A stretch of 64,000 bases of DNA, from the NCBI RefSeq assembly GCF_001995095.2, contig NZ_MTSD02000003.1, positions 124,001 to 188,000 of the forward strand, given 5' to 3'. Shown here in pieces: positions 1 to 64,000 of the stretch. Source of the stretch: Oceanospirillum linum (GTDB lineage: Bacteria; Pseudomonadota; Gammaproteobacteria; Pseudomonadales; Halomonadaceae). The first letter of the stretch is position 1. The number at the start of each line of letters is the position of its first letter. The notes under the pieces are model-generated. The model had not been told where the DNA came from. It did not search any database and saw only the letters and a program-made list of their open reading frames with translations. The position numbers and the translations under genes were made by a program.

Positions 1-18
1 ATTCGTCACGAGGAAGCT

Positions 19-1482
19 ATGGCCAAGGAAATTGAACTGAAACTGGCGATCCCCATGCAGGCCGGAACCTTGCTTCGCGAGCACGTCGCTCTTGGTCAGG
101 CCGTAAGCTTTGACAGCAGGCTTCTGCAAAACATCTACTACGACACCAAAGACCTGCTGCTGAATCAAGCCCGGGTTGCATTACGCATCCGTAAAGTCGG
201 TGATCATTTTATCCAGACGTTAAAAACCAGTGGCAGCGGCAGCGGAGGGCTTCATGAGCGGGGCGAGTGGGAATGGGAGCTGAGTAAACCTGAGCTGGAT
301 CTCAGCCTGATCGACGACACCCTTCTGCCGGACACACTGAACCTGACAGAGCTGAAAACAACGCTGGAGCCCGCATTCGAAACGAACTTTACCCGCCAAC
401 GCTGGCTGCTGAATGTCCAGCATGAACATCTGAAAGCAGAGATAGAGCTGGTACATGATCAGGGGAATGTGGTCGCACAGGGTCAGAAAGACCCCATTAG
501 TGAAATTGAACTGGAGCTTAAGTCCGGCGATACAGACCTGCTGTTTAAAGTTGCCCATGATCTTTCAGACACGGTTCCCCTCCTGGTAAGTAATATCAGT
601 AAGGGGCAGCGCGGCTTCCGGCTTTTTGCCCCTAAAAAAGCCGGGCTTATACCTGATCGTGTCCCGGCATTTGATCATCTGCACGGCCTCATTCGCGCCG
701 CTCAAAACGAGCTGGACCACTTTATTGCTGCCCGGGATCAACTGGCATTCAACCGTAGCTGGGCTCTGCTGGAAAAACTGTATAACAGCCTGCGCCAGCT
801 ACGCTGGTGCCTTTTACACCTGAGTCGCCTGGCGGATATTCCTGAGGCACTGCGTTTACCGACAGCCCTGCGCTATAAGCTACGCATGTTCAGCTATGCG
901 CTGGAACATTTGGTCACGCTATACCAGCAGAAAGTAAGCTGGGAGCGTTTGGAAAGCTGCCCACCGGCACTGCGCAACTGCGCTGATTTCGCCGTACTGA
1001 ATGAGCAATATCAACGCCTGATGGCTGCCCCCTGGGTTGGTCAGACACTATTGGAGGTGATGCAATGGCTTTATCTGATGAACCGCGAAATGCCGGAACG
1101 CCAAATAATCGACAGTGAATCTGTATTTCAGTCTTTATTAAGCCGAGTACACCTTCCCCGCTACCCCACCGACAAGGTACTCTGGTTGCGTCAGCTGGCT
1201 CCTCTTCTTCATTTGACTCGCTGGATTCACTATCAGCATCCTAACCCGGCGCTGGGGATTCAGAAACTTCAGCAGCAAGCCATAACGATACAGTCCTGCA
1301 TTTTGCGACTTAGCGGGCTCATGTCTGAAGAGGTCACTCTGATAAGACTGCAGCAAGAGGATGAGCTCAAAGAGTATGAATCCCTGCTGAAACGTAACCA
1401 GGATGATCAATATGAGCAGGTGCTGGAGCTGGGTCGTCATGAGCTCAGCTTCAATAGTCTGCAACAAAACCTGCAGAGCTGA
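19..1482 (+). CDS. CYTH and CHAD domain protein, probable inorganic triphosphatase (YgiF-like)
   Basis: This 487-residue protein carries an N-terminal CYTH domain (about residues 3-200) and a helical, histidine-rich CHAD domain (about 215-480). The CYTH signature E-x-E-x-K is visible at the very start (EIELK). Alternating acidic and basic strand residues typical of the triphosphate tunnel follow. Family members such as E. coli YgiF hydrolyse inorganic triphosphate with a divalent metal, and CHAD domains are known to bind polyphosphate. The start has a good GAGGAAG ribosome site a few bases upstream. The length matches the two-domain family, so the gene looks intact. It stands alone, with a K+ channel gene about 100 bases downstream on the same strand. 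The exact substrate is inferred from the family. Confidence 0.85.
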   Translation: MAKEIELKLAIPMQAGTLLREHVALGQAVSFDSRLLQNIYYDTKDLLLNQARVALRIRKVGDHFIQTLKTSGSGSGGLHERGEWEWELSKPELDLSLIDDTLLPDTLNLTELKTTLEPAFETNFTRQRWLLNVQHEHLKAEIELVHDQGNVVAQGQKDPISEIELELKSGDTDLLFKVAHDLSDTVPLLVSNISKGQRGFRLFAPKKAGLIPDRVPAFDHLHGLIRAAQNELDHFIAARDQLAFNRSWALLEKLYNSLRQLRWCLLHLSRLADIPEALRLPTALRYKLRMFSYALEHLVTLYQQKVSWERLESCPPALRNCADFAVLNEQYQRLMAAPWVGQTLLEVMQWLYLMNREMPERQIIDSESVFQSLLSRVHLPRYPTDKVLWLRQLAPLLHLTRWIHYQHPNPALGIQKLQQQAITIQSCILRLSGLMSEEVTLIRLQQEDELKEYESLLKRNQDDQYEQVLELGRHELSFNSLQQNLQS

Positions 1483-1586
1483 GGTTCAATGCAGGAAGTG
1501 ACATCACTCAAGAATATCCGACACAGCGTCATACGGGAGCGATCTCCCGCTGACGTTCAAGACTGATGATGCAGAAACCATTGTAA

Positions 1587-2579
1587 ATGAATACGGATAA
1601 CAACAAAGCCCATAACACAGATGCGGACAACAGTGCCGTACCGGAAACCCTGAAACAGAAGATCTATCACATCATCTTCGAAGCCAGCACACCGATGGCA
1701 AAAGGGTTTGATCTGTCTCTTATTGTACTGATTCTGCTTAGTGTCGCGCTGGTGATGCTGGACAGTGTTCAGGCAATACATGAACAGTGGCATCGCGAGC
1801 TCTATATTATCGAATGGGGCTTCACCATTATCTTTACCATTGAGTATCTGCTGCGGCTTTACAGTATTGGCAAACCTCTGAAGTACGCCACCAGCTTTTT
1901 TGGACTCGTGGATCTGCTTTGTATTATCCCCACCTATCTCAGTTTGTTTATCGTCGGTGCAGAAGTGTTTCTGGTGGTTCGACTGCTGCGGGTCCTGCGG
2001 GTATTCCGCATATTGCGACTACTGCATTACGTAGGAGAGGCCACAGCATTGGCCAAAGCGATGCAGGCCAGTCGTCGTAAAATCACCGTATTTATTCTCA
2101 CCGTACTGACAATGGTTACTGTTTTTGGCTCGCTGATGTATCTGGTGGAAGGGCCGGAAGGAGGCTATACCAGTATCCCACGCAGCATCTATTGGGCCAT
2201 TGTCACCCTTACCACTGTGGGCTACGGCGATATCACACCACAAACAAACTTTGGCCAGTTTCTCTCTTCCATCGTAATGATCATGGGTTACGCCGTAATC
2301 GCCGTACCCACAGGTATCGTTACTGTAGAGCTGTCCAATACCATGAGACGCCACATGCACTTGGTTTGTCACGGCTGTGGCGAAGAGGGGCATGATGCCG
2401 ATGCGGATTACTGCAAACTCTGTGGGACAGAGCTTAGCCGTAGGGATGGCCGTAGCCGTCACCTGAAACCTATGCCGCTACCGGACCGGCAGAATTCGCA
2501 GCCGGATGAGGAAAGCGGTGAAAATAATCCAGATGCGGCCTCCAAAGATGAGCCACCCACGACTCAGAAGCCTGTTTGA
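1587..2579 (+). CDS. Voltage-gated potassium channel with C-terminal zinc ribbon
   Basis: A 330-residue six-transmembrane ion channel. An S4-like voltage sensor with arginines every third residue lies around residues 131-146 (RLLRVLRVFRILRLL). The potassium selectivity filter TTVGYGD is at about 209-215, followed by the S6 helix. This layout is that of the KvAP/Kch-like bacterial Kv family in the inner membrane. Unusually, a CxxC...CxxC set (Cys261, 264, 276, 279) follows S6 directly and reads as a small zinc ribbon. A hydrophilic acidic tail comes after it. The ribosome site before the ATG is poor. Selectivity for K+ is strongly supported by the filter; the role of the zinc ribbon is unknown. 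Confidence 0.85.
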   Translation: MNTDNNKAHNTDADNSAVPETLKQKIYHIIFEASTPMAKGFDLSLIVLILLSVALVMLDSVQAIHEQWHRELYIIEWGFTIIFTIEYLLRLYSIGKPLKYATSFFGLVDLLCIIPTYLSLFIVGAEVFLVVRLLRVLRVFRILRLLHYVGEATALAKAMQASRRKITVFILTVLTMVTVFGSLMYLVEGPEGGYTSIPRSIYWAIVTLTTVGYGDITPQTNFGQFLSSIVMIMGYAVIAVPTGIVTVELSNTMRRHMHLVCHGCGEEGHDADADYCKLCGTELSRRDGRSRHLKPMPLPDRQNSQPDEESGENNPDAASKDEPPTTQKPV

Positions 2580-2584
2580 GCAAA

Positions 2585-2617
2585 GCGCTAAAAGCGCCGG
2601 CACAGACTGTGCCTTTT
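2585..2617 (+). terminator. Tandem hairpins after the K+ channel gene
   Basis: Two short hairpins follow the stop codon: GCGCT/AGCGC with a three-base loop, then GGCACA/TGTGCC with loop GAC and a TTTT tail. The second has the shape of a modest rho-independent terminator. Confidence 0.5.
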
Positions 2618-2716
2618 AAGCTTCAGGCCATCTATACTCTGTAGAATTTCTTGTGTCCGGGCTGTCCCGGGTTTACCGACCGTCATAACAGATCCGGCTC
2701 CAGTAAAAATACCGTT

Positions 2717-3241
2717 TTAATCCGCATACCGTTTGGCGACGGCTTCGATAAATTCCGGTTGAAGATCTATTAACGCTTCTTCTTTAAGGGGCTCAGACAA
2801 ACCTTCAATAAACACATCCCGCTCTTTAACCAGCTCAGAGTGACCGTATTCATTGCTTTCCAGGTAATAGACCTGCATCAGACCTTCATAGTAAAAGCGT
2901 AAAATACGCTGGGCATCGTTATCATCTGCCTCAGCGCCTTTTTTCAGCTTGTGCATCCGATTCGTCGTTCGCGCCAGCATCCTCTTCAGGCGAAAGACAT
3001 AGAGCAGATCCGTAAGACGCGGGTCATTCTTATAAAATGAAAACAGCGCCCCGGAGATCAGAACCCCTATGATCACGCCGGAAAGATTCAGATAAAAATT
3101 ACCACCCTCAGGGTTTCCCCACATAACAACCATAAACTGACCACTGAGCATCGCGGTAACCGCAAAACAAACCATCAGTACAACACTGACTTTTCGGCTC
3201 AGCTTTAAATAATGCTGCTTATCAACTTCTTGTATCTGCAT
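2717..3241 (-). CDS. DUF3087 family membrane protein
   Basis: A 174-residue protein with two hydrophobic segments near the N-terminus (about residues 14-40 and 48-68) and a charged cytoplasmic C-terminal domain rich in Lys, Arg and Glu. The opening MQIQEVDKQHYLKLSRK and the two-helix layout match the uncharacterised DUF3087 family of marine gammaproteobacteria, recognised from memory. GAGGGAAAC just before the ATG supports this start. It is divergent from the sigma-54 regulator downstream and convergent with the K+ channel gene. No function is known. Confidence 0.7.
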   Translation of the reverse strand: MQIQEVDKQHYLKLSRKVSVVLMVCFAVTAMLSGQFMVVMWGNPEGGNFYLNLSGVIIGVLISGALFSFYKNDPRLTDLLYVFRLKRMLARTTNRMHKLKKGAEADDNDAQRILRFYYEGLMQVYYLESNEYGHSELVKERDVFIEGLSEPLKEEALIDLQPEFIEAVAKRYAD

Positions 3242-3371
3242 GTTTCCCTCTGAAACCCGTAAATAGCCACCCCGTGTTCTGCCATGCTATTTTAGCCCTA
3301 ATTTGTAGCCTTACCCAGCAAAGGTTTCTCAAGCTGATAAACATCAACGCTTTAAAAGGGTATAGATATTG

Positions 3372-4805
3372 ATGACCCCGGAAAATCTGATGCACCTGCT
3401 GTCCAACGACCAGGCATCTCATATCCTGCTGGAACAGCTGACAAATGCCTGCCAGGGATCTTTAGTGATTGACCGGGAGTGTCGAATCGTCTGGATCAGC
3501 GAAGCCTACAGAAAGCTTCTGGCGTTATCGGAGACATTCGATGCCACCGGTTTACCCGTAGAGCGGCTGCTCCCAACATCTCAAATGCCCAGAGTCGTCC
3601 AGACCGGCAAACCTATGTTTGTTGACCTGATGGAAATCAACAATCACTGGTGCGTGGTGAACCGCCTGCCGCTGCGTAACGAAGCCGGTGACGTTGTCGG
3701 TGCTTTGGGGCTTATTTTCCATAATGACCTGGATGAACTTCAGCCCCTGTTTGATAAGTTTGCACGGCTCCGACGCCGCTTTGAACAGGAGAACCTGCTA
3801 CGTACCAGTCGATACCAGCTGGATGATATTATTGGCCAGTCACCTCAGATAACTCAGATGAAGCGTCAGGCGCAGCGGGCTGCTCAGCTGGATACCACAT
3901 TACTGCTGTTAGGCGAAACAGGAACAGGTAAAGAGTTGCTGGCACAGGGGATTCATCAGGCATCTCCCAGGAGTAATGCTCCTTTTGTTGGTATTAATAT
4001 GGCTGCGCTACCGGAGCCATTGGCTGAAGCAGAGCTATTCGGCACCGCCGCAGGGGCATACACAGGTGCGGACAGAAAAGGGCGTATTGGCAAGATACAG
4101 CTGGCCGATGGAGGTACTTTATTTCTCGACGAAATCGCCGAAATGCCCCTGGCAATGCAGGCAAAATTGCTTAGGGTGCTCCAGGAGCGGGAAGTGGAAG
4201 CACTGGGCTCTAACCGCCTGATCAGTGTTGATGTGCGCATCATCGCCGCCACCTCAAAAAACCTGGCTGATCTGGTAGAGCGAGGGCTATTCCGTGCCGA
4301 CCTCTATTATCGGCTGCACGTACTGCCCATCCACCTACCGCCTCTGCGCGCGCGCCAGGGGGATATCGCCTTACTGGCAGAGCACCTGTTACAGACGATT
4401 CAGCGCCAGACCCATCTGCCAGCACTTAAGCTTTCCGGTGCGGCGCTGGATTGGCTGAATGCTTACCACTGGCCGGGCAATGTCCGTGAATTACGTAACC
4501 GCCTTGAACGGGCTTGCGTCATGGCCGAAGGAGAACAGATCGGCCCCATGGATTTAGGTTCAGAAGACCCGATCTCAACCCTGAACAAGCTGAGCCTTGC
4601 ATCAGCTCAACCTGATAAAGCGCCTGTATCGAAAACAGAAACCGTCTCAGCTTCTGATCTGAAAACCCTGCGACAACGCCATGAGTGCCAGCTTTTGGAA
4701 GAAGCACTGCATCAGCACCAGGGCAATCGTACCGCCGCAGCAAAGAGCCTTGGTATCTCCAGAGCAACTTTCTACAATCGTATCCGGCGCTGTAGAACCG
4801 ACTAG
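3372..4805 (+). CDS. PAS domain sigma-54-dependent transcriptional activator
   Basis: A 477-residue enhancer-binding protein. An N-terminal PAS-like sensor domain spans about residues 20-125. The AAA+ ATPase domain has Walker A GETGTGKE near 181-188, a GAYTGA loop that contacts sigma-54 (a common GAFTGA variant), and Walker B FLDE near 241-245. A C-terminal Fis-type helix-turn-helix occupies about 430-475 (GNRTAAAKSLGISRATFY). A TTG lies three bases upstream, but the ATG is the better start. The next gene is a CoA-transferase preceded by a -24/-12 promoter and repeated TTAGACA half-sites, so that gene is the probable target. The ligand sensed by the PAS domain cannot be told from sequence. 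Confidence 0.9.
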   Translation: MTPENLMHLLSNDQASHILLEQLTNACQGSLVIDRECRIVWISEAYRKLLALSETFDATGLPVERLLPTSQMPRVVQTGKPMFVDLMEINNHWCVVNRLPLRNEAGDVVGALGLIFHNDLDELQPLFDKFARLRRRFEQENLLRTSRYQLDDIIGQSPQITQMKRQAQRAAQLDTTLLLLGETGTGKELLAQGIHQASPRSNAPFVGINMAALPEPLAEAELFGTAAGAYTGADRKGRIGKIQLADGGTLFLDEIAEMPLAMQAKLLRVLQEREVEALGSNRLISVDVRIIAATSKNLADLVERGLFRADLYYRLHVLPIHLPPLRARQGDIALLAEHLLQTIQRQTHLPALKLSGAALDWLNAYHWPGNVRELRNRLERACVMAEGEQIGPMDLGSEDPISTLNKLSLASAQPDKAPVSKTETVSASDLKTLRQRHECQLLEEALHQHQGNRTAAAKSLGISRATFYNRIRRCRTD

Positions 4806-4808
4806 AGC

Positions 4809-4864
4809 TGTCTAAAAAAAGACAACGTATAATTATTTAGACAAAAACACATAAATCTTAGACA
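4809..4864 (+). promoter_or_regulatory. Candidate upstream activator sites of the sigma-54 regulator
   Basis: The element TTTAGACA recurs: TGTCTAAA at 4809-4816 (inverted), TTTAGACA at 4836-4843 and TTAGACA at 4858-4864. The first also forms TGTCT-N6-AGACA (4809-4824). The sites sit about 90-140 bases upstream of the -24/-12 promoter, a normal distance for enhancers of bacterial activators, and directly after the activator gene. The assignment to that protein is inference from position. Confidence 0.5.
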
Positions 4865-4949
4865 GCATTGATATCAATCTGGACATTTACCTGACAAAGA
4901 AACCCATCAAAAACCTACAACCTATTGTTTTATAAGCAATTAATCAAAC

Positions 4950-4965
4950 TGGCCCAAACCTTGTA
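4950..4965 (+). promoter_or_regulatory. Sigma-54 (-24/-12) promoter of the CoA-transferase gene
   Basis: TGGCCCAAACCTTGTA matches the consensus TGGCAC-N5-TTGCA at all but two key bases, with correct spacing between the GG and TG elements. It lies just upstream of a gene next to a sigma-54 activator. Transcription would begin near 4976. That leaves the in-frame ATG at 4981 almost leaderless and favours the ATG at 5038 as the true start. Confidence 0.7.
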
Positions 4966-5037
4966 CTACCTCTCTCAAATATGGCCCCAAAGCAGCCTGC
5001 AATTTCTGAAAATAAAAATAATCTGAGAGTTCTGACA

Positions 5038-6699
5038 ATGGACAAGTTAATCAGCGCCGAACAGGCAGCTAACCTCATCGATGACAATGCCACGCTTTCC
5101 ACCGGTGGTTTTATCGGTATCGGTTTTGCAGAAACCCTGGCCAAAGCTATCGAGAAACGTTTTCTGGCAACAGGCCACCCCCGTAACCTCTCACTGGTTT
5201 ACGCTGCAGGCCAAGGCGATGCCCAAACCCGGGGACTGAATCACTTTGCCCATAAAGGCCTCATAAAAAAAGTATTAGGTGGCCACTGGGGTCTTGCTCC
5301 GGGACTTGGCCGCATGGCGATGGATAATGAGATCGCCGCTTACAACCTGCCCCAGGGTGTTATCTGTCACCTATATCGTGATATCGCCGCCGGAAAGCCC
5401 GGCACACTGACCCGTGTTGGCCTGCACACCTTTGTTGATCCCCGTCAGGATGGTGGCAAGGTAAATAGTGTCAGCGAAGAAGATCACGTTCAGCTGATGC
5501 CCCTTAATGGTGAAGAATACCTATTCTATAAAAGCTTTCCCCTCGATGTTGCGCTGTTACGTGGTACCACCGCAGATGCAGAAGGCAATATATCCATGGA
5601 ACGGGAAGCCCTACCTCTTGACGGACTGGTTATCGCCCAGGCGGTCCGTAATAGTGGCGGCAAAGTTTTTGTTCAGGTTGAACGCCTGACAGAACGACAT
5701 CAACTGACCCCGGACCGGGTACGTATTCCGGCAAGTCTTGTAGATTACGTTATTGTCGCGCCAGCTGAAGATCACCCTCAGACCTTTGCAGAGCACTATA
5801 ACCCGGCCTATACCGGAGAGGTCCATGCTCATCAGAAAGAGACCAACACCATCGATCTTGATGCCCGTAAGGTAATCGGACGACGGGCACTGCTGGAACT
5901 GAAAAAAGGCGGCGTGATTAACCTAGGCATCGGTATGCCAGAGATGGTGTCTCAGGTTGCGGCTGAGGAAGGCCTGCTGAACAGCTTTACCCTCAGCGTG
6001 GAACCTGGCGGAATTGGTGGCCAGCCTGCCAGTGGGCTAAGCTTTGGCGCTGTAACCAATGCCACGTCCGTTATTGATCAACCGGCTCAGTTTGACTTCT
6101 ACGATGGCGGCGGACTGGATCAGGCTTTTCTGGGGCTGGCAGAAACCTGTCCTCAAGGGCATGTGAATGTTAGTCGCTTCGGACCGAAGCTTGCCGGGGC
6201 CGGTGGCTTCATCAATATTACCCAGAATACGCAACAGATTTTCTTTCTGGGAACCTTTACTTCCGGCAAACAGGAACAGACCTTCGAAGGGGAATCACTG
6301 CAGATTCTGAGTAACGGCAAACAGAAGAAATTCTGTCAGGCCGTACAACAGATCACATTTAATGGTGAATATGCTATCCAAAAAGGGCAGGAAATTACTT
6401 TCATTACCGAGCGCGCCGTATTCCGGCTGACGGAAAACGGACTTTTACTGGAAGAAATTGCACCCGGTGTAGATCTTGAACAGGATATTCTGGCCCAAAT
6501 GGACTTCACACCGGAAATTGCAGAGAATCTGATTGAGATGGATCATAGGCTGTTTAGAAAAGGGCCAATGAATATCCGACATCCCGGAAGTGTTCCGGTA
6601 AAGCAACTACGCTCGATATTTCAAGGCGTCGCATCTTATCAGGCAGAGGCCAGGCCCACACATGATGGGCCGTCGCAAAACGCGGCACTGGTCGGCTAA
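5038..6699 (+). CDS. Acyl-CoA:acetate/3-ketoacid CoA-transferase
   Basis: A 553-residue family I CoA-transferase with the alpha and beta halves fused in one chain, as in YdiF-type and propionate CoA-transferases. The N-terminal half begins with a conserved GGFIGIGFAETL loop. The C-terminal half has INLGIGMPE and the catalytic-glutamate motif SVEPGGIGG (Glu about residue 322). Such enzymes move CoA between acetate, propionate, acetoacetate or similar short acids in the cytoplasm. The start at 5038 is chosen because GAGAG precedes it and the sigma-54 promoter at 4950 would leave no leader for the longer frame from 4981. Regulation by the adjacent sigma-54 activator is likely. The substrate acid is not resolved. 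Confidence 0.85.
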   Translation: MDKLISAEQAANLIDDNATLSTGGFIGIGFAETLAKAIEKRFLATGHPRNLSLVYAAGQGDAQTRGLNHFAHKGLIKKVLGGHWGLAPGLGRMAMDNEIAAYNLPQGVICHLYRDIAAGKPGTLTRVGLHTFVDPRQDGGKVNSVSEEDHVQLMPLNGEEYLFYKSFPLDVALLRGTTADAEGNISMEREALPLDGLVIAQAVRNSGGKVFVQVERLTERHQLTPDRVRIPASLVDYVIVAPAEDHPQTFAEHYNPAYTGEVHAHQKETNTIDLDARKVIGRRALLELKKGGVINLGIGMPEMVSQVAAEEGLLNSFTLSVEPGGIGGQPASGLSFGAVTNATSVIDQPAQFDFYDGGGLDQAFLGLAETCPQGHVNVSRFGPKLAGAGGFINITQNTQQIFFLGTFTSGKQEQTFEGESLQILSNGKQKKFCQAVQQITFNGEYAIQKGQEITFITERAVFRLTENGLLLEEIAPGVDLEQDILAQMDFTPEIAENLIEMDHRLFRKGPMNIRHPGSVPVKQLRSIFQGVASYQAEARPTHDGPSQNAALVG

Positions 6700-6736
6700 C
6701 ACGACCCAAAAACATATTAACGCTACTCAAAAACAT

Positions 6737-6786
6737 AAAGGCTGGTTAAAGCTTCTCATGATGAGATAGCCACCAGCCTTTATTGT
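6737..6786 (+). terminator. Terminator between convergent genes
   Basis: AAAGGCTGGT (6737-6746) pairs with ACCAGCCTTT (6772-6781) and is followed by a T-rich tail. An inner TCTCAT/ATGAGA hairpin lies in the loop. It ends the CoA-transferase transcript. The opposite strand also has a T-rich tail, so it may serve the convergent small gene too. Confidence 0.7.
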
Positions 6787-6831
6787 TTAAAACGTTAAAT
6801 TATATCCAATGCAGGCTCTGCCTTGCAGATA

Positions 6832-7134
6832 TTAATGTGTCGTATCGCCTTGCAGAGGCTGACCCGTCATTAGCTTGGTCACATACTCCGCACGGCTACT
6901 GCTGTTAACTGTGCGCTCTTTTTCATGGCACCAGCTGATCAACTCTTCAACATCCACCGGAACCTTCACCACATCAATTCCCTTGGCGGAAAATGTTTCA
7001 ATCATCTCCTCGGTCTTTCTCACCCAGTCATGCCAGTCATTTTCCAGCATGTCGGCATCCTCGGTAACCTCCAGAAAACGCTGCCACTGATCTTCTTTAA
7101 TCCAACAAATACCCGCCTGATGCTGTATCGCCAT
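6832..7134 (-). CDS. Hypothetical 100-residue cytoplasmic protein
   Basis: A small acidic protein with no signal peptide or membrane segment. It is rich in Trp and Glu, including WIKEDQWQRF near the start and HDWVRKTEEMIETF in the middle. A family is not recognised. Codon use and composition resemble neighbouring genes, and the frame is open between two terminator-like or promoter-like intergenic regions, so it is probably real. It sits alone between the CoA-transferase gene (convergent) and the divergent ECF sigma operon. No function is proposed. Confidence 0.55.
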   Translation of the reverse strand: MAIQHQAGICWIKEDQWQRFLEVTEDADMLENDWHDWVRKTEEMIETFSAKGIDVVKVPVDVEELISWCHEKERTVNSSSRAEYVTKLMTGQPLQGDTTH

Positions 7135-7399
7135 AATCCTGTCCTGTTATGCGCAAGGTAACTGAAACGCGCCCTGCAGCACAGCGGTGCCGCAGATCAT
7201 AAACGCAAAATGAATACCAGACCCTAACACAGTTTAATCCGCGATTTCAGTGACCCTGTCCAGTCTTTCTGCACAGAGACTCTCTCAGAGCGCGACTCCG
7301 TACGACAATCAGCACAACAACCTGATACCTTGCTTTAATCGCTGTTTTGGCATTATCACTTTTTGAGGCACAATAGCAGGACATGATAAGAGAGCCATT

Positions 7400-7966
7400 A
7401 TGAAATCAGAGACTCTGGAACCAACCCATCTGAAAGAATTGCTCACTCGCTGCCAACAGCAAGACCCCAAAGCACTGAAGTCGTTATATAAAGCAACGTC
7501 TTCGCATCTGTTTGCGGTTTTGCTGCGTATCTTACGCAATGAGAGCCACGCGGAAGATTGTCTGCAGCAAGTGTTCCTGAAAGTCTGGAATAATGCAGGG
7601 CAGTACAATCCCGACATTGCTCGTCCAATGACTTGGATGAATACGATCGCCCGTAATCAGGCCCTGGACTGGCTGCGCCGTTATAAAAATGACCAGCTGA
7701 ACGACAGCGATGATGTATTGCTACAGCAGGCTGATCCTGCCAGGCAAACAGACTCACTGGCTCAGCAATGGCAAAATTCAGACAAGGTGCACCACTGCCT
7801 TAAGGAGCTGAAAGATGCCCAGCGCCAATGTATCGAGCTGGCTTATTTTGAAGGCCATAGTCATCAGGAACTATCCGAACGGCTGGACCAGCCGCTTGGC
7901 ACTGTAAAAACCTGGATTCGTCGCGGTCTTGAGAGGTTGAAATCATGTCTGACCCCCATCATATAA
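7400..7966 (+). CDS. ECF-type RNA polymerase sigma factor (SigK-like)
   Basis: A 188-residue sigma-70 family factor with only regions 2 and 4. Region 2 is at about residues 25-95 (ESHAEDCLQQVFLKVWNNA, then RPMTWMNTIARNQALDWLRR) and region 4 at about 125-180 (RQCIELAYFEGHSHQELSE, then PLGTVKTWIRRGLERL). It overlaps by 22 bases the gene for a membrane anti-sigma factor. This is the standard sigma/anti-sigma operon of the SigK/RskA type. The anti-sigma protein would hold it inactive at the membrane until an unknown signal, often oxidative in this group. Target promoters cannot be read from the window. Confidence 0.9.
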   Translation: MKSETLEPTHLKELLTRCQQQDPKALKSLYKATSSHLFAVLLRILRNESHAEDCLQQVFLKVWNNAGQYNPDIARPMTWMNTIARNQALDWLRRYKNDQLNDSDDVLLQQADPARQTDSLAQQWQNSDKVHHCLKELKDAQRQCIELAYFEGHSHQELSERLDQPLGTVKTWIRRGLERLKSCLTPII

Positions 7967-8673
7967 CCGAGCCTTATGACCTGACTCTGCCAGAGCAACG
8001 TCATCTTGCTGCCGGGGAATATGTACTCAATACCCTATCTCCTAAAGAGAAAGCCTCTTTTGAAGCTCTGATGGCCTTCAGTCCGGATCTGCAGGCTGAT
8101 GTGCAGCAGTGGCGGGAGCAGCTGCAGGTTCTGGACACCAGTTTAAAACCAGTCCAGCCGCCAGCTCATCTGTGGAAAAAGATAGAACAGCAAATTAAGC
8201 CATCCAAGGCTGGTTTCAGCCTGAAATTCTGGCAACTATCTGCCATGGTTTCCTTCTCATTCTCCCTAGCATTGGCAACGGTTCTTTTAATTAAGCCGCC
8301 GATGATGAATGCAGACACGGCAGACCATCTTTATGTCGTAAACTCCCCTGAACAAAAACCGGCATGGCTGGTAAACACCAGCATGGACCGCAGTCATCTT
8401 ATGGTACAGACCGTCAAACCTGCGTCTTTACCCGATGGCAAAGTATGCAAGCTCTGGCTTAAAGTTGGTGATCAGTACGCCATGGTCGGTGTTTTGCCCC
8501 ATTCAGGCCTGAGTAAGCTGAGTGTTCCCCAGTGGATGCAAAATCAACTGGTTAATGCCCAGATTATTGTCAGTGTCGATCCGATGGATAGTGATAACAA
8601 TCCGGATGAAATGGGACCGGTTGTGAATAAAGGCGGCTTTACGCCACTGGAGGGGTCCTTACGAAGGTTCTGA
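7945..8673 (+). CDS. Anti-sigma factor, RskA/ChrR-like
   Basis: A 242-residue protein whose N-terminal cytoplasmic region (about residues 1-90) resembles the anti-sigma helical domain, with HLAAGEYVLNTLSPKEKASFE as the typical opening. One transmembrane segment follows at about 93-115. The C-terminal RskA-type domain (about 120-240) contains the family hallmark of a lysine- and tryptophan-rich sheet ending in GPVVNKGGFTPLEGSLRRF-like sequence. It is translationally coupled to the sigma factor gene by a 22-base overlap. It is expected to bind that sigma factor and release it on signal. A clear terminator follows. Confidence 0.85.
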   Translation: MSDPHHITEPYDLTLPEQRHLAAGEYVLNTLSPKEKASFEALMAFSPDLQADVQQWREQLQVLDTSLKPVQPPAHLWKKIEQQIKPSKAGFSLKFWQLSAMVSFSFSLALATVLLIKPPMMNADTADHLYVVNSPEQKPAWLVNTSMDRSHLMVQTVKPASLPDGKVCKLWLKVGDQYAMVGVLPHSGLSKLSVPQWMQNQLVNAQIIVSVDPMDSDNNPDEMGPVVNKGGFTPLEGSLRRF

Positions 8674-8704
8674 CAGTCCTGGACGACCACAAAAAACGTA
8701 TGAT

Positions 8705-8732
8705 AAACGGTGCTGATAGCACCGTTTTTTTT
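8705..8732 (+). terminator. Rho-independent terminator of the sigma/anti-sigma operon
   Basis: AAACGGTGCT pairs with AGCACCGTTT around a four-base loop and is followed by a run of T residues. It lies about 30 bases past the anti-sigma stop codon. Confidence 0.85.
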
Positions 8733-8941
8733 GTTATTCAGAATCTGTTTTTATATGGCGCCAAAAACTGCCTCAGAGCAATTTTCTAACATTACACCAA
8801 CCTGTTGAAACATGTAATGCAACAGAAAGTTTAAGGGTTCATTGCTAAAATGAGTGATTAACATCATAAGCCCAAATGCTTGCATATAGCATACGGCCAA
8901 CAGCAACTGTATCCATCTGAGTATAGCCCAAAGAGAGTGTT

Positions 8942-10570
8942 ATGAATCTTCAGGAATTTACAGTAAAGGCCCGCCTTTACTTTCTTATAGGACTGGCAGT
9001 GACGGCAATGGCCATCCTTGAGTTTATGTCCCTGCAAAACCAGCGTGATGCACTGTTTGAGAATTCCAACCAGAAAGTTAAAGCACTGGTGGAGTCAGCT
9101 CATACTTTGATTGAAGGGTATGCCAGCCTGGCAAAGACAGGGGAGATGACAGAAACCGAAGCTAAACTTGCCGCAAAACGCTCCCTGGAAAATATGAGCT
9201 ATGCCAACGGTGAGTACTTTTTTATTCTTGATTACAACGCAGTCGTCGTTGCCCATGGTGTAGATGCCGACATCATTGGCCGGAATCTTTCCGACGTAAA
9301 AACAGAGGATGGGCAACGCGTATTTAAGGATATCGCCAGCCTGGGCCGTCAGGGTAAAACAGATGGTTTCTTCTCCTACCGCTGGCCGAAATCTGGTTTC
9401 GACGAGCCTAAAATGAAAACCACCTACGTTAAAACACTGCCTGAATGGCAGTGGGTTATTGCCAGCGGTGACTATGTTTTCGAAATTGAAGATATGTTTA
9501 TCGAAGGGCTGGTTCACGCCGTCATTCAGCTACTGGTAATTCTTGCCATTATGATAGCGGTAGCCATCACCATCACACGCTCTATCATTAACCCTTTAGA
9601 CCAGGTTAGCAAAACCATGGATCAGGTAGCTAAAGGTGATTTAAGGGTGCGAGTGAATATGAAGGGCAAAGATGAACTGAGCCGCATGTCCCGCTCCGTC
9701 GATCATACCCTGCAGACCTTTCAGGACCTTATATTCCTGCTGACCAGTTCTGCAAATCAGCTACAGGGTGCTGCAGAAGAGTTGGCAGCCACAGCCGAGC
9801 AAACCAGCACAGGTATTCGCCGCCAGTCTGAAGAGACTGATCTGCTCTCAACTGCCATGAATGAGATGTCAGCCACCGTTCAGGAGGTCGCACACAATGC
9901 CAGCGCCAGCGCCCAGGCGACGAATGCCGCGGATGAAGAAGCAGACAAAGGCAATCATGAGGTTGAAGATACGGTTAATAAAATTACTCACCTAAGCCAT
10001 GAGGTTGAAGAAGCCTCCAGCGTAATCCGCGCTCTGGAAAGCGATACTGAAGAGATCGGCACTGTACTGGAAGTTATTCAGGGAATCTCAGAACAAACCA
10101 ACCTATTAGCCCTTAATGCAGCCATTGAAGCTGCCCGTGCCGGTGAAACGGGCCGCGGCTTTGCCGTTGTTGCCGACGAGGTACGCCAGCTTGCCCAGCG
10201 TACTCAGGACTCTACCAAAGAGATTCGGGATATGAATGACCGCTTGCGCAGCGGTGCCCGCAACGCTGTGGAGGTTATGGAACGCAGCCGCAAGCAGGCG
10301 GAAGAGTCTGTCGCCGCAGCAACCCACGCCGGCGAAGAGTTAAAAATGATTGTGGAACAGATGCAAACAGTGCGGGATATGACGGCTCAGGTCGCAACCG
10401 CCACCGAGGAACAGAGCGCTGTAGCAGAAGAGATGAACCGCAATCTGGTGAATATTGTGAATGTCTCTGCTGAGGCCGCTACCGGCTCCGATATGGTTGC
10501 AGCCAGCAGTGAAGAGCTTTCACGGCTAGCCGTTCAGCTACAACAGAACATCGCCAAGTTCAAATGCTGA
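8942..10570 (+). CDS. Methyl-accepting chemotaxis protein with single Cache sensor
   Basis: A 542-residue chemoreceptor. Transmembrane helix 1 lies near residues 12-28. The periplasmic region (about 30-185) has the [18 protein letters not shown] and [18 protein letters not shown] blocks of the sCache_2 domain. Transmembrane helix 2 lies near 190-213, followed by a HAMP domain. The signalling domain carries the highly conserved hairpin tip [19 protein letters not shown]. It would couple to CheA/CheW in polar arrays. No C-terminal CheR-binding pentapeptide is present. Ligands of such receptors are often small carboxylates, but none can be named here. The downstream neighbour is an amino acid importer on the opposite strand. 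Confidence 0.92.
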
Positions 10571-10580
10571 TCAACTGACG

Positions 10581-10603
10581 GGTCTTCCGGTAACCGGAAG
10601 ACC
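10581..10603. repeat. Perfect 10-bp stem hairpin
   Basis: GGTCTTCCGG and CCGGAAGACC flank a TAA loop directly after the chemoreceptor stop codon. There is no T tract on either side, so it may instead protect a 3' end. A true terminator follows 13 bases later. Confidence 0.5.
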
Positions 10604-10615
10604 TGCCTAAATAAC

Positions 10616-10663
10616 AAAGCCCCGCTTCAGAGCTCCATTCAGTGCTATAAAGCGGGGCTTTTA
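10616..10663 (+). terminator. Bidirectional terminator between chemoreceptor and ABC importer
   Basis: AAAGCCCCGCTT pairs with AAGCGGGGCTTT over a 22-base loop, with T-rich sequence on both sides. It lies between the 3' ends of convergent genes. Confidence 0.75.
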
Positions 10664-10693
10664 TCTCTTACATCCGGCCTTACAAGTCAGCAA

Positions 10694-11431
10694 TCAGTCT
10701 TTACTCAATAGCTGAGAATCCAGACCCTTTGGTTTTTCGTTTGGCCAATGCTGATGTCGGTTAAAATAACGCTCCAACAGGCGGAATATAAATATAATCA
10801 AGGCACTGATCATCAGATACATAACACCGGCCGCCAGGAAGATCTCCAAAGGCGTATAGGTACGGGCGATCACAGTACGGGCCATACCGGTCAGATCCAG
10901 CAGAGTTATCGTAGACGCCAATGCACTCCCCTTCAGCATCAGAATCACCTCGTTACCGTAAGATGGCATCATAATGCCAAAAGCCCGGGGCAAGGTGATA
11001 CGACGCAACATCTTCGGATAGCTCATACCCAGCGCTTTAGCGGCTTCAATCTCACCTCTTGGGATAGATTGAATAGCACCCCGCAACAGTTCCGCGATAT
11101 AAGCGGCAGTATGTAAGCCAAACGTGATAACAGCACACCAGTATGGTTCACGCAGAATAGGCCAAAGAGACGATTCCTTAACCCACTCAAACTGAGAAGC
11201 ACCGTAATACACCAGAAAAATCTGGATCAGAAGCGGTGTTCCACGAAAGAAAAAGATATAAGCATACGGCAAGGCACGCACCCAGATATTGCCGGATACA
11301 CGCAACAGAGCCAAAGGAATAGCCAGTAAAACACCGATTAAACCAGAGAAAAATACCAGCTCCAGCGTCAGCAGTGCACCATCCATCAGTTTTGGCAGAT
11401 TCTGCCAGATAACCGTCCAATCCCAATTCAT
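10694..11431 (-). CDS. Polar amino acid ABC transporter permease (HisM/ArtM type)
   Basis: A 245-residue inner membrane protein with about five hydrophobic helices. It has the EAA loop of binding-protein-dependent permeases (EIEAAKALGMSYPKMLRRITLPRA, near residues 140-165), which docks with the ATPase. It belongs to the His/Glu/Gln/Arg permease family. Its ATG overlaps the stop of the previous permease gene as ATGA, so the two are translationally coupled. It works with the second permease, the binding protein and the ATPase upstream. The substrate is probably a basic or other polar amino acid; the sequence alone does not decide which. Confidence 0.88.
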   Translation of the reverse strand: MNWDWTVIWQNLPKLMDGALLTLELVFFSGLIGVLLAIPLALLRVSGNIWVRALPYAYIFFFRGTPLLIQIFLVYYGASQFEWVKESSLWPILREPYWCAVITFGLHTAAYIAELLRGAIQSIPRGEIEAAKALGMSYPKMLRRITLPRAFGIMMPSYGNEVILMLKGSALASTITLLDLTGMARTVIARTYTPLEIFLAAGVMYLMISALIIFIFRLLERYFNRHQHWPNEKPKGLDSQLLSKD

Positions 11432-12120
11432 GAGCGAGCCCCCTGATAACCACGATTAGCGAAGCGTTCCAGATAATACAGGCCCGCCATTGAGATTGAG
11501 GTCAACAGCAGATAGACACAGGCAGCAGCCAGATAAAAGGTAAACGGCTCTTTGGTATAACCTACCGCCACAGCGGCCTGGCGCATCAACTCATTCAGGC
11601 CAATAACGGAGACCAGAGCAGTGTCTTTCAGCAATACCAAAAAGAGGTTTCCCAAACCCGGTAGGGCGATTCGCCACACCTGAGGAAGAGTCACTCGAAT
11701 AAAAGTCTGATACTGGGTCATACCCAGAGCAACTGCAGCTTCCTTTTGCCCTTTAGGGATCTCCTGCAAGGCACTACGAAAAACTTCTGTGGCATAGGCA
11801 CCAAAAGCGATACTCAGCGCCGTTACCCCGGCAACAAAAGGACTAAGCTCAATATACTCGTCATAACCAAATTGACTGGCAATAGCCATCAATACGACTG
11901 ATGAGCCAAAGAAAATGGTCAGAACCAGCAGTAACTCCGGCATACCCCGGACAAAAAGGGTGTAACCATTACCGATTGCTCTGAGCGTTTTAGAAGAGGA
12001 CACCTTGGCGGATGCACCCAACAAACCAAAAACCAGGCCAACCGCCAGACTGCATAATGCCAGTTGCAGCGTAACCCAGGCACCGCTGATAAGCAGATGA
12101 CCAAAACCTTGCAGATCCAT
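11428..12120 (-). CDS. Polar amino acid ABC transporter permease (HisQ/ArtQ type)
   Basis: A 230-residue permease paralogous to the next gene, with an EAA loop (GQKEAAVALGMTQYQTFIRVT) and about five transmembrane helices. Together the two would form the heterodimeric channel. The ATG has no strong ribosome site, and a terminator-like hairpin lies just upstream at 12152-12180. This suggests that the permeases are made at a lower level than the binding protein, a common arrangement for ABC importers. Confidence 0.88.
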   Translation of the reverse strand: MDLQGFGHLLISGAWVTLQLALCSLAVGLVFGLLGASAKVSSSKTLRAIGNGYTLFVRGMPELLLVLTIFFGSSVVLMAIASQFGYDEYIELSPFVAGVTALSIAFGAYATEVFRSALQEIPKGQKEAAVALGMTQYQTFIRVTLPQVWRIALPGLGNLFLVLLKDTALVSVIGLNELMRQAAVAVGYTKEPFTFYLAAACVYLLLTSISMAGLYYLERFANRGYQGARS

Positions 12121-12151
12121 AGGAGATACCGATGACGTAAGGAGTAGGTTG

Positions 12152-12180
12152 AAAAAATAATGGCCGCATGGCGGCCATTA
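12152..12180 (-). terminator. Terminator/attenuator between binding protein and permease genes
   Basis: Read on the minus strand, TAATGGCCGC pairs perfectly with GCGGCCATTA around a three-base loop and is followed by six T residues. It lies inside the operon, after the binding protein stop and before the permeases. Partial termination here would raise binding protein over permease levels. Confidence 0.75.
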
Positions 12181-12203
12181 CAGATCAGACGAAATACCCG
12201 GAC

Positions 12204-12953
12204 TTAGTAGATAGAGAACGGGAAGTACTTCGCATTGATACGGTCATAAGTGCCGTTTTCTACAATTTCTTTCAAAGCTTTGTTCATTTTCTGGCGCAGC
12301 TTGTCATTTTTACGAACCGCGATACCGATCTTGTCATCAATATCAATCTTTTCGCCTTTGAACTCAAATGCCTGACCTGCATCTGAACGTAACCAGTCAT
12401 AGGCCGGCAGCTGATCAGAAACAATAGCGTCCAGACGGCCAGAAGACAGATCCAGATAAGCATTATCCTGAGTGTCGTACAGTTTAACGCTTACTTTATC
12501 ACCCAGGTTATCTTCCAGGTACTGGCCTGCAATTGTAGCTCGCTGAGCACCAATGGCTTTCCCTGATACGCTCTCCGGAGAAAAACTACCCTTCTTAGGA
12601 GCCACAAAAATCAGGCTATTGGAGTAGTAGGGGTCAGTAAAATCAACCACACGGCTACGCTCAGGAGTGATCGACATACTGGCAATAATCGCATCGTACT
12701 TACGCGCCATCAGGCCGGAGATAATGCCATCCCAATCCTGAGCAACGATAGTGCAATCCGCTTTCATTTGCTCGCACAGAGCGTTTGCGATATCAACGTC
12801 AAAACCTTTCAGCTCACCGGATTCATCGATGAAGTTAAAAGGCGCATAAGCACCTTCAGTAGCGATACGGACTTTATCCGCAGCCATAGAGAAAGGAGCA
12901 GCCAGGGTTGCTGCAACAAGGGCCACACCGGCCAGTGCATGTTTCAGATTCAT
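12204..12953 (-). CDS. Periplasmic amino acid-binding protein (family 3)
   Basis: A 249-residue solute-binding protein with a clear signal peptide (residues 1-24, cleaved near FSMAA-DKV). The family 3 signature GFDVDIANALCEQM lies near residues 49-62, and MSITPERSRVVDFTDPYY follows near 95-112. It would deliver a polar amino acid in the periplasm to the permease pair. The pattern resembles arginine/ornithine/histidine-binding proteins (ArtJ, HisJ, AotJ), but specificity is not fixed by what is visible. The gene lies 115 bases downstream of the ATPase gene, on the same strand. Confidence 0.9.
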   Translation of the reverse strand: MNLKHALAGVALVAATLAAPFSMAADKVRIATEGAYAPFNFIDESGELKGFDVDIANALCEQMKADCTIVAQDWDGIISGLMARKYDAIIASMSITPERSRVVDFTDPYYSNSLIFVAPKKGSFSPESVSGKAIGAQRATIAGQYLEDNLGDKVSVKLYDTQDNAYLDLSSGRLDAIVSDQLPAYDWLRSDAGQAFEFKGEKIDIDDKIGIAVRKNDKLRQKMNKALKEIVENGTYDRINAKYFPFSIY

Positions 12954-13068
12954 TGTGGATTCCTCTTGGGATTTATTTTAATTATGACTGGATACCTGAC
13001 CGGCTGTTAACCAAAGCAACAGGTACCCTTTTTAACGCCATGGTAAGGCACCATAAGCAGATAAAAAC

Positions 13069-13842
13069 TTACAGATGGCTACTCAAAAATTCCCGACAAC
13101 GGTCGGAGTCAGGGTTACCAAACACTTTATCCGGCGACCCTATCTCTTCAACCTGTCCCTGATGCAGAAACACAATCTGGGAAGACACATCCCGGGCAAA
13201 GCGCATCTCGTGGGTTACAATCAACATAGTTCGGCCTTCAGCAGCCAAATCACGCATCACGGCCAAAACCTCATTGACCAGCTCAGGATCAAGTGCTGAC
13301 GTCGGCTCATCAAACAACAGAACCTGAGGATCCATCGCTAATGTTCGGGCAATTGCAATCCGCTGCTGCTGTCCACCAGAAAGCTGGCTTGGGTAATTGT
13401 GACGCTTATCAAATAGCCCTACTTTTTTTAACAAGCCTTCAGCACGGGCGATCGCTTCATCTTTAGTACGCTTTAGTACATGTATAGGCGCTTCGATGAT
13501 ATTTTCCAGCACAGTACGATGGGGCCAGAGGTTAAAATTCTGAAAAACAAAACCGATCTCTGAGCGCATACGTTCCAGCTGTTTCTGATCCGCCGCTTCA
13601 AGCTCGTTATCTTTGTTTTTCTTAAGTTTAAGGGATTCTCCGGCTACAGTGATTGTACCGGATGAAGGGGACTCCAACAGATTGATACAGCGCAGAAAAG
13701 TACTCTTTCCTGACCCGCTGGAACCCAGAATAGAAATGACGTCACCGTCACGGGCTTGCAGGGAAATACCTTTTAAAACTTCTAAGGAGCCATAACTTTT
13801 ATGGAGATCTCTGATTTCCAGAGCAACAGGCGCGTCGGGCAT
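13069..13842 (-). CDS. Polar amino acid ABC transporter ATP-binding protein (HisP/AotP type)
   Basis: A 257-residue ABC ATPase. Walker A is GSSGSGKST (about 39-47), the signature is LSGGQQQR, Walker B is LLFDEPTSALD, and the switch histidine is in IVTHEM. The long insert with NELEAADQKQLERMR between Walker A and the Q-loop is typical of the HisP/AotP branch. It is the first gene of a four-gene minus-strand operon (ATPase, binding protein, two permeases) and would power uptake at the inner membrane. Confidence 0.92.
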   Translation of the reverse strand: MPDAPVALEIRDLHKSYGSLEVLKGISLQARDGDVISILGSSGSGKSTFLRCINLLESPSSGTITVAGESLKLKKNKDNELEAADQKQLERMRSEIGFVFQNFNLWPHRTVLENIIEAPIHVLKRTKDEAIARAEGLLKKVGLFDKRHNYPSQLSGGQQQRIAIARTLAMDPQVLLFDEPTSALDPELVNEVLAVMRDLAAEGRTMLIVTHEMRFARDVSSQIVFLHQGQVEEIGSPDKVFGNPDSDRCREFLSSHL

Positions 13843-14344
13843 GGGGTGCGCTTCCTGGTAACAAATGAATTGTGGATGTTTATTTTAATTTTTGTTCGGC
13901 GTATTAGACCAAGGTGTCATTTTTAAAGCAATCGTATGAAATTTTCCAGTCAATTTTCCTGACAGGTCCGCTGAGTGAAAGCTAAATATCGTAACTTCCC
14001 GAAAAAAGACAGGATAACCTTACTAAATTTAAGCGATCGGTCACAAACTCGACAATCAACAATCATCTGTAAATCATAGTTTACACGCGACGATAACTCG
14101 CCCGATAGACACCACAACCTCTGTGCCATAACCCTCATACTGCCAGGGATTTCACTCTTACGCCCGCGTTCTTTCTCTCCAGCCACCTCCCTTAAGAAAG
14201 GGATCATTTTGTTCTCTTTGCAGTCAAAGCTGTTAACAGATGTAAACCTATTGCCTCTTTGGCCGATAGAAGAGTAAGTAGGTTAAGGGCGTTACGTCAG
14301 AACAGGCCGCCAATATCAGCCTGTGTCAGGTTTAGGAGAGAGCT
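13843..14344. other. 502-bp divergent intergenic region
   Basis: This region separates the ABC importer operon (leftward) from the CBS protein gene (rightward). It holds a perfect TyrR-type box at 14068-14085 and short AATTTTCC repeats near 13943. An antisense open frame at 13950-14207 does not look like protein. No RNA gene was recognised. Confidence 0.5.
14068..14085. promoter_or_regulatory. Perfect TyrR/PhhR-type box
   Basis: TGTAAATCATAGTTTACA fits the TyrR consensus TGTAAA-N6-TTTACA at all twelve defined bases. It lies about 225 bases before the ABC importer ATPase gene and 260 bases before the CBS gene. No tyrR gene is in the window, so the regulator is inferred from the motif alone. 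Confidence 0.5.
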
Positions 14345-15109
14345 ATGGTATTTGCAGTTTATGAACAAGGGATGCGTATCCACACACCACGGAAAACACT
14401 TCTCGGCCGCCGGGGAATTGATGCACTCCAGGAAACGCAAAATACCCGGCGACTGGCGGATACTGACAGTGACTCAAGCCATCTGGAGCGGATGGCTGAG
14501 CGCTCTTTTGAACAGGTTCAGAATGCCGCGGTAAAACGTCGTCTTGAGAATCTTCCGGAGCAGGAGCAGGACGAGCAAAACCCGGAGCAGGCGCAACAGG
14601 ACAAATCAGATAGTCCGGTCGATATCTCTAAAAAAGCGCTCAAAGCATACTCCTCTACGGAGCAAAGCCATACTCATGGTGAGCGCCCTGCCGTCAGTGC
14701 AGCCATGATTATGTCGACGCCTATCGTATCTGCAGAGTTCGATCAGAATCTGCAGCAGGGTTGGAATATGATGCAGCAACATAAAGTACAGCACCTTCTG
14801 CTGCTTAACCGGAAAGGCGCCTTAATGGGGCTGGTATCGGATAAAGATATTCTGAAGGTCACGTCCGGTGTCGGTGATATTGAGCTTGAAGGGCGCACCG
14901 CAGCTGAAGTCATGCTGGGCGACCTGATCAGCCGCAAACTACTGACAGTGAATCCTGATGCCAGCTTACTGGATATTGCACATGCCATGCTGGAGCAAAA
15001 CGTCTCCGCTATGCCAGTCGTCACAGACAATGATGAGCTTAAAGGCATCATCACAAGAACAGACCTGCTGCAGGCGATGATCAATGGACAATTAGAAACC
15101 TGGTACTAA
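14345..15109 (+). CDS. CBS domain protein with acidic N-terminal linker
   Basis: A 254-residue protein. The first part (about residues 1-110) is hydrophilic and rich in Gln, Glu and Asp and is probably largely disordered. Two CBS motifs follow, at about 122-180 (SAAMIMSTPIVSAEF to GLVSDKDILKV) and 195-250 (LLTVNPDASLLDIA to GIITRTDLLQAM). A CBS pair usually binds an adenine nucleotide. A good GGAGAG site precedes the ATG. It stands alone, and its partner is unknown. Confidence 0.8.
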   Translation: MVFAVYEQGMRIHTPRKTLLGRRGIDALQETQNTRRLADTDSDSSHLERMAERSFEQVQNAAVKRRLENLPEQEQDEQNPEQAQQDKSDSPVDISKKALKAYSSTEQSHTHGERPAVSAAMIMSTPIVSAEFDQNLQQGWNMMQQHKVQHLLLLNRKGALMGLVSDKDILKVTSGVGDIELEGRTAAEVMLGDLISRKLLTVNPDASLLDIAHAMLEQNVSAMPVVTDNDELKGIITRTDLLQAMINGQLETWY

Positions 15110-15165
15110 ACCAGGGCAACCTTGTGGCCTATTGTGAAAAACAGGTTTCACAGGTCGCATTAGTG

Positions 15166-15210
15166 AAAAAAATAACCCTCAATATCGGGTATCAGATTAT
15201 TGAGGGTTAT
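15166..15210 (-). terminator. Terminator of the ProQ-domain gene
   Basis: A 13-bp stem of ATAACCCTCAATA (15172-15184) with TATTGAGGGTTAT (15198-15210) is followed on the minus strand by a T run (15166-15172). It closes the minus-strand gene that ends at 15245 and also separates it from the convergent CBS gene. Confidence 0.85.
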
Positions 15211-15244
15211 AGCTTTAACAGGAATTGTTAAACGTTAACTCAGG

Positions 15245-16174
15245 CTATTTCTTAGTCAAGAGCTGAGACAGCTTGCTGTTAAGCCGTTTTTTCTCTTCTT
15301 TTTCCCGAACTGCTTTCTCTTTCTGCAAACGCTGTTGGCGGATGCCCTCCAACTGCTCTTTTGCATGGCCAGCTTCTTCTTCCGTCACAAAACCGGCATT
15401 ATTTCCCGACAGATCCATCCGTACAGCACCGGTTTTCAACACCCTCAGATAGCGGGGACTTCTGACATACCCGGCAAGAGCACGGCGAATCCAGTGATCA
15501 GGAAGAGCCTCATGCTCTGCCAGATCCTCATGGATGCCGATCTTAAGTGGCTGAATAGTAACCGTAGAAAAAGCCTTCGGATAACGCTCACTCCAATGTG
15601 CCAAAATAGCTTTGGCATCAAATTTTTCCATAACAGGCTCATGTGGTGCTTCATCCTGATCTGCAGTCTTCTCCGACAGCCATTCAGTAGGATCAAGAGT
15701 CTCACGAATTAACGCACGAACGGCATCAGAGCTTTCCAGCAAAGAACCATCCAGCAGATCTTTCAGGCGCTGCTGCAAACTGCCCAATTCCTGGCTAAGG
15801 GAGAGGTGATCTGTTTTCAGGGCGTCAAGCTCCGACACCAAGCGTTCATTGTCTGCTTCCAGTTCAGAAACACGCTCTGAGCCTTCATCCACACTCTGTT
15901 CTGCTGATGCTGGCTCTTCTGCCGCAGTCACATCAGCCCGAAGAGCAGCTTCCTGAGCAACACTCAGTTCTGCTTTGGTATTCTCAAGGGTGCGCTCCAG
16001 ATAGTTACAGTGCTCCTGTAAACCCTGGTTTCTAACCTTAAGCTCACTGCAGAGCTGATTTAACTCTGTCATTCTCTTATGGTGACTTCTCAGAGTCTGA
16101 AAACTATTATCCGCACGCTCATTCAGTTCATTGAACAGGTGATCTAATGTATTGGCTGATGAATCACTTGGCAT
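15245..16174 (-). CDS. Coiled-coil protein with C-terminal ProQ/FinO RNA-chaperone domain
   Basis: This 309-residue protein begins with a long coiled coil (about residues 10-145). It ends with a ProQ/FinO-like domain (about 164-268), recognised by KAFSTVTIQPLKIGIHEDL, WIRRALAGYVRSPRYLRVL and VRMDLSGNNAGFVTEEEA. A very basic Lys/Arg/Glu tail follows. ProQ-domain proteins bind structured small RNAs and 3' ends. The coiled coil suggests self-association or a partner protein. The ATG at 16174 is preferred over one at 16195 because AAGGATAGGG lies just upstream of it. It lies next to folA but has its own terminator. RNA binding is inferred from the family. Confidence 0.75.
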   Translation of the reverse strand: MPSDSSANTLDHLFNELNERADNSFQTLRSHHKRMTELNQLCSELKVRNQGLQEHCNYLERTLENTKAELSVAQEAALRADVTAAEEPASAEQSVDEGSERVSELEADNERLVSELDALKTDHLSLSQELGSLQQRLKDLLDGSLLESSDAVRALIRETLDPTEWLSEKTADQDEAPHEPVMEKFDAKAILAHWSERYPKAFSTVTIQPLKIGIHEDLAEHEALPDHWIRRALAGYVRSPRYLRVLKTGAVRMDLSGNNAGFVTEEEAGHAKEQLEGIRQQRLQKEKAVREKEEKKRLNSKLSQLLTKK

Positions 16175-16229
16175 GGGCAATACCCTATCCTTCATAATCT
16201 ACGGCGATCTTACCGGCAGTTACGCCATG

Positions 16230-16754
16230 TTACCCTGCTGGCTGATAAATATAAAAGCCATAATCATACTCACCGGTGCCTTCCTTCTTGCACTCTTCGC
16301 AGGAGACCTCCTGCCACTGGCTTTCATCATACTCAGGGAAAAAAGCATCTCCCTCAACGTCTGCGTGAACCTTAGTAATATAAAGTTTATTGGCATACGG
16401 CAGCGCCTGTTTATAGATCTCGGCCCCTCCCATAACAACAATCTCTTCACCACCATCAATCAGACATTGCTGATCTGCACGCTCCAGAGCATCCTCCAGC
16501 GAATGTACCACCACACAACCGGTTGCAGTGAAACTGGTATCACGGGTCATAATAATATTAGTACGTCCCGGCAGCGGACGCCCTATCGACTCGTGGGTTT
16601 TACGTCCCATAATCACAGGCTTCGCCCAAGTGCACTGTTTAAAGAATTGCAGATCCTTTGGTAAATACCAGGGCAGTTTATTATCAACACCGATAACACG
16701 ATTTTCGGCCATCGCCCAGATCAGGGCAACCGGGGCATCCAATTCTAAAGACAT
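16230..16754 (-). CDS. folA: Dihydrofolate reductase
   Basis: A 174-residue DHFR that reduces dihydrofolate to tetrahydrofolate with NADPH. Visible motifs are IWAMAENRVIGVDNKLPW at the folate site, the PKDLQFFKQCTWAKPVIMGRKTHESIGRPLPGR-type core read over residues 32-64, and VVMGGAEIYKQALP near the cofactor loop. It lies immediately downstream of thyA on the same strand. The two consecutive enzymes form the thymidylate cycle, because ThyA produces the dihydrofolate that FolA recycles. It looks complete. Confidence 0.96.
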   Translation of the reverse strand: MSLELDAPVALIWAMAENRVIGVDNKLPWYLPKDLQFFKQCTWAKPVIMGRKTHESIGRPLPGRTNIIMTRDTSFTATGCVVVHSLEDALERADQQCLIDGGEEIVVMGGAEIYKQALPYANKLYITKVHADVEGDAFFPEYDESQWQEVSCEECKKEGTGEYDYGFYIYQPAG

Positions 16755-16813
16755 AACTTGATCTCACTCACGCACAGGCCGGTCAGAACGCAGGCTCTCG
16801 CACCGGCAAAGAA

Positions 16814-17665
16814 TTAAACCGAAAAAGGGTACTGAATCGCTTCATGGTACTGGTAGCCCGCCACATCAAAGTCATCCAGAGTAACCCAGGTTTCCAGATC
16901 TTCCAGGCTCTTAATTTCAGGATTAATCTTCAACTGCGGTGATGGGAAAGGCTCTCGCTTTAACTGAACATCACGCATCAGTTCCAGCTGATCTTCATAA
17001 ATATGGGCGTTAACAATTTTGTGGTACGCCCTGCCCGGCTTGTGACCAGTGATCTGCGCCATTAGCGCCAGCAGGGTGAATACCTGTACCTGATTAAAGT
17101 TCAGACCTAAAGGAACATCACAGCTGCGCTGGGTACTGTTCAGATACAGCTTACCACCCAGTAACGAGAAATGATGGCTGTACATGCAGGGGCGTAAACA
17201 GCCCATCTCGAACTCGCCGGGATTATAAAAATTCAGAATCTCACCCCGGTCATCCAGTCCACGGCTCAGATCATCCACAATCTTTTTCAGCTGATCCAGA
17301 TAAGTGCCATCGGGTTTCGCCCAACTCCGCCCCTGCACACCATACACGCGGCCCATATCGTCCTCTCCGTTACGGTGAGGGTTGTTCAGCCAGCTGGGGT
17401 TTTCATTGGCATTAGCATTCCAGGTGTTGCAGCCGATAGCACGGAACTCTGCAGCACTACTGTAACCCCGCAGATAGCCCAAAAGCTCAGCAATAGCGGC
17501 CTTCCAAAAGCTTTTTCGGGTGGTAATCAGCGGGAACTGATTATTTTCCACATCATATTCCAGGTCGGCATTGATAACCGTCAGGCAGCGCTTACCGGTA
17601 CGTTCGTTATCAACCCAGATACCTTCTTCGACAATTCGACGGCTGAGATCAAGATACTGCTGCAT
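16814..17665 (-). CDS. thyA: Thymidylate synthase, long Vibrio/Shewanella-type variant
   Basis: A 283-residue thymidylate synthase that methylates dUMP to dTMP using methylene-tetrahydrofolate. It has the Arg loop ([16 protein letters not shown]), [11 protein letters not shown], the catalytic Cys in [11 protein letters not shown], the dUMP-binding [15 protein letters not shown], and a C-terminus ending in YPFSV. It is about 20 residues longer than the 264-residue E. coli form, and the active-site flank CMYSHH replaces the usual sequence. From memory this matches the ThyA of Vibrio and Shewanella. It is followed by folA, and lgt lies upstream on the same strand. Confidence 0.95.
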
Positions 17666-17783
17666 GCGGGTTCCAAAGATTCAGAAATAAAAAGGTTGGC
17701 AGTTTACGCTACCAATAGGCCAATTGCAGCCAGAAGCGTCTAATAAATACAGCTCTGCTGAACCGCAGTATTAAGTTTTCTGA

Positions 17784-18578
17784 TCAGTTTTTAACCTGAT
17801 CAAAGCACGCCTGCTTTCTGCCCCAGGCGACCAGCACCAGACCAGCCAGAATCATCGGCAATGACAACAGCTGCCCCATGGTAAGCCAGTCAAAAGCCAC
17901 AAAACCGAGATGAGCATCCGGCTGACGGACAAACTCCATCATAAAGCGGAAAATTCCATAGCAGATAAGGAAAGCACCGGACAATACCCCACGGGAAGGC
18001 AGTTTACGGTCCAAAAGATTCAGAATGACAAACAGAGCCACGCCTTCCAGTGCAAACTGGTAGAGCTGTGAAGGGTGGCGGGCCAGGTTATCCACATGGG
18101 GGAACACCATACCCCATGGCAGATCTGTTGGGCGACCCCAGAGTTCACCGCCAATAAAGTTGCCCACACGCCCGGCGCCAAGGCCAATAGGTACCAGCGG
18201 GGCGATAAAGTCGGTTACCGTCAGCATACTGGCCTGCATGCGGCGGGCAAAAATAATCATCGCAACAATCACGCCCAGCAGACCGCCATGGAAGGACATT
18301 CCTCCTTCCCATACCTGAAATAACCAAAGCGGATCGGCCAGAAAACGGTCAAAGTTATAGAAGAAGACATAGCCAAACCGACCACCGAGTACCACCCCCA
18401 TCGCACCGTAGAAGATCAGGTCACCGACATCATCACGACTCCACCCCAGACGGTGCGCTCGCTGCTTAGCCAACCACCAGGCTCCGGCAAAGCCAATCAG
18501 GTACATCAGGCCGTACCAGTGAATTTTCAGGGGGCCTATCGCCACCAGTACAGGGTCAATCTGTGGGTATTGCAGCAT
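17784..18578 (-). CDS. lgt: Prolipoprotein diacylglyceryl transferase
   Basis: A 264-residue inner membrane enzyme with seven hydrophobic helices. It transfers diacylglycerol from phosphatidylglycerol to the lipobox cysteine of prolipoproteins, the first step of lipoprotein maturation. The family signature [21 protein letters not shown] occurs near residues 139-159, and [12 protein letters not shown] near 169-180. It sits upstream of thyA, the same order as in Pseudomonas, with a TauE-type exporter gene ahead of it. Confidence 0.95.
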
Positions 18579-18608
18579 GAATAAACCTTAACGTCTGCTT
18601 TGAATAAG

Positions 18609-19397
18609 CTAGCTCAGTAAAAAACGGATGCCGATCAGCAACAGCAATACCGCAAAGATGCGTTTCAGGGTATCAGAAGGCAGGCTATGGGCCAGTTTTG
18701 CGCCGACCTTGGCAAAGATAACACTGGTGGAAACAATCCCGATAAATGCAGGCCAGTACACATAGCCCGTCGCATATTCCGGTAACAGAGGATGCCCCCA
18801 ACCTTCTTCGATATTTGCCAGAGCACCCACGATGGCAATGGGTAAACCCACCGCAGCAGATGTCGCGACGGCGGTCTGCATCTTAACATTGCACCAGCTT
18901 AAAAAAGGCACCGTCAAAGAGCCTCCGCCAATACCAAAAATAGCGGAAGCCCAGCCAATAAAACCGCCAGCCCCTATAAGACCGGGCCGCCCGGGAATGG
19001 TTCGCCCAGGTTTAGGTTTCAGGCCAAATCCCATCTGAACAGCAATTAAAAGCGCAAAAACACCAATTACTTTCTGCAGTAATTCACCGCTCATCATACC
19101 AGCGGTTTTAACCCCCAGTACCGTACCAAAAACGATGCCAATAGCGATCCCGGTGAACCAGTCCCAACGCACAGCACCTTTCCCGTGATGCGCTTTAACA
19201 GAACTGACAGACGTCACAACAATTGTCGCCAGAGATGTGCCCACTGCGAGATGAGTCAGCACTTCAGGAGAGATCCCCTGAGCAGCAAAGCTGAAAACCA
19301 ACACAGGTACAATGACCAAGCCACCACCTATGCCAAAAAGCCCTGCCAATGTTCCGGCAACCCCCCCTAAAGCAACATACATTAAAAGCGTTACCAT
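18609..19397 (-). CDS. TauE/SafE family sulfite exporter-like permease
   Basis: A 262-residue membrane protein with about eight helices and two similar halves. The halves are marked by GLFGIGGGLVIVPVLVF near the N-terminus and AIFGIGGGSLTVPFLSW in the middle, the signature of the TSUP (TauE/SafE, DUF81) family. Members export or import sulfite, sulfonates or other small anions. The position next to lgt recalls the Pseudomonas gene order. The substrate is unknown. Confidence 0.85.
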   Translation of the reverse strand: MVTLLMYVALGGVAGTLAGLFGIGGGLVIVPVLVFSFAAQGISPEVLTHLAVGTSLATIVVTSVSSVKAHHGKGAVRWDWFTGIAIGIVFGTVLGVKTAGMMSGELLQKVIGVFALLIAVQMGFGLKPKPGRTIPGRPGLIGAGGFIGWASAIFGIGGGSLTVPFLSWCNVKMQTAVATSAAVGLPIAIVGALANIEEGWGHPLLPEYATGYVYWPAFIGIVSTSVIFAKVGAKLAHSLPSDTLKRIFAVLLLLIGIRFLLS

Positions 19398-19480
19398 AAA
19401 ACCAGCTCACTCCAGAAAAAAAGACAGCAGGTATCTGCCCCCCGCTGCCAACATTATACATTTATTATCCGACCAGCCCC

Positions 19481-21897
19481 TCAGGAGGGCACGCGTCCTT
19501 CTTCATATTGCTGACGCCAATGATCCACCTGGGAGCGAAGCTCTGAAGGATGGTAAGGTTTGGCAAGATATGCATTCATACCCGCGTCGAAGAAGCGCTG
19601 CCGCTCTGTTTCCAGTACATTTGCAGTAACTGCGATGATAGCCGCCGGCTGCAATTGCATCGCTTTTTCACGCTCCCGCCAGCGAATGGTCGTTTCGATA
19701 CCATCCATATCAGGCATGAATATATCCATGAGTACAACCTGATAGGTTTTCTCAAGCATCTGTGCCAGGGCATCCTGCCCACTATTAACGACGTCGACAT
19801 CATAACCCACTTTTTGCAAGGCTGATTTTGCCAGCATAGTATTTACAGGGCCATCATCAACCACAAGAACCTGGGCCTGCGACAAGCTTCCCCGCTTCTG
19901 CTTTTCATTGGTTTCTGCAGCCCCGGCCAACCAGTTATCCCGGGTCAGGTACATAAGCGCGTCTACCTTTTCTTTCAGCTGCAAACTCAAGCGTTCACGT
20001 TGCTCCGGGTGAGCCTGAATCTGCTCTGTAAGGCTCAGAATATTCTGCAAGGGCTTTTCCAGTTCACGGCGCATCGCCTGAAGATACTCAGTCTGCAGTT
20101 TAGAAGCTTCAAGCGCCCGGTCACGGTCAAACTTCATCTGATCACGGATCTGGTACTGTTCAGAAAGATCAAACAGCAGCCCTACTAAAGTACGGCCCCG
20201 GGCATCACGGCTGCGCGCCGAATCCGATGAGCGGGATAGAACAACCGATACAGGATGGTTCTTATCATCCGCACTGGCCAGAACCAGCTCTTTAACAAAA
20301 GTCCCCTCATCCACGGGCGTTACAGGGATAAACTCTGTCAGAAGATGGCCCCGAAGCTCCTCTTCAGTTTTGCCAAAGAAGCTTTCAAAGGCACGGTTGC
20401 AACCCTGTATCCGAAACTCACCATCAGTATCAAAGACAGGAAGAGGGATGGTGTTAAGCAGGTTACGGAAGTAATCATTCAGCTTATGGCAACTGGCCTG
20501 ATATTGTGCCATTTCCTGCTTAAGAGTATCGTTTTCATGTACAAAACGATGCAACAGACTGGCCAGGTGATGAATCTCTTCTACCGGACTGCTCAGATCT
20601 TTTTTCGATGAAGTCTTATCCTCCAGAGAGGTGCGGGCAACCTCATCAAAATACTCCAATGGCCCCTTAATCTGGCGATAAAGCTTATGGCTCCGGGCCT
20701 TGTGAACCCCCATGTGCAGCGCCAATAATATCAGAATCAACAAAAGTACAAGCAGGCCAATATCCTGCAGATAATCTGCGAAGTTATCAGCGCCTAAATA
20801 TAGCGCCCGCTCCGGTGTAACCGCTAACAGTTTCCATCCGGTGAGGGGCACAGTATTCCAGGCCACAACACTCGGCTCACTCAGGTTAACCTGGGCTAAT
20901 CCAGCCTGCTGATGAGCCACCAGGCGGGAAAGATCTGTCATTCCGGGACGCTTATAAAGATTGAACAGCTCCGGCTTAAACTCATTGGTCGTTACATGGC
21001 GAAAGCTGTACTGGCCATCCGTCAACTCTTTAAGGCCAAAGTCCTCCTCTCCTTCCGGCGGTAAGGCCAGAATATTGCCGTCTTTACCAACCAGGATTGC
21101 ATAACCAGACCATGGCTGAGGCAACGCAAACAGATGGCTGATCAGAGCTTCTACGGTCAAATCAAGACCCACAACCGCTTCAAGACTGTCACCATCATAG
21201 ACAGGAGCAATATATGAAATAATCCAGCCTAAACCCGCAGGGTCCAGATAAGCGTCGGTCCAGACAGGTAGCCGCTGAGGGTTGTGGGTTTTATCAGCCA
21301 GATAATAGAAGCTGAAAGAAGTGAGATCCAGATCAGGGGCAAACTGTTCATGTACATCCCGATAAGGGTAGAGCAGATTGAGCTGATCCGATGTATTCAG
21401 ATAAACCTGTTTAACCAAAGAATTAGCCTGCTGAAGATCGGCAAACAGATAATTCAATGGCAATAACTGACGGGCCTTTGTCTCACGGGAAGAAAGATCA
21501 CGGGATTTCGTGGAGTAGTAAACAGCAACACCGCCGTCGTCCACTGGCTTCATCAGCACATTGTCCTGAGTTAACCCAAGAGGAGTGCGAAGATCACCGG
21601 GCAGGTCTGAGGTCAATGTCCGCTCTGTCTGGCGGCGCAATATATGAAGCTGACTCTGCACTGATCCCAGCTGAGCGTTAACCCAGTCCGTTTTGGACTG
21701 CAGGGCAGCGATCAGCTGCTGCTCATACTCTTTTTTCGCGGCATTCTGCTGGTTGAGTCCCAGCAAAAAAAAGCCCCGAAAAGCGCAAACAGAAAAGCCG
21801 CATTGACTAATATCAGCTGAATCATGCCCGCACGCATGTACGTTTTATAGATCCAGGTCTTCAGCGATATACGCAATGGAAGTTCAGTTTCTGTCAT
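19481..21897 (-). CDS. Cache-PAS-receiver hybrid sensor, frameshifted at a T8 tract
   Basis: Two overlapping reading frames encode one protein. The first starts at 21897 (AGGGACG site) and gives a transmembrane helix near residues 26-46. It then runs out of frame at eight T residues (21765-21772 on the minus strand). The second frame continues through a periplasmic Cache region, another helix, a HAMP-like segment, a PAS domain, a helical region and a receiver with intact Asp, Thr and Lys (LMDIFMPDMDG, TAN, KPY). One extra T would restore an 805-residue chain. The kinase core is degenerate. The H-box reads RRELEKPL, with Arg in place of the phospho-accepting His, and no ATPase domain is present. 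It probably receives phosphate from another kinase. Confidence 0.75.
21765..21772 (-). other. T8 homopolymer frameshift site in the hybrid sensor gene
   Basis: The minus strand reads GGGGC, eight T residues, GCTG. Frame 1 gives GAFF and then a short nonsense tail; the other frame gives LGLNQQN at once. Nine T residues would join them. Causes may be a sequencing error, slippage-based phase variation or a real mutation. Confidence 0.6.
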
Positions 21898-22042
21898 GAG
21901 CGTCCCTGAATAAACATACTGGCAGAATTCATTTCTGGAGAGAAAGTATCATACACTGTCTGGCAAGGTGATTTCATCCCTGCATTTTAGCCTGAAAACC
22001 TCCCAGGCTCGTACCCTGAGCTTTATAAAACGGAAACCCAGT

Positions 22043-22876
22043 ATGTGTATTATTCTTTTTTCATGGCAAAAGAACCGCCACTTTCCTTTGGTTGTTGCAG
22101 CCAACAGAGATGAGTTCTATCAACGGCCAACATCAGAGCTATCATATTGGGAAAACAGCGACATTATCGCGGGCCGGGACCTTCAGGCTGGGGGAACATG
22201 GCTCGGCATTACACCGTCAGGTCGTTTTGCTGCTGTGACCAATTTCCGTCAGGTAGCGGATATGCATAACAGCTATCCACTGAGCAGAGGTAAGCTCTGT
22301 CAGAATTTTCTTGAGGGGTCTATGTCACCTGAATGTTATCTCGAAGAGCTTGCCGATATAGCCATGGAGACCGGCGGATTTAACCTCCTGGTCAGTGACA
22401 GCAAAACACTGGGATATGGCTGCAACCGATTTGGCACTGAAGAAGGCGAACCTTATTACGATTTCAAACCTCATCTGCCAGCGGGTATTTATGGCTTAAG
22501 CAACCATCGGCTGGATACGCCCTGGCCAAAAATCCGGCAAAGCAAACAGCTGATGACTGAGTTTATCGCCTCACTAGCTGAATCTGAGCAGGAATCCCTT
22601 CTGAATGAAGAGCACCGGCCTCACCTAATCAACGAAGAACATCTTCTGCCCGTTATCACCCATAGCAAAGAAGCTGCAGATCACGAACTACCGGACACAG
22701 GTATCGGTTTAGATAAAGAACGCTTTTTATCTCCATCTTTTATAAATTCCAGTATGGACTATGGGACAAGGGCCAGTACAATACTGATCCGCAACGACTC
22801 CGGCCAACAAACAATAATGGAACAAACCTGGCACCCCGGCGGACAAACAGGGGTAAGAACTCTGGTCTGCCTGTGA
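22043..22876 (+). CDS. NRDE family protein (TANGO2-like)
   Basis: A 277-residue protein of the NRDE/TANGO2 family, named from the conserved Asn-Arg-Asp-Glu seen here as VVAANRDEFYQRPT near residues 20-34. The second residue is Cys (MCIILF), a conserved feature that supports the start at 22043 rather than a longer frame from 21968. GGTWLGITPSGRFAAVTNFR follows and matches the family core. The fold resembles N-terminal nucleophile hydrolases, with Cys2 as candidate nucleophile. The role is unsettled; haem handling has been proposed for eukaryotic members. It stands alone before an L,D-transpeptidase gene. Confidence 0.85.
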   Translation: MCIILFSWQKNRHFPLVVAANRDEFYQRPTSELSYWENSDIIAGRDLQAGGTWLGITPSGRFAAVTNFRQVADMHNSYPLSRGKLCQNFLEGSMSPECYLEELADIAMETGGFNLLVSDSKTLGYGCNRFGTEEGEPYYDFKPHLPAGIYGLSNHRLDTPWPKIRQSKQLMTEFIASLAESEQESLLNEEHRPHLINEEHLLPVITHSKEAADHELPDTGIGLDKERFLSPSFINSSMDYGTRASTILIRNDSGQQTIMEQTWHPGGQTGVRTLVCL

Positions 22877-22925
22877 CTGAGCAGAGTTTTAATCCAATAT
22901 CGCGACCGTTTCAAAGGGCAGTCTT

Positions 22926-24719
22926 TTGACCAGATTTCACCTGTTCACCACATCAGGCAACCGTCCCCTAAACCGCATTATACTGCTGCTTGCCAGCCTG
23001 TTATCACTGTTGCTGGCTCAGACCGTAAAGGCCAACCTCATATCTCCCGAGCAACACCAGACAACCTCTATTGAGAGTGCCTGGATTGGCGTAACCCTGC
23101 TCAGCCGGTTTGATAATACCAAGGCGGACTTTGCACCTCAGATTGCACCAGCCTACCTGGATAATGATTTTAAGCATATTTGGCTGAACGCCGCCGGAGA
23201 ACCCGGGGCTGCAGCTAAAGAGCTGACCCGACTGGTTAAAGTTTTTGCAGCCATGGATCTCCCGCGACAACCCCATCCGTGGTTGCAGCCCTATCAGAAT
23301 TTTCTGACTTTACAGCAGCAACCCCTGGAGCTGCCTCTGCCCCGATACCTGTTAGCTACAGACCTGCTCTATAGTGAGATGTATGCCCGACTACGCCATG
23401 ACATTGCCACCCAGCGCTTTATTCAGGCTGATGAAGATGATGATCACCAGGAGTACCGCTATGGCGGCACTGCCCTGAGCGGTTTCAGACCTACAGCTAA
23501 GCCCTGGATGGCTGACCTGGAGCTGGAGCTGAAAACGGCATCAACACTACCGGATGATCAGCGGGAAAATTACCTGCAGCGCCAGATAAAAATGCTCTAC
23601 CCGAAAAATGATCAGGTGCCTGTCATTCTTGAGGCACTGAACTACTGGCAGCAGCAACAGAGATCCCCATGGCCGGAACTATCTTTTGACAAACACCTTG
23701 CGCCCGGAATGATTCGGGAAAGCTGGATGCCGGTATTAATTGAACAACTGCAGCGCTTACGGGTTCTCCCGGAGGATTACAGCCCTGTCATCCCCGGGCG
23801 CTATGACGATAAGCTGGTTGAGGCTGTTAAAAAAGTTCAGGCCCGGCATGGACAGACGATAGACGGGATCATCGGCCTGCAAACCCGTCGTGTACTCAAC
23901 CTGCCGCCTGAAAAACGGGTACTCAGGCTCGCCCATAATTTTCGCAGGCTCTACCACCTGCCAGAACATTTGGGTGATCGCCACATCATGATCAATATGG
24001 CGGATTACAAGTTGGAGCTGGTGGAAAAAGACAAGCCAACAATGGGGATGCGGGTGATCATCGGTTCGCCTGAACATCGCACACCCATTATGAAGCAGAT
24101 ACTAACCTCCGTCATTCTCAGCCCTCGATGGAACATCCCCCAGAGCATCGGTGTTAAAAGCATTCTGCCCCGGATCAGAAAAAACCCGGATTACCTGAAA
24201 AGTCGTGAGATGCAAATTATCGATGGCTGGAGCTCTCCTGCGAAAGAAGTTCCTTTGGAGAAAATTAACCTCAATGACTTTGCCAACAACCCGGAGAAGT
24301 TTCCCTATCGGTTTGTCCAACTACCGGGAGAATATAATCAGCTGGGCTATGTCAAATTTCGCCTGTCCAACAACAAAGCGATCTACATGCATGACACACC
24401 TGCCAAGCACCTGTTCAATCGTCGTGAGCGGGCAATGAGTAATGGCTGCGTCCGGCTTGAGGATGCCCTTTCACTGGTTGATCGTCTGCTGGCACAGGAG
24501 CCCTGGGGTTGGAATAAGAGACGTGTGCAGGATGTACTACGCTCTAAAGAGGAACGCTATCTGAAGATAAAGCTGCCAGTTTACCTGATGTACTGGACCG
24601 TCTGGCAGGATAAAGATGGTCATATCCAGTGGCGGGATGATATCTACAACAAAGATCGACTACCGGGACCGGAAGAGGTCAAAAAGCTGCTCATTGCAGC
24701 AAAGAAAAAGAATCTCTGA
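22926..24719 (+). CDS. L,D-transpeptidase with peptidoglycan-binding domain (LdtD/YcbB-like)
   Basis: A 597-residue exported enzyme. A TTG start is used with AAAGGGCA upstream, and a signal peptide covers about residues 1-37. A peptidoglycan-binding helical unit lies near 290-335 (AVKKVQARHGQTIDGIIGLQ). The YkuD catalytic domain follows (about 350-530) with the active-site motif SNGCVRL, Cys508, and a conserved upstream His in MHDTPAKHLF. Such proteins make 3-3 cross-links in peptidoglycan or attach lipoproteins to it in the periplasm. The size and the long N-terminal scaffold fit the LdtD (YcbB) branch. It looks complete. Confidence 0.9.
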   Translation: MTRFHLFTTSGNRPLNRIILLLASLLSLLLAQTVKANLISPEQHQTTSIESAWIGVTLLSRFDNTKADFAPQIAPAYLDNDFKHIWLNAAGEPGAAAKELTRLVKVFAAMDLPRQPHPWLQPYQNFLTLQQQPLELPLPRYLLATDLLYSEMYARLRHDIATQRFIQADEDDDHQEYRYGGTALSGFRPTAKPWMADLELELKTASTLPDDQRENYLQRQIKMLYPKNDQVPVILEALNYWQQQQRSPWPELSFDKHLAPGMIRESWMPVLIEQLQRLRVLPEDYSPVIPGRYDDKLVEAVKKVQARHGQTIDGIIGLQTRRVLNLPPEKRVLRLAHNFRRLYHLPEHLGDRHIMINMADYKLELVEKDKPTMGMRVIIGSPEHRTPIMKQILTSVILSPRWNIPQSIGVKSILPRIRKNPDYLKSREMQIIDGWSSPAKEVPLEKINLNDFANNPEKFPYRFVQLPGEYNQLGYVKFRLSNNKAIYMHDTPAKHLFNRRERAMSNGCVRLEDALSLVDRLLAQEPWGWNKRRVQDVLRSKEERYLKIKLPVYLMYWTVWQDKDGHIQWRDDIYNKDRLPGPEEVKKLLIAAKKKNL

Positions 24720-24730
24720 ACACCCGGTCG

Positions 24731-27028
24731 TCAGGCAGTCTTTGATCCGGGCCCGCTTAAGGCAAGAGTCGGCTGCAGCAAAGCGCTAAGCCCTAAATTG
24801 CTCATGGTTTCAGCCATACTGGCAACAACTTCTTCTGAGGTATTCAACAGTAATACCTGGTTCAAGAGGTTTTCCGCATCGGTTTTCCGCAGCTTGCGAA
24901 TTGCCGACTTCACCCGGGGTAGGTTAACGGCGTTCATCGACAGGGTGTCGTACCCCATCGCCATTAACAGAACAGCTCCTCGGGGGTCACCAGCCAGCTC
25001 ACCACAAAGACTCAGGCTACAACGACTGCCATGGCAGGCCCGAGCAATAGTATTCAGGGCATTAAGAACCGCCGGATGGAAGCTGCTGTACAGATCAGCG
25101 ACCCGGGGGTTGTTGCGGTCTACGGCCAGTAGATACTGAGTCAAATCATTGCTGCCAACAGATAAAAAATCCACCAGTCGGGCGATTTGAGGCACCTGAT
25201 AAATCGTTCCCGGCACCTCAATCATAACCCCGATATTCGGACGTTCCAGCTGTAGCCCTTCGCTGCAAAGCTCTTTATAAGCGCGCTCGATCAGGGTTAT
25301 CGACTCAGCAACCTCCCTCAGATTAGAGATCATAGGCAGCATGATATTCAGGTTATTCAAACCTTCACTGGCCCGCAACATCGCCCTTACCTGAACAAGA
25401 AAAACCTCTGGGTGATCCAGGGTGACACGGATACCACGCCAGCCCAGAAAAGGGTTCGCTTCATTGATCGGAAAGTAGGGCAGCGCCTTATCACCACCAA
25501 TATCCAGCGTACGCATAGTCACCGGCTGCGGATAAAACGCCTCTAACTGTTCACGATAAACCGCCTGCTGCTCACTTTCTGATGGAAAGCGCTCGCTGAC
25601 CATAAAGGGGACTTCAGTACGGAATAAACCAACCCCTTCAGCGCCATGATTCAGAGAGTGGGTGATATCCTGAGCAAGACCGGTATTTACCATTAAAGGC
25701 ATCTTGAAACCATCCAGGGTTTCACTGGGTAAGCCCGCCAGATCTTCCAGACCCTTTTGCAACTTTTGCTCAGCCCGCATCAGATTACCGTATTGGATCT
25801 GAAGCTCATCACTGGGGTTGTTAAAGACCACCCCTTGGTAACCATCGACAATTAACAACTGGCCATTGAGTAAGCCCAGGGGCAGGTCTACCGTCCCCAT
25901 CACCGCAGGAATACCCATCGCCCGGGCCAGAATTGCCACATGTGAGTTACTGGAACCCTGAACTGAAACCAGGCCAGCCAGCTTCTCTTTCGGAATTTCA
26001 CCCAGCATCGCAGGGGTCACTTCTTCACTGACCAAAACAGCTTTCTGAGGGTATTCAACCTCGTCCTGGTCAACCTTCTGCAGGTAGGCCAAAACACGGC
26101 GTCCCAGGTCACGAATATCGGTGGCCCGCTCTTTCAGATAATCATCCTGGGAGAGTTCAAAGAAGCGGGCATGGCGGGTAACAACCTGACACAACGCGCC
26201 TTGCGCCCAGTTGCCTTCCCCGATTTTATTGATCACTTCCTGACCAAGAGCGCTGTCGTCCAACATCCGCTGATACGCTTCAAACAGCGCCCGCTCTTCC
26301 TCACTCAGACGCTGAGCCAGACGACGATTAACTTCATGGATATCATTACGTACCGCCGATAAAGCGCTGCGGAACTGTTCAATCTCAAACGCGGGGTCCT
26401 CTGGCACTCTATCAGGCACAGTATCCAGATTAGCCACCGGCAGAATAACCACAGCAGAACCAATAGCGATACCGGATGTACCGGCAACGCCCTTAAAACA
26501 GCTACCATGGATATTGTTCTGGGCAAGGCCAGATAGACTGGAAGAGCCGGTTGCCAGCGAGTGTGCCAGCAAGCCTGCCAGCTGGGCAGATACCGTCACC
26601 AGAAAAGCTTCCTCGCCTTCATCAAAGCGGCGCTTCTCTTGCTGCTGAACAACGATCACCCCAAGAATACGGCGCCGATGAATAATCGGCACACCAAGGA
26701 AGCTGTGGAATTTCTCCTCACCGGTTTCCGCAAGATACACGTAACTGGGGTGTTGAGTCGCACCATCCAGATTAACCGGCTCTTCACGCTCACCAACATA
26801 GCCAACAAGCCCTTGTCCGGCACTCAGGGAAACCTGTTTGATGGACTCTTTTTTGAGACCCATACTATCCATCAGAACATAACGCTGCTGGTCCTGATCC
26901 AACAGATACACCGAACAAACATCCGTTTTCATCGCCCGCCGAACCCTGCGCACAATAATGGAAAGCGTCTCATCCAGTGTTCTGGCTGAGTTCACTTCCT
27001 GAACAATGCGCTGCAAGGTTTTGAGCAT
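24731..27028 (-). CDS. ptsP: PTS-Ntr phosphoenolpyruvate-protein phosphotransferase, EI-Ntr
   Basis: A 765-residue enzyme I of the nitrogen-related phosphotransferase system. An N-terminal GAF domain (about residues 15-155) binds regulatory small molecules. The EI N-terminal helical domain (about 185-330) and the phosphohistidine segment SSNSHVAILARA (His363) follow, then the PEP-binding TIM barrel (RTEVPFM, DIGGDKALPYF, GVMIEVP). It phosphorylates NPr and then PtsN, which controls K+ and nitrogen metabolism. It lies directly downstream of rppH, 14 bases away, the same order as in Pseudomonas and E. coli. A GGAAAGGGGAG site precedes the ATG. Confidence 0.95.
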   Translation of the reverse strand: MLKTLQRIVQEVNSARTLDETLSIIVRRVRRAMKTDVCSVYLLDQDQQRYVLMDSMGLKKESIKQVSLSAGQGLVGYVGEREEPVNLDGATQHPSYVYLAETGEEKFHSFLGVPIIHRRRILGVIVVQQQEKRRFDEGEEAFLVTVSAQLAGLLAHSLATGSSSLSGLAQNNIHGSCFKGVAGTSGIAIGSAVVILPVANLDTVPDRVPEDPAFEIEQFRSALSAVRNDIHEVNRRLAQRLSEEERALFEAYQRMLDDSALGQEVINKIGEGNWAQGALCQVVTRHARFFELSQDDYLKERATDIRDLGRRVLAYLQKVDQDEVEYPQKAVLVSEEVTPAMLGEIPKEKLAGLVSVQGSSNSHVAILARAMGIPAVMGTVDLPLGLLNGQLLIVDGYQGVVFNNPSDELQIQYGNLMRAEQKLQKGLEDLAGLPSETLDGFKMPLMVNTGLAQDITHSLNHGAEGVGLFRTEVPFMVSERFPSESEQQAVYREQLEAFYPQPVTMRTLDIGGDKALPYFPINEANPFLGWRGIRVTLDHPEVFLVQVRAMLRASEGLNNLNIMLPMISNLREVAESITLIERAYKELCSEGLQLERPNIGVMIEVPGTIYQVPQIARLVDFLSVGSNDLTQYLLAVDRNNPRVADLYSSFHPAVLNALNTIARACHGSRCSLSLCGELAGDPRGAVLLMAMGYDTLSMNAVNLPRVKSAIRKLRKTDAENLLNQVLLLNTSEEVVASMAETMSNLGLSALLQPTLALSGPGSKTA

Positions 27029-27042
27029 AATCTCCCCTTTCC

Positions 27043-27579
27043 TTAAATGGGTTTGTCAGACAGGTAGTTGTCCTGACGAATATTGACTGTTAATGGTGTA
27101 AACAGATTTCTGTTATAACGGTGAGAAAGTTCCTTTAATGCCCTGCGGTATACTTCCCGCTTAAAAGAAACCACCTGGCCGAGTGGATACCAATAACTGA
27201 CCCAGCGCCAGCCGTCAAACTCAGGCGAGGGTGTATGATCAACACAGATACTATTTTCCGCACAGCGAAGCTGCAACAAAAACCATTTCTGTTTTTGACC
27301 AACGCATAAAGGCTTACTATGGCGACGGATCATTTTGCGCGGCAACCGATAGCGCAGCCATCCCCGGGTGCAACCGAGCACATGAACATCATCAGCGTTT
27401 AAGCCAATCTCTTCTTTTAACTCACGATACAGGGCCTGCTCAGGTGTTTCATGTTCTTTGATTCCACCTTGCGGAAACTGCCATGCGTCTTGACCCACAC
27501 GGCGTGCCCACAGCAGCTGCCCATACTGGTTCGTCAAGATTATACCGACATTGGGCCGGTAACCATCAGCATCAATCAC
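27043..27579 (-). CDS. rppH: RNA pyrophosphohydrolase
   Basis: A 178-residue Nudix enzyme that removes pyrophosphate from the 5' end of mRNA and so starts decay. The Nudix box is seen as [20 protein letters not shown] followed by IGL. The N-terminus [14 protein letters not shown] fits the E. coli RppH opening exactly when translation begins at the GTG at 27579. AAGGTGA stands just upstream of that codon, so it is chosen over a GTG nine bases earlier. The gene is the first of a probable rppH-ptsP operon and is divergent from a HAD-phosphatase gene. Confidence 0.93.
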
Positions 27580-27784
27580 GCAGATCACCTTGTATTTATA
27601 TTAGGGCTATTGTTTCACAAAGCACCTGAGTTCTTCAATCAGACAACAGATCCATTGCTTTAGCAAATCAATCCTGTCAGAACAATCCTTTACAAGCTTC
27701 CGGGCTCTGGGATAATTGAATGTTTCAAGGCAATGCCTCATATTTCATCCCGAAAACCGCCCTATGCAGACTGGAGAACAAAAC

Positions 27785-28438
27785 GTGAATCTGGCTATTT
27801 TTGACCTGGACAACACCCTTATCGCCGGAGACAGTGACCATGCCTGGGGAGAGTTTCTGACTGAAAAAGGCATCGTTGATGCCAGACTCTATAAAGAGGC
27901 CAACGACCGGTTCTACGAGCAGTATCAGAATGGCACCATGGACATTATGGAGTATCTGAACTTTTCTTTAAAACCTTTGGCCGAACATGAACCCAGCCAG
28001 CTGAAGCAATGGCACCACGAGTTTATGCAGGAAAAGATTGAACCCATTTTGCTGGATAAAGCCTTTGCCAAACTGGACTGGCACCGCAAGCAAGGGGACT
28101 ATATTCTGATCATCACCGCCACAAACCGCTTTATCACAGAACCCATTGCTGAAAGACTGGATGTACACGAGCTGATCGCCATCGAGCCAGAACAGGTTGA
28201 TGGTCGCTACACCGGCAAAGTAGCCGGTATTCCAAGCTTTAAGGAAGGTAAGGTCACTCGCCTGAATAACTGGCTGGCAGACAAAGACTTCAGCCTGTCT
28301 GACACCTGGTTTTACAGTGACTCCCACAACGATTTACCACTCCTGCGTTTAGTTGGTAAACCGGTCGCAGTTGACCCTGATGACAGTTTACGGGCAGAAG
28401 CCCAGCAAAAAGGCTGGCCTGTTGAGAGCTTTCGTTAA
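27785..28438 (+). CDS. HAD-IB family phosphatase (SerB-like)
   Basis: A 217-residue haloacid dehalogenase hydrolase. Motif I is FDLDNTLIAGD with the nucleophile Asp near residue 8. Motif II is a Thr in IITATNRF, and motif IV is YSDSHNDLPLL. These are the marks of HAD subfamily IB, which includes phosphoserine phosphatase. The GTG at 27785 with GGAGAA upstream makes the protein begin NLAIFDLDN, the family norm; a longer open frame from 27716 is not needed. Next to rppH-ptsP, as in Pseudomonas. The substrate is not known; SerB activity is possible but not shown. Confidence 0.87.
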   Translation: MNLAIFDLDNTLIAGDSDHAWGEFLTEKGIVDARLYKEANDRFYEQYQNGTMDIMEYLNFSLKPLAEHEPSQLKQWHHEFMQEKIEPILLDKAFAKLDWHRKQGDYILIITATNRFITEPIAERLDVHELIAIEPEQVDGRYTGKVAGIPSFKEGKVTRLNNWLADKDFSLSDTWFYSDSHNDLPLLRLVGKPVAVDPDDSLRAEAQQKGWPVESFR

Positions 28439-28442
28439 AGAC

Positions 28443-28479
28443 CCAAAAGGCGTACCGGCATGGCCGATACGCCTTTTGG
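28443..28479. terminator. Bidirectional terminator
   Basis: CCAAAAGGCGTA pairs with TACGCCTTTTGG over a 13-base loop between the convergent HAD and TrpB2 genes. Confidence 0.8.
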
Positions 28480-28511
28480 TTAAACCGCTTTAGGTTCGTA
28501 AAACTCCCGAG

Positions 28512-29858
28512 TCAGAATTTGGGCAATGTCGCCAAAGATGCTTTTATCGCCTCTTCCGGGTACTCATAGTCTTCCAGTTCACCCTTAAAGAAGCGATCGT
28601 AGGATGACATATCAAAATGGCCATGGCCGGACAGATTAAACAATAAAGTTTTCGCCTCACCCGTCTCTTTACAACGCAGAGCTTCCTGAATCACTGCGGC
28701 AATCGCATGGTTAGACTCAGGTGCCGGCACGATACCCTCTGTTCGGGCGAAGAGAACACCAGCTTCAAAGGTTTCTGTCTGACCCACCGCCATCGCTTCC
28801 AGTAACCCCTCATGGTGCAACTGACTCACCAGCGCCGATTGCCCATGATAACGCAGCCCCCCGGCATGAATACCCGGCGGCATAAAATCATGGCCCAGCG
28901 TGTACATCTTCATCATAGGTGTCAGACCGGAAGAATCACCGTAATCGTAGGTATACTCCCCCTTGGTCAGAGATGGACACGAGGTTGGCTCAACACCCAC
29001 TAACCGAACATCTTTACCCGCTGCTTTATCAGCAAAGAACGGAAAAGCCAAACCACCCAGATTAGAGCCACCGCCAGATGGTGCAAACACCATATCCGGG
29101 TACTCCCCCACCATCTCCAGCTGTTTCTTCGCTTCCTGACCAATAATCGTCTGATGCAGCAGGACATGATTCAGTACAGAGCCCAGGGCGTAGTTCGCTT
29201 CAGGATTACCTCCAGCCTCCTCAACAGCTTCAGCAATGGCGATACCCAGAGAGCCCTGAGAGTCCGGGTCTTTCGTCAGAACATCACGACCCACCTGCGT
29301 CATATCCGTCGGACTTGCAAAAACATTACCGCCCCAGGTTTGCATCAGCAAACGTCGATAGGGCTTCTGATCATAACTGACCTTCACCATGCAGATACGA
29401 ACATCCAGATCAAACATATTACCTGCCAACGCCAGAGAACTGCCCCACTGACCGGCACCGGTTTCAGTGATCAGGCGCTTAACGCCTTCCTGCTTATTAT
29501 AATAAGCCTGCGGAATAGCCGAGTTTGGCTTGTGGGAGCCCGCCGGGCTTACCGCCTCATTCTTAAAGAAGATTTTACAAGGGGTTCCCAGTGCTTTCTC
29601 CAACTCAGTGGCACGTACCAGAGGCGTAGGACGCCACAGTAGAAGTTTTTCGCGGACTTCGTCAGGAATCTTAATCCAGCGCTCGGCGGACATCTCCTGC
29701 TCAATAATCGCCTGCGGGAAAATGGCGCTCAGTGCATCAGGGCCAACAGGCTGACCATCAGGCCCCAGAGGTGGTGCAGGGGCATTCGGCATATCAGCAA
29801 CCACATTGTACCAATGGGTCGGCATCTCATTTTCAGGCAGCCAGATTTTCTTTTGCAT
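28512..29858 (-). CDS. TrpB2-type PLP enzyme, tryptophan synthase beta-like
   Basis: A 448-residue PLP enzyme. The Schiff-base lysine lies in GSHKPNSA, the phosphate-binding loop in SGGGSNLGG, and the C-terminal serine motif in LFNLSGHGHFD. The long N-terminal extension (about 70 residues) and the overall sequence mark the TrpB2 branch rather than the TrpB1 partner of TrpA. TrpB2 enzymes make tryptophan from serine and indole, sometimes for indole salvage. No trpA is adjacent. A strong GGAGGATAT site precedes the ATG. An unrelated hydrolase role is unlikely. Confidence 0.9.
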   Translation of the reverse strand: MQKKIWLPENEMPTHWYNVVADMPNAPAPPLGPDGQPVGPDALSAIFPQAIIEQEMSAERWIKIPDEVREKLLLWRPTPLVRATELEKALGTPCKIFFKNEAVSPAGSHKPNSAIPQAYYNKQEGVKRLITETGAGQWGSSLALAGNMFDLDVRICMVKVSYDQKPYRRLLMQTWGGNVFASPTDMTQVGRDVLTKDPDSQGSLGIAIAEAVEEAGGNPEANYALGSVLNHVLLHQTIIGQEAKKQLEMVGEYPDMVFAPSGGGSNLGGLAFPFFADKAAGKDVRLVGVEPTSCPSLTKGEYTYDYGDSSGLTPMMKMYTLGHDFMPPGIHAGGLRYHGQSALVSQLHHEGLLEAMAVGQTETFEAGVLFARTEGIVPAPESNHAIAAVIQEALRCKETGEAKTLLFNLSGHGHFDMSSYDRFFKGELEDYEYPEEAIKASLATLPKF

Positions 29859-30225
29859 ATATCCTCCAAATAATGTCAGGGTACTTATGGCTGTTTCTAT
29901 GCCAACCCGTTCAGGGTAAAACGGTTAAACGACAGCCTTATCTTAGTATCCGATAACCACGATCTTATGCTCTGTTACAAACGATCAGTCACAAATCACA
30001 GCGGAAACAGGAACAAACAAGTTTACCCTGTTGCTGCGTTAGCCCAAAGACCAGCAGCCTGTCTCCGTACATGATCCATCAAGCGAAAAAAAACCTGCCG
30101 CAAAGGGCAGGTTAAAAGTACGGTTAGTCTAGCAAGCTAAGGGCGATGACGACGACCGAACACCGCCCGGATTTCTAACCGTAGGACACAGAGTGTGCTT
30201 CACACAGGGGGCAGATGCCGCTGAG
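29859..30225. other. 367-bp intergenic region
   Basis: It holds the promoter side of the TrpB2 gene and, from 30086 to 30113, the terminator of gcdH. The part between 30114 and 30225 reads a little like a degenerate tRNA on the minus strand, but the arms do not pair. No gene is supported. Confidence 0.5.
30086..30113 (-). terminator. Terminator of gcdH
   Basis: On the minus strand AACCTGCC pairs with GGCAGGTT and is followed by eight T residues. It lies about 110 bases after the gcdH stop. Confidence 0.8.
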
Positions 30226-31404
30226 CTAGCCAAATGCCTGAATACCGGTCTGGGCACGCCCCAGAATCAGGGCATGAATATCGTGAGTACCTTCGTAGGT
30301 GTTCACCGCTTCCAGGTTCATCGCGTGGCGGATTACATGGAACTCGTCAGAGATACCATTACCACCATGCATATCACGGGCAACACGAGCGATATCCAGA
30401 GACTTACCGCATGAATTACGCTTAATCAGAGAGATCAGCTCAACCGGGCAGCTGCCCTCATCCATCAGACGGCCAGCCTGCAGACACCCTTGCAGACCCA
30501 GGGTGATTTCAGTTTGCATATCGGCCAGTTTTTTCTGTACCAGCTGAGTTGCTGCCAAAGGACGATTAAACTGGATGCGATCCAGTGAATACTGACGCGC
30601 CGCGTGCCAGCAGAATTCCGCCGCACCCAGCGCACCCCATGCGATGCCGTAACGGGCTTTGTTCAGACAACCGAACGGGCCTTTCAGGCCTTTCACGTTT
30701 GGCAACAGGTTCTCTTCCGGTACAAAGACATTGTCCATAACGATTTCGCCGGTGATCGATGCGCGCAGGGAGAACTTACCCTCAATTTTAGGCGTCGTCA
30801 GACCCTCCATACCACGCTCAAGAACAAAGCCGTGGATCTCGCCATCCAGCTTTGCCCATACCACCATCACATCAGCGATGGGCGAGTTAGTAATCCACAT
30901 TTTTGCGCCAGTCACACGGAAACCACCGTCAACGCGCTCGGCGCGGGTTTTCATACCGCCCGGATCAGAGCCCACATCCGGCTCAGTCAGACCGAAACAA
31001 CCCACCCATTCACCGGTTGCCAGCTTTGGCAGATATTTCATACGCTGCTCTTCAGAGCCATAAGCGTAGATCGGGTGCATCACCAAAGAAGACTGGACAC
31101 TCATGGCAGAGCGGTAACCGCTGTCTACGCGCTCAACTTCCCGTGCTGCCAGACCGTAGCAAACATGATTTACTTCCGCACAGCCATATTTCTCCGGTAG
31201 AGTACTGCCCAGAAGACCCATTTCACCCATCTCGTTCATAATTTCACGATGGAAGATCTCATTACGGTTTGCCTCAAGTACCCGCGGCTGAAGCTTGTTC
31301 TGGCAGTATTCACGGGCCATATCGCGCACCATGCGCTCCTCTTCCGTAAGTTGCTGATCCAGGTTGAAAGGGTCTTCCCAATTAAATGCGGCGCGTTGGC
31401 TCAT
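30226..31404 (-). CDS. gcdH: Glutaryl-CoA dehydrogenase
   Basis: A 392-residue acyl-CoA dehydrogenase that oxidises and decarboxylates glutaryl-CoA to crotonyl-CoA using FAD. The family core is intact: [17 protein letters not shown], the substrate loop [18 protein letters not shown], and the catalytic Glu in [18 protein letters not shown], a stretch typical of GcdH. The short ribosome site AGAGG precedes the start. Upstream, at 31487-31528, lies a site shared with the promoter of gcdG. That CoA-transferase, 12.7 kb away, would make its substrate. It serves lysine and glutarate catabolism in the cytoplasm, with electrons passed to ETF. Confidence 0.93.
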
Positions 31405-31486
31405 GTTAGTAACCTCTGTCTTTCTTTGGCTTTTAGAATTATTCGTTTACGAGATTCGATAGAGAGATCTGATATGACGACGTTAG

Positions 31487-31528
31487 CGAGGGAAGGACGA
31501 TAAGTACAATATATGAATTATATAATTT
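31487..31528 (-). promoter_or_regulatory. Candidate LysR-type operator and promoter of gcdH
   Basis: The plus strand reads CGAG, 15 bases, ACAATATAT, six bases, TATAATTT. Nearly the same pattern with the same spacing occurs at 44206-44247 before gcdG. ACAATATAT starts 102 bases upstream of the gcdH ATG and 101 bases upstream of the gcdG ATG. The 15-base spacer also shares GATAA. Confidence 0.65.
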
Positions 31529-31608
31529 CTATAACGAGGGATTATCAAGGTGACGTATGGGTCACAGGAAAGCCGCTTAAGACATCTCATGTCTCTGTGG
31601 AAACCATA

Positions 31609-31682
<74 letters not shown>

Positions 31683-31691
31683 CGCATACCA

Positions 31692-32027
31692 TTAGAGCGA
31701 CAACATAATCATTCCAAATGCGGCTACACCACACAGAATAGGCAGCCCCATGGATCGGGTGCGAGTCCAAACAGCAAAAGTAACAAGCGTTCCGGCACCT
31801 GTTGCCAGCCAGGATATGGTATCAAGATGGGCAGGTACTAAAGATGTACCAAACATTGCTGCGATCATTGTTGGCCCTAATATCGTTAACCAGGACGGCA
31901 TTGCACTGATACCACCCTCCATCTGTTTCTTAGTTAACGCCGCCTTCATCCAAAGGTATGGCAAAAGACGAAGCAAATAGGTACCAAGAGCAATACTGGC
32001 AAGAGCCAGCCACATAGACGTCTCCAT
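31692..32027 (-). CDS. azlD: AzlD-type branched-chain amino acid exporter subunit
   Basis: A 111-residue membrane protein with about four helices, of the AzlD/YgaH family, which pairs with AzlC. AzlCD-type complexes export branched-chain amino acids or their analogues. The gene starts two bases after azlC, so the two are co-translated. The family block LLRLLPYLWMKAALTKKQ is near residues 20-37. The substrate is inferred from the family name; E. coli YgaZH exports valine and methionine. Confidence 0.85.
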   Translation of the reverse strand: METSMWLALASIALGTYLLRLLPYLWMKAALTKKQMEGGISAMPSWLTILGPTMIAAMFGTSLVPAHLDTISWLATGAGTLVTFAVWTRTRSMGLPILCGVAAFGMIMLSL

Positions 32028-32029
32028 AC

Positions 32030-32752
32030 TTAATGCTCTCCCAGAAAGCGTTGGTTTTTCAGCGCGTAAAATAAAGTTGCACCACTAATCGCAGCTAATG
32101 GAATAGCCATGTTCGGATACCCCATAATCTTCAGAATTAAAGCAGTGGCAGCAGACAAAATAATCGTGATCGACCATAGACGGTTATTACAACGAGGAAT
32201 AATTAAAACCAGAAACAAGGCGGGAAGTGCAAAAGGTAATATCTCGTTAACCAGTGGCCAGCGCTGGGTCAATTCTCCTCCGGCAATTGCCCCAAGTGCA
32301 GTCCCCCCAATCCAGCTAAACCAGGCAAGAGTTGCAGCCCCGCTATACCAGCCCAACCGTTCCTGCTCCGGAAGCTGCGGTAAACGAGCGTGAGCTAACG
32401 CAAATATCTGATCTGTCAGACCATGCATCAGTGGTATCCACTTTTTATCTTCGCTCAAATAAGGTGCGAGATTCGGGCCATAGACAATATGACGAGCATT
32501 GATCAGCAAAGTCATGATCACAACCAGCCATAAGGGCGCACCGGAAGCAGCCATGGCGACAAAGAGAAACTGAGATGCTCCGGCATAAATAAAAGTGGAG
32601 ATCAGAACCGTCTCTAATACGCTAAAGCCAGACTGAATCGAAATCAGACCAAACGAGATCGCCACAGGGATGTAACCACCCAGCAGCGGAATCGCGTCTT
32701 TTACACCTTGCAGCCAAGGTGCACCTGCCAGCGGGCGGATCAGGGTACTCAT
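32030..32752 (-). CDS. azlC: AzlC-type branched-chain amino acid exporter subunit
   Basis: A 240-residue membrane protein with several helices and the AzlC signature PVAISFGLISIQSGFSVLETVLISTFIYAGASQF read over residues 29-62. Start at 32752 is chosen because its ATG overlaps the stop of the HTH-cupin gene as ATGA, giving tight coupling. A longer frame from 32803 is less likely. It forms a three-gene operon with the regulator and azlD, and the regulator probably controls expression. Confidence 0.88.
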   Translation of the reverse strand: MSTLIRPLAGAPWLQGVKDAIPLLGGYIPVAISFGLISIQSGFSVLETVLISTFIYAGASQFLFVAMAASGAPLWLVVIMTLLINARHIVYGPNLAPYLSEDKKWIPLMHGLTDQIFALAHARLPQLPEQERLGWYSGAATLAWFSWIGGTALGAIAGGELTQRWPLVNEILPFALPALFLVLIIPRCNNRLWSITIILSAATALILKIMGYPNMAIPLAAISGATLFYALKNQRFLGEH

Positions 32753-33279
32753 ACTGAAACATCCTGTTTGGGATAGGTAATAACCATCATTAAGGTCGCC
32801 CATGTCTCATAGGTCTGATAACAATGCGGGGTATCTGCAGCAAAGGTATGGGCTTTACCAATCTCCAGGTCACGCCGATCATCGTTTTCCCCCGCCAGCA
32901 GCCTGCCACTGATTAATGTCAGGGTTTCTGTCGTACCAGCAAGGTGTGGTTCCGATTGCTTAACCGTATTGGGCGCGCAAGACATCCAATAGACATCAAC
33001 ACGCGGGTTATCGTCACCCTGCCCGATCAAACGTACCTGTACGCCATTTTCCCCAAACAGCGGCTCCTCACTGGCAACCAGATCACCAAAGGGCACCTCT
33101 AACTGGATCGCCAGGCGCCAAATAGTTTCGAATGTTGGATTTCCATTACCTTGCTCAATTCGGGACAGATTGGACTTCGCAAGTCCGGCATTTTGCGCAA
33201 GCTGAGACAAGGACAGCCCTTTGGCCAAACGCAGTTTCTGAATATTTCTCCCCAGCGAGCTGAGAACCGGTCTGTTCAT
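32749..33279 (-). CDS. XRE-family HTH regulator with C-terminal cupin domain
   Basis: A 176-residue regulator. The N-terminal helix-turn-helix (about residues 8-62) includes GLSLSQLAQNAGLAKSNLSRIE, and the C-terminal cupin (about 105-170) likely binds a small ligand. The ATG at 33279 has GAGG five bases upstream, and an in-frame GTG sits six bases earlier. A 38-bp perfect palindrome lies 12 bases upstream of the start and is the probable autoregulatory operator. The gene overlaps azlC by four bases, so the protein most likely controls the azlCD exporter in response to an amino acid. Confidence 0.85.
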   Translation of the reverse strand: MNRPVLSSLGRNIQKLRLAKGLSLSQLAQNAGLAKSNLSRIEQGNGNPTFETIWRLAIQLEVPFGDLVASEEPLFGENGVQVRLIGQGDDNPRVDVYWMSCAPNTVKQSEPHLAGTTETLTLISGRLLAGENDDRRDLEIGKAHTFAADTPHCYQTYETWATLMMVITYPKQDVSV

Positions 33280-33290
33280 GAACACCTCAA

Positions 33291-33328
33291 TTTGTTCTTT
33301 ATATAGAACGTTCTATATAAAGAACAAA
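33291..33328. promoter_or_regulatory. 38-bp perfect palindrome, operator of the HTH-cupin/azlCD operon
   Basis: The left arm TTTGTTCTTTATATAGAAC (33291-33309) is the exact reverse complement of the right arm (33310-33328). Each arm itself contains the pair GTTCT and AGAAC, so two overlapping sites may be present. It sits just upstream of the regulator gene. Confidence 0.8.
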
Positions 33329-33372
33329 ATATTGTCAAACCATTAAATCCATAAACAGCAGGTTTCACCAAT

Positions 33373-33405
33373 AAAAAACCCCGTAACCGGCAATCAGTTA
33401 CGGGG
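33373..33405 (-). terminator. Terminator of lhgO
   Basis: CCCCGTAAC and GTTACGGGG pair over a nine-base loop. A run of A residues at 33373-33378 gives the T tail on the minus strand. Confidence 0.8.
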
Positions 33406-33455
33406 CTGATGTTGCACCGACAAAGGGTGCACAGATTGGTAATCTGAAAAAGTGC

Positions 33456-34649
33456 TTACGCGAAAGTCGCTTCCGCTTCTTCCAGAATATGTTTGCCGAT
33501 CGGAATCGCCGAGGTCGCCGCCGGAGACGGTGCGTTGCATACGTTGATGGTGCGCTTGGTTTTCACGAACAGGAAGTCATCGACCAGCTTGCCATCTTCG
33601 GATACCGCCTGGGCACGAACACCGGCCGGATACGCCCCCAGATCAGATTTCCTGATGATCGGGCAGTACTTATTCACTTCTTTCAGATAACCACCTTTGA
33701 AGATGGAGTTCTTCATCTCAATCAGGCCCGGCCTCAGGTTAGCTTTCAGCACTTTCAGAATGCCCGGGTAGGTCAGCGCTTCCAGGCTGTCTTTCAGAGA
33801 GATATCCGTCTTCTTGTACCCTTCACGTTTCCACGCCATCACCGCGTTGGGGCCAACAGTTACTGTGCCATCGATCATACGGGTTAGGTGCACACCCAGA
33901 AACGGCATACTCGGATCAGGAATCGGGTAGATCAGATGGTTCACAACCTTGTTGTGCTCCGGCTTCAGCAGGTAGTACTCTCCCCGGAACGGGCAGATCT
34001 TGAACTTAGGCTTGATACCCAGCATACGTACGATGCGGTCTGCCATCAGGCCGGAACAGGAGATCATATATTGACTGGTGAATGCCCCTTTATTCGTCGT
34101 GACGGTCACTTCTGAGTCACTTTCCTTCAGAGCTTTCACCTCGCAGTTAAACTCAATAAGGCCACCCGCTTCACGGACTTTATCCGCCATCACTTCGGTG
34201 ACACGACGGTAGCTGACAATACCGCTGGAAGGTACGAAAATACCACCGATACCGGTAATATTTGGCTCCCGTTCTTTCAATTCATCGGCATTCAGCCAGT
34301 GGCGTTCAATACCGTTAGCCTCGGTACGCTCCCAAAGCGCTTTCATGCGCTCCATTTCGATATCATTGGTGGCAACCAGCAGTTTGCCGCACTCATCGTA
34401 TGGGATGTTGTTCTCGTCACAGAAGGCTTTTGTTGCCTTGTTACCTTCTAGGCAAAATTTTGCCTTCAGGCTACCCGGTGTGTAATAAACACCAGCGTGA
34501 ATCACACCCGAATTATGACCGGTCTGGTGATTCGCTACCTGAGCTTCTTTTTCCAGAACCAACAGTTTGGCATCTGGTTTTTGTTGCAGTAGTTGCATCG
34601 CAGTAGACATACCGACGATGCCGCCGCCAATGATGATGTAATCGTACAT
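33456..34649 (-). CDS. lhgO: L-2-hydroxyglutarate oxidase/dehydrogenase
   Basis: A 397-residue FAD enzyme with the N-terminal dinucleotide fold IIGGGIVGMSTAMQLLQ and the conserved HNSGVIHAGVYY motif of the L2HGDH family. It oxidises L-2-hydroxyglutarate to 2-oxoglutarate. It is encoded 212 bases downstream of glaH on the same strand, and the two catalyse consecutive steps. Electrons from the E. coli enzyme enter the quinone pool. A GAGGAACAG site precedes the ATG. Confidence 0.93.
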   Translation of the reverse strand: MYDYIIIGGGIVGMSTAMQLLQQKPDAKLLVLEKEAQVANHQTGHNSGVIHAGVYYTPGSLKAKFCLEGNKATKAFCDENNIPYDECGKLLVATNDIEMERMKALWERTEANGIERHWLNADELKEREPNITGIGGIFVPSSGIVSYRRVTEVMADKVREAGGLIEFNCEVKALKESDSEVTVTTNKGAFTSQYMISCSGLMADRIVRMLGIKPKFKICPFRGEYYLLKPEHNKVVNHLIYPIPDPSMPFLGVHLTRMIDGTVTVGPNAVMAWKREGYKKTDISLKDSLEALTYPGILKVLKANLRPGLIEMKNSIFKGGYLKEVNKYCPIIRKSDLGAYPAGVRAQAVSEDGKLVDDFLFVKTKRTINVCNAPSPAATSAIPIGKHILEEAEATFA

Positions 34650-34730
34650 TCTGTTCCTCGCTTGGCGCGAATAGCTTCTGTAAGGCGACGTTCAGCATTA
34701 CAGAAATGCAGTGTCTATAAGGCAATTTAC

Positions 34731-34761
34731 CCCGCCTGGAGCATAGCGCATCCAGGCAGGG
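34731..34761. repeat. Hairpin between glaH and lhgO
   Basis: CCCGCCTGGA and TCCAGGCAGGG can pair around a ten-base loop, with one mismatch in the stem. There is no clear T tract, so it may be an mRNA-stabilising or processing structure rather than a terminator. Confidence 0.45.
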
Positions 34762-34861
34762 TAAGGACCGAAGGATAACCCTCAGGTCAGCTGGAAGCCA
34801 TTATACTTCCAACTTCTGCAGCCACGTTGTTTCACTGTTGACAGATCAACCGTTGACCGGA

Positions 34862-35836
34862 TTACTGGCGTGGTTTACGCAGCGTTTTCTTGTGGGTGAA
34901 ATAACCCCGCTGACGCATCAGCTCACGACGCAGTTCAGGGTGTGGTGTGAATTTATCACGACCATGCAGCCAGAAGTGGTTATTGATCAGCAGGAAGCTA
35001 CCTACCGGAACGCGAACCGACTGAGTACCTTTACTGGATTCAAAAGATTCACCCAGTTCAGACAGCCACACACCCTCTTCCAGGTTAGCGGGTTGTGCAA
35101 ACTGATCAATGTAAGATGTAATTGGCTTGCCATCCACGTCCAGGTCGAATACCGGGTGATAGATATCTTTAGAAATATTCTTGCTCGGCGGCACAGCCCA
35201 GCGAATCGGGCGATAAGCCAGAGGGTGAGTAGAGAAGGTTTCCAAATCTTCCCAGTCATCCAGATGCAGCAGAAGGGAGTTACCACCTTCCATATTTTGC
35301 TCATCAACTTTTAGCATCAGGTTGAAGTCAGTATCTTCTTCAACGTAAGTACCATCATTGTGCAGCTCCATTACACGGTGAGGCTGGCGCAGATAGCTGT
35401 CAGACTTATCAACATTCACAACGGCGAAGCGGGCATAGAACTGTCCACTCATGGCATCAAAGTTAGAACGCCCCATCAGATGAGCAACGGCAGTACAGAA
35501 CCGCACCATATCCTCAGCCTGGGACACATCGTCCAACCCTTCCGGCTTAATCAGTAATGCGCCGGTTTGACGATCTGTCAGCGTATCAACTAAAAATGCC
35601 TGCAGTTTATTACCGCAAAGATCGTCCAGTACTTTAGCCACACGAAAACGCAGGAAAGATTTATATTCCAGCGCCTGAATTGGCCACTCTTCGATGGCTG
35701 CCAGAAATTTCTCAACGGTTTCCTTGCTGAAAGTCAGGTCAAGGATGCGGCCATTACTCTGTTCAGAAACAGATACGGTGAAACCTTTATATTCAGTGCC
35801 TGCGGTCAGGCCATGACGTTCAATAACAGTGCTCAT
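34862..35836 (-). CDS. glaH: Glutarate 2-hydroxylase (CsiD/GlaH)
   Basis: A 324-residue Fe(II)/2-oxoglutarate oxygenase that turns glutarate and 2-oxoglutarate into L-2-hydroxyglutarate and succinate. The iron ligands are visible as the H-x-D in [12 protein letters not shown] and the distal His in [12 protein letters not shown]. The CsiD family is recognised from its whole sequence, including [21 protein letters not shown]. The next gene, lhgO, acts on the product. The gene is divergent from a CsiR-like GntR repressor, and AT-rich candidate operator sites lie in the shared upstream region. AGGAG precedes the ATG. Confidence 0.93.
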
Positions 35837-35939
35837 TGGGTGGCTCCTGCAGTGTGTAATGCTGCTATCAAATAGGGGTTTTGTTCAGTTCAGCTTCATT
35901 CTCAGAAGCTGGGAGGACACTTAAAATGTCTCGATACGG

Positions 35940-35964
35940 AAATAATATATTCATTATTTAAAAA
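35940..35964. promoter_or_regulatory. Candidate operator before glaH
   Basis: AAATAAT and ATTATTT form a perfect inverted repeat with a six-base spacer (35940-35959). The same stretch, from 35942, also resembles the gcdH/gcdG site: ATAATATAT matches eight of nine bases, 106 bases before the glaH ATG. The sequence is very AT-rich, so chance similarity is possible. Confidence 0.35.
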
Positions 35965-36094
35965 TATCTACATTTTTTACTAATAGCGATAAAATAAGGT
36001 TTCCAGGCAGGAAAGGAGCAGAGGGTGAGTTGTAAGGCCTGAGACTCTGTTTATAATCATCAGCACGCGCAACCGATGGAACATTACCTGAGAG

Positions 36095-36832
36095 ATGAAA
36101 ACATCAGTGATAAACAGCACACAGACCAGTGGCCAGGCTTACGGCGCTACCGATAAAGAGATAGAAAGCAGTAAGGCGAATCAGGCCACCATTGCGTATC
36201 GTTTGCTGAAGCAGGATATTATCAATGGTGCGTATCAGCCCGGAGACAAGCTGCTGATGAGTCATCTGAAAAGTCATTACGAGATTGGTGCCGGCCCAAT
36301 GCGTGAAGCACTGTCACAGTTGGTAGCAGATCGTCTGGTCACTGCGATCAGTCAGCGAGGCTTTCGTGTCGCAGAGATGTCTGAAGAAGAGCTGACAGAT
36401 ATCTATGATGCCCGCGCTCACCTTGAAGCCCTGATTACCGGCCTTGCAGTAGAGCGTGGCGATGAAGACTGGGAGGCAGAAGTACTGGGCGAAGCCCATA
36501 AGCTGTCACGGGTAAATGAGGTCAACACACCGGAAGAGATGCTGGAGATATGGGATAGCCGACATAAGTCCTTCCACCAGTCCATTGTTAATGGCTGCGG
36601 ATCGTCCAAGCTTCTGGAGCTACGCGCTTCGCTGCTGGACCAGGCGGAACGCTACCGTCAACTCTGGCTGAAACAAACGGTATTCTCTCAAAACGCACTG
36701 GAAGAAAAACGCCAGGAACATGCCGAGCTGGTCGATGCTCTACTCAACCGGGATAAAGCCAGAGCCGCTGAGCTGATGTACCACCATATTCTCAGCCCTA
36801 TTGCGATTATCAAAGAAAGGCTTCCGGGCTAA
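36095..36832 (+). CDS. csiR: GntR-family (FCD) regulator, CsiR/GlaR-like
   Basis: A 245-residue regulator with a winged helix at about residues 30-95 (IINGAYQPGDKLLMSHLKSHYEIGAGPMREAL) and an FCD ligand-binding domain behind it (about 110-240). The sequence and its divergent position from glaH match CsiR/GlaR, which represses glutarate genes and is released by glutarate. Metal-ligand residues of FCD domains (a conserved Asp and several His) appear to be present. The first 25 residues are a Ser/Thr-rich extension. Its target is inferred to be glaH and lhgO. Confidence 0.85.
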   Translation: MKTSVINSTQTSGQAYGATDKEIESSKANQATIAYRLLKQDIINGAYQPGDKLLMSHLKSHYEIGAGPMREALSQLVADRLVTAISQRGFRVAEMSEEELTDIYDARAHLEALITGLAVERGDEDWEAEVLGEAHKLSRVNEVNTPEEMLEIWDSRHKSFHQSIVNGCGSSKLLELRASLLDQAERYRQLWLKQTVFSQNALEEKRQEHAELVDALLNRDKARAAELMYHHILSPIAIIKERLPG

Positions 36833-36838
36833 ACCTCC

Positions 36839-36862
36839 AACCTCTGTATTGAAGCAGAGGTT
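36839..36862. terminator. Hairpin between convergent csiR and antiporter genes
   Basis: AACCTCTG and CAGAGGTT pair over an eight-base loop seven bases after the csiR stop. The T tract is weak, so termination strength is uncertain. Confidence 0.5.
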
Positions 36863-36873
36863 GAAGTGATCCG

Positions 36874-38586
36874 TTAAAGGGGCTTTAAGCCTACTTTTGT
36901 GATGATATCACCTTCAACTTCCACCACAATCCAGCGAATGCCGTGCCACTCAAACTGATCGCCAACGACTGGGTGACCACCAAAACGGGAGCACATCAGC
37001 TCCCCCAGCGTCATCTCATTCTGATCAGGGCTGATAGTCAGGCCATACAAGGCAGCAAGGTCCTTCAAAGGTGCATCACCGCTTAATGTGAAGTCCCCAA
37101 AGAAGCTACGGATTTTGTCTTTACAAATTCTCGGGGCTTCATCAAACATCTTATTCAATGCAGGAAGGTCCGCCTCACGACTGATAATACACACCATATC
37201 CCCCTGCTGGAGACGCGTGCTACCGGAAGGATGCACCAGCTGTTTATTACGAAACAGAGCGGCTATCCGCGCTCCGGAAGGAAAGCGTAGTCGCCGCAAC
37301 TCTACATTATTCAGCGCTTCAGAACTCAGTCGATAGGTTAGCAGCTCATAATCCGTATCCGGATACACACCCAGTCGGGTGCGACGCTTAGGTTCAAAAA
37401 CAGGAGGCAACTCCATCTTCAGCCAGCGCGCTGCCAAGGGTAACGTACTGCCCTGAATGAGTAGTGAGATCAGCACGACATAGAAAGCAATATTAAAGTA
37501 CAGATTAGACTGCTCTACCTGAGCTATCACAGGGAAAATAGCTAATACAATAGGCACAGCACCACGTAATCCTACCCATGAGATAAAGCTGAGCTCTCTT
37601 ATATTAAAGCGGAAAAAGGGCTTCAGGCAGAGAAAAACGGCTAAAGGACGGGCAACCAGAATCATACCTAAAGCAAGTAATGTTGCTGGCAAAGCAACAG
37701 CCCACATCTGATGAGGCGTGACCAAAAGTCCCAGAATCAGGAAAAGACCAATCTGACTTAGCCAGGCCAGGCCATCGTTGACCGGCAAAATATACTGCAG
37801 ATGCGTCGAACGGCTATTACCAATAATCAGACCTGCCAGATAGATCGCAATAAATCCACTACCACCCAACAGGTTGGTCGCCGCAAAAAGGCCTAACCCG
37901 GCACCGGTAACCAGCAACGGATAGAGTCCGGGGGCAAGGTTTAATCGTTTCAAAAGACGCGCAAACAACCAACCGCCCACCAAACCAAAAGGCAAACCAA
38001 TGCCAAATTGCTTCACAAAAATCAACAGAACAGACCAGACATCAGGGTCAGGGGCTGTCAGTAACGTGATTAGGGTAACCGTTAGAAAAATAGCCATCGG
38101 ATCATTGGTGCCGGATTCAATTTCCAAAGTAGCACTGACCCGCTCATTAAGACGCACGCCCTGACCACCCAGCATTGAGAAAACAGCGGCGGCATCAGTT
38201 GATCCAACAATAGCACCAACCAAAAGACCTTCCAGTAAAGAGAGTCCAAACAACCACATTGCCAGCAAGCCTGTTAAACCGCTGGTCACAACCACACCGA
38301 GTGTCGCCAGCGATAGTGCAGGCCTGAGGCCAACCCGAAAGGTCGTCATTCGGGTTCTCATTCCGCCATCGAGCAGAATAATCGCCAAAGCCAGGTGCCC
38401 GATCACATAAGCTGACTCAAAGTCTGAGAAGTTAATACCGCCGAGGCCATCCTCACCCGCCAACATCCCGATACCGAGGAAAACAAACAATAATGGCATA
38501 CCCATACTGGCCGAAATTCGACTGGCAAGAATACTGAGACACAGCAAAAGAGCTGCAATAAGAAAAATAAGATTCAGGTTGTCCAT
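36874..38586 (-). CDS. Potassium/proton antiporter (CPA1, NhaP2-like)
   Basis: A 570-residue protein. About twelve transmembrane helices (residues 5-390) include the CPA-family GTNDPMAIF motif with its Asn-Asp pair. A TrkA-C regulatory domain (about 400-480) and a CorC/HlyC-type domain (about 490-570) follow. This architecture is that of the K+/H+ antiporter NhaP2 (CvrA), which limits cytoplasmic K+ under hypo-osmotic or alkaline stress. The start is the ATG at 38586 with GGGAGAC upstream, not the TTG just before it. It interrupts the glutarate region between csiR and the TRAP operon. Confidence 0.88.
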   Translation of the reverse strand: MDNLNLIFLIAALLLCLSILASRISASMGMPLLFVFLGIGMLAGEDGLGGINFSDFESAYVIGHLALAIILLDGGMRTRMTTFRVGLRPALSLATLGVVVTSGLTGLLAMWLFGLSLLEGLLVGAIVGSTDAAAVFSMLGGQGVRLNERVSATLEIESGTNDPMAIFLTVTLITLLTAPDPDVWSVLLIFVKQFGIGLPFGLVGGWLFARLLKRLNLAPGLYPLLVTGAGLGLFAATNLLGGSGFIAIYLAGLIIGNSRSTHLQYILPVNDGLAWLSQIGLFLILGLLVTPHQMWAVALPATLLALGMILVARPLAVFLCLKPFFRFNIRELSFISWVGLRGAVPIVLAIFPVIAQVEQSNLYFNIAFYVVLISLLIQGSTLPLAARWLKMELPPVFEPKRRTRLGVYPDTDYELLTYRLSSEALNNVELRRLRFPSGARIAALFRNKQLVHPSGSTRLQQGDMVCIISREADLPALNKMFDEAPRICKDKIRSFFGDFTLSGDAPLKDLAALYGLTISPDQNEMTLGELMCSRFGGHPVVGDQFEWHGIRWIVVEVEGDIITKVGLKPL

Positions 38587-38737
38587 CAAAGTCTCCCAGG
38601 AGTGAAGGGGAAGTCACATCCCTTATATGCTACACACTTGATGGGAAAAGAAAAAATTCTCTTTTGAATTAAAAAGCTCCCGAGAGCGTTGAGAGCCAAA
38701 AAAAACTTTGCAATAACACGTTTCAAACTGCGGAGAT

Positions 38738-38779
38738 AAAAAAACGGCCGCTTCAGATCACTCCGATACGGCCGTTTTT
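38738..38779 (-). terminator. Terminator of the TRAP-universal stress protein operon
   Basis: ACGGCCG and CGGCCGT pair over an 18-base loop, with a run of A residues (38738-38744) giving a T tail on the minus strand and T residues on the plus strand. It could act in both directions. Confidence 0.75.
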
Positions 38780-38807
38780 CCATGATCAACGCAGAATCAG
38801 AAACGGG

Positions 38808-39245
38808 CTACCACTTCTTCTCATCGCGTACGACAAACACCGAGCAGTTAGCATGACGCACAATCTTCTCTGCGTTGGAACCCAGCAGATAGCTGGAGAA
38901 ACCGGGACGGCCTGCTGCAACAATAATCACTTCAGGTTTCATCTTATCCGCTTCTTCCAGCACAGTATCATACACAACACCGGACTTTACCCGGCATTTG
39001 CCGCGCAGATGCTCAGGTACATATTTTTTAAACAGCTTTTTCACCTGCTGTTTCATATCCCCAAGTGCCTGCTTCACCGCGTCTTCCGATAGAGAAAAGT
39101 TACCATGATGAACAAGATTCTGATCGACATAAACGGCGTGAATTTCACCTTTTTCATCACCAATCAGCTGCTGCGCCAGAGCAACCGCTTTCGGGAACAT
39201 ATCTTCGTGTTCCAGATCCATCGGGATCAATACCGTATTGTACAT
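38808..39245 (-). CDS. Universal stress protein, UspA family
   Basis: A 145-residue Usp domain protein. The N-terminus YNTVLIPMDLEHED, the VIIVAAGRPGFSSYLLGSNAEKIVRHANCSVFVVR C-terminal nucleotide-binding stretch (residues 107-141), and the length all fit. It lies three bases after the TRAP large permease gene, so it is part of the same operon. Usp genes placed behind TRAP transporters are a known recurring pattern, for example TeaD with TeaABC, where the protein tunes uptake. Nucleotide binding is inferred. Confidence 0.88.
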   Translation of the reverse strand: MYNTVLIPMDLEHEDMFPKAVALAQQLIGDEKGEIHAVYVDQNLVHHGNFSLSEDAVKQALGDMKQQVKKLFKKYVPEHLRGKCRVKSGVVYDTVLEEADKMKPEVIIVAAGRPGFSSYLLGSNAEKIVRHANCSVFVVRDEKKW

Positions 39246-39248
39246 AAT

Positions 39249-40565
39249 CTACCCCATTACCTTATTTGGCAGCCACATCACCAAATCCGGATTCAGCATA
39301 CAGATGACCAGCACCATTAGTTTCAACAGAATGAAAGGCGTTACCGATTTGTAGATATCCAACATGGTGACATCCGGAGGGGCAATCCCTTTCAGATAGA
39401 AAAGAGCAAAACCATACGGTGGCGTCTGAACCGCGATCTCAATATTCAGGATCATCAGGATACCAAACCAGATCGGATCGAAGCCCAGGTCAACTACGAT
39501 AGGTGTGAACAAGGGCGCACACATCAGCACGATAATAAATTCGTCGATGATAAAGCCCAGTCCGAGCATCACCAGCTGCATCAGGATGATGACACCCAGC
39601 GGCGGTAACCCCAAATCTTTGGTGAAACCCGCAATCATATCCTGAACCCCCATCAGCAGATGGAAATTGCTGAACAGAGTTGCTCCCAGAATGATCCACA
39701 TGGCCACAGAAACCAGCATCGCAGTTTCCATACCCGCCATTCTAAACATGCCTAAACGGAAGCGCTTAAAGAAAAAGGCCAGAATAATCGCCCCTACGAC
39801 ACCGATAGCACCGGACTCTGTCGGGGTCGCAATACCGCTGATAATACTGCCCAAAACGGCAAAAATCAGCAAAACCGACATAAAGCCATCACGCAAGGTT
39901 CGTGCTTTCTCCTTTGGCGTCATTTTGGCTTCAGCACCGGTTCCCAGAGGAGCCCGGTCCGGATTCATTTTGCAGCTGATCAGGATATAAGCAACCATCA
40001 CAATGATGGCAAGCAAGGCAGGGAAAAGCGCCGCGATAAACATCTTGCCCACAGAGTTCTGCGTTGAAGCCGCGAACATAATCATAGGCACACTGGGTGG
40101 AATCAGGATTCCCAGACCACCGCCTGCCATGATCACACCCAGGGCCAGGCGCTTGTCATAGCCACGATCCAGCATCGGTTTCAGAGCGATACTACCAGAG
40201 GTCATAATACCGGCTCCGATAATACCCACCATCGCACCAATCATGGAGCAAACACCGATGACACTGATCGCCAGAGAACCGCGCACTTTGCCGATAACCA
40301 GCTGGCTGGCATTGAACATTGCATCACCAATGCCCGACCGGGTCAGCAGCTGCCCCATATAGATATACAGAGGAATAGCCAGCAGAATAAAGCTGAACAG
40401 GGTCGCCTCAAAGGTATTGGGCAGGATATTGAAAATACCTTCCCCCCAGGTTGCATACCCCACCGCCATTGCGATACCGCCCAGCGCAAAACCAACCGGT
40501 GCACCCAGGGCAAAACTCACCAGAATACAGAGCAGCAGAACACCGCTGAGCAACTCAATTCCCAT
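39249..40565 (-). CDS. TRAP transporter large permease (DctM type)
   Basis: A 438-residue membrane protein with about twelve helices and the DctM signature near GGGLGILIPPSVPMIMFAAST (residues 148-168). It forms the Na+-driven channel of a tripartite ATP-independent transporter. Its ATG lies eleven bases inside the end of the small permease gene, and the universal stress protein follows. The substrate is a carboxylate. Glutarate is a plausible candidate because catabolic genes flank the operon on both sides, but this is inference. Confidence 0.9.
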   Translation of the reverse strand: MGIELLSGVLLLCILVSFALGAPVGFALGGIAMAVGYATWGEGIFNILPNTFEATLFSFILLAIPLYIYMGQLLTRSGIGDAMFNASQLVIGKVRGSLAISVIGVCSMIGAMVGIIGAGIMTSGSIALKPMLDRGYDKRLALGVIMAGGGLGILIPPSVPMIMFAASTQNSVGKMFIAALFPALLAIIVMVAYILISCKMNPDRAPLGTGAEAKMTPKEKARTLRDGFMSVLLIFAVLGSIISGIATPTESGAIGVVGAIILAFFFKRFRLGMFRMAGMETAMLVSVAMWIILGATLFSNFHLLMGVQDMIAGFTKDLGLPPLGVIILMQLVMLGLGFIIDEFIIVLMCAPLFTPIVVDLGFDPIWFGILMILNIEIAVQTPPYGFALFYLKGIAPPDVTMLDIYKSVTPFILLKLMVLVICMLNPDLVMWLPNKVMG

Positions 40566-41109
40566 CTTCTGTGTCCTCTTCTTCCGGCTCAGAAATCAAA
40601 GCCTGGCCCGCAATAACGTAATAGATATCTTTCACCATATTGCTGCTGATCTGCAGTGTAATCAGCGCACCGGATATCACCAGCATCATCCAGAAATGAT
40701 GCGTGTGTGGGGCCCAGTTACTCATTTTCCGGTAGTTGAACTGCAGGGCTTCGCCAAATTTTTCATAGGCAATCATCATCAGAACGAACATGAAAAATGC
40801 GGCGAGAATACCCGTCAGAACATCAAAAATGCGCTTTGTTTTAGGTGATACAGCCAAATAGAGGATATCTACATTGATATGAGTCTTTTTCTGATAGGCG
40901 TAAGCACCACCCAGGCCAACCAGGTATGCAAAAAAGAAGAGCGCAAGATCCTGAGCCCAGATAGTAGGTTGATTAAAGAGGTATCGGGAACCGACCTCAT
41001 AGGCGATGACAATTGCCAATAGAGGCATTAAAACAGAAACACTTTTCCCTATAAAACGTACCAACCGATCAATCCATGAGCAGTAGGATATAAATATCTT
41101 TTTGACCAT
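40555..41109 (-). CDS. TRAP transporter small permease (DctQ type)
   Basis: A 184-residue protein with four helices, the DctQ partner of the large permease. IWAQDLALFFFAYLVGLGG near residues 50-70 is typical. The start at 41109 is preferred. A longer frame from 41181 would run through a terminator-like hairpin at 41127-41158, which more probably sits in the gap between dctP and dctQ. The ribosome site before 41109 is weak, which may keep permease levels below those of the binding protein. Confidence 0.85.
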   Translation of the reverse strand: MVKKIFISYCSWIDRLVRFIGKSVSVLMPLLAIVIAYEVGSRYLFNQPTIWAQDLALFFFAYLVGLGGAYAYQKKTHINVDILYLAVSPKTKRIFDVLTGILAAFFMFVLMMIAYEKFGEALQFNYRKMSNWAPHTHHFWMMLVISGALITLQISSNMVKDIYYVIAGQALISEPEEEDTEDGN

Positions 41110-41126
41110 AACGCTATGCCTGCAAT

Positions 41127-41158
41127 AAAAAATAAAGGGCGGAGTACGCCCTTTATTT
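41127..41158 (-). terminator. Attenuator hairpin between TRAP binding protein and permeases
   Basis: AAATAAAGGGCG (41130-41141) and CGCCCTTTATTT (41147-41158) form a perfect 12-bp stem with a five-base loop. A T-rich tail follows on the minus strand. Its position mirrors the hairpin in the amino acid ABC operon. Confidence 0.75.
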
Positions 41159-41193
41159 AACAACGGAACCTGACATTCCAATAAACTCAGAGC

Positions 41194-42231
41194 TTATTGC
41201 TGTTTTTTCAGGATCTCAATCAGCTCTGCGCTGAATTTGTCAGCTTTCGCATACTCGTCCCATAGAGACTCACCCGCTTTTTTCCAGGCTGCTTTATCAG
41301 CTTCGCTTGGCTCTGGGCTCCATTTCATGCCTTTTGCTTCCATATCGGCAATCGCTTCCGCTTCCCACAGACGAGATTTAGTCATCTGCTCACGGGCATG
41401 GATCGTCGTTGCGGCTTTAACAATCGCTTTCAGATCATCCGGCAGTTTGTTCCAGGCCTTCTGGTTAACCACAACGGGCAGTACCTGAGCGCCAGCCAGT
41501 GGTAAACGGTACATATACTTAGCAACCTCTACGTGGTTACCATCGCGGTGATCAATAAGGTTAGAACCGATAGAGCCATCAATTACGCCTGTCGCCAGGC
41601 CTGTATAGATCTCGCTCCAGGTCATAGATACCGGTGATGCACCCAGGTTACGAACAAACTTGCCGTATGCACCTGGCGCACGCAGTTTCAGCCCTTCAAA
41701 ATCTGCAACTGAGTTAATTGGCTTTTTGGTCAGCAGATAAACCGGTGGTTGGATGTAAGGATCTAAGTAAACAAGTCCCTGCTCACCATAAGCACGGGTC
41801 AGCACTTCGTTCCAACCGTCTTCGTGGAACAAAACACTCAGTTTAGCGACATCAGCAGTACCGCCGGGCAGACCCACTTCAACGATACCTGCAGGCAGTT
41901 CGCCGGCATTCATCGGCTGGAAATGCGCACCCATCGTGATCAGGCCGGACTTAACCGCACCCAAAATACCTGTGGTGGAAACACCTTCACCGGCATACAT
42001 CATTTTTACAGAGATACGGCCACCGGACATCTTTTCGATGTTCTCAGCCATATTGCCGTAAACTTCACCGAAAGCAGTACCACGGGAGTACAGGTTGGCA
42101 AAACGCCAGTTATGCTCAGCAGCTTGTGCAGCGGTGGAAGTAACAGCACCCAGGCCCATTACGGCAGCCAGGGAACCCGTCAGAATCTGTTTCTTGAGTT
42201 GACCGATTTTTTTCAGCATCTTTTTGCTCAC
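41194..42231 (-). CDS. TRAP transporter substrate-binding protein (DctP type)
   Basis: A 345-residue periplasmic protein. A signal peptide covers about residues 1-38 (ending in AAQA-AEHNW). The DctP fold shows the carboxylate-binding arginine region LKLRAPGAYGKFVRNLGA near 177-194 and SEIYTGLATGVIDGSIG. It is the first gene of a dctP-Q-M-usp operon. A GTG (42231) or the ATG four codons later could be the start; both ribosome sites are weak. The ligand is a carboxylate. Flanking glutarate genes point to glutarate or a related C5 acid, but no residue seen here proves it. Confidence 0.9.
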   Translation of the reverse strand: MSKKMLKKIGQLKKQILTGSLAAVMGLGAVTSTAAQAAEHNWRFANLYSRGTAFGEVYGNMAENIEKMSGGRISVKMMYAGEGVSTTGILGAVKSGLITMGAHFQPMNAGELPAGIVEVGLPGGTADVAKLSVLFHEDGWNEVLTRAYGEQGLVYLDPYIQPPVYLLTKKPINSVADFEGLKLRAPGAYGKFVRNLGASPVSMTWSEIYTGLATGVIDGSIGSNLIDHRDGNHVEVAKYMYRLPLAGAQVLPVVVNQKAWNKLPDDLKAIVKAATTIHAREQMTKSRLWEAEAIADMEAKGMKWSPEPSEADKAAWKKAGESLWDEYAKADKFSAELIEILKKQQ

Positions 42232-42699
42232 TTTAATTGTTATTTCAGTTTAGGGGCATCATCTGCACCGGGGTAACCATCTGAAGTGGTTTTTAACCGG
42301 TAATAGGGTCGACGATAAGAGGTCATCATCGGGACTACAAAGCGTGCGAAACAAACGGAGAACTTAACCCTTGCGGGAATCATCACCTTAAGCCACTAAA
42401 AATAGCAGGCTATATATTAGTGGTATGTCAGCATCGCGTCGCAGACTAAGGGTGAAGGTATATAGACACGTTAAATAAGTAAAGAATATGACAATTATAC
42501 TTATGATAATTTTTTTTGATACATAAGTATCTGCTGTATTGATGAGCAGACCATCATAAATCTGCACCAGATTAGCTCAGAGAAAGGAAATAAGTGATTA
42601 TTTTCAATAAGATAGCTTTTATTTCATTTTGAAAAATTGATCTGACTCAGGGTAAGGTCTAATAACCATACGCCTTCTAGGACTTTCAGGAAAAAAACT
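42232..42699. other. Long upstream region of the TRAP operon
   Basis: About 470 bases with strong AT bias. It holds a 9-bp inverted repeat at 42497-42530 and, at 42491-42512, a weak resemblance to the gcdH/gcdG site. No tRNA or protein gene is seen apart from the small frame starting at 42700. Confidence 0.45.
42497..42530. promoter_or_regulatory. Inverted repeat upstream of the TRAP operon
   Basis: ATACTTATG (42497-42505) and CATAAGTAT (42522-42530) are perfect reverse complements with 16 bases between. The centres are 25 bases apart, which suits a dimer of dimers. It is a candidate operator for the TRAP operon. Confidence 0.4.
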
Positions 42700-42810
42700 A
42701 TGGGGGAACAGTGGCTTCTTTTTGGGGCATTTTTTCTTTTTTTCCCAGTCACTGAAAAGGCTTTTCAGGCCCGATATTTAGAGTGCATAGCCAAAAAAAG
42801 CCTGAAATAA
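42700..42810 (+). CDS. Candidate 36-residue single-pass membrane protein
   Basis: A short open frame preceded by AGGA eight bases before the ATG. It encodes one hydrophobic helix (WLLFGAFFLFFPVT, about residues 5-18), then a charged tail ending in AKKSLK. A hairpin terminator follows two bases after the stop. The layout of ribosome site, helix, basic tail and terminator supports a real small gene, but no family was recognised and the length allows chance. It lies in the gap between the TRAP operon and gcdG. Confidence 0.4.
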   Translation: MGEQWLLFGAFFLFFPVTEKAFQARYLECIAKKSLK

Positions 42811-42811
42811 G

Positions 42812-42848
42812 CCAAAAAAAAAGAGAGCACGGCAAAAGCGCTCTCTTT
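42812..42848 (-). terminator. Terminator of gcdG
   Basis: AAAGAGAGC and GCTCTCTTT pair over an 11-base loop, with a run of A residues at 42814-42822 giving T residues on the minus strand. It may also stop the small plus-strand frame before it. Confidence 0.75.
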
Positions 42849-42894
42849 AGACTAAAGACTGACACACATGCTGATATCAGCAGCGACAATATAA

Positions 42895-44124
42895 CTATCT
42901 CTCAGAGATAACCCCTTTTGCTAACAACTGCTCTATCTGCTCAACCGTCAGACCCGTTTCCTCCAGTACTTTACGGGTATGCTCTCCCAGCAGAGGTGCA
43001 GGTTTCTCATAGGTGATAGGCGTACCGGACATTTTCAACGGGTTAGCTACGGAAGGCGATCTGCCATTTTCAGATCCCTCATGGGCAATCTCGACTTGCA
43101 TTTGACGGGCTTTAATCTGAGGGTCATCAAAGGCTTCCCCAATATTGTTAATAGGTCCGCAAGGTACCGAAAGAGCCTCCAGGGCAGTAATCCAATCCAG
43201 GGTTGTTCGCATCTGAATCAGAGGTTCAAGAATACCCAGCAACACTTCGCGATTGGCGACCCGCTGAGCATTCGTCATGAAACGCTCATCCTGTGCCAGG
43301 TTTGGCTTGCCGGCTTCCTGGCAGAATTTAGCAAACTGAGCATCGTTACCCACCGCCAGAACCATATAGCCATCAGCAGTTTTGAAGCTCTGATAGGGCA
43401 CAATATTGGGATGGGCATTACCAAGACGTGTAGGTGAGTTACCGGACACCAGATAGTTCATTGCCTGATTGGCAAGGCAGGCAACCTGCACATCCATCAG
43501 TGCGATATCAATATACTGACCCTGGCCGGTTTGCTCCCGTGATGCCAACGCTGCCAGCACACCCGTTGTGGCATACATTCCCGTCAGAATATCTGTCAGG
43601 GCCACCCCCACTTTCTGCGGGCCGGCGCCGGGACGGCCATCTTTCTCACCGGTAATACTCATCAGGCCACTCATCGCCTGAATCAGAAAATCGTAGCCAG
43701 CACGTTTAGCATAGGGTCCGTCCTGGCCAAAACCAGTAATAGAGCAATAGATTAACCGAGGGTTAACTGCTTTCAGGCTTTCATAATCCAAACCATATTT
43801 TTTCAATCCACCGACTTTGTAATTCTCCAGTAAAATATCACTCTCTGCCGCCAGGCTTCTAATGATTCCCTGCCCCTGAGGGCTGGTGATATCTAACGCT
43901 AAGGAGCGCTTACTACGATTTGCACACAAGTAATAAGCAGCTTCGCCGCGGGGGTCATGAGTAACCGGCATCCACGGAGGCCCCCAGCTACGGGTATCAT
44001 CGCCGCGTAATGGTCGCTCGATTTTAATCACATCAGCTCCCAAATCTGCCAACACCTGGCCAGCCCAGGGGCCGGCCAGAATACGGCTCATATCCAGTAC
44101 CCGAACATGAGATAGCGCGCCCAT
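42895..44124 (-). CDS. gcdG: CaiB/BaiF CoA-transferase, probable succinyl-CoA:glutarate CoA-transferase
   Basis: A 409-residue family III CoA-transferase. The N-terminus VRVLDMSRILAGPWAGQVLADLGADVIKIE (read over residues 6-35), LLENYKVGGLKKYGL and the conserved Asp in DIALMDVQ are family marks. Next to it, divergent, is a LysR regulator, the same arrangement as gcdG and gcdR in Pseudomonas, where this enzyme charges glutarate with CoA for GcdH. Start 44124 has GGGAGA upstream. A regulatory site shared with gcdH lies 101 bases before the ATG and supports the glutarate assignment. Other dicarboxylates cannot be excluded. Confidence 0.82.
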   Translation of the reverse strand: MGALSHVRVLDMSRILAGPWAGQVLADLGADVIKIERPLRGDDTRSWGPPWMPVTHDPRGEAAYYLCANRSKRSLALDITSPQGQGIIRSLAAESDILLENYKVGGLKKYGLDYESLKAVNPRLIYCSITGFGQDGPYAKRAGYDFLIQAMSGLMSITGEKDGRPGAGPQKVGVALTDILTGMYATTGVLAALASREQTGQGQYIDIALMDVQVACLANQAMNYLVSGNSPTRLGNAHPNIVPYQSFKTADGYMVLAVGNDAQFAKFCQEAGKPNLAQDERFMTNAQRVANREVLLGILEPLIQMRTTLDWITALEALSVPCGPINNIGEAFDDPQIKARQMQVEIAHEGSENGRSPSVANPLKMSGTPITYEKPAPLLGEHTRKVLEETGLTVEQIEQLLAKGVISER

Positions 44125-44205
44125 AAGAATCTCCCTAATTCGCACGCTGCTCCTGAATTGGAGTAGCTTTTCGCTTTATTATTTATTTTATCTTTAGCAA
44201 ATTAA

Positions 44206-44247
44206 CGAGACGGGAATGATAATTACAATATATAGTAGGTATAGTTT
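44206..44247. promoter_or_regulatory. Candidate LysR-type operator between gcdG and its regulator
   Basis: CGAG, 15 bases, ACAATATAT, six bases, TATAGTTT. Sixteen of the 17 bases in the two right-hand blocks match the gcdH promoter site at 31506-31528, with equal spacing. It lies in the divergent region between gcdG and the LysR gene, where LysR proteins commonly bind. Confidence 0.65.
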
Positions 44248-44272
44248 TAATAACTAACATGAATGGTGAGGC

Positions 44273-45232
44273 ATGGATATTAAGCGCCTGAAGTATTTCT
44301 GCGCACTGGCACAGATTGGTAACTTCACTCACACGGCAACCTACCTTGGTATTGCTCAGCCAGCATTGAGTATGGCGATCAAGAAACTGGAAGAAGAGGT
44401 TGACCTGAAACTGGTCAACCGGGCTGAACGTAAGATGGCGCTAACCTCTGATGGTAAGGTGTTGCTGCGTCACGCTCAAAAAATTCTTGCTGCAGTAGGC
44501 GATGCCGAACTGGAACTACAGGAGCTGAAAGGCTGTGAAACCGGCACCATTCAGTTTGGTGCATCCAGTATGCTCAGTTCCTATTATCTCCCTGAAATAC
44601 TGGCTCAGTTTAAACGCCAGTACCCAAGAGTTCGGATCAATCTGGTGGAGGCCGGCACTGCATCTCTGCAGCAGATGCTGCTTGAGGGTGAACTGGATAT
44701 CGCTCTGGTACGGCTGGACCGACCCCACGAACAGATCCGCAGCGTAGAGCTGTTTCATGAAGAGATCGTCGCTTGTGTACCTGATGACCATCCACTAGCC
44801 AATCATGCCACAATCACATTAGATACTTTTTGCCGGGAACCACTGATTCTGTTTCGGGAGGGCTACTTTCTTCGGGAAGCGGTCAGTAAATACTCCAAGC
44901 AGCAACATATTAAGCTGGATATTCGCTTTGAAACTAATCTGATTGAGTTGCTGAAGTCGATGGTGAGCAACGGAGTCGGTATCAGTACAGTACTGTCTGG
45001 TATTATTCGGCCGGAGGATAACCTGAAGGCGATCCCGTTTGATTCAAGAATCCCGTTGAATATCGGGCTTGGCTGGAAGAGAAATCACTATCTCTCCAAG
45101 GCAAGCCGTGCTTTTGTTGATTTTATGCAGGAGCATCTGACTGAAAATCTGATCAGCGAATCCAGTAATACGGCCACACCAACCAGACCTGTGCCTCATA
45201 TCCTGCCACTCCCCATCAGGGAGGAGCCCTGA
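44273..45232 (+). CDS. LysR-family regulator, GcdR-like
   Basis: A 319-residue LysR protein. Winged helix-turn-helix at residues 1-60 (ALAQIGNFTHTATYLGIAQPALSMAIKKLE) and a substrate-binding domain from about 90 to 295. It is divergent from gcdG, which fits GcdR of Pseudomonas, an activator of glutarate use that responds to glutarate. The shared site near gcdH and gcdG is its likely target. The C-terminal 30 residues are proline-rich and probably disordered. The sensed ligand is not shown by sequence. Confidence 0.82.
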   Translation: MDIKRLKYFCALAQIGNFTHTATYLGIAQPALSMAIKKLEEEVDLKLVNRAERKMALTSDGKVLLRHAQKILAAVGDAELELQELKGCETGTIQFGASSMLSSYYLPEILAQFKRQYPRVRINLVEAGTASLQQMLLEGELDIALVRLDRPHEQIRSVELFHEEIVACVPDDHPLANHATITLDTFCREPLILFREGYFLREAVSKYSKQQHIKLDIRFETNLIELLKSMVSNGVGISTVLSGIIRPEDNLKAIPFDSRIPLNIGLGWKRNHYLSKASRAFVDFMQEHLTENLISESSNTATPTRPVPHILPLPIREEP

Positions 45233-45238
45233 CAGGCG

Positions 45239-47170
45239 CTAGCCGATGTAGCGCAGGCGACAATTCCGGCCCTGCGCTTTACTGCGATACATAGCCACAT
45301 CTGCATTTTTAATCAGCTGTTTGGCATCGATACCATCATCCGGATAGATGGTCAGGCCTATACTTGCAGAGATATTCAGTGTTACACCATGGATGACAAC
45401 AGGCACAATGACTGCCTGTAAAACTTTATCAGCTACCCACTCTGCAGCCTCATAACCTGCGATGTCCGGCAGGATGATATTAAATTCATCCCCCCCAATC
45501 CTGGCGATAACATCACTCTCACGAAGAGTGCTTTGCAGGCGGACAGCAACCTCTTTCAGCAGCTCATCTCCCACCTCATGGCCGTGGTCATCGTTCACCG
45601 ACTTGAAGTGATCCAGATCCAGATACATCAGAGCCAGAGACTGCTGCTGCCGTTGCGCCTGTTTCAGGGCAATATCCAGCCGATCCTTGAAGAGGCGCCG
45701 GTTGGCTAATCCCGTCAGTGCATCATAGAAAGCCAATCGCTCCATGCGCTCCTGCTCCTGTTTCAGGGCTGTAATATCTTCACTGACATAGACCAGATGA
45801 GTCACAGCATTCTCACCATTACGAATCGGTGCTACAGAACTCATGACCCAGAAAGACTTTCCGTTACAACCTTTAATTCTCCGCTCTCCGTGCCAGACAT
45901 CACCGGCCTGAACAGTGTCACGGATATTATTCTGTAGCTCCGGCTCCTCGTCATCAGTTGACAGCAACCCTACATGCTGTCCTTTCAGCTGGCTCGCACG
46001 GTAGCCGGTGGCTTCAATAAGGCTATGGTTGACGTAGTCAATCTGCTGATCACTATCCGTTATCATGACAAAGCTGGCTGAATGCTCCACCGCCTGAGAA
46101 AGCTGAGACAGCTGCTCATCCATTTTGGCGGCTTCAATCGCAATGGCTCCCAGATGAGCATTGACCATCATAAGCTCCATCTGATCGCGAGTTGGCTCAG
46201 ATGGTGATGAGTAGTAGACAGCAAATGTCCCCAACACTTTGCCCTGACGATTCTTAATCGGCATCGACCAACAGGCAGCCAGCCCCGCCCGGGAGGCAAG
46301 ATCAGCAAAACCAGCCCAGTAAGGATGCTTTCGGATATCTCTGACAATAACAGGGCGGCCTGTATAAGCCGCCGTACCGCATGAACCGGCACCTTCACCT
46401 ATCGACAGGCCACTCACCGCCTTATTATAGAAACCTGGTAAGCTAGGCGCAGCACCCAGCTGAAGCGTATTGCTAAGCTCGTCAACCAGCAATACAGAGC
46501 AGTAAATCCCCGGATAAAGTGTTTCAGTAAAGGTTACCAGCTCAGAAAAAATATCTGACAAGGGGGACCCTTCCGCCAGTTTTTCCAACACCATATTGCG
46601 ATGCGTATCGATCTGCTGCATGCGGTTATCCGACGTTATATCCTCACTTATTGTTAGCACCCCACCAAACCGGTCACAGCAGTCCAGCAAGGGGAGTTTC
46701 AACGTTTCAATTAAATGGGATTCACCACTCACTCCTGTCAACCAGCGCGACTGTGAGTGTCGGGCGTTAGATAAGCGAACCTGCTCATCCTGCTGCTCCA
46801 TGGAGAGATAAGTCTCTTTATCCGCAAAAAGATCCCGTGCATGTTTGCCTATCACCTCATTCCGGGAAAGCCCCAGAAAATCCAGATAACTTTGATTGCA
46901 TTCAATGTAACAGCCATGCTGATCCTTAGCGGCAATAAGTAACGGCAGGTGGTCCATCAGGTTTCGTAGTACCTGATGGCTTTCCGACAGGCTCTGACAC
47001 TCATCCTCTTTCAGTCTAAGCTGAGTAAGATGTTTCTGTTTAAATTGCTGAAGGCGCCATAGCTGAACAGTCAACACAACGCATAAAATACTGGTCAGCA
47101 CCAGCCCGCCAAGCAGAAGACTGTTACCCCCAAATGTTCCGGGTGAAGCGATAAAACCTGAGATATTCAA
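45239..47170 (-). CDS. Diguanylate cyclase with PAS-GAF-PAS-GGDEF architecture
   Basis: A 643-residue membrane protein. One N-terminal helix (about residues 18-40), PAS domain 1 (about 68-185), GAF (about 200-350), PAS domain 2 (about 360-475), and a GGDEF domain (about 485-640). The active site is intact as ARIGGDEF, and an RESD inhibitory-site motif stands five residues ahead, so the enzyme should make cyclic di-GMP and be product-inhibited. Translation begins at a TTG (47170). It ends seven bases from the LysR gene on the opposite strand. The signal sensed is unknown. Confidence 0.9.
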   Translation of the reverse strand: MNISGFIASPGTFGGNSLLLGGLVLTSILCVVLTVQLWRLQQFKQKHLTQLRLKEDECQSLSESHQVLRNLMDHLPLLIAAKDQHGCYIECNQSYLDFLGLSRNEVIGKHARDLFADKETYLSMEQQDEQVRLSNARHSQSRWLTGVSGESHLIETLKLPLLDCCDRFGGVLTISEDITSDNRMQQIDTHRNMVLEKLAEGSPLSDIFSELVTFTETLYPGIYCSVLLVDELSNTLQLGAAPSLPGFYNKAVSGLSIGEGAGSCGTAAYTGRPVIVRDIRKHPYWAGFADLASRAGLAACWSMPIKNRQGKVLGTFAVYYSSPSEPTRDQMELMMVNAHLGAIAIEAAKMDEQLSQLSQAVEHSASFVMITDSDQQIDYVNHSLIEATGYRASQLKGQHVGLLSTDDEEPELQNNIRDTVQAGDVWHGERRIKGCNGKSFWVMSSVAPIRNGENAVTHLVYVSEDITALKQEQERMERLAFYDALTGLANRRLFKDRLDIALKQAQRQQQSLALMYLDLDHFKSVNDDHGHEVGDELLKEVAVRLQSTLRESDVIARIGGDEFNIILPDIAGYEAAEWVADKVLQAVIVPVVIHGVTLNISASIGLTIYPDDGIDAKQLIKNADVAMYRSKAQGRNCRLRYIG

Positions 47171-47476
47171 TGATGTTATCTCTTATTTGGGAGTCGGTGA
47201 CTGACTCGTTAAAGCCATATAGAAAAATCGTCATGCCCCCTGCAGGTATGAAGCAATTACCACGATCTATTCTTACTGATTATATATTAGTAATGTTTTC
47301 CCGGTCTGTGATATCAATCTAAAAAAACGTACCAAGTAGCCCATAGCGGCACCTTCCATAGCAGCGAAAGCCACGACCGGTTCACGCTCAGATACAAGAT
47401 AGCTCAGCACAACAGGAATAGATGGTCTACCCTTTCTATCAGATACGGTGATTTACAGCATCCGAAGGAGGTCTTT
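47171..47476. other. 306-bp intergenic region
   Basis: The region between the cyclase and the Yip1 gene shows no credible gene. A TTACT/AGTAA pair near 47275 and the ribosome site AAGGAGGT just before 47477 are the only marked elements. Confidence 0.4.
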
Positions 47477-48076
47477 ATGTTTCAACACCTATTTGGGGTG
47501 ATCTATCACCCAAAAGCCCAGTGGGAGGAGATTCGTGAAGAGAAATACACTTGAGTTGACTGCTATAAAAACGATCTGGTTTGGCTGGCAGCTATACCTC
47601 CCCTGTGTATGTTCATTGGCACCACTCAGATGGGTTGGAGTGTTGGTGGTGGCGAATATATAAAAATGACGCTTGCCAGTGCATTCCCCATATCCGTCGC
47701 CTTCTACTTTGCTTTGCTGACCGGCGTTTATGTGATGGCTAAATCTGTGCACTGGATGGAGCAAACCTATGGTGCCGACACCAGCTTTGACCGGTGCATG
47801 GTGCTGACAACTTATACCTCAACCCCCTTATTTATAGCCGGTTTTTCAGGGCTCTGGCCCGTTCTTTGGTTTGTGGTATTTGCAGGACTTCTCGCCATGG
47901 CTTATACCATTTATTTACTCTATAACGGCGTAGAAACTGTAATGGATATCCCGGAAGAACAGGCATTTATGTTCGGAACATCAATTCTGACCGTTGGTCT
48001 TGTGGTATTGGTGGGTATGATCGTGACCAGCGCTGCACTCTGGGGGATGGGGATGATGCCTGTCTTTACCCAGTAG
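47477..48076 (+). pseudogene. Yip1-family membrane protein with in-frame TGA
   Basis: The gene starts at 47477 behind a near-perfect AAGGAGGT site and encodes MFQHLFGVIYHPKAQWEEI, the usual opening of bacterial Yip1 proteins. Codon 26 is TGA (47552-47554). The same frame then continues without a shift for 173 codons through CMFIGTTQMGWSVGGG and about five transmembrane helices. An internal ATG at 47609 has no ribosome site. The rest of the family sequence looks intact, so the stop may be recent, a sequencing error, or read through. Without it the protein would have 199 residues. Function unknown. Confidence 0.75.
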
Positions 48077-48097
48077 CAGGAAATCCTGCCTTCCTGT

Positions 48098-48127
48098 TAT
48101 CTCCCAAACACCTATCTCCCAAACACC
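48098..48127. repeat. 15-bp perfect tandem duplication after the Yip1 gene
   Basis: TATCTCCCAAACACC occurs twice in direct succession (48098-48112 and 48113-48127). An inverted repeat GTCACAT/ATGTGAC follows at 48137-48152. Confidence 0.7.
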
Positions 48128-48273
48128 CCACACCCCGTCACATGGATGTGACTCCCCTGGTTTCGGGCTCTGTTTTTTTGTGTTCCCTGTTAATCCTTTC
48201 ATGACCTTTACGGATGAATTACCTACAATTCAGCCTAACCGTATCAATAGCCTCTGCCCGTACCGGAATTCGC

Positions 48274-49230
48274 ATGACCCGAAAGAAACAAAGTATGACT
48301 TCGAAGAATTCACCTCTGCCCTACCGGGACGGAGTACCGCCAAGCTACCTGATTTTACCCTGTGATGAAGAGCACCCTAAAGGTCGCTGGCCAAATCTGC
48401 TGAGTTTTCTGCAACATCGCTTTCCTCATATAGATCCCGAACTACTGCGCCAGCGCTTAGCAAAAGGCGATCTGATGAACAATAACGGGGAACCCCTGTC
48501 CGAAGATGCGGCGTTTATCGCTGGTATGAAAATCTGGTACTACCGCGAAGTACCGGATGAACGGCCGGTGCCTTTTCAGGAAGACATTATTTATGAAGAT
48601 GACCTGATCGTCATTGCTGATAAACCGCACTGGCTATCAACGATCCCTTCGGGACGTCATCTGAAAGAAACCCTGCTGATTCGCCTGAGAAACAGACTGC
48701 AACTGCCCGACCTGGTTCCGGCTCATCGACTGGACCGGGAAACCGCAGGTCTGGTACTTCTCTGTAAGCAACCGCAACACAGAGGCGCATATCAGACGAT
48801 GTTCCAACAGCGGCAAGTAAAGAAAACCTATCGTGCTGTAGCAGGTATCAATCCAGAGCTGAAGCTGCCACGGATTCACCGGAGCCTGATGGTGAAAGGG
48901 GATTACTTTTTCACCATGAAAGAAGAAAAAGGCGAGCCTAACAGCGAAACAGCCATCACACTGCTGACCAGACAAGGAGATAGAGCACTTTACGAAATGA
49001 AGCCACATACCGGACGCCAGCACCAACTGAGGTTACACCTATCCGCAATGGGTATCGGTATAGAGAACGACCCCTGGTATCCCAACGTTCAGCCGGAAGC
49101 AGATCACGATGATTACAATACACCACTTCAGTTGCTCGCTTATACATTGGAGTTTACCGACCCAGTTACCGGCGAAGATCGCTTTTTTAAAAGCAACCGG
49201 CAACTGACGATTCCACATCCGGCAACCTGA
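48274..49230 (+). CDS. RluA-family pseudouridine synthase
   Basis: A 318-residue enzyme that isomerises uridine in rRNA or tRNA. The catalytic motif is HRLDRETAGLVLL, with the active Asp. The second family motif is KPHTGRQHQLRLHLSAMG. An S4-like N-terminal part (LLSFLQHRFPHIDPELLRQRLAKGDL) precedes it. The start at 48274 has GGAA upstream; a frame opening at 48214 is possible but lacks support. The exact site modified is not decided by sequence. Confidence 0.88.
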   Translation: MTRKKQSMTSKNSPLPYRDGVPPSYLILPCDEEHPKGRWPNLLSFLQHRFPHIDPELLRQRLAKGDLMNNNGEPLSEDAAFIAGMKIWYYREVPDERPVPFQEDIIYEDDLIVIADKPHWLSTIPSGRHLKETLLIRLRNRLQLPDLVPAHRLDRETAGLVLLCKQPQHRGAYQTMFQQRQVKKTYRAVAGINPELKLPRIHRSLMVKGDYFFTMKEEKGEPNSETAITLLTRQGDRALYEMKPHTGRQHQLRLHLSAMGIGIENDPWYPNVQPEADHDDYNTPLQLLAYTLEFTDPVTGEDRFFKSNRQLTIPHPAT

Positions 49231-49303
49231 TTCATCGGTTTTGAATCAGTGGGATAAATCCCCCTATACTGTAAAAATGCCTGACTAAAGCAAGGAGAGT
49301 CTC

Positions 49304-49615
49304 ATGTACAAGCTCGCTTTTTTCGTTCCGGAATCCCATCTTGAACCAGTTAAGAGTGCGGTTTTTGATACGGGTGCCGGCCGTATCGGCCACTATGAAC
49401 ATTGCTGCTGGCAAATTAAAGGGCAAGGGCAGTTCCGGCCCCTGGCGGGCAGCCACCCTCACATCGGAGCACAGGGTAAACTGGAAATGGTGGAAGAGTA
49501 TCGGGTAGAACTAGTGTGTGAGGACAGTCTGATCCGGCAGGCAGTTGCCGCGATGAAGCTGGCTCATCCATATGAAGAACCAGCCTATGACGTCATTCGA
49601 CTGGAAGCGCTATAA
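49304..49615 (+). CDS. YqfO/NIF3-like CutA-fold domain protein
   Basis: A 103-residue protein matching the insert domain of NIF3/YqfO proteins, recognised by YKLAFFVPESHLEPVKSAVF, GRIGHYEHCCWQ, and the C-terminal AHPYEEPAYDVIRL. Stand-alone copies of this domain are common in gammaproteobacteria. The fold resembles PII/CutA trimers, but no reaction is established. GGAGAG precedes the ATG. Neighbours give no hint of a pathway. Confidence 0.8.
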   Translation: MYKLAFFVPESHLEPVKSAVFDTGAGRIGHYEHCCWQIKGQGQFRPLAGSHPHIGAQGKLEMVEEYRVELVCEDSLIRQAVAAMKLAHPYEEPAYDVIRLEAL

Positions 49616-49654
49616 AGCCATTCAGAGGGCAACCTAAGAAAATAAAAACCCTCA

Positions 49655-50233
49655 TCAACAGGCTTTTTCGGCTTCTATCGCAGCATAAAAGCGATCACGA
49701 TCTTCCTGATTAACATCACACTGATGCATCGGAAAGCTGCCTTTTCTGCGATCTTCAAAATAGAGGCGCAACGTCTTTTCGATGGTTGGGAATGCTAACT
49801 CCCCCCAGGGGATATCTTCTTCCGCAAAGAGCTCAACCTCAAGACTTTCCGGCCCGGCAGCGTACTCAGGTTTTGGCATATCCGCCAGAAACATCATATA
49901 AACCTGGCTGATCACCGTCGTGTCGATTAACACATAAAGATGACTGATATCCACCTTCGCCTGAGCTTCTTCCCAAGTCTCACGAGCAGCCGCTTCAACC
50001 GTAGTTTCTTCGTTTTCCATAAAGCCCGCGGGAAGCGTCCAATAGCCTATACGCGGCTCAATGGCACGCTTACAGAGCAAAACTTTATCACCATAAACCG
50101 GAACAGTACCCGCTACAATCTTAGGGTTGTGATAATGAATCGTATGGCAGGCATCGCAGATGTGGCGGGGACGGTTATCATCATCCGGTATGCCGATCCG
50201 AACTTTCTCACCGCATTCACTACAAAAATTCAT
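49655..50233 (-). CDS. Nudix hydrolase with N-terminal zinc ribbon
   Basis: A 192-residue protein. An N-terminal zinc ribbon (CSECG, CDACH, about residues 4-29) leads to a Nudix domain with the box GFMENEETTVEAAARETWEE. The layout resembles NADH pyrophosphatase-like or ADP-ribose hydrolases, though it is shorter than NudC. It hydrolyses nucleoside diphosphates linked to another group; the substrate is uncertain. Confidence 0.83.
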   Translation of the reverse strand: MNFCSECGEKVRIGIPDDDNRPRHICDACHTIHYHNPKIVAGTVPVYGDKVLLCKRAIEPRIGYWTLPAGFMENEETTVEAAARETWEEAQAKVDISHLYVLIDTTVISQVYMMFLADMPKPEYAAGPESLEVELFAEEDIPWGELAFPTIEKTLRLYFEDRRKGSFPMHQCDVNQEDRDRFYAAIEAEKAC

Positions 50234-50437
50234 CCTAAAAACGGTCCTTTATCCGGGGGCTCCCGCTCTTTAACGAGGCCTCAATTATCAGACTGATATC
50301 ATCAGAGGGCATTGGCCTCTGCCGTATGAATTCACAGAATACGGCAGAAATTACAAATTGACTAGCGTCAAACTTTTCCCTGTGGCGGGTTTCTCCTTTA
50401 CTATAAACAGTCTCCTAGATAACAGGGATAAAGCGTT

Positions 50438-51142
50438 GTGACTGCTGAACGACCCAACGATCCGATCCATCAAGAAACAAAGATATCAGCCGGGCAACCG
50501 ACTGATTATCTGGCACGACTCCGTGAGAAACTCACTCACTTTACGCCCTCCCGTATCAAGGGGCCTCATCCTGATGCTGCAGTACTTATCGCCCTGACCG
50601 ATGATCCCTTTGACCCGGAGATTATTCTTACCCGGAGAGCTTCCCACCTGTCCAGCCACTCAGGCCAGGTCGCCTTTCCCGGTGGTATGCGTGATAAAAC
50701 AGACCGGAACCTGAAGCATACAGCATTGCGCGAAAGTGAAGAAGAAGTCGCCATGCCACCTGAACATGTAGAGATCATCGGCAAGTTAAATCAGGTGGTA
50801 TCCCATATGGGAGTCCGTGTTACGCCTTGGGTTGGTATTGTCCCTGCAAATATAGAGCTGACCGCCAATGAAGATGAGCTAGACGCTATTTTCCGTGTCC
50901 CTCTGAGCTTCTTTCTAAGGGATGAGCGCCACCATACCGACGTGATTCCTGTAGAAAAGCGCGCTATCTACGTTCCCTGTTATCATTTTGATGAATTTGT
51001 TATCTGGGGACTTTCTGCCATGATGCTGGTGGATCTTCTGGATACCGGTATCGGGGCTGATATATCCCTGACTAAAGCACCGGAGCCCGGCAGTCCACTA
51101 CGCCACCTTGAGCCCAGCAAGCATCGACGGGTGAGCGAGTAA
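50438..51142 (+). CDS. CoA pyrophosphatase-like Nudix hydrolase (NudL type)
   Basis: A 234-residue Nudix protein of the NudL/NUDT7 branch. The extra family motif (HSGQVAFPGGMRDKTDRN) lies beside the Nudix box (ALRESEEEV). Members split CoA into phosphopantetheine and 3',5'-ADP. Translation begins at a GTG. The first 35 residues are polar and variable. The next gene, for a gamma carbonic anhydrase, follows 51 bases later on the same strand, so the two may be co-transcribed. Confidence 0.87.
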   Translation: MTAERPNDPIHQETKISAGQPTDYLARLREKLTHFTPSRIKGPHPDAAVLIALTDDPFDPEIILTRRASHLSSHSGQVAFPGGMRDKTDRNLKHTALRESEEEVAMPPEHVEIIGKLNQVVSHMGVRVTPWVGIVPANIELTANEDELDAIFRVPLSFFLRDERHHTDVIPVEKRAIYVPCYHFDEFVIWGLSAMMLVDLLDTGIGADISLTKAPEPGSPLRHLEPSKHRRVSE

Positions 51143-51193
51143 ACAGCCAAAAGAACAAAAAATAAAAAACACAAAAATAAAAAGGAGCCAATC

Positions 51194-51724
51194 GTGATTT
51201 ATGACCTTGGAGATAAACGCACCGAATTCGCCTCTGCAGAGCACTTTGTCGCCCCCAGTGCTGATCTGATCGGTGATATCAGAATAGAACACCAGGCCAG
51301 TGTGTGGTTTAACGTCACTATTAGAGCAGATAACGACCGAATTACCATCGGTGAACAATCTAACGTACAGGACGGGTCAGTACTGCATGTTGATAACAAT
51401 ATGCCACTAACACTGGGCAAAGGGGTTACAATTGGCCATAAGGTAATGTTGCATGGTTGCGACATTGGTGATTACAGTCTGGTGGGTATGAATGCGGTCG
51501 TTTTAAATGGTGCGAAAGTTGGTAAATACTGCATAATTGGCGCAGGTGCTGTCGTCAAAGAAGGCATGGAGATCCCGGATGGATCTCTGGTCGTTGGAGC
51601 CCCGGCGGTGATTAAACGTCAGATTACAGAGTCACAATACGCTATGCTGGAGGCCAGTGCTCAACACTATGTGGATAATGCCGCACTTTATCGGGAACAG
51701 CTTAAGCCCAGATCGGACTATTAG
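51194..51724 (+). CDS. Gamma-class carbonic anhydrase-like hexapeptide protein (YrdA type)
   Basis: A 176-residue left-handed beta-helix protein with many hexapeptide repeats. Three candidate metal-ligand histidines stand in VLHVDN and [10 protein letters not shown], spaced as in gamma carbonic anhydrases. Translation begins at a GTG behind AAGGAG. YrdA-type proteins bind zinc and are annotated as carbonic anhydrases, but their activity is often weak or unproved. Followed by a small DUF1289 gene. Confidence 0.87.
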
Positions 51725-51842
51725 GCCGGTATAAGCCGGGCTTCATAAACAGCCCTAAAAGCAGTTTGCTTTTGCTATAGCGGCGCTTGCCAGAGGTCTC
51801 TTCGGCCTGGCAGACAACAGATGATTTCTATTGGAGTTTTTT

Positions 51843-52079
51843 GTGAATCATAAAGAATCTCTGTCTCAGGCCATACAACCTAAGGCAAATGAAACCAGAG
51901 CCACGCCATCACCTTGCGTCAGCCTTTGTGCGCTCAATGATGAAGGTTTTTGCATAGGTTGTTATCGTGATGGTAATGAAATTCGCCTTTGGAATACCTA
52001 CAGTGATAACCAGAAGCGCCAGGTATTAAATAGCTGTCAGCGCCGGGCCAGTCTCGACCAGGCATTTATCACCTTGTAA
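51843..52079 (+). CDS. DUF1289 cysteine-rich protein
   Basis: A 78-residue protein with the conserved DUF1289 core PCVSLCALNDEGFCIGCYR followed by W-x-x-Y/F and a final Cys. The four or five Cys residues may bind a metal or iron-sulphur cluster. A GTG at 51843 with GGAG six bases upstream is the probable start. No function is known for the family. Confidence 0.82.
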   Translation: MNHKESLSQAIQPKANETRATPSPCVSLCALNDEGFCIGCYRDGNEIRLWNTYSDNQKRQVLNSCQRRASLDQAFITL

Positions 52080-52255
52080 GCGACATTCAGCTCTACCCGG
52101 TTGTGAAGAATCGTGCCTACGCCACTAAAAATAATTATCTTCACATCCGGTTTTCGGCACGACCTATCAGCCCCGATCTCTCATTTCGTATTTTCTCTTT
52201 TGTTGTCACCGGGAGCCTCTTCCGGTTTGGCAGAATCACCTAAAGGATCTGATTT

Positions 52256-53455
52256 ATGACCCGTATCGGCACTTCACCTTCTATTGGAACCCCGCTCAGC
52301 CCTACCGCCACCCGTGTTCTGATGTGCGGCTCAGGTGAACTGGGTAAAGAAGTCGTCATTGAACTTCAACGCCTTGGCTGCGAAGTGATCGCCGTTGATC
52401 GCTACAAGAATGCACCAGCCATGCAGGTTGCCCACCGCAGCCATGTGGTTTCTATGCTGGATGGTGACGCCCTACGCCAAGTGATTGAGCAGGAGCAGCC
52501 ACATCTGATCGTACCGGAAATTGAAGCGATCGCCACCGATACGCTGGCGGAGCTGGAAAAAGAAGGTTTCAACGTGGTGCCGACTGCCCGTGCCACCCAG
52601 CTGACCATGAACCGTGAAGGCATCCGCCGTCTGGCGGCAGAAGAACTGGGGCTTTCCACCTCGCCTTACAAGTTCGCTGCGACCAAAGAGGAGTATCTGG
52701 CGGCGATTAAAGAAGTGGGCATCCCCTGCGTGGTGAAGCCGATCATGTCCAGCTCCGGTAAAGGCCAGAGCCTGGTGCGCTCTGATGCAGATCTGGATCA
52801 CGCCTGGGATTACGCTCAGGAAGGTGGTCGTGCCGGTGCCGGTAAAGTGATCGTGGAGGGTTTTGTCGATTTTGATTACGAGATCACTCTGCTGACCGTT
52901 CGTCATGAAGGTGGCACTTCCTTCTGTGCACCAATCGGTCATCGCCAGGAGAGAGGCGACTACCGCGAGTCCTGGCAACCCCAGGCGATGTCCGACAAAG
53001 CACTGGCGGAGTCCCAACGCATCGGTAAAGCGATCACCGATGCTCTGGGCGGTCGCGGCCTGTTTGGTGTTGAGCTGTTTGTTAAAGGTGATAACGTTTA
53101 CTTCAGCGAGGTATCCCCACGTCCCCACGATACCGGTATGGTAACCCTGATCTCCCAGGATCTTTCCGAGTTTGCCCTCCACGCCCGCGCTATTCTGGGT
53201 CTGCCGATCCCCTCAATCCGCCAGTTTGGTCCGGCCGCCTCTGCGGTGATTCTGGTGGAAGGTCACTCAGAGCAGGCAAGCTTTGGCAATCTGGGTGCCG
53301 CATTAGCCGAGCCAGACACCCAGCTGCGCCTGTTCGGTAAGCCAGAGGTGAAAGGTGAGCGCCGTATGGGCGTTGCTCTGGCACTGGAAAACAGCATCGA
53401 CGCCGCCGTAGAAAAAGCCAAGCGTGCCGCTGCAGCGGTTACCGTTGAGCTGTAA
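52256..53455 (+). CDS. purT: Formate-dependent phosphoribosylglycinamide formyltransferase 2
   Basis: A 399-residue ATP-grasp enzyme that uses formate, ATP and glycinamide ribonucleotide in step three of purine synthesis. The N-terminal binding site GSGELGKEV, the ATP-grasp loop [14 protein letters not shown], the metal motif [25 protein letters not shown] read over residues 264-288, and the length all fit PurT. A long 5' gap (52080-52255) has no recognised riboswitch. Codon use is more GC-rich than in some neighbours, which suggests high expression. Followed by a defence-type gene. Confidence 0.95.
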
Positions 53456-53555
53456 GTGTTGATCTGCAAAGCTTAGATCCAGACAATCAGAAGCTTTCAG
53501 CGTCACTCTCAGCAAAATTCAGGAGTGGCGCTGGGTCGAAACAGATGGAGCTGTG

Positions 53556-54524
53556 ATGACAAATAAACTGAAACCCTGGAAGTCCCTCGATGAACAACTA
53601 GCTCTACTAGTAAACCGTGGCATGCAGGTTGATAACCCCGCTGCTGCCAAAAGCTATCTCGAACGCCTTGGCTACTACCGACTAAGCGGTTACTGGTATC
53701 CATTTAGGGCAATTAACTCTACGTACTCTCCTAATACACCAGAACCACAGCGCACCGACCTCTTTATCGAAGGCAGTCACTTTGCCGATGTCGTAATGCT
53801 TTATGTGTTCGATAAAAAACTGCGTTTATTGGCGATGGACGCTCTGGAGCGTATCGAAATGGCTGTTCGTGTCGATATCTCACACTTACTTGGCAAAACT
53901 GACCCCTATGCCCATGAAAACCCTAAGTGCCTGCACGGTCATTTCAGTAAAAAGATTCAAAAACGCGGGCCGGCAAAAGGTCGTACAGAACACGAGCTAT
54001 GGCTTGAAAAGTATCGCAGTCATCTTTGGCGTTCACGCCGTGAGCCTTTTGTTGAGCATTACCAGAGTATCTACAAAAGATTGCCAATATGGGTTGCCGT
54101 GGAGGTTTGGGATTTCGGCATGATGTCAAAACTTTACGCTGGAATGAAAATTGCCGACAAGGATATCATTGCACAAAAATATGGAGCACCGGACGGCAAT
54201 ACTTTTACATCATGGTTACGCAGCCTGAACTTCATCAGGAATATATCCGCACATCACAGTCGGCTGTGGAATATCAACGTCTTGGAACGCTCGCCCACCC
54301 CTTCAGGCGCCGATTACTGGCAAGAGCTAAACAATGCCCGGCCTTTCTTTTATTTTTGTTTGATGCAACGCATGTTGCAAGTCATCTGTCCAGGTTCCAG
54401 CTGGTATCAACGATTAGCGGATCTTATAACAGAGTTTCCCTCACCAAATACAAATGCTATCAGCATCGAAGATTTTGGGGTTAGACAAGGATGGCAGGCA
54501 TGGAGTTTATGCCCCCAGAAATGA
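53556..54524 (+). CDS. Abi/HEPN family protein, probable phage-defence RNase
   Basis: A 322-residue protein of the Abi_2 (AbiD/AbiF-like) family. The N-terminus KLKPWKSLDEQLALLVNRGM and YLERLGYYRLSGYWYPFR match the family. The HEPN RNase motif R-x4-H stands as RNISAHHSRLW near residue 230. Such proteins cause abortive infection in lactococci and are the relatives proposed for the HEPN domains of Cas13. ATG at 53556 with GGAG nearby; a GTG lies three bases before. The gene stands alone between purT and trpS, an arrangement that suggests insertion into a conserved gap. No antitoxin partner was recognised. Confidence 0.8.
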   Translation: MTNKLKPWKSLDEQLALLVNRGMQVDNPAAAKSYLERLGYYRLSGYWYPFRAINSTYSPNTPEPQRTDLFIEGSHFADVVMLYVFDKKLRLLAMDALERIEMAVRVDISHLLGKTDPYAHENPKCLHGHFSKKIQKRGPAKGRTEHELWLEKYRSHLWRSRREPFVEHYQSIYKRLPIWVAVEVWDFGMMSKLYAGMKIADKDIIAQKYGAPDGNTFTSWLRSLNFIRNISAHHSRLWNINVLERSPTPSGADYWQELNNARPFFYFCLMQRMLQVICPGSSWYQRLADLITEFPSPNTNAISIEDFGVRQGWQAWSLCPQK

Positions 54525-54765
54525 GAACCGACGCGTACACAACAGGGTTGTGAAGAGGCGCCGGGCATATTGACGATAAGTATTAAGCAACAAGTTAAAA
54601 CTGTCAAATACTTTGCCCACGCTTTACCGCATGCTCGCAAAAGAAGAATACAACCTCAATCGACGACAGCATGCTGAAGCATTAGAATAGAACGTATCAT
54701 TTTGATGGCCCTCAGTTTTTACAGAGGTCATCACCCATTACACTGAATCAGAAGACAGATCCGAT

Positions 54766-55779
54766 ATGGAAAAACGTAGAGTTTTAACCGGCATCACCAC
54801 CACAGGTACCCCTCACTTGGGTAACTATGTAGGTGCGATCCGCCCCGCTATCGAAGCGAGCCGTGATCCGAATAATGAATCTTTCTACTTCCTGGCTGAC
54901 CTGCACGCCTTGATCAAATGCCACGATCCGAAACGGGTACAGGAATCCCGTCGTGAGATCGCCGCTACCTGGCTGGCCTTGGGTCTGGATACCGATAACT
55001 CTGTCTTCTACCGGCAGTCTGACATCCCTGAAATCACCGAACTGACCTGGCTGCTGACTTGCGTTTGTGCCAAGGGCCTGATGAATCGTGCCCACGCTTA
55101 TAAAGCCGCAGTACAGGATAACGAAGCCGAGGGCGGAGCCGATCCGGATAAGGGTATTACCATGGGGCTGTTCAGCTATCCGGTACTGATGGCGGCAGAT
55201 ATTCTGATGTTTAACGCCACCGATGTACCGGTAGGCCGTGATCAGATTCAGCATATCGAAATGGCCCGTGACGTTGCCGGTCGTTTCAACCACATCTATA
55301 AAGGCCAGTACTTTAAGCTGCCGGAAGCCCGCATCGAAGAGAGTGTTGCGGTTCTGAACGGCCTGGATGGCCGAAAGATGAGCAAGAGCTACAACAACAC
55401 GATTCCGCTATTTGTTTCTGAGAAGAAGCTACTCAAACTGATCCGCAAGATCAAAACCAACTCACTGGAGCCGGGCGAACCAAAGAACACCGAGGATTGT
55501 ACTCTGTTCCAGATCTGGCAAGCCTTTGCTAACGAAAGCCAAATTGCCGATATGCGCCAGCAGTACGAAAACGGCATCGGCTGGGGCGATATGAAAAACG
55601 CTCTGTTCGAACTGGTAAACGATCACCTGAAAGAGCCTCGCAGCAAGTACGAAGAGCTGATGAATGATATGGGCTATGTCGAAGAGGTGATGCATAAAGG
55701 TGCAGAAAAAGCTCGCGCTGAAGCCGGTACCCGTATCGACCTACTGCGTAAAACCGTTGGTTTTGGGTCTTTTGTTTAG
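54766..55779 (+). CDS. trpS: Tryptophan-tRNA ligase
   Basis: A 337-residue class I aminoacyl-tRNA synthetase. The HIGH-type motif is PHLGNYVGAIRP and the KMSKS loop is GLDGRKMSKSYNN. The tryptophan-binding segment LLTCVCAKGLMNRAHAYK and DVPVGRDQIQHIEM are typical. It charges tRNA-Trp with tryptophan in the cytoplasm. A strong terminator follows. The sequence looks complete and fits the common bacterial TrpRS size. Confidence 0.96.
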   Translation: MEKRRVLTGITTTGTPHLGNYVGAIRPAIEASRDPNNESFYFLADLHALIKCHDPKRVQESRREIAATWLALGLDTDNSVFYRQSDIPEITELTWLLTCVCAKGLMNRAHAYKAAVQDNEAEGGADPDKGITMGLFSYPVLMAADILMFNATDVPVGRDQIQHIEMARDVAGRFNHIYKGQYFKLPEARIEESVAVLNGLDGRKMSKSYNNTIPLFVSEKKLLKLIRKIKTNSLEPGEPKNTEDCTLFQIWQAFANESQIADMRQQYENGIGWGDMKNALFELVNDHLKEPRSKYEELMNDMGYVEEVMHKGAEKARAEAGTRIDLLRKTVGFGSFV

Positions 55780-55835
55780 GCTCACTTCTTATATTTAGGC
55801 TGGGCTCTTAAGCTGCATGCCCTGAACACGAAAGC

Positions 55836-55867
55836 AAAAATCCCCGATTATGATCGGGGATTTTTTT
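55836..55867 (+). terminator. Terminator of trpS
   Basis: TCCCCGA and TCGGGGA pair over a six-base loop and are followed by seven or more T residues. The reverse strand also has T residues, so it may serve the convergent cyclase gene. Confidence 0.85.
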
Positions 55868-55898
55868 GCATTCGCCTCTACCGCTCAGAGCAGATAGG

Positions 55899-56843
55899 TC
55901 AGGGCGATTCCTTATCCTGACGCTCAGCCACAACGACCTGATTACGACCTGCCAGTTTAGCGCGATAAAGGGCATTATCCGCCCGAAGAATCAGACCGGT
56001 CTGGGTCTCAGGCTGTTTATCGCTTTTCGACGCCACACCAAAGCTTGCAGTCACTACAGGGGCTACGTTACTGCTGGGGTGTTTCAGCTGCAATTCTTCA
56101 ATCTCTTTCCGGCAGCGCTCAGCAAGATGTTCTGCTACATCTACGGCTTGTCCGGGAAGAATGATACAAAACTCCTCACCACCGTATCGGGCAACCTGAT
56201 AACCATAGCTTTGCAGCTGAGTTCTCAGGTAATCGGATACAGCAACCAGGCACTTATCTCCAGCCTGATGCCCCAGATGATCATTATATTGCTTGAAAAA
56301 ATCGATATCAAAAAACACCAGACTCAAGGGCGTTCCCTGGAGCTCTGAGCGGCGCAACTCTCTCTCCAGCATCATATTAAAGTGACGGCGATTAGCAATA
56401 CCGGTCAGCTCATCGGTCAGTGCCATCTGATTCAGTTTTTCAGCTTGCTTGTTCAGCAAGGCTTCACGTCGCACCATAGAACTGACGTCCTGCACCTCAA
56501 TCAAACAGAAGCGCTTACCATCTGACAGCATAGGCTGCACACGAATAGATTGGGAAAAACGCTCACGACGTGCGCCTTGCCCCCGAAACAATGGCAACGG
56601 AGACCGGTTAAGGCCCGGGGATAAAAGTGACGGCAGACCTGATTTTAACGCCTGCATGACGGCTTGGTGAATGCGAAAATCCACAAGCTCAGGATAATGC
56701 TCAAATAGCACCTTACCCTGCAGGTCTTCCGAAGTATCAAAGGCTTTATTGAGCCAATGGTTAATAAAATGAACCCGGTATTCTTCATCCAGAATCATGA
56801 CGCCAGACTGAAGTACTGACAACGCCCGTTCAAAAAGCTGCAT
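55899..56843 (-). CDS. PAS-GGDEF diguanylate cyclase
   Basis: A 314-residue soluble protein. A PAS domain occupies about residues 5-125, a short helix joins it, and a GGDEF domain lies at about 140-305 with an intact active site (ARYGGEEFCIIL). An RxxD inhibitory site is not obvious. It is the last gene of a compact operon with a stand-alone receiver and a CheC-like phosphatase, 26 bases after the latter. Cyclic di-GMP output may therefore be linked to phosphorylation of the receiver. Confidence 0.9.
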   Translation of the reverse strand: MQLFERALSVLQSGVMILDEEYRVHFINHWLNKAFDTSEDLQGKVLFEHYPELVDFRIHQAVMQALKSGLPSLLSPGLNRSPLPLFRGQGARRERFSQSIRVQPMLSDGKRFCLIEVQDVSSMVRREALLNKQAEKLNQMALTDELTGIANRRHFNMMLERELRRSELQGTPLSLVFFDIDFFKQYNDHLGHQAGDKCLVAVSDYLRTQLQSYGYQVARYGGEEFCIILPGQAVDVAEHLAERCRKEIEELQLKHPSSNVAPVVTASFGVASKSDKQPETQTGLILRADNALYRAKLAGRNQVVVAERQDKESP

Positions 56844-56869
56844 ATGTGTTTTAAAGTCCTTAGAACGAT

Positions 56870-57478
56870 CTACTGAACGCCTTCCAGAAAGCCTCTCAGT
56901 GCCTGCTGCAAATTTGCTTCAGACCCACTGCCCATAATAAAGGCCAGGTAACCCTCCAGATTCTGACTCTCAAGAGCCAGTTGGATTTGAATAAAGAGTA
57001 CAGTCTGCTCACTCTCTGGTTTTTGTAAAATTTCATCCACAGAGGCAACAGTTAATTCAGGCAGATCACAGGAAAAAGTATCCTGCAGCATATCCGCAAT
57101 CGTTGAGAAACAAGCGTTAAGAATAATATTCCCAATCTCATTCAAAGCATCCTGTTCAATCTCACTGAGCTGCTCAATCGGGACCTGACTACCCAGCATC
57201 AGGCGAACAATCTCCAGACTGGAGTTCTCCGGAAACATCAGCATCGCTTCACCGGAAAAACTGCCATTAAACATCTGACTGACACAGGTCAGACGCTCGG
57301 CACCAATGCCCGGGGACAGGAGTTCAATAACCCGGTGGATGGGCATAACATGCACCACAGGAACGCTCATAGTGACAGGCTCCTGAGTCAGTTCACTGAG
57401 AGCAGAAGCCGAACGCCCCACACTGATATTAAAGATTTCAGCCAGTGCATCTAACTCCAGTACAGTCAGATCATTCAT
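56870..57478 (-). CDS. CheC-like phosphatase of response regulators
   Basis: A 202-residue CheC/CheX/FliY-family protein with the two family motifs ELDALAEIFNISVGRSASAL (residues 8-27) and EQDALNEIGNIILNA (about 107-121). The paired Glu and Asn in each are the residues that dephosphorylate CheY-P in CheC. The gene overlaps the receiver gene by eight bases, so the receiver is the probable substrate. The pairing suggests a dedicated regulator and eraser outside the main chemotaxis cluster. Confidence 0.82.
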   Translation of the reverse strand: MNDLTVLELDALAEIFNISVGRSASALSELTQEPVTMSVPVVHVMPIHRVIELLSPGIGAERLTCVSQMFNGSFSGEAMLMFPENSSLEIVRLMLGSQVPIEQLSEIEQDALNEIGNIILNACFSTIADMLQDTFSCDLPELTVASVDEILQKPESEQTVLFIQIQLALESQNLEGYLAFIMGSGSEANLQQALRGFLEGVQ

Positions 57479-57842
57479 TTTCCCGGCTCCAGATCGCCAG
57501 TGCCTTTTCAGCTACCGCCGGAGTAATCGGCTTGGCAATAAAGTGAACCCCAAGCTCTTCTGCCCGGGCCTGACTGGAGGACTGAATATTGGCAGACAAA
57601 AGAATCATGGTCGTATCCGGTAGTTGAGGACGCAAAACTTCAACAGCCTCAAAACCATCCATCACCGGCATATTAATATCCATAACAATCAGATCCGGCG
57701 TGTCAGCGGTGGCCTTTTCAACGGCCTGCTGGCCATCTTCTGCCTCAACTATCAGCCAGTCGCTGGCGACCATATTGATCATTTTACTTAGCATCATGCG
57801 GGAAACACGACTGTCGTCCACCACCAAAACCGTTTTGCTCAT
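57471..57842 (-). CDS. Single-domain CheY-like response regulator
   Basis: A 123-residue receiver with no output domain. The acidic pocket is LVVDDS, the phospho-acceptor Asp is in LIVMDINMPVMDG, and the conserved Thr/Ser (LLSAN) and Lys (IAKPIT) are present. AAGGTAG precedes the ATG. It heads an operon with a CheC-like phosphatase and a cyclase. No histidine kinase lies nearby, so the phosphate donor is elsewhere in the genome. Confidence 0.9.
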   Translation of the reverse strand: MSKTVLVVDDSRVSRMMLSKMINMVASDWLIVEAEDGQQAVEKATADTPDLIVMDINMPVMDGFEAVEVLRPQLPDTTMILLSANIQSSSQARAEELGVHFIAKPITPAVAEKALAIWSRENE

Positions 57843-58060
57843 AAATCTACCTTAAAATTAAAATCTGAAAACAGAGCTGCTGTCTGAAATTGTGTTTAAC
57901 AGCTCAGAAGCTTTATGGGGCGATTAAATAAGCTGTTCTTAGGCTAATCTATCGTATATTCGCTTAAAAAGCAGTATCCAGCCGGATTGTTTATTGCGAC
58001 ACAGCATAGAAAAATTACAAGAAGTTACACCTTTAATTTATAACCAACTGATATAAAAGA

Positions 58061-58093
58061 AAAAAACCGATTGGATATTCCAATCGGTTTTTT
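58061..58093. terminator. Bidirectional terminator downstream of the RND pump
   Basis: CCGATTGGA and TCCAATCGG pair perfectly over a TAT loop, flanked by six A residues and six T residues, so it can act on both strands. It closes the minus-strand RND operon. Confidence 0.88.
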
Positions 58094-58124
58094 CAGTAGA
58101 TACGAGACTAAACAGTACTGATGA

Positions 58125-61100
58125 CTATTCGTAATCTGGCTCAGGCATATGTGGCAGCTTCTGCACAATGTAAGTGTAAACCGTTGGTACCACATAAAGT
58201 GTTAGTAACGTACCAAAAGTCAGACCGCCTACAATCACCCAACCAATAGCCTGGCGACTTTCTGCACCGGCACCGGTAGCCAGGGCCAACGGCAGGTTAC
58301 CCAGCACCATTGCACCGGTCGTCATCAGAATCGGACGCAGACGCAGAACACTCGCTTCGACAATCGCTTCAAACTTCTCTTTGCCCTCTTCCCTGAGCTG
58401 GTTGGCAAATTCCGTCATCAGAATACCGTGCTTGGTGATCAGACCAATCAGTGTAATCAGGCCGATCTGACTATATACATTCAAGGTACCACCGGTCATC
58501 TTCATGGTGAGCAGCGCCCCCAAAATAGCCAATGGAACCGTCAGCATAATCACCATTGGAGAGCGGAAGCTCTCAAACTGTGCTGCCAGAACCAGATAGA
58601 TGAAGCCCAGCGCCAAAATAAAGGTAATCATCAGAGAGTCGCCAGATTCCACATATTCCCGGGCCTGGCCACTGTAATCAAACTGGATTCCCTGAATACC
58701 CATCTCTTCCGCTGTTTGCTCAATCGTATCCCGTAGCCAAACCAGAGCATCCCCCTGAGTCAGCCCCGGAGTCAGACTGGCTTTAATGGTTGCTGCGCGC
58801 AGTTTATTGAAGTGGTTTAGTTCCTTAGGTGCAACCGTCTCAACCAAGGTTACCAGGTTTGATAACTGGATCATCTGGCCCGAAGAAGAACGCACATAAA
58901 TAGACGACAATGAAGATGGTGTAGCGCGATCCACATCCGCTACTTTAGCAATAACATCATATTGCTCATTACCATCTTTATAGCGGGTAATCGTCCGACC
59001 ACCCAGCAGAGTTTCCAACGTGCTGGTCACATCGGAAATAGAAACCCCTATCGCTGCAGCCTTATCACGATTAATCTTCAGGTTGATCTGCGGTTTGTTC
59101 AGTTTCAGATCAACATCCGGGTTAACCAGCTTTCCACTGGCGTAAACCTTGCCCATAACCGCGCCAATCAGCTTCTGCAAATCTTCGAAGTTGGCCGTGG
59201 ACTGAACAACCATTTCAACCGGGCGGGCAGTCGGGCTTTGTCCCAGGGATGCCGGTGTAATCGGGAATGACATGATACCCGGAATACCGGCATACATAGG
59301 GCCACCCAGAGTTCCTGCAATTTCCTGAGCACTCCGTTCGCGCTCTTCCCAATCTTTAAGACCGGCAAAAGAAATCACATTACTTTCCGTTGGGAACAGA
59401 CCGGTAATCACGAAATAGCGCTCAATCTCCGGTACACCAGAGAATACACCTTCAATCTGACGGCTGTACTTGTCCAGAAATTCTGTAGTAGATCCTTCAG
59501 GGCCGATACCAAAGCCGATAATCGTTCCCCGGTCTTCAACCGGTGACAATTCGCTGTTCAGACTGCTAAAGGTAATATACAAACCACCCAAACAGGCCAC
59601 ACCAACCAACAGCACAACCGGACGAGCTTTCATGGTCCATTTCAGAGAGCGACGATAAAGGTCACCCAGGCCGTTCAGAACTTTCTCACCCCAAAGGTAG
59701 AACTTACCATGATTCTCATGCTTAAGAATGCGGGAACACATCATGGGTGATAAGGTTAAAGCAACAAAGCCCGATACAAGTACAGCTCCGGCCAGTGTCA
59801 GTGCAAATTCTGCAAACAGCTTACCTGTCCGTCCTTCGGTAAAGGCCAAAGGCGTAAACACCGCCGCCAGAGTAATGGTCATAGCGATAACCGCAAAACC
59901 GATCTCTTTGGAGCCTTTAAATGCCGCCTGAACCGGGTGCATCCCCTCTTCAATGTGACGATAGATATTCTCCAGCATCACAATAGCATCATCCACCACC
60001 AGACCAATGGCCATCACCATCGCCAACAGCGTCAGAGTGTTGATGGAGTAGCCCAATATGTACATAAAGACAAAGGCACCAATCAGAGAAACCGGAATGG
60101 TGACCAGAGGAATTAAAGTCGCACGCAGGGAGCGCAGGAAGATAAAGATCACCAGAATAACCAGGATCACAGCTTCTGCGATGGTGGAATACACTGCTTT
60201 AATAGAGCGATCAATAAAAATAGAGGAATCGTAAGCGACATTCACTTTCATTCCTTCCGGCAGAATCGCTTCAATTTCCGGAATCATCTCACGCACACTA
60301 CTGGAAACATCCAGCGGGTTAGCCACCGACTGTTTGACAACCCCCATAGCAACAGCCGTCTTACCTTTAAAACGTACCGTGCCCCGATCATTTTCAGCAT
60401 CAATACGAACACGGGCAACATCTTTTACCCGAACAAGATAACCGTCGTTGTCACGGAGGATCACCTGCTCGAACTCTTCCGGGGTCTGCAGATCCGTTTG
60501 AGCTAACAGGGTAAATTCACGATTCTCAGACTTGATTGTACCCGATGGGACCTCAAGGTTCTGACTACGTATCGCATTGGATATATCGGTAGTTGTGACA
60601 CCAAAGGCCGCCATACGCGCCTTATCCAGCCAAATGCGCATAGCATATCGGCGCTCACCAAAGATACGGACTTCAGCCACACCTGGCGCAGTCTGCAGAC
60701 GGTCTTTCACCAGTCGATCGGCAAAATCGGTCATCTCTAACGGCGTATGGTTCGGGCTGGAAAAGGCCAGATACATAATAGGCTGAGCATTTGCCTCTAC
60801 CTTCGCAACGATCGGCTCATCAATATCATCCGGCAAGCGACCCCGTACACGGCCCACACGGTCACGCACATCAGAAGCTGCGTTGTCGGCATTACGCTCC
60901 AACTTAAAGTTAATAGTGATCTGACTCTCTCCGGTACTGGAAGAAGAGGTCATATAATCGATACCTTCAATACCAGAGAGTGAATCTTCCAGTACATTCG
61001 TTACCTGAGATTCGATAATACTGGCGTTAGCACCAGTATACGTGGTGACAACAGAAACCGTCGGCACATCAATATTCGGGTACTCCCGAACCGAAAGACG

Positions 61101-61190
61101 GTCGTAGGCGATCACGCCCACCAGCATCAGCAACAGACTCATCACTGTTGCAAATACCGGTCGTTTAATGGAAATTTCTGACAATACCAT
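58125..61190 (-). CDS. RND efflux pump inner membrane transporter (HAE1/AcrB family)
   Basis: A 1021-residue resistance-nodulation-division transporter. N-terminal helix, two large periplasmic loops and twelve membrane segments are apparent. The proton-relay Asp pair stands in GLVVDDAIVMLENI (about residue 405), and the family start ISIKRPVFATVMSLLLMLVG is present. It exports drugs, bile salts or other amphiphiles from the periplasm and inner membrane through a TolC-like channel. The adaptor gene is 38 bases upstream on the same strand. No outer membrane factor or local TetR regulator is encoded in the window. Confidence 0.92.
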   Translation of the reverse strand: MVLSEISIKRPVFATVMSLLLMLVGVIAYDRLSVREYPNIDVPTVSVVTTYTGANASIIESQVTNVLEDSLSGIEGIDYMTSSSSTGESQITINFKLERNADNAASDVRDRVGRVRGRLPDDIDEPIVAKVEANAQPIMYLAFSSPNHTPLEMTDFADRLVKDRLQTAPGVAEVRIFGERRYAMRIWLDKARMAAFGVTTTDISNAIRSQNLEVPSGTIKSENREFTLLAQTDLQTPEEFEQVILRDNDGYLVRVKDVARVRIDAENDRGTVRFKGKTAVAMGVVKQSVANPLDVSSSVREMIPEIEAILPEGMKVNVAYDSSIFIDRSIKAVYSTIAEAVILVILVIFIFLRSLRATLIPLVTIPVSLIGAFVFMYILGYSINTLTLLAMVMAIGLVVDDAIVMLENIYRHIEEGMHPVQAAFKGSKEIGFAVIAMTITLAAVFTPLAFTEGRTGKLFAEFALTLAGAVLVSGFVALTLSPMMCSRILKHENHGKFYLWGEKVLNGLGDLYRRSLKWTMKARPVVLLVGVACLGGLYITFSSLNSELSPVEDRGTIIGFGIGPEGSTTEFLDKYSRQIEGVFSGVPEIERYFVITGLFPTESNVISFAGLKDWEERERSAQEIAGTLGGPMYAGIPGIMSFPITPASLGQSPTARPVEMVVQSTANFEDLQKLIGAVMGKVYASGKLVNPDVDLKLNKPQINLKINRDKAAAIGVSISDVTSTLETLLGGRTITRYKDGNEQYDVIAKVADVDRATPSSLSSIYVRSSSGQMIQLSNLVTLVETVAPKELNHFNKLRAATIKASLTPGLTQGDALVWLRDTIEQTAEEMGIQGIQFDYSGQAREYVESGDSLMITFILALGFIYLVLAAQFESFRSPMVIMLTVPLAILGALLTMKMTGGTLNVYSQIGLITLIGLITKHGILMTEFANQLREEGKEKFEAIVEASVLRLRPILMTTGAMVLGNLPLALATGAGAESRQAIGWVIVGGLTFGTLLTLYVVPTVYTYIVQKLPHMPEPDYE

Positions 61191-61228
61191 GCCGAAGATG
61201 CTCCTTAATTAGCCATTAGCAGATGGGC

Positions 61229-62302
61229 TTACTGGCTTTGTTCAGCCTGAGGTTTTGCGGATTGCAGATTTACCGGCATGGCTGCTGCACCAGGACGGAG
61301 TTTCATTTGTCCTGCTGTAACAACAATATCACCTGCTTTAACCCCCTGAAGAACCTGTACACGGCCACGTTCCCGAATACCTGTCACCACAGGGCGAATA
61401 GCAACTTTACCTTCTTCCAGCACATAGACCAGTTGAACATTCCCCTGGGGAACTAACGCCTCTTCCTGCAGAAGCAGTGCATCTTCAATCGTTTCCAGAT
61501 TCAGGTTAACACGGGCAAACAGACCCGGACGCAACTTACCACTATCATTAGGCAAGCTGGCGACCACCTTCACACTTCGGCCATTCACATCCACTTCCGG
61601 AGACACGGCGAATACGGTGCCTTTAAACTGCTCACCTGGAATCGCATCTATAGAAACAGCAACACTTTGCCCCACCGCAAGGCCTGTCAGATAAACCTCA
61701 GGAACACGGAATTCAATACGCAGCGGGTTAACAGATACCAGACTGACCAACGACTGCCCTGGTGTCACATACTCACCAACACTGACCTCACGCAAACCCA
61801 CCAGGCCATCAAAAGGTGCGTTCAGCGTCATTTTGCCCAATCGCTCTTTAGCCAGTGCAACACCTGCCTGGTCAATACGCAGTTTTGCCAAAGCACTATC
61901 CCGGGTATTAACACTACCTGCGTTAGAGCTTACCAATTGATTAGCACGCTTATATTCAACCTCGCTAAGTCCCCGACTGGCTTCAGCCTGTTTCAGTTCA
62001 GCGCTCGGAATAGAGTCATCCAGCTTAATCAGAGGCATACCTGCCTTAACCATCTGGCCTTCACGGAATAAAATTTTTGCAACCCGGCCCGCCACTTCAG
62101 GACTGATGACAACAGACTCATCCGCTGAAAGGGAACCAACCACCTCCACCGTGCGTTCAAGAGTTTCTGCCTGTACAACCTGTGCCTCCACCGGCATCGG
62201 AGGCATTTCTGCTGCATTGGCCTTAATGGCGCTGAAAGTAAGGGCACTGATGAAAGGTAACAAAGCACCGAATGTCAGTGTCCGGGAAAGGGAGTGTTTC
62301 AT
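61229..62302 (-). CDS. RND efflux periplasmic adaptor (membrane fusion protein)
   Basis: A 357-residue adaptor. The signal sequence covers about residues 1-28 (LLPFISALTFSAIKANA). A biotinyl-lipoyl half-motif (VVISPEVAGRVAKILFREGQMVKAG), a helical hairpin and a beta-barrel (GLVGLREVSVGEYVTPGQSL) follow. Start 62302 has GAGG nine bases upstream and gives a usual signal peptide; a longer frame from 62401 would add 33 unlikely residues. It is in an operon with the RND transporter and links it to the outer membrane channel. Confidence 0.9.
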   Translation of the reverse strand: MKHSLSRTLTFGALLPFISALTFSAIKANAAEMPPMPVEAQVVQAETLERTVEVVGSLSADESVVISPEVAGRVAKILFREGQMVKAGMPLIKLDDSIPSAELKQAEASRGLSEVEYKRANQLVSSNAGSVNTRDSALAKLRIDQAGVALAKERLGKMTLNAPFDGLVGLREVSVGEYVTPGQSLVSLVSVNPLRIEFRVPEVYLTGLAVGQSVAVSIDAIPGEQFKGTVFAVSPEVDVNGRSVKVVASLPNDSGKLRPGLFARVNLNLETIEDALLLQEEALVPQGNVQLVYVLEEGKVAIRPVVTGIRERGRVQVLQGVKAGDIVVTAGQMKLRPGAAAMPVNLQSAKPQAEQSQ

Positions 62303-62651
62303 GTAATTGAGCCTCTGCTTATCCTTGAGCATGTTGTGTTGCTGAGCTGCTTGCTTTATACAGTCTTGTTGAACAACGTATGCTGCCGTTGTCGGCGACA
62401 TGTAGCGTTCGTACTCGAACTATCAGCGAGTCATACACGAGCTACGTCGCACAGGACAAATGGATTGATATGTAAAATAACGGACTATGATACTCAGCTT
62501 TAAGGCGCATCATAGAGGAACAATTAATCGTCAATCATCCTGTGAGTAATAACCCGGAGAATCGAGTATCTCAGATATTTTTTCAATGAGAAATCCAAAT
62601 GATTTTACCTGAAACCGGCCACGCTCTGTACCGCACCCGGAAAGCTGCATC
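62303..62651. other. 349-bp intergenic region upstream of the RND operon
   Basis: It separates the RND operon from the ZIP transporter gene. It should hold the RND promoter. An ACTCG/CGAGT pair near 62413-62431 is weak. No protein or RNA gene is supported. Confidence 0.4.
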
Positions 62652-63374
62652 TCAGCCATGAACCAGTATTTGCTGCCCCAAAAGCCCGGTAAGAAAACCT
62701 GCAACCGCCGCCATTGGTGGCCACCAGTCCTTATCAAGACGAACCTGGGGTGCAATATCCTGGAACGTCAGATAAAGAATGCCGCCAGTCGCCCAAAGCA
62801 TAATGAAGCCGAGCGCCATTTCCATTTCTGAAAGCCAGACAAAACCTACCCAGGCAGAGAACGGGCCAATAGGTACCAGCAGAATAAAGAAGATCAGGAT
62901 TTTCCGACACTGCCCCGGACGAACAGCGATCATTTCACGGTACGCATTAAAGCCTTCCGGCAGATTCTGCAGCGCCATCAGTAGCGCCAACAGCAAACCA
63001 CTCTCACTCCCCAGGGCCAGAGAAGCGCCCAGGGCCATCGCCTCTGGCATAAAATCCAGCAACATCGCCAGTAACTGGGCCGTTGAACCGCCCTGACGAC
63101 TCAGAATGATATCCGCAACCATGAACATCAGGCCGCCACTTAGCACCGCAACTGCAACCCATACCGTTGATAGTGATTTCTGGCCTTCCGGCACCAGAAC
63201 CAGCGCAACGGCGGCCAACAGGACACCCGCTCCATAGGCAATCACCGAGTGCTTCAGCTCCTGCTCAAGCCACTGATTCTGAAAGCGCTCAATTCGGGCC
63301 AGAAAACCGCCCAAAGGTATGGTTATCGCTGCAAGCGTCGAATAAAGCAACGCCAGCTTCAGGGCTTCAGACAT
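62652..63374 (-). CDS. ZIP-family divalent metal transporter
   Basis: A 240-residue membrane protein with about eight helices. The conserved metal-site helices are seen as LLDFMPEAMALGASLALG (near residues 108-125) and LLMALQNLPEGFNAYR (near 132-148). The usual His of helix IV is replaced by Asn or Met at some positions, so ion specificity is unclear. Zn, Fe or Mn uptake is typical of the family. The start at 63374 has AAGGGA six bases upstream; a longer frame from 63458 is less likely. Confidence 0.82.
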   Translation of the reverse strand: MSEALKLALLYSTLAAITIPLGGFLARIERFQNQWLEQELKHSVIAYGAGVLLAAVALVLVPEGQKSLSTVWVAVAVLSGGLMFMVADIILSRQGGSTAQLLAMLLDFMPEAMALGASLALGSESGLLLALLMALQNLPEGFNAYREMIAVRPGQCRKILIFFILLVPIGPFSAWVGFVWLSEMEMALGFIMLWATGGILYLTFQDIAPQVRLDKDWWPPMAAVAGFLTGLLGQQILVHG

Positions 63375-63473
63375 GATGCATCCCTTCTTATATATTCTGA
63401 TCAGAAAAAAGCTCGTTAAAGCATTCAGAAGGCTACAGTAAAGCCCTTGTGACTGCACTTTTATCCTACTGAA

Positions 63474-64000
63474 TCAGGCTATAAAACTCTGCCAGAGAAG
63501 GCGCAAAGCCAGTAGCGTGACAATCAGTGCAAAACCCCGACGAAACAGATGCCCCGGAATCCGGTTCAGCAGCTTAAGTCCCAACCAGGTCCCGAAAGCA
63601 CCGGCAGCAATCATTAATACAATCGGTACCAACCATGCAGAAAAGTGGAAGCCCAATGCCCCAAAGACAACCGCCTTGGTCACATGCTGAAATGACATAC
63701 ATGCAGAGAAGGTTGCGGTTGTGGATAATTTATCCTGACCCAACCGGTGCACAAAGGCCGCCACTAAAGGACCTGTCGCCCCAACGAACATAGAGATCAG
63801 GGTTGTCAGTCCTCCGGCAAAAACGGTTTTAGCACCACTTACAGCCAGTTTTTTCGGCTTTGGCCCCCAAACCATATAGAGAATAAAAAACGCTACAGCC
63901 CCCTGAATCCAGTCAACCGGTAGCTGAACAAGCACCTGAGACGCGATCAAAGCTCCCAGCATAGCGCCCAGAGTAAACCTCAACACCATTGGCCAGTGAA
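63474..64000 (-). CDS. TauE/SafE family permease, 5' end outside window
   Basis: The visible part encodes 171 residues from an internal ATG at 63989, and the frame stays open to the window edge (HWP before the Met). It has the later helices of a TSUP protein, including LTTLISMFVGATGPLVAAFV, the second conserved half. The N-terminal half must lie beyond position 64000. It resembles the intact family member at 18609. The substrate is unknown. Confidence 0.8.
   Translation of the reverse strand, partial: HWPMVLRFTLGAMLGALIASQVLVQLPVDWIQGAVAFFILYMVWGPKPKKLAVSGAKTVFAGGLTTLISMFVGATGPLVAAFVHRLGQDKLSTTATFSACMSFQHVTKAVVFGALGFHFSAWLVPIVLMIAAGAFGTWLGLKLLNRIPGHLFRRGFALIVTLLALRLLWQSFIA

Follow-up and report, generated by a model that had tools for sequence, protein, structure and literature searches.

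Proteins of the FinO/ProQ class are, as a generalisation and not a definition, small (14-27 kDa), basic and essentially monomeric, and action as a small basic monomer is unusual among bacterial regulatory RNA-binding proteins (PMC9977716). Figure 4B of the same paper shows uncharacterised complex members. The central FinO domain typically carries N- or C-terminal extensions (PMC8545117), and because they are called typical there, an N-terminal extension of this domain is not new as such. In Escherichia coli ProQ, Arg58, Tyr70 and Arg80 are essential for RNA binding (PMC10578477). In RocC, a Gly stabilises the 3'-end turn, and the helix cap Ser70-Lys71-Ser72 touches hairpin phosphates; the Ser-Lys-(Ser/Thr) cap is a well-conserved trait, though not what defines the Pfam family (PMC9674577). 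Among the titles and opening lines of abstracts retrieved for ProQ/FinO together with coiled coil, oligomer or dimer, Halomonas, Acinetobacter or C-terminal motif, no coil-bearing ProQ was found. In the available text of PMC11472050, ProQ and FinO occur in the reference list only.

The window is the whole stretch of 64,000 nucleotides of Oceanospirillum linum DNA that was analysed. Translation of 15245-16174 on the minus strand gave an open reading frame of 309 amino acids, with its ATG at 16174 and its stop codon ending at 15245, exactly where an earlier note on this DNA had placed it. A second in-frame ATG is present upstream at 16195. The purine-rich stretch AAGGATAGGG, which was read by eye, lies at a normal distance from the ATG at 16174 only, and not from that at 16195.

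15245..16174, minus strand: coiled-coil ProQ/FinO protein of 309 aa, 35.0 kDa, pI 5.3 (open reading frame, translation, computed mass and pI)
16183..16192, minus strand: purine-rich stretch AAGGATAGGG, a likely ribosome-binding site, 8 nt before the ATG (read by eye)

From its N-terminus, the protein starts with two coiled coils of heptad repeats, at residues 10-66 and 102-141, which are accompanied by acidic linkers; a ProQ/FinO domain (residues 187-287), a basic tail and a short end motif follow. According to the computed charge, the N-terminal part is strongly acidic and the remainder is basic. With 35.0 kDa and a pI of 5.3, the protein falls outside the generalisation "small (14-27 kDa) and basic", and its layout departs from the published picture of small, basic and monomeric FinO/ProQ proteins.

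The domain assignment was supported by several sequence searches. PF04352 matched residues 187-287 with an E-value of 2.4e-24 and 85.8 bits (cut-off 27). Among proteins of solved structure, ProQ (5nb9, E 3.3e-14), RocC (about 2e-8), FinO (4.2e-6) and NMB1681 were matched by sequence, and a 12-member profile matched the solved relatives more strongly (5nb9, 2.7e-23). The ProQ equivalog model NF003434 scored 82.4 bits, below its cut-off of 127, which places the protein outside canonical ProQ, and the plasmid FinO model NF010317 likewise scored below its cut-off (39.4 versus 136 bits).

15314..15616, minus strand: ProQ/FinO RNA-binding domain, residues 187-287 (PF04352, a whole-genome search that gave the same place, and solved relatives)

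These results agree with the earlier note, which had located ProQ motifs in the C-terminal third, followed by a basic tail; the tail is visible in the sequence. The same note had read the protein as E. coli ProQ in inverted order. A Tudor-like family was absent among the nine families listed for the window protein, and the coil precedes the domain. Because no Tudor part was found, the "inverted ProQ" reading was dropped. What holds up is a ProQ/FinO domain that follows a long coiled coil, an arrangement kept throughout the sampled family; the label "inverted" is wrong. The fold of FinO/ProQ proteins is a bowl of five helices and a two-stranded sheet. In a full-length AlphaFold model built from two sequences, residues 160-265 had a pLDDT below 50. 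A domain-only run, also with two sequences, reached a mean pLDDT of 53.6 and showed a beta hairpin at positions 70-72 and 79-81 of the domain model. Because these shallow two-sequence models gave low confidence for the domain, the predicted FinO fold is supported by homology and not by a structure model.

The first half of the protein had been described as a single long heptad-rich coil. Heptad coils are indeed present, but they are two, with an acidic linker between them.

15977..16147, minus strand: coiled coil 1, residues 10-66, with Asn49 at core position a (heptad test, LxxxNxxL at residue 45, model helix)
15881..15949, minus strand: acidic low-complexity linker, residues 76-98 (sequence; residues 81-100 contain 7 D/E and no K/R)
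15752..15871, minus strand: coiled coil 2, residues 102-141, with Asn109 at core position a (heptad test, LxxxNxxL at residue 105, model helix)

In residues 10-66, hydrophobic residues occupy 10/17 heptad core positions compared to 4/40 positions elsewhere (Fisher p 2.5e-4), and in residues 102-141 the corresponding numbers are 10/12 and 3/28 (p 1.8e-5); both registers were picked by eye. The heptad score used for comparison with shuffled sequences leaves out prolines, which had misled an earlier version. Within residues 1-172, 0/1000 shuffles equalled the best heptad stretch of 42 residues (2 did so for 35 residues and 4 for 28 residues). Coil 1 alone was moderately above the shuffles, 25/1000 of which reached it. 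In the two-sequence AlphaFold model, helices spanned residues 7-83 and 88-160, with block-mean pLDDT values of 90-94 at their cores; the acidic linker 76-98 was drawn mostly as helix, with lower confidence. Comparison to the nearest relative (G004) gave dN/dS values of 0.19 for coil 1, 0.35 for coil 2, 0.04 for the domain and 0.10 for the tail, rough values that are useful as a ranking only, because dS was above 1 throughout and undefined for linker 2. In this ranking, the domain is under the strongest constraint, and the coils evolve faster.

To describe the host's family, we used 48 distinct proteins, which came from the best-scoring genomes and three weaker ones, and a later census of 101 genomes made to remove this bias. 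The window protein is the sole PF04352 protein of its genome, which is 98.5% complete and also contains one Hfq match. Exactly one PF04352 protein was found in each of the 101 sampled family genomes, representing 24 genera. In all 101, the domain is C-terminal, with fewer residues after it than before it; the census frames run from stop to stop, and N-terminal lengths taken from them are upper bounds. A 28-residue coil signal was reached by at most 5/100 shuffles in 96 genomes, and by 6, 8, 10, 11 and 14 in the other five. The pattern LxxxNxxL was present in 96/101 genomes and missing from 5/101. Since this layout recurs across the 101 sampled family genomes, the coil-bearing layout is not a one-off fusion. 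In the set of distinct proteins, a 35-residue coil signal was detected in 44/48; three of the others were at 7 to 11/100 shuffles, and one had no proline-free stretch of 35 residues. A pattern scan of genome contigs additionally revealed a relative in O. maris, the only one found by scanning, with 53% identity in the best segment. This protein (L061, 5001-6026) has a 17-residue insertion inside the ProQ domain, in the loop directly before the helix cap.

A domain tree was calculated from 82 proteins (of 100 rows, 14 family rows were left out as near-duplicates and 4 rows as short or truncated). With 123 columns and some long rows, it placed the family's 34 proteins on one side of a single branch with a support of 95/98. 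The gene looks vertically inherited in the host's family.

LxxxNxxL was found in 45 of the 48 distinct family proteins, whereas 2.2 were expected from shuffling, an expectation that overstates the significance because this motif, like the C-terminal motif described below, was chosen after viewing the sequences and because the sequences are related. Leu-xxx-Asn-xx-Leu with an Asn in the core is typical of parallel dimers, as in the GCN4 zipper. The coil signature seems to argue against extending the "essentially monomeric" generalisation to this protein, and an oligomeric RNA binder is plausible, because both the coil and the RNA-pocket residues (see below) support it. By a little more than an even chance, we favour a coil-mediated dimer in which two FinO domains would grip RNA 3' ends, the protein acting as the chromosomal, vertically inherited, single RNA chaperone of the family. 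The two N-terminal coiled coils, each with LxxxNxxL, would most likely join two copies alongside each other, and the mostly acidic linkers would present the two FinO domains. Against this stands that a long helix can also remain monomeric or attach to a partner protein.

Such partner binding would be the role of the helices if a single FinO domain bound RNA and the helices served to tether it to another protein or machine, such as the degradosome, the ribosome or the envelope, instead of to a second copy. The variable length of the N-terminal part would suit a tether: it ranged from 52 to 266 residues in the 48 distinct proteins when counted from the first ATG (the scripts used the first ATG, or else GTG or TTG, as the start codon, and these lengths are rough). 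The faster evolution of the coils would fit as well, as would the weak matches of the window protein to generic coil families, all below their own cut-offs. The core Asn in 45/48 proteins is more typical of self-pairing zippers, and we consider a tethering role unlikely.

Acidity offers another view of the N-terminal part, which could simply maintain the solubility of a basic RNA binder in a marine or halophilic cell, with no specific part in oligomerisation. The genus is Oceanospirillum, and this part is net negative in 46 of the 47 distinct family proteins with at least 60 N-terminal residues; the sole exception (L053) probably includes residues ahead of its true start. However, acidity alone leaves the heptad order and the core Asn unexplained, and outside the family, too, an acidic extension accompanies a coil (in L085 and L086 of family f27, see below). 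Because of the unexplained heptad order, halophile acidity was rejected as the only explanation, and a salt-adaptation or spacer role is in our view quite improbable.

Next to the gene, the following features were recognised.

16230..16754, minus strand: folA (dihydrofolate reductase), upstream neighbour (same order in 20/20 regions; name recognised from sequence)
16814..17665, minus strand: thyA, conserved neighbour (20/20 regions; name recognised from sequence)
17784..18578, minus strand: lgt, conserved neighbour (20/20 regions; name recognised from sequence)
15172..15210, minus strand: strong hairpin with U run downstream of the gene, a likely intrinsic terminator (15160-15246 folded at -21 kcal/mol, z -4.29)

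The order lgt, thyA, folA and coil-ProQ gene was kept in 20/20 wider regions from 20 genomes. In the census, 100/101 genomes had folA no more than 2.5 kb upstream, on the strand of the coil-ProQ gene, and in the remaining one the available stretch ended 1455 bases upstream. The conservation of synteny argues for a chromosomal gene. None of the conserved neighbours indicates a partner to which the helices could dock, which also speaks against a tether. The coil-ProQ gene begins 55 bases past the end of folA, and we infer co-transcription of the two. A promoter scan of 15050-18700 gave no match on the minus strand, and three matches overall compared to 3.7 by chance. A terminator scan gave nine sites where 3.4 were expected; it missed the hairpin at 15172-15210 because the loop of this hairpin exceeds the limit of the scan. 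Two of the nine, at 17748-17767 and 17696-17715, lie on the minus strand in the gap between lgt and thyA, and given this chance level they may or may not be real. Since they separate lgt from thyA, the transcription unit may begin at thyA rather than at lgt. The thyA gene of the window is 82-96% identical to those of L087-L090, while the thyA at the same place in a member of the genus (L091) and in other genera shows approximately 29-35% identity; this looks like a replacement of thyA in place.

We then compared the residues that contact RNA. In the alignment, Gly37 of E. coli ProQ corresponds to the Gly of the 3'-end turn of RocC, and the equivalents of Gly37, Arg58, Tyr70 and Arg80 are all present in the window protein. 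Among the 101 family genomes, they were found in 100, 99, 101 and 101, respectively. By contrast, the window protein has Pro-Asp-His at the place of the usual Ser-Lys-(Ser/Thr) cap.

15485..15505, minus strand: altered helix cap LPDHWIR, residues 224-230 (LSKTQLR in E. coli ProQ; alignment and 101-genome census)

Cap residues were counted back from Arg58, assuming no gap in those five residues, because an alignment with the E. coli protein as the only outside row had gapped the cap. Counted this way, the place of Lys54 is basic in 0/101 family genomes and Glu or Asp in 78/101, and the position after it holds Lys or Arg in 95/101. Among 50 proteins from outside the family (52 minus the truncated L076 and L132), 32 have a basic residue at the Lys54 place and none has an acidic one, and 12 have a basic residue one position further on; 18 of the 50 thus likewise have no basic residue at the Lys54 place. 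None of the 22 proteins inspected from families f6, f37, f27, f8 and f21 has an acidic residue there.

FinO/ProQ proteins bind hairpins that end in a free 3'-OH tail. For the favoured dimer, these residues suggest that each FinO domain would hold an RNA that ends in a terminator, gripping its 3'-OH tail in the Tyr/Arg pocket. Because the cap that touches the hairpin in RocC is altered here, with Lys replaced by Asp or Glu in most members and a basic residue one place on, the hairpin contact would be expected to be weaker or differently placed. Affinity may be regained by pairing the domains, which may also place two RNA 3' ends next to each other. In a more specific version, each domain of the dimer would bury the 3'-OH of a different transcript, one an sRNA and the other an mRNA, the charge-reversed cap would let the tail outweigh the hairpin, and the linkers or the C-terminal motif would control release or partner docking. 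We regard this version, in all its detail, as rather unlikely; were it true, a bacterial family would have swapped the monomeric ProQ mode for a dimeric one. Throughout, we infer dimerisation, RNA binding, matchmaking and the roles of the linkers and of the C-terminal motif.

Alternatively, the altered cap could mark the specificity of a narrow repressor of the FinO or RocC kind with one RNA partner, which would be compatible with a dimer. The cap departs from that of the 50 outside proteins, and FinO has an N-terminal helix that limits its RNA surface (PMC9977716). On the other hand, Rfam gave no match at the gathering level in the window, a search in which an undescribed RNA would not show; moreover, the protein is the only one with PF04352 per sampled family genome, and no whole-protein copy was found on mobile DNA in plasmid, phage and viral searches. 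A single-target repressor is possible, but the balance tips against it. Still another reading of the acidic residue at the Lys place in 78/101 genomes is that the domain has lost RNA binding and that the protein now serves as a structural coil protein. As the domain is the most constrained part (dN/dS 0.04) and the pocket residues are nearly invariant, this appears highly improbable. The tether, the salt adaptation and the single-target repressor are not all exclusive of the dimer reading.

Beyond the host's family, PF04352 matches were found in 42/194 genomes drawn from the order, 27/274 from the class and 99/398 from the phylum, draws that overlap and include family members. Two of the class genomes (G360 and G484) have four matches each, compared to one per sampled genome of the host's family. 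Of 23 non-family proteins from the order and class draws whose domain is preceded by at least 35 residues, four (L078, L084, L085 and L086) showed a coil signal at no more than 4/200 shuffles, two (L068 and L069) were borderline with 10 and 15/200, and the other 17 showed no coil signal or had no proline-free window. In 34 of 49 further proteins, the domain is preceded by fewer than 30 residues; 29 of these are of the canonical type with a long tail and have at most 19. Among the remaining 15, a coil was detected in two (L184 and L185, family f27), one was negative, and 12 had no proline-free window. In this sample, coil-FinO proteins predicted from sequence are thus found in three families of one order.

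The coil-FinO proteins of f27 and of part of f37, which belong to the same order, resemble the window protein in having an N-terminal coil, a linker, the FinO domain and a C-terminal KLxxL (L085, L086, L184, L185, L078 and L084). They differ in that their coil is shorter and, for L078, L084, L085 and L086, in that no folA was found within approximately 1.5 kb on either side and the Lys54 place is not acidic. In L085 and L086, the N-terminal part is strongly acidic as well. Our guess is that f27 is Acinetobacter-like. In all, no folA match was found in approximately 1.5 kb on each side of the FinO gene at 23 loci of the order (L062-L086 minus the family members L077 and L080). Pseudomonas aeruginosa belongs to the same order as the host; four relatives from f21, which would be the Pseudomonas family, lack the C-terminal motif (L062-L065).

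Mobile DNA was searched as well. On plasmids, 37 records matched, 0/37 of which cover 80% of the query, and the 30 listed cover 26-36% of it, in the domain region. No relatives were found in phage records. Pattern scans of viral contigs confirmed no relative among 18 stretches (domain alignment) and 13 stretches (E. coli ProQ), using short patterns that distant viral relatives could escape.

The C-terminal motif was followed in the same protein sets.

15260..15283, minus strand: C-terminal motif LNSKLSQL, residues 298-305 ([LMIV]xx[KR][LIM]xxL in the last 30 aa)

This pattern was found in the last 30 residues in 100/101 family genomes, in 48/48 distinct family proteins (0.48 expected) and in 19/52 others (0.41 expected), and within the family it is 0 to 71 residues apart from the domain model. 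In one of the 19 outside carriers (L135), it is not at the very end. The other carriers (L066-L075, L078, L081, L084-L086, L113, L114 and L120) include proteins with no or a short N-terminal part. Since it ends ProQ proteins of this kind, the motif is older than the coil or independent of it. Looser versions, for example EKLxxLxxKF, end L171, L178 and L179.

The coil version, conserved with one copy in each of 101 genomes, offers a natural experiment on whether oligomerisation can take over from Tudor-like or disordered extensions when RNAs are paired. Its rebuilt helix cap also makes it possible to weigh the hairpin contact directly against the 3'-end pocket. Like the window protein, E. coli ProQ is chromosomal and has a FinO domain with the same pocket residues. 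In contrast to the window protein, its domain is N-terminal, with a linker and then a Tudor-like domain behind it (PMC11247311), it has no coil, and its gene is located between prc and msrC and not after folA. Plasmid FinO shares an N-terminal extension before the FinO domain, but it is encoded on plasmids and has a narrow target, and the available description mentions no long heptad coil (PMC9977716). In Legionella RocC, the 3'-nucleotide pocket is shared, with Tyr87, Arg97 and Gly52 having kept equivalents in the window protein; RocC differs in its unstructured C-terminal extension and in its Ser70-Lys71-Ser72 cap, where the window protein has Pro-Asp-His (PMC9674577). The P. aeruginosa protein PA2582 (ProQ-Pae) also combines a FinO domain with a short N-terminal helix, but its N-terminal extension is 31 aa long, and no long coil appears in the available description (PMC11247311). 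While these known relatives act singly, a ProQ on a coiled-coil stalk may act in pairs.
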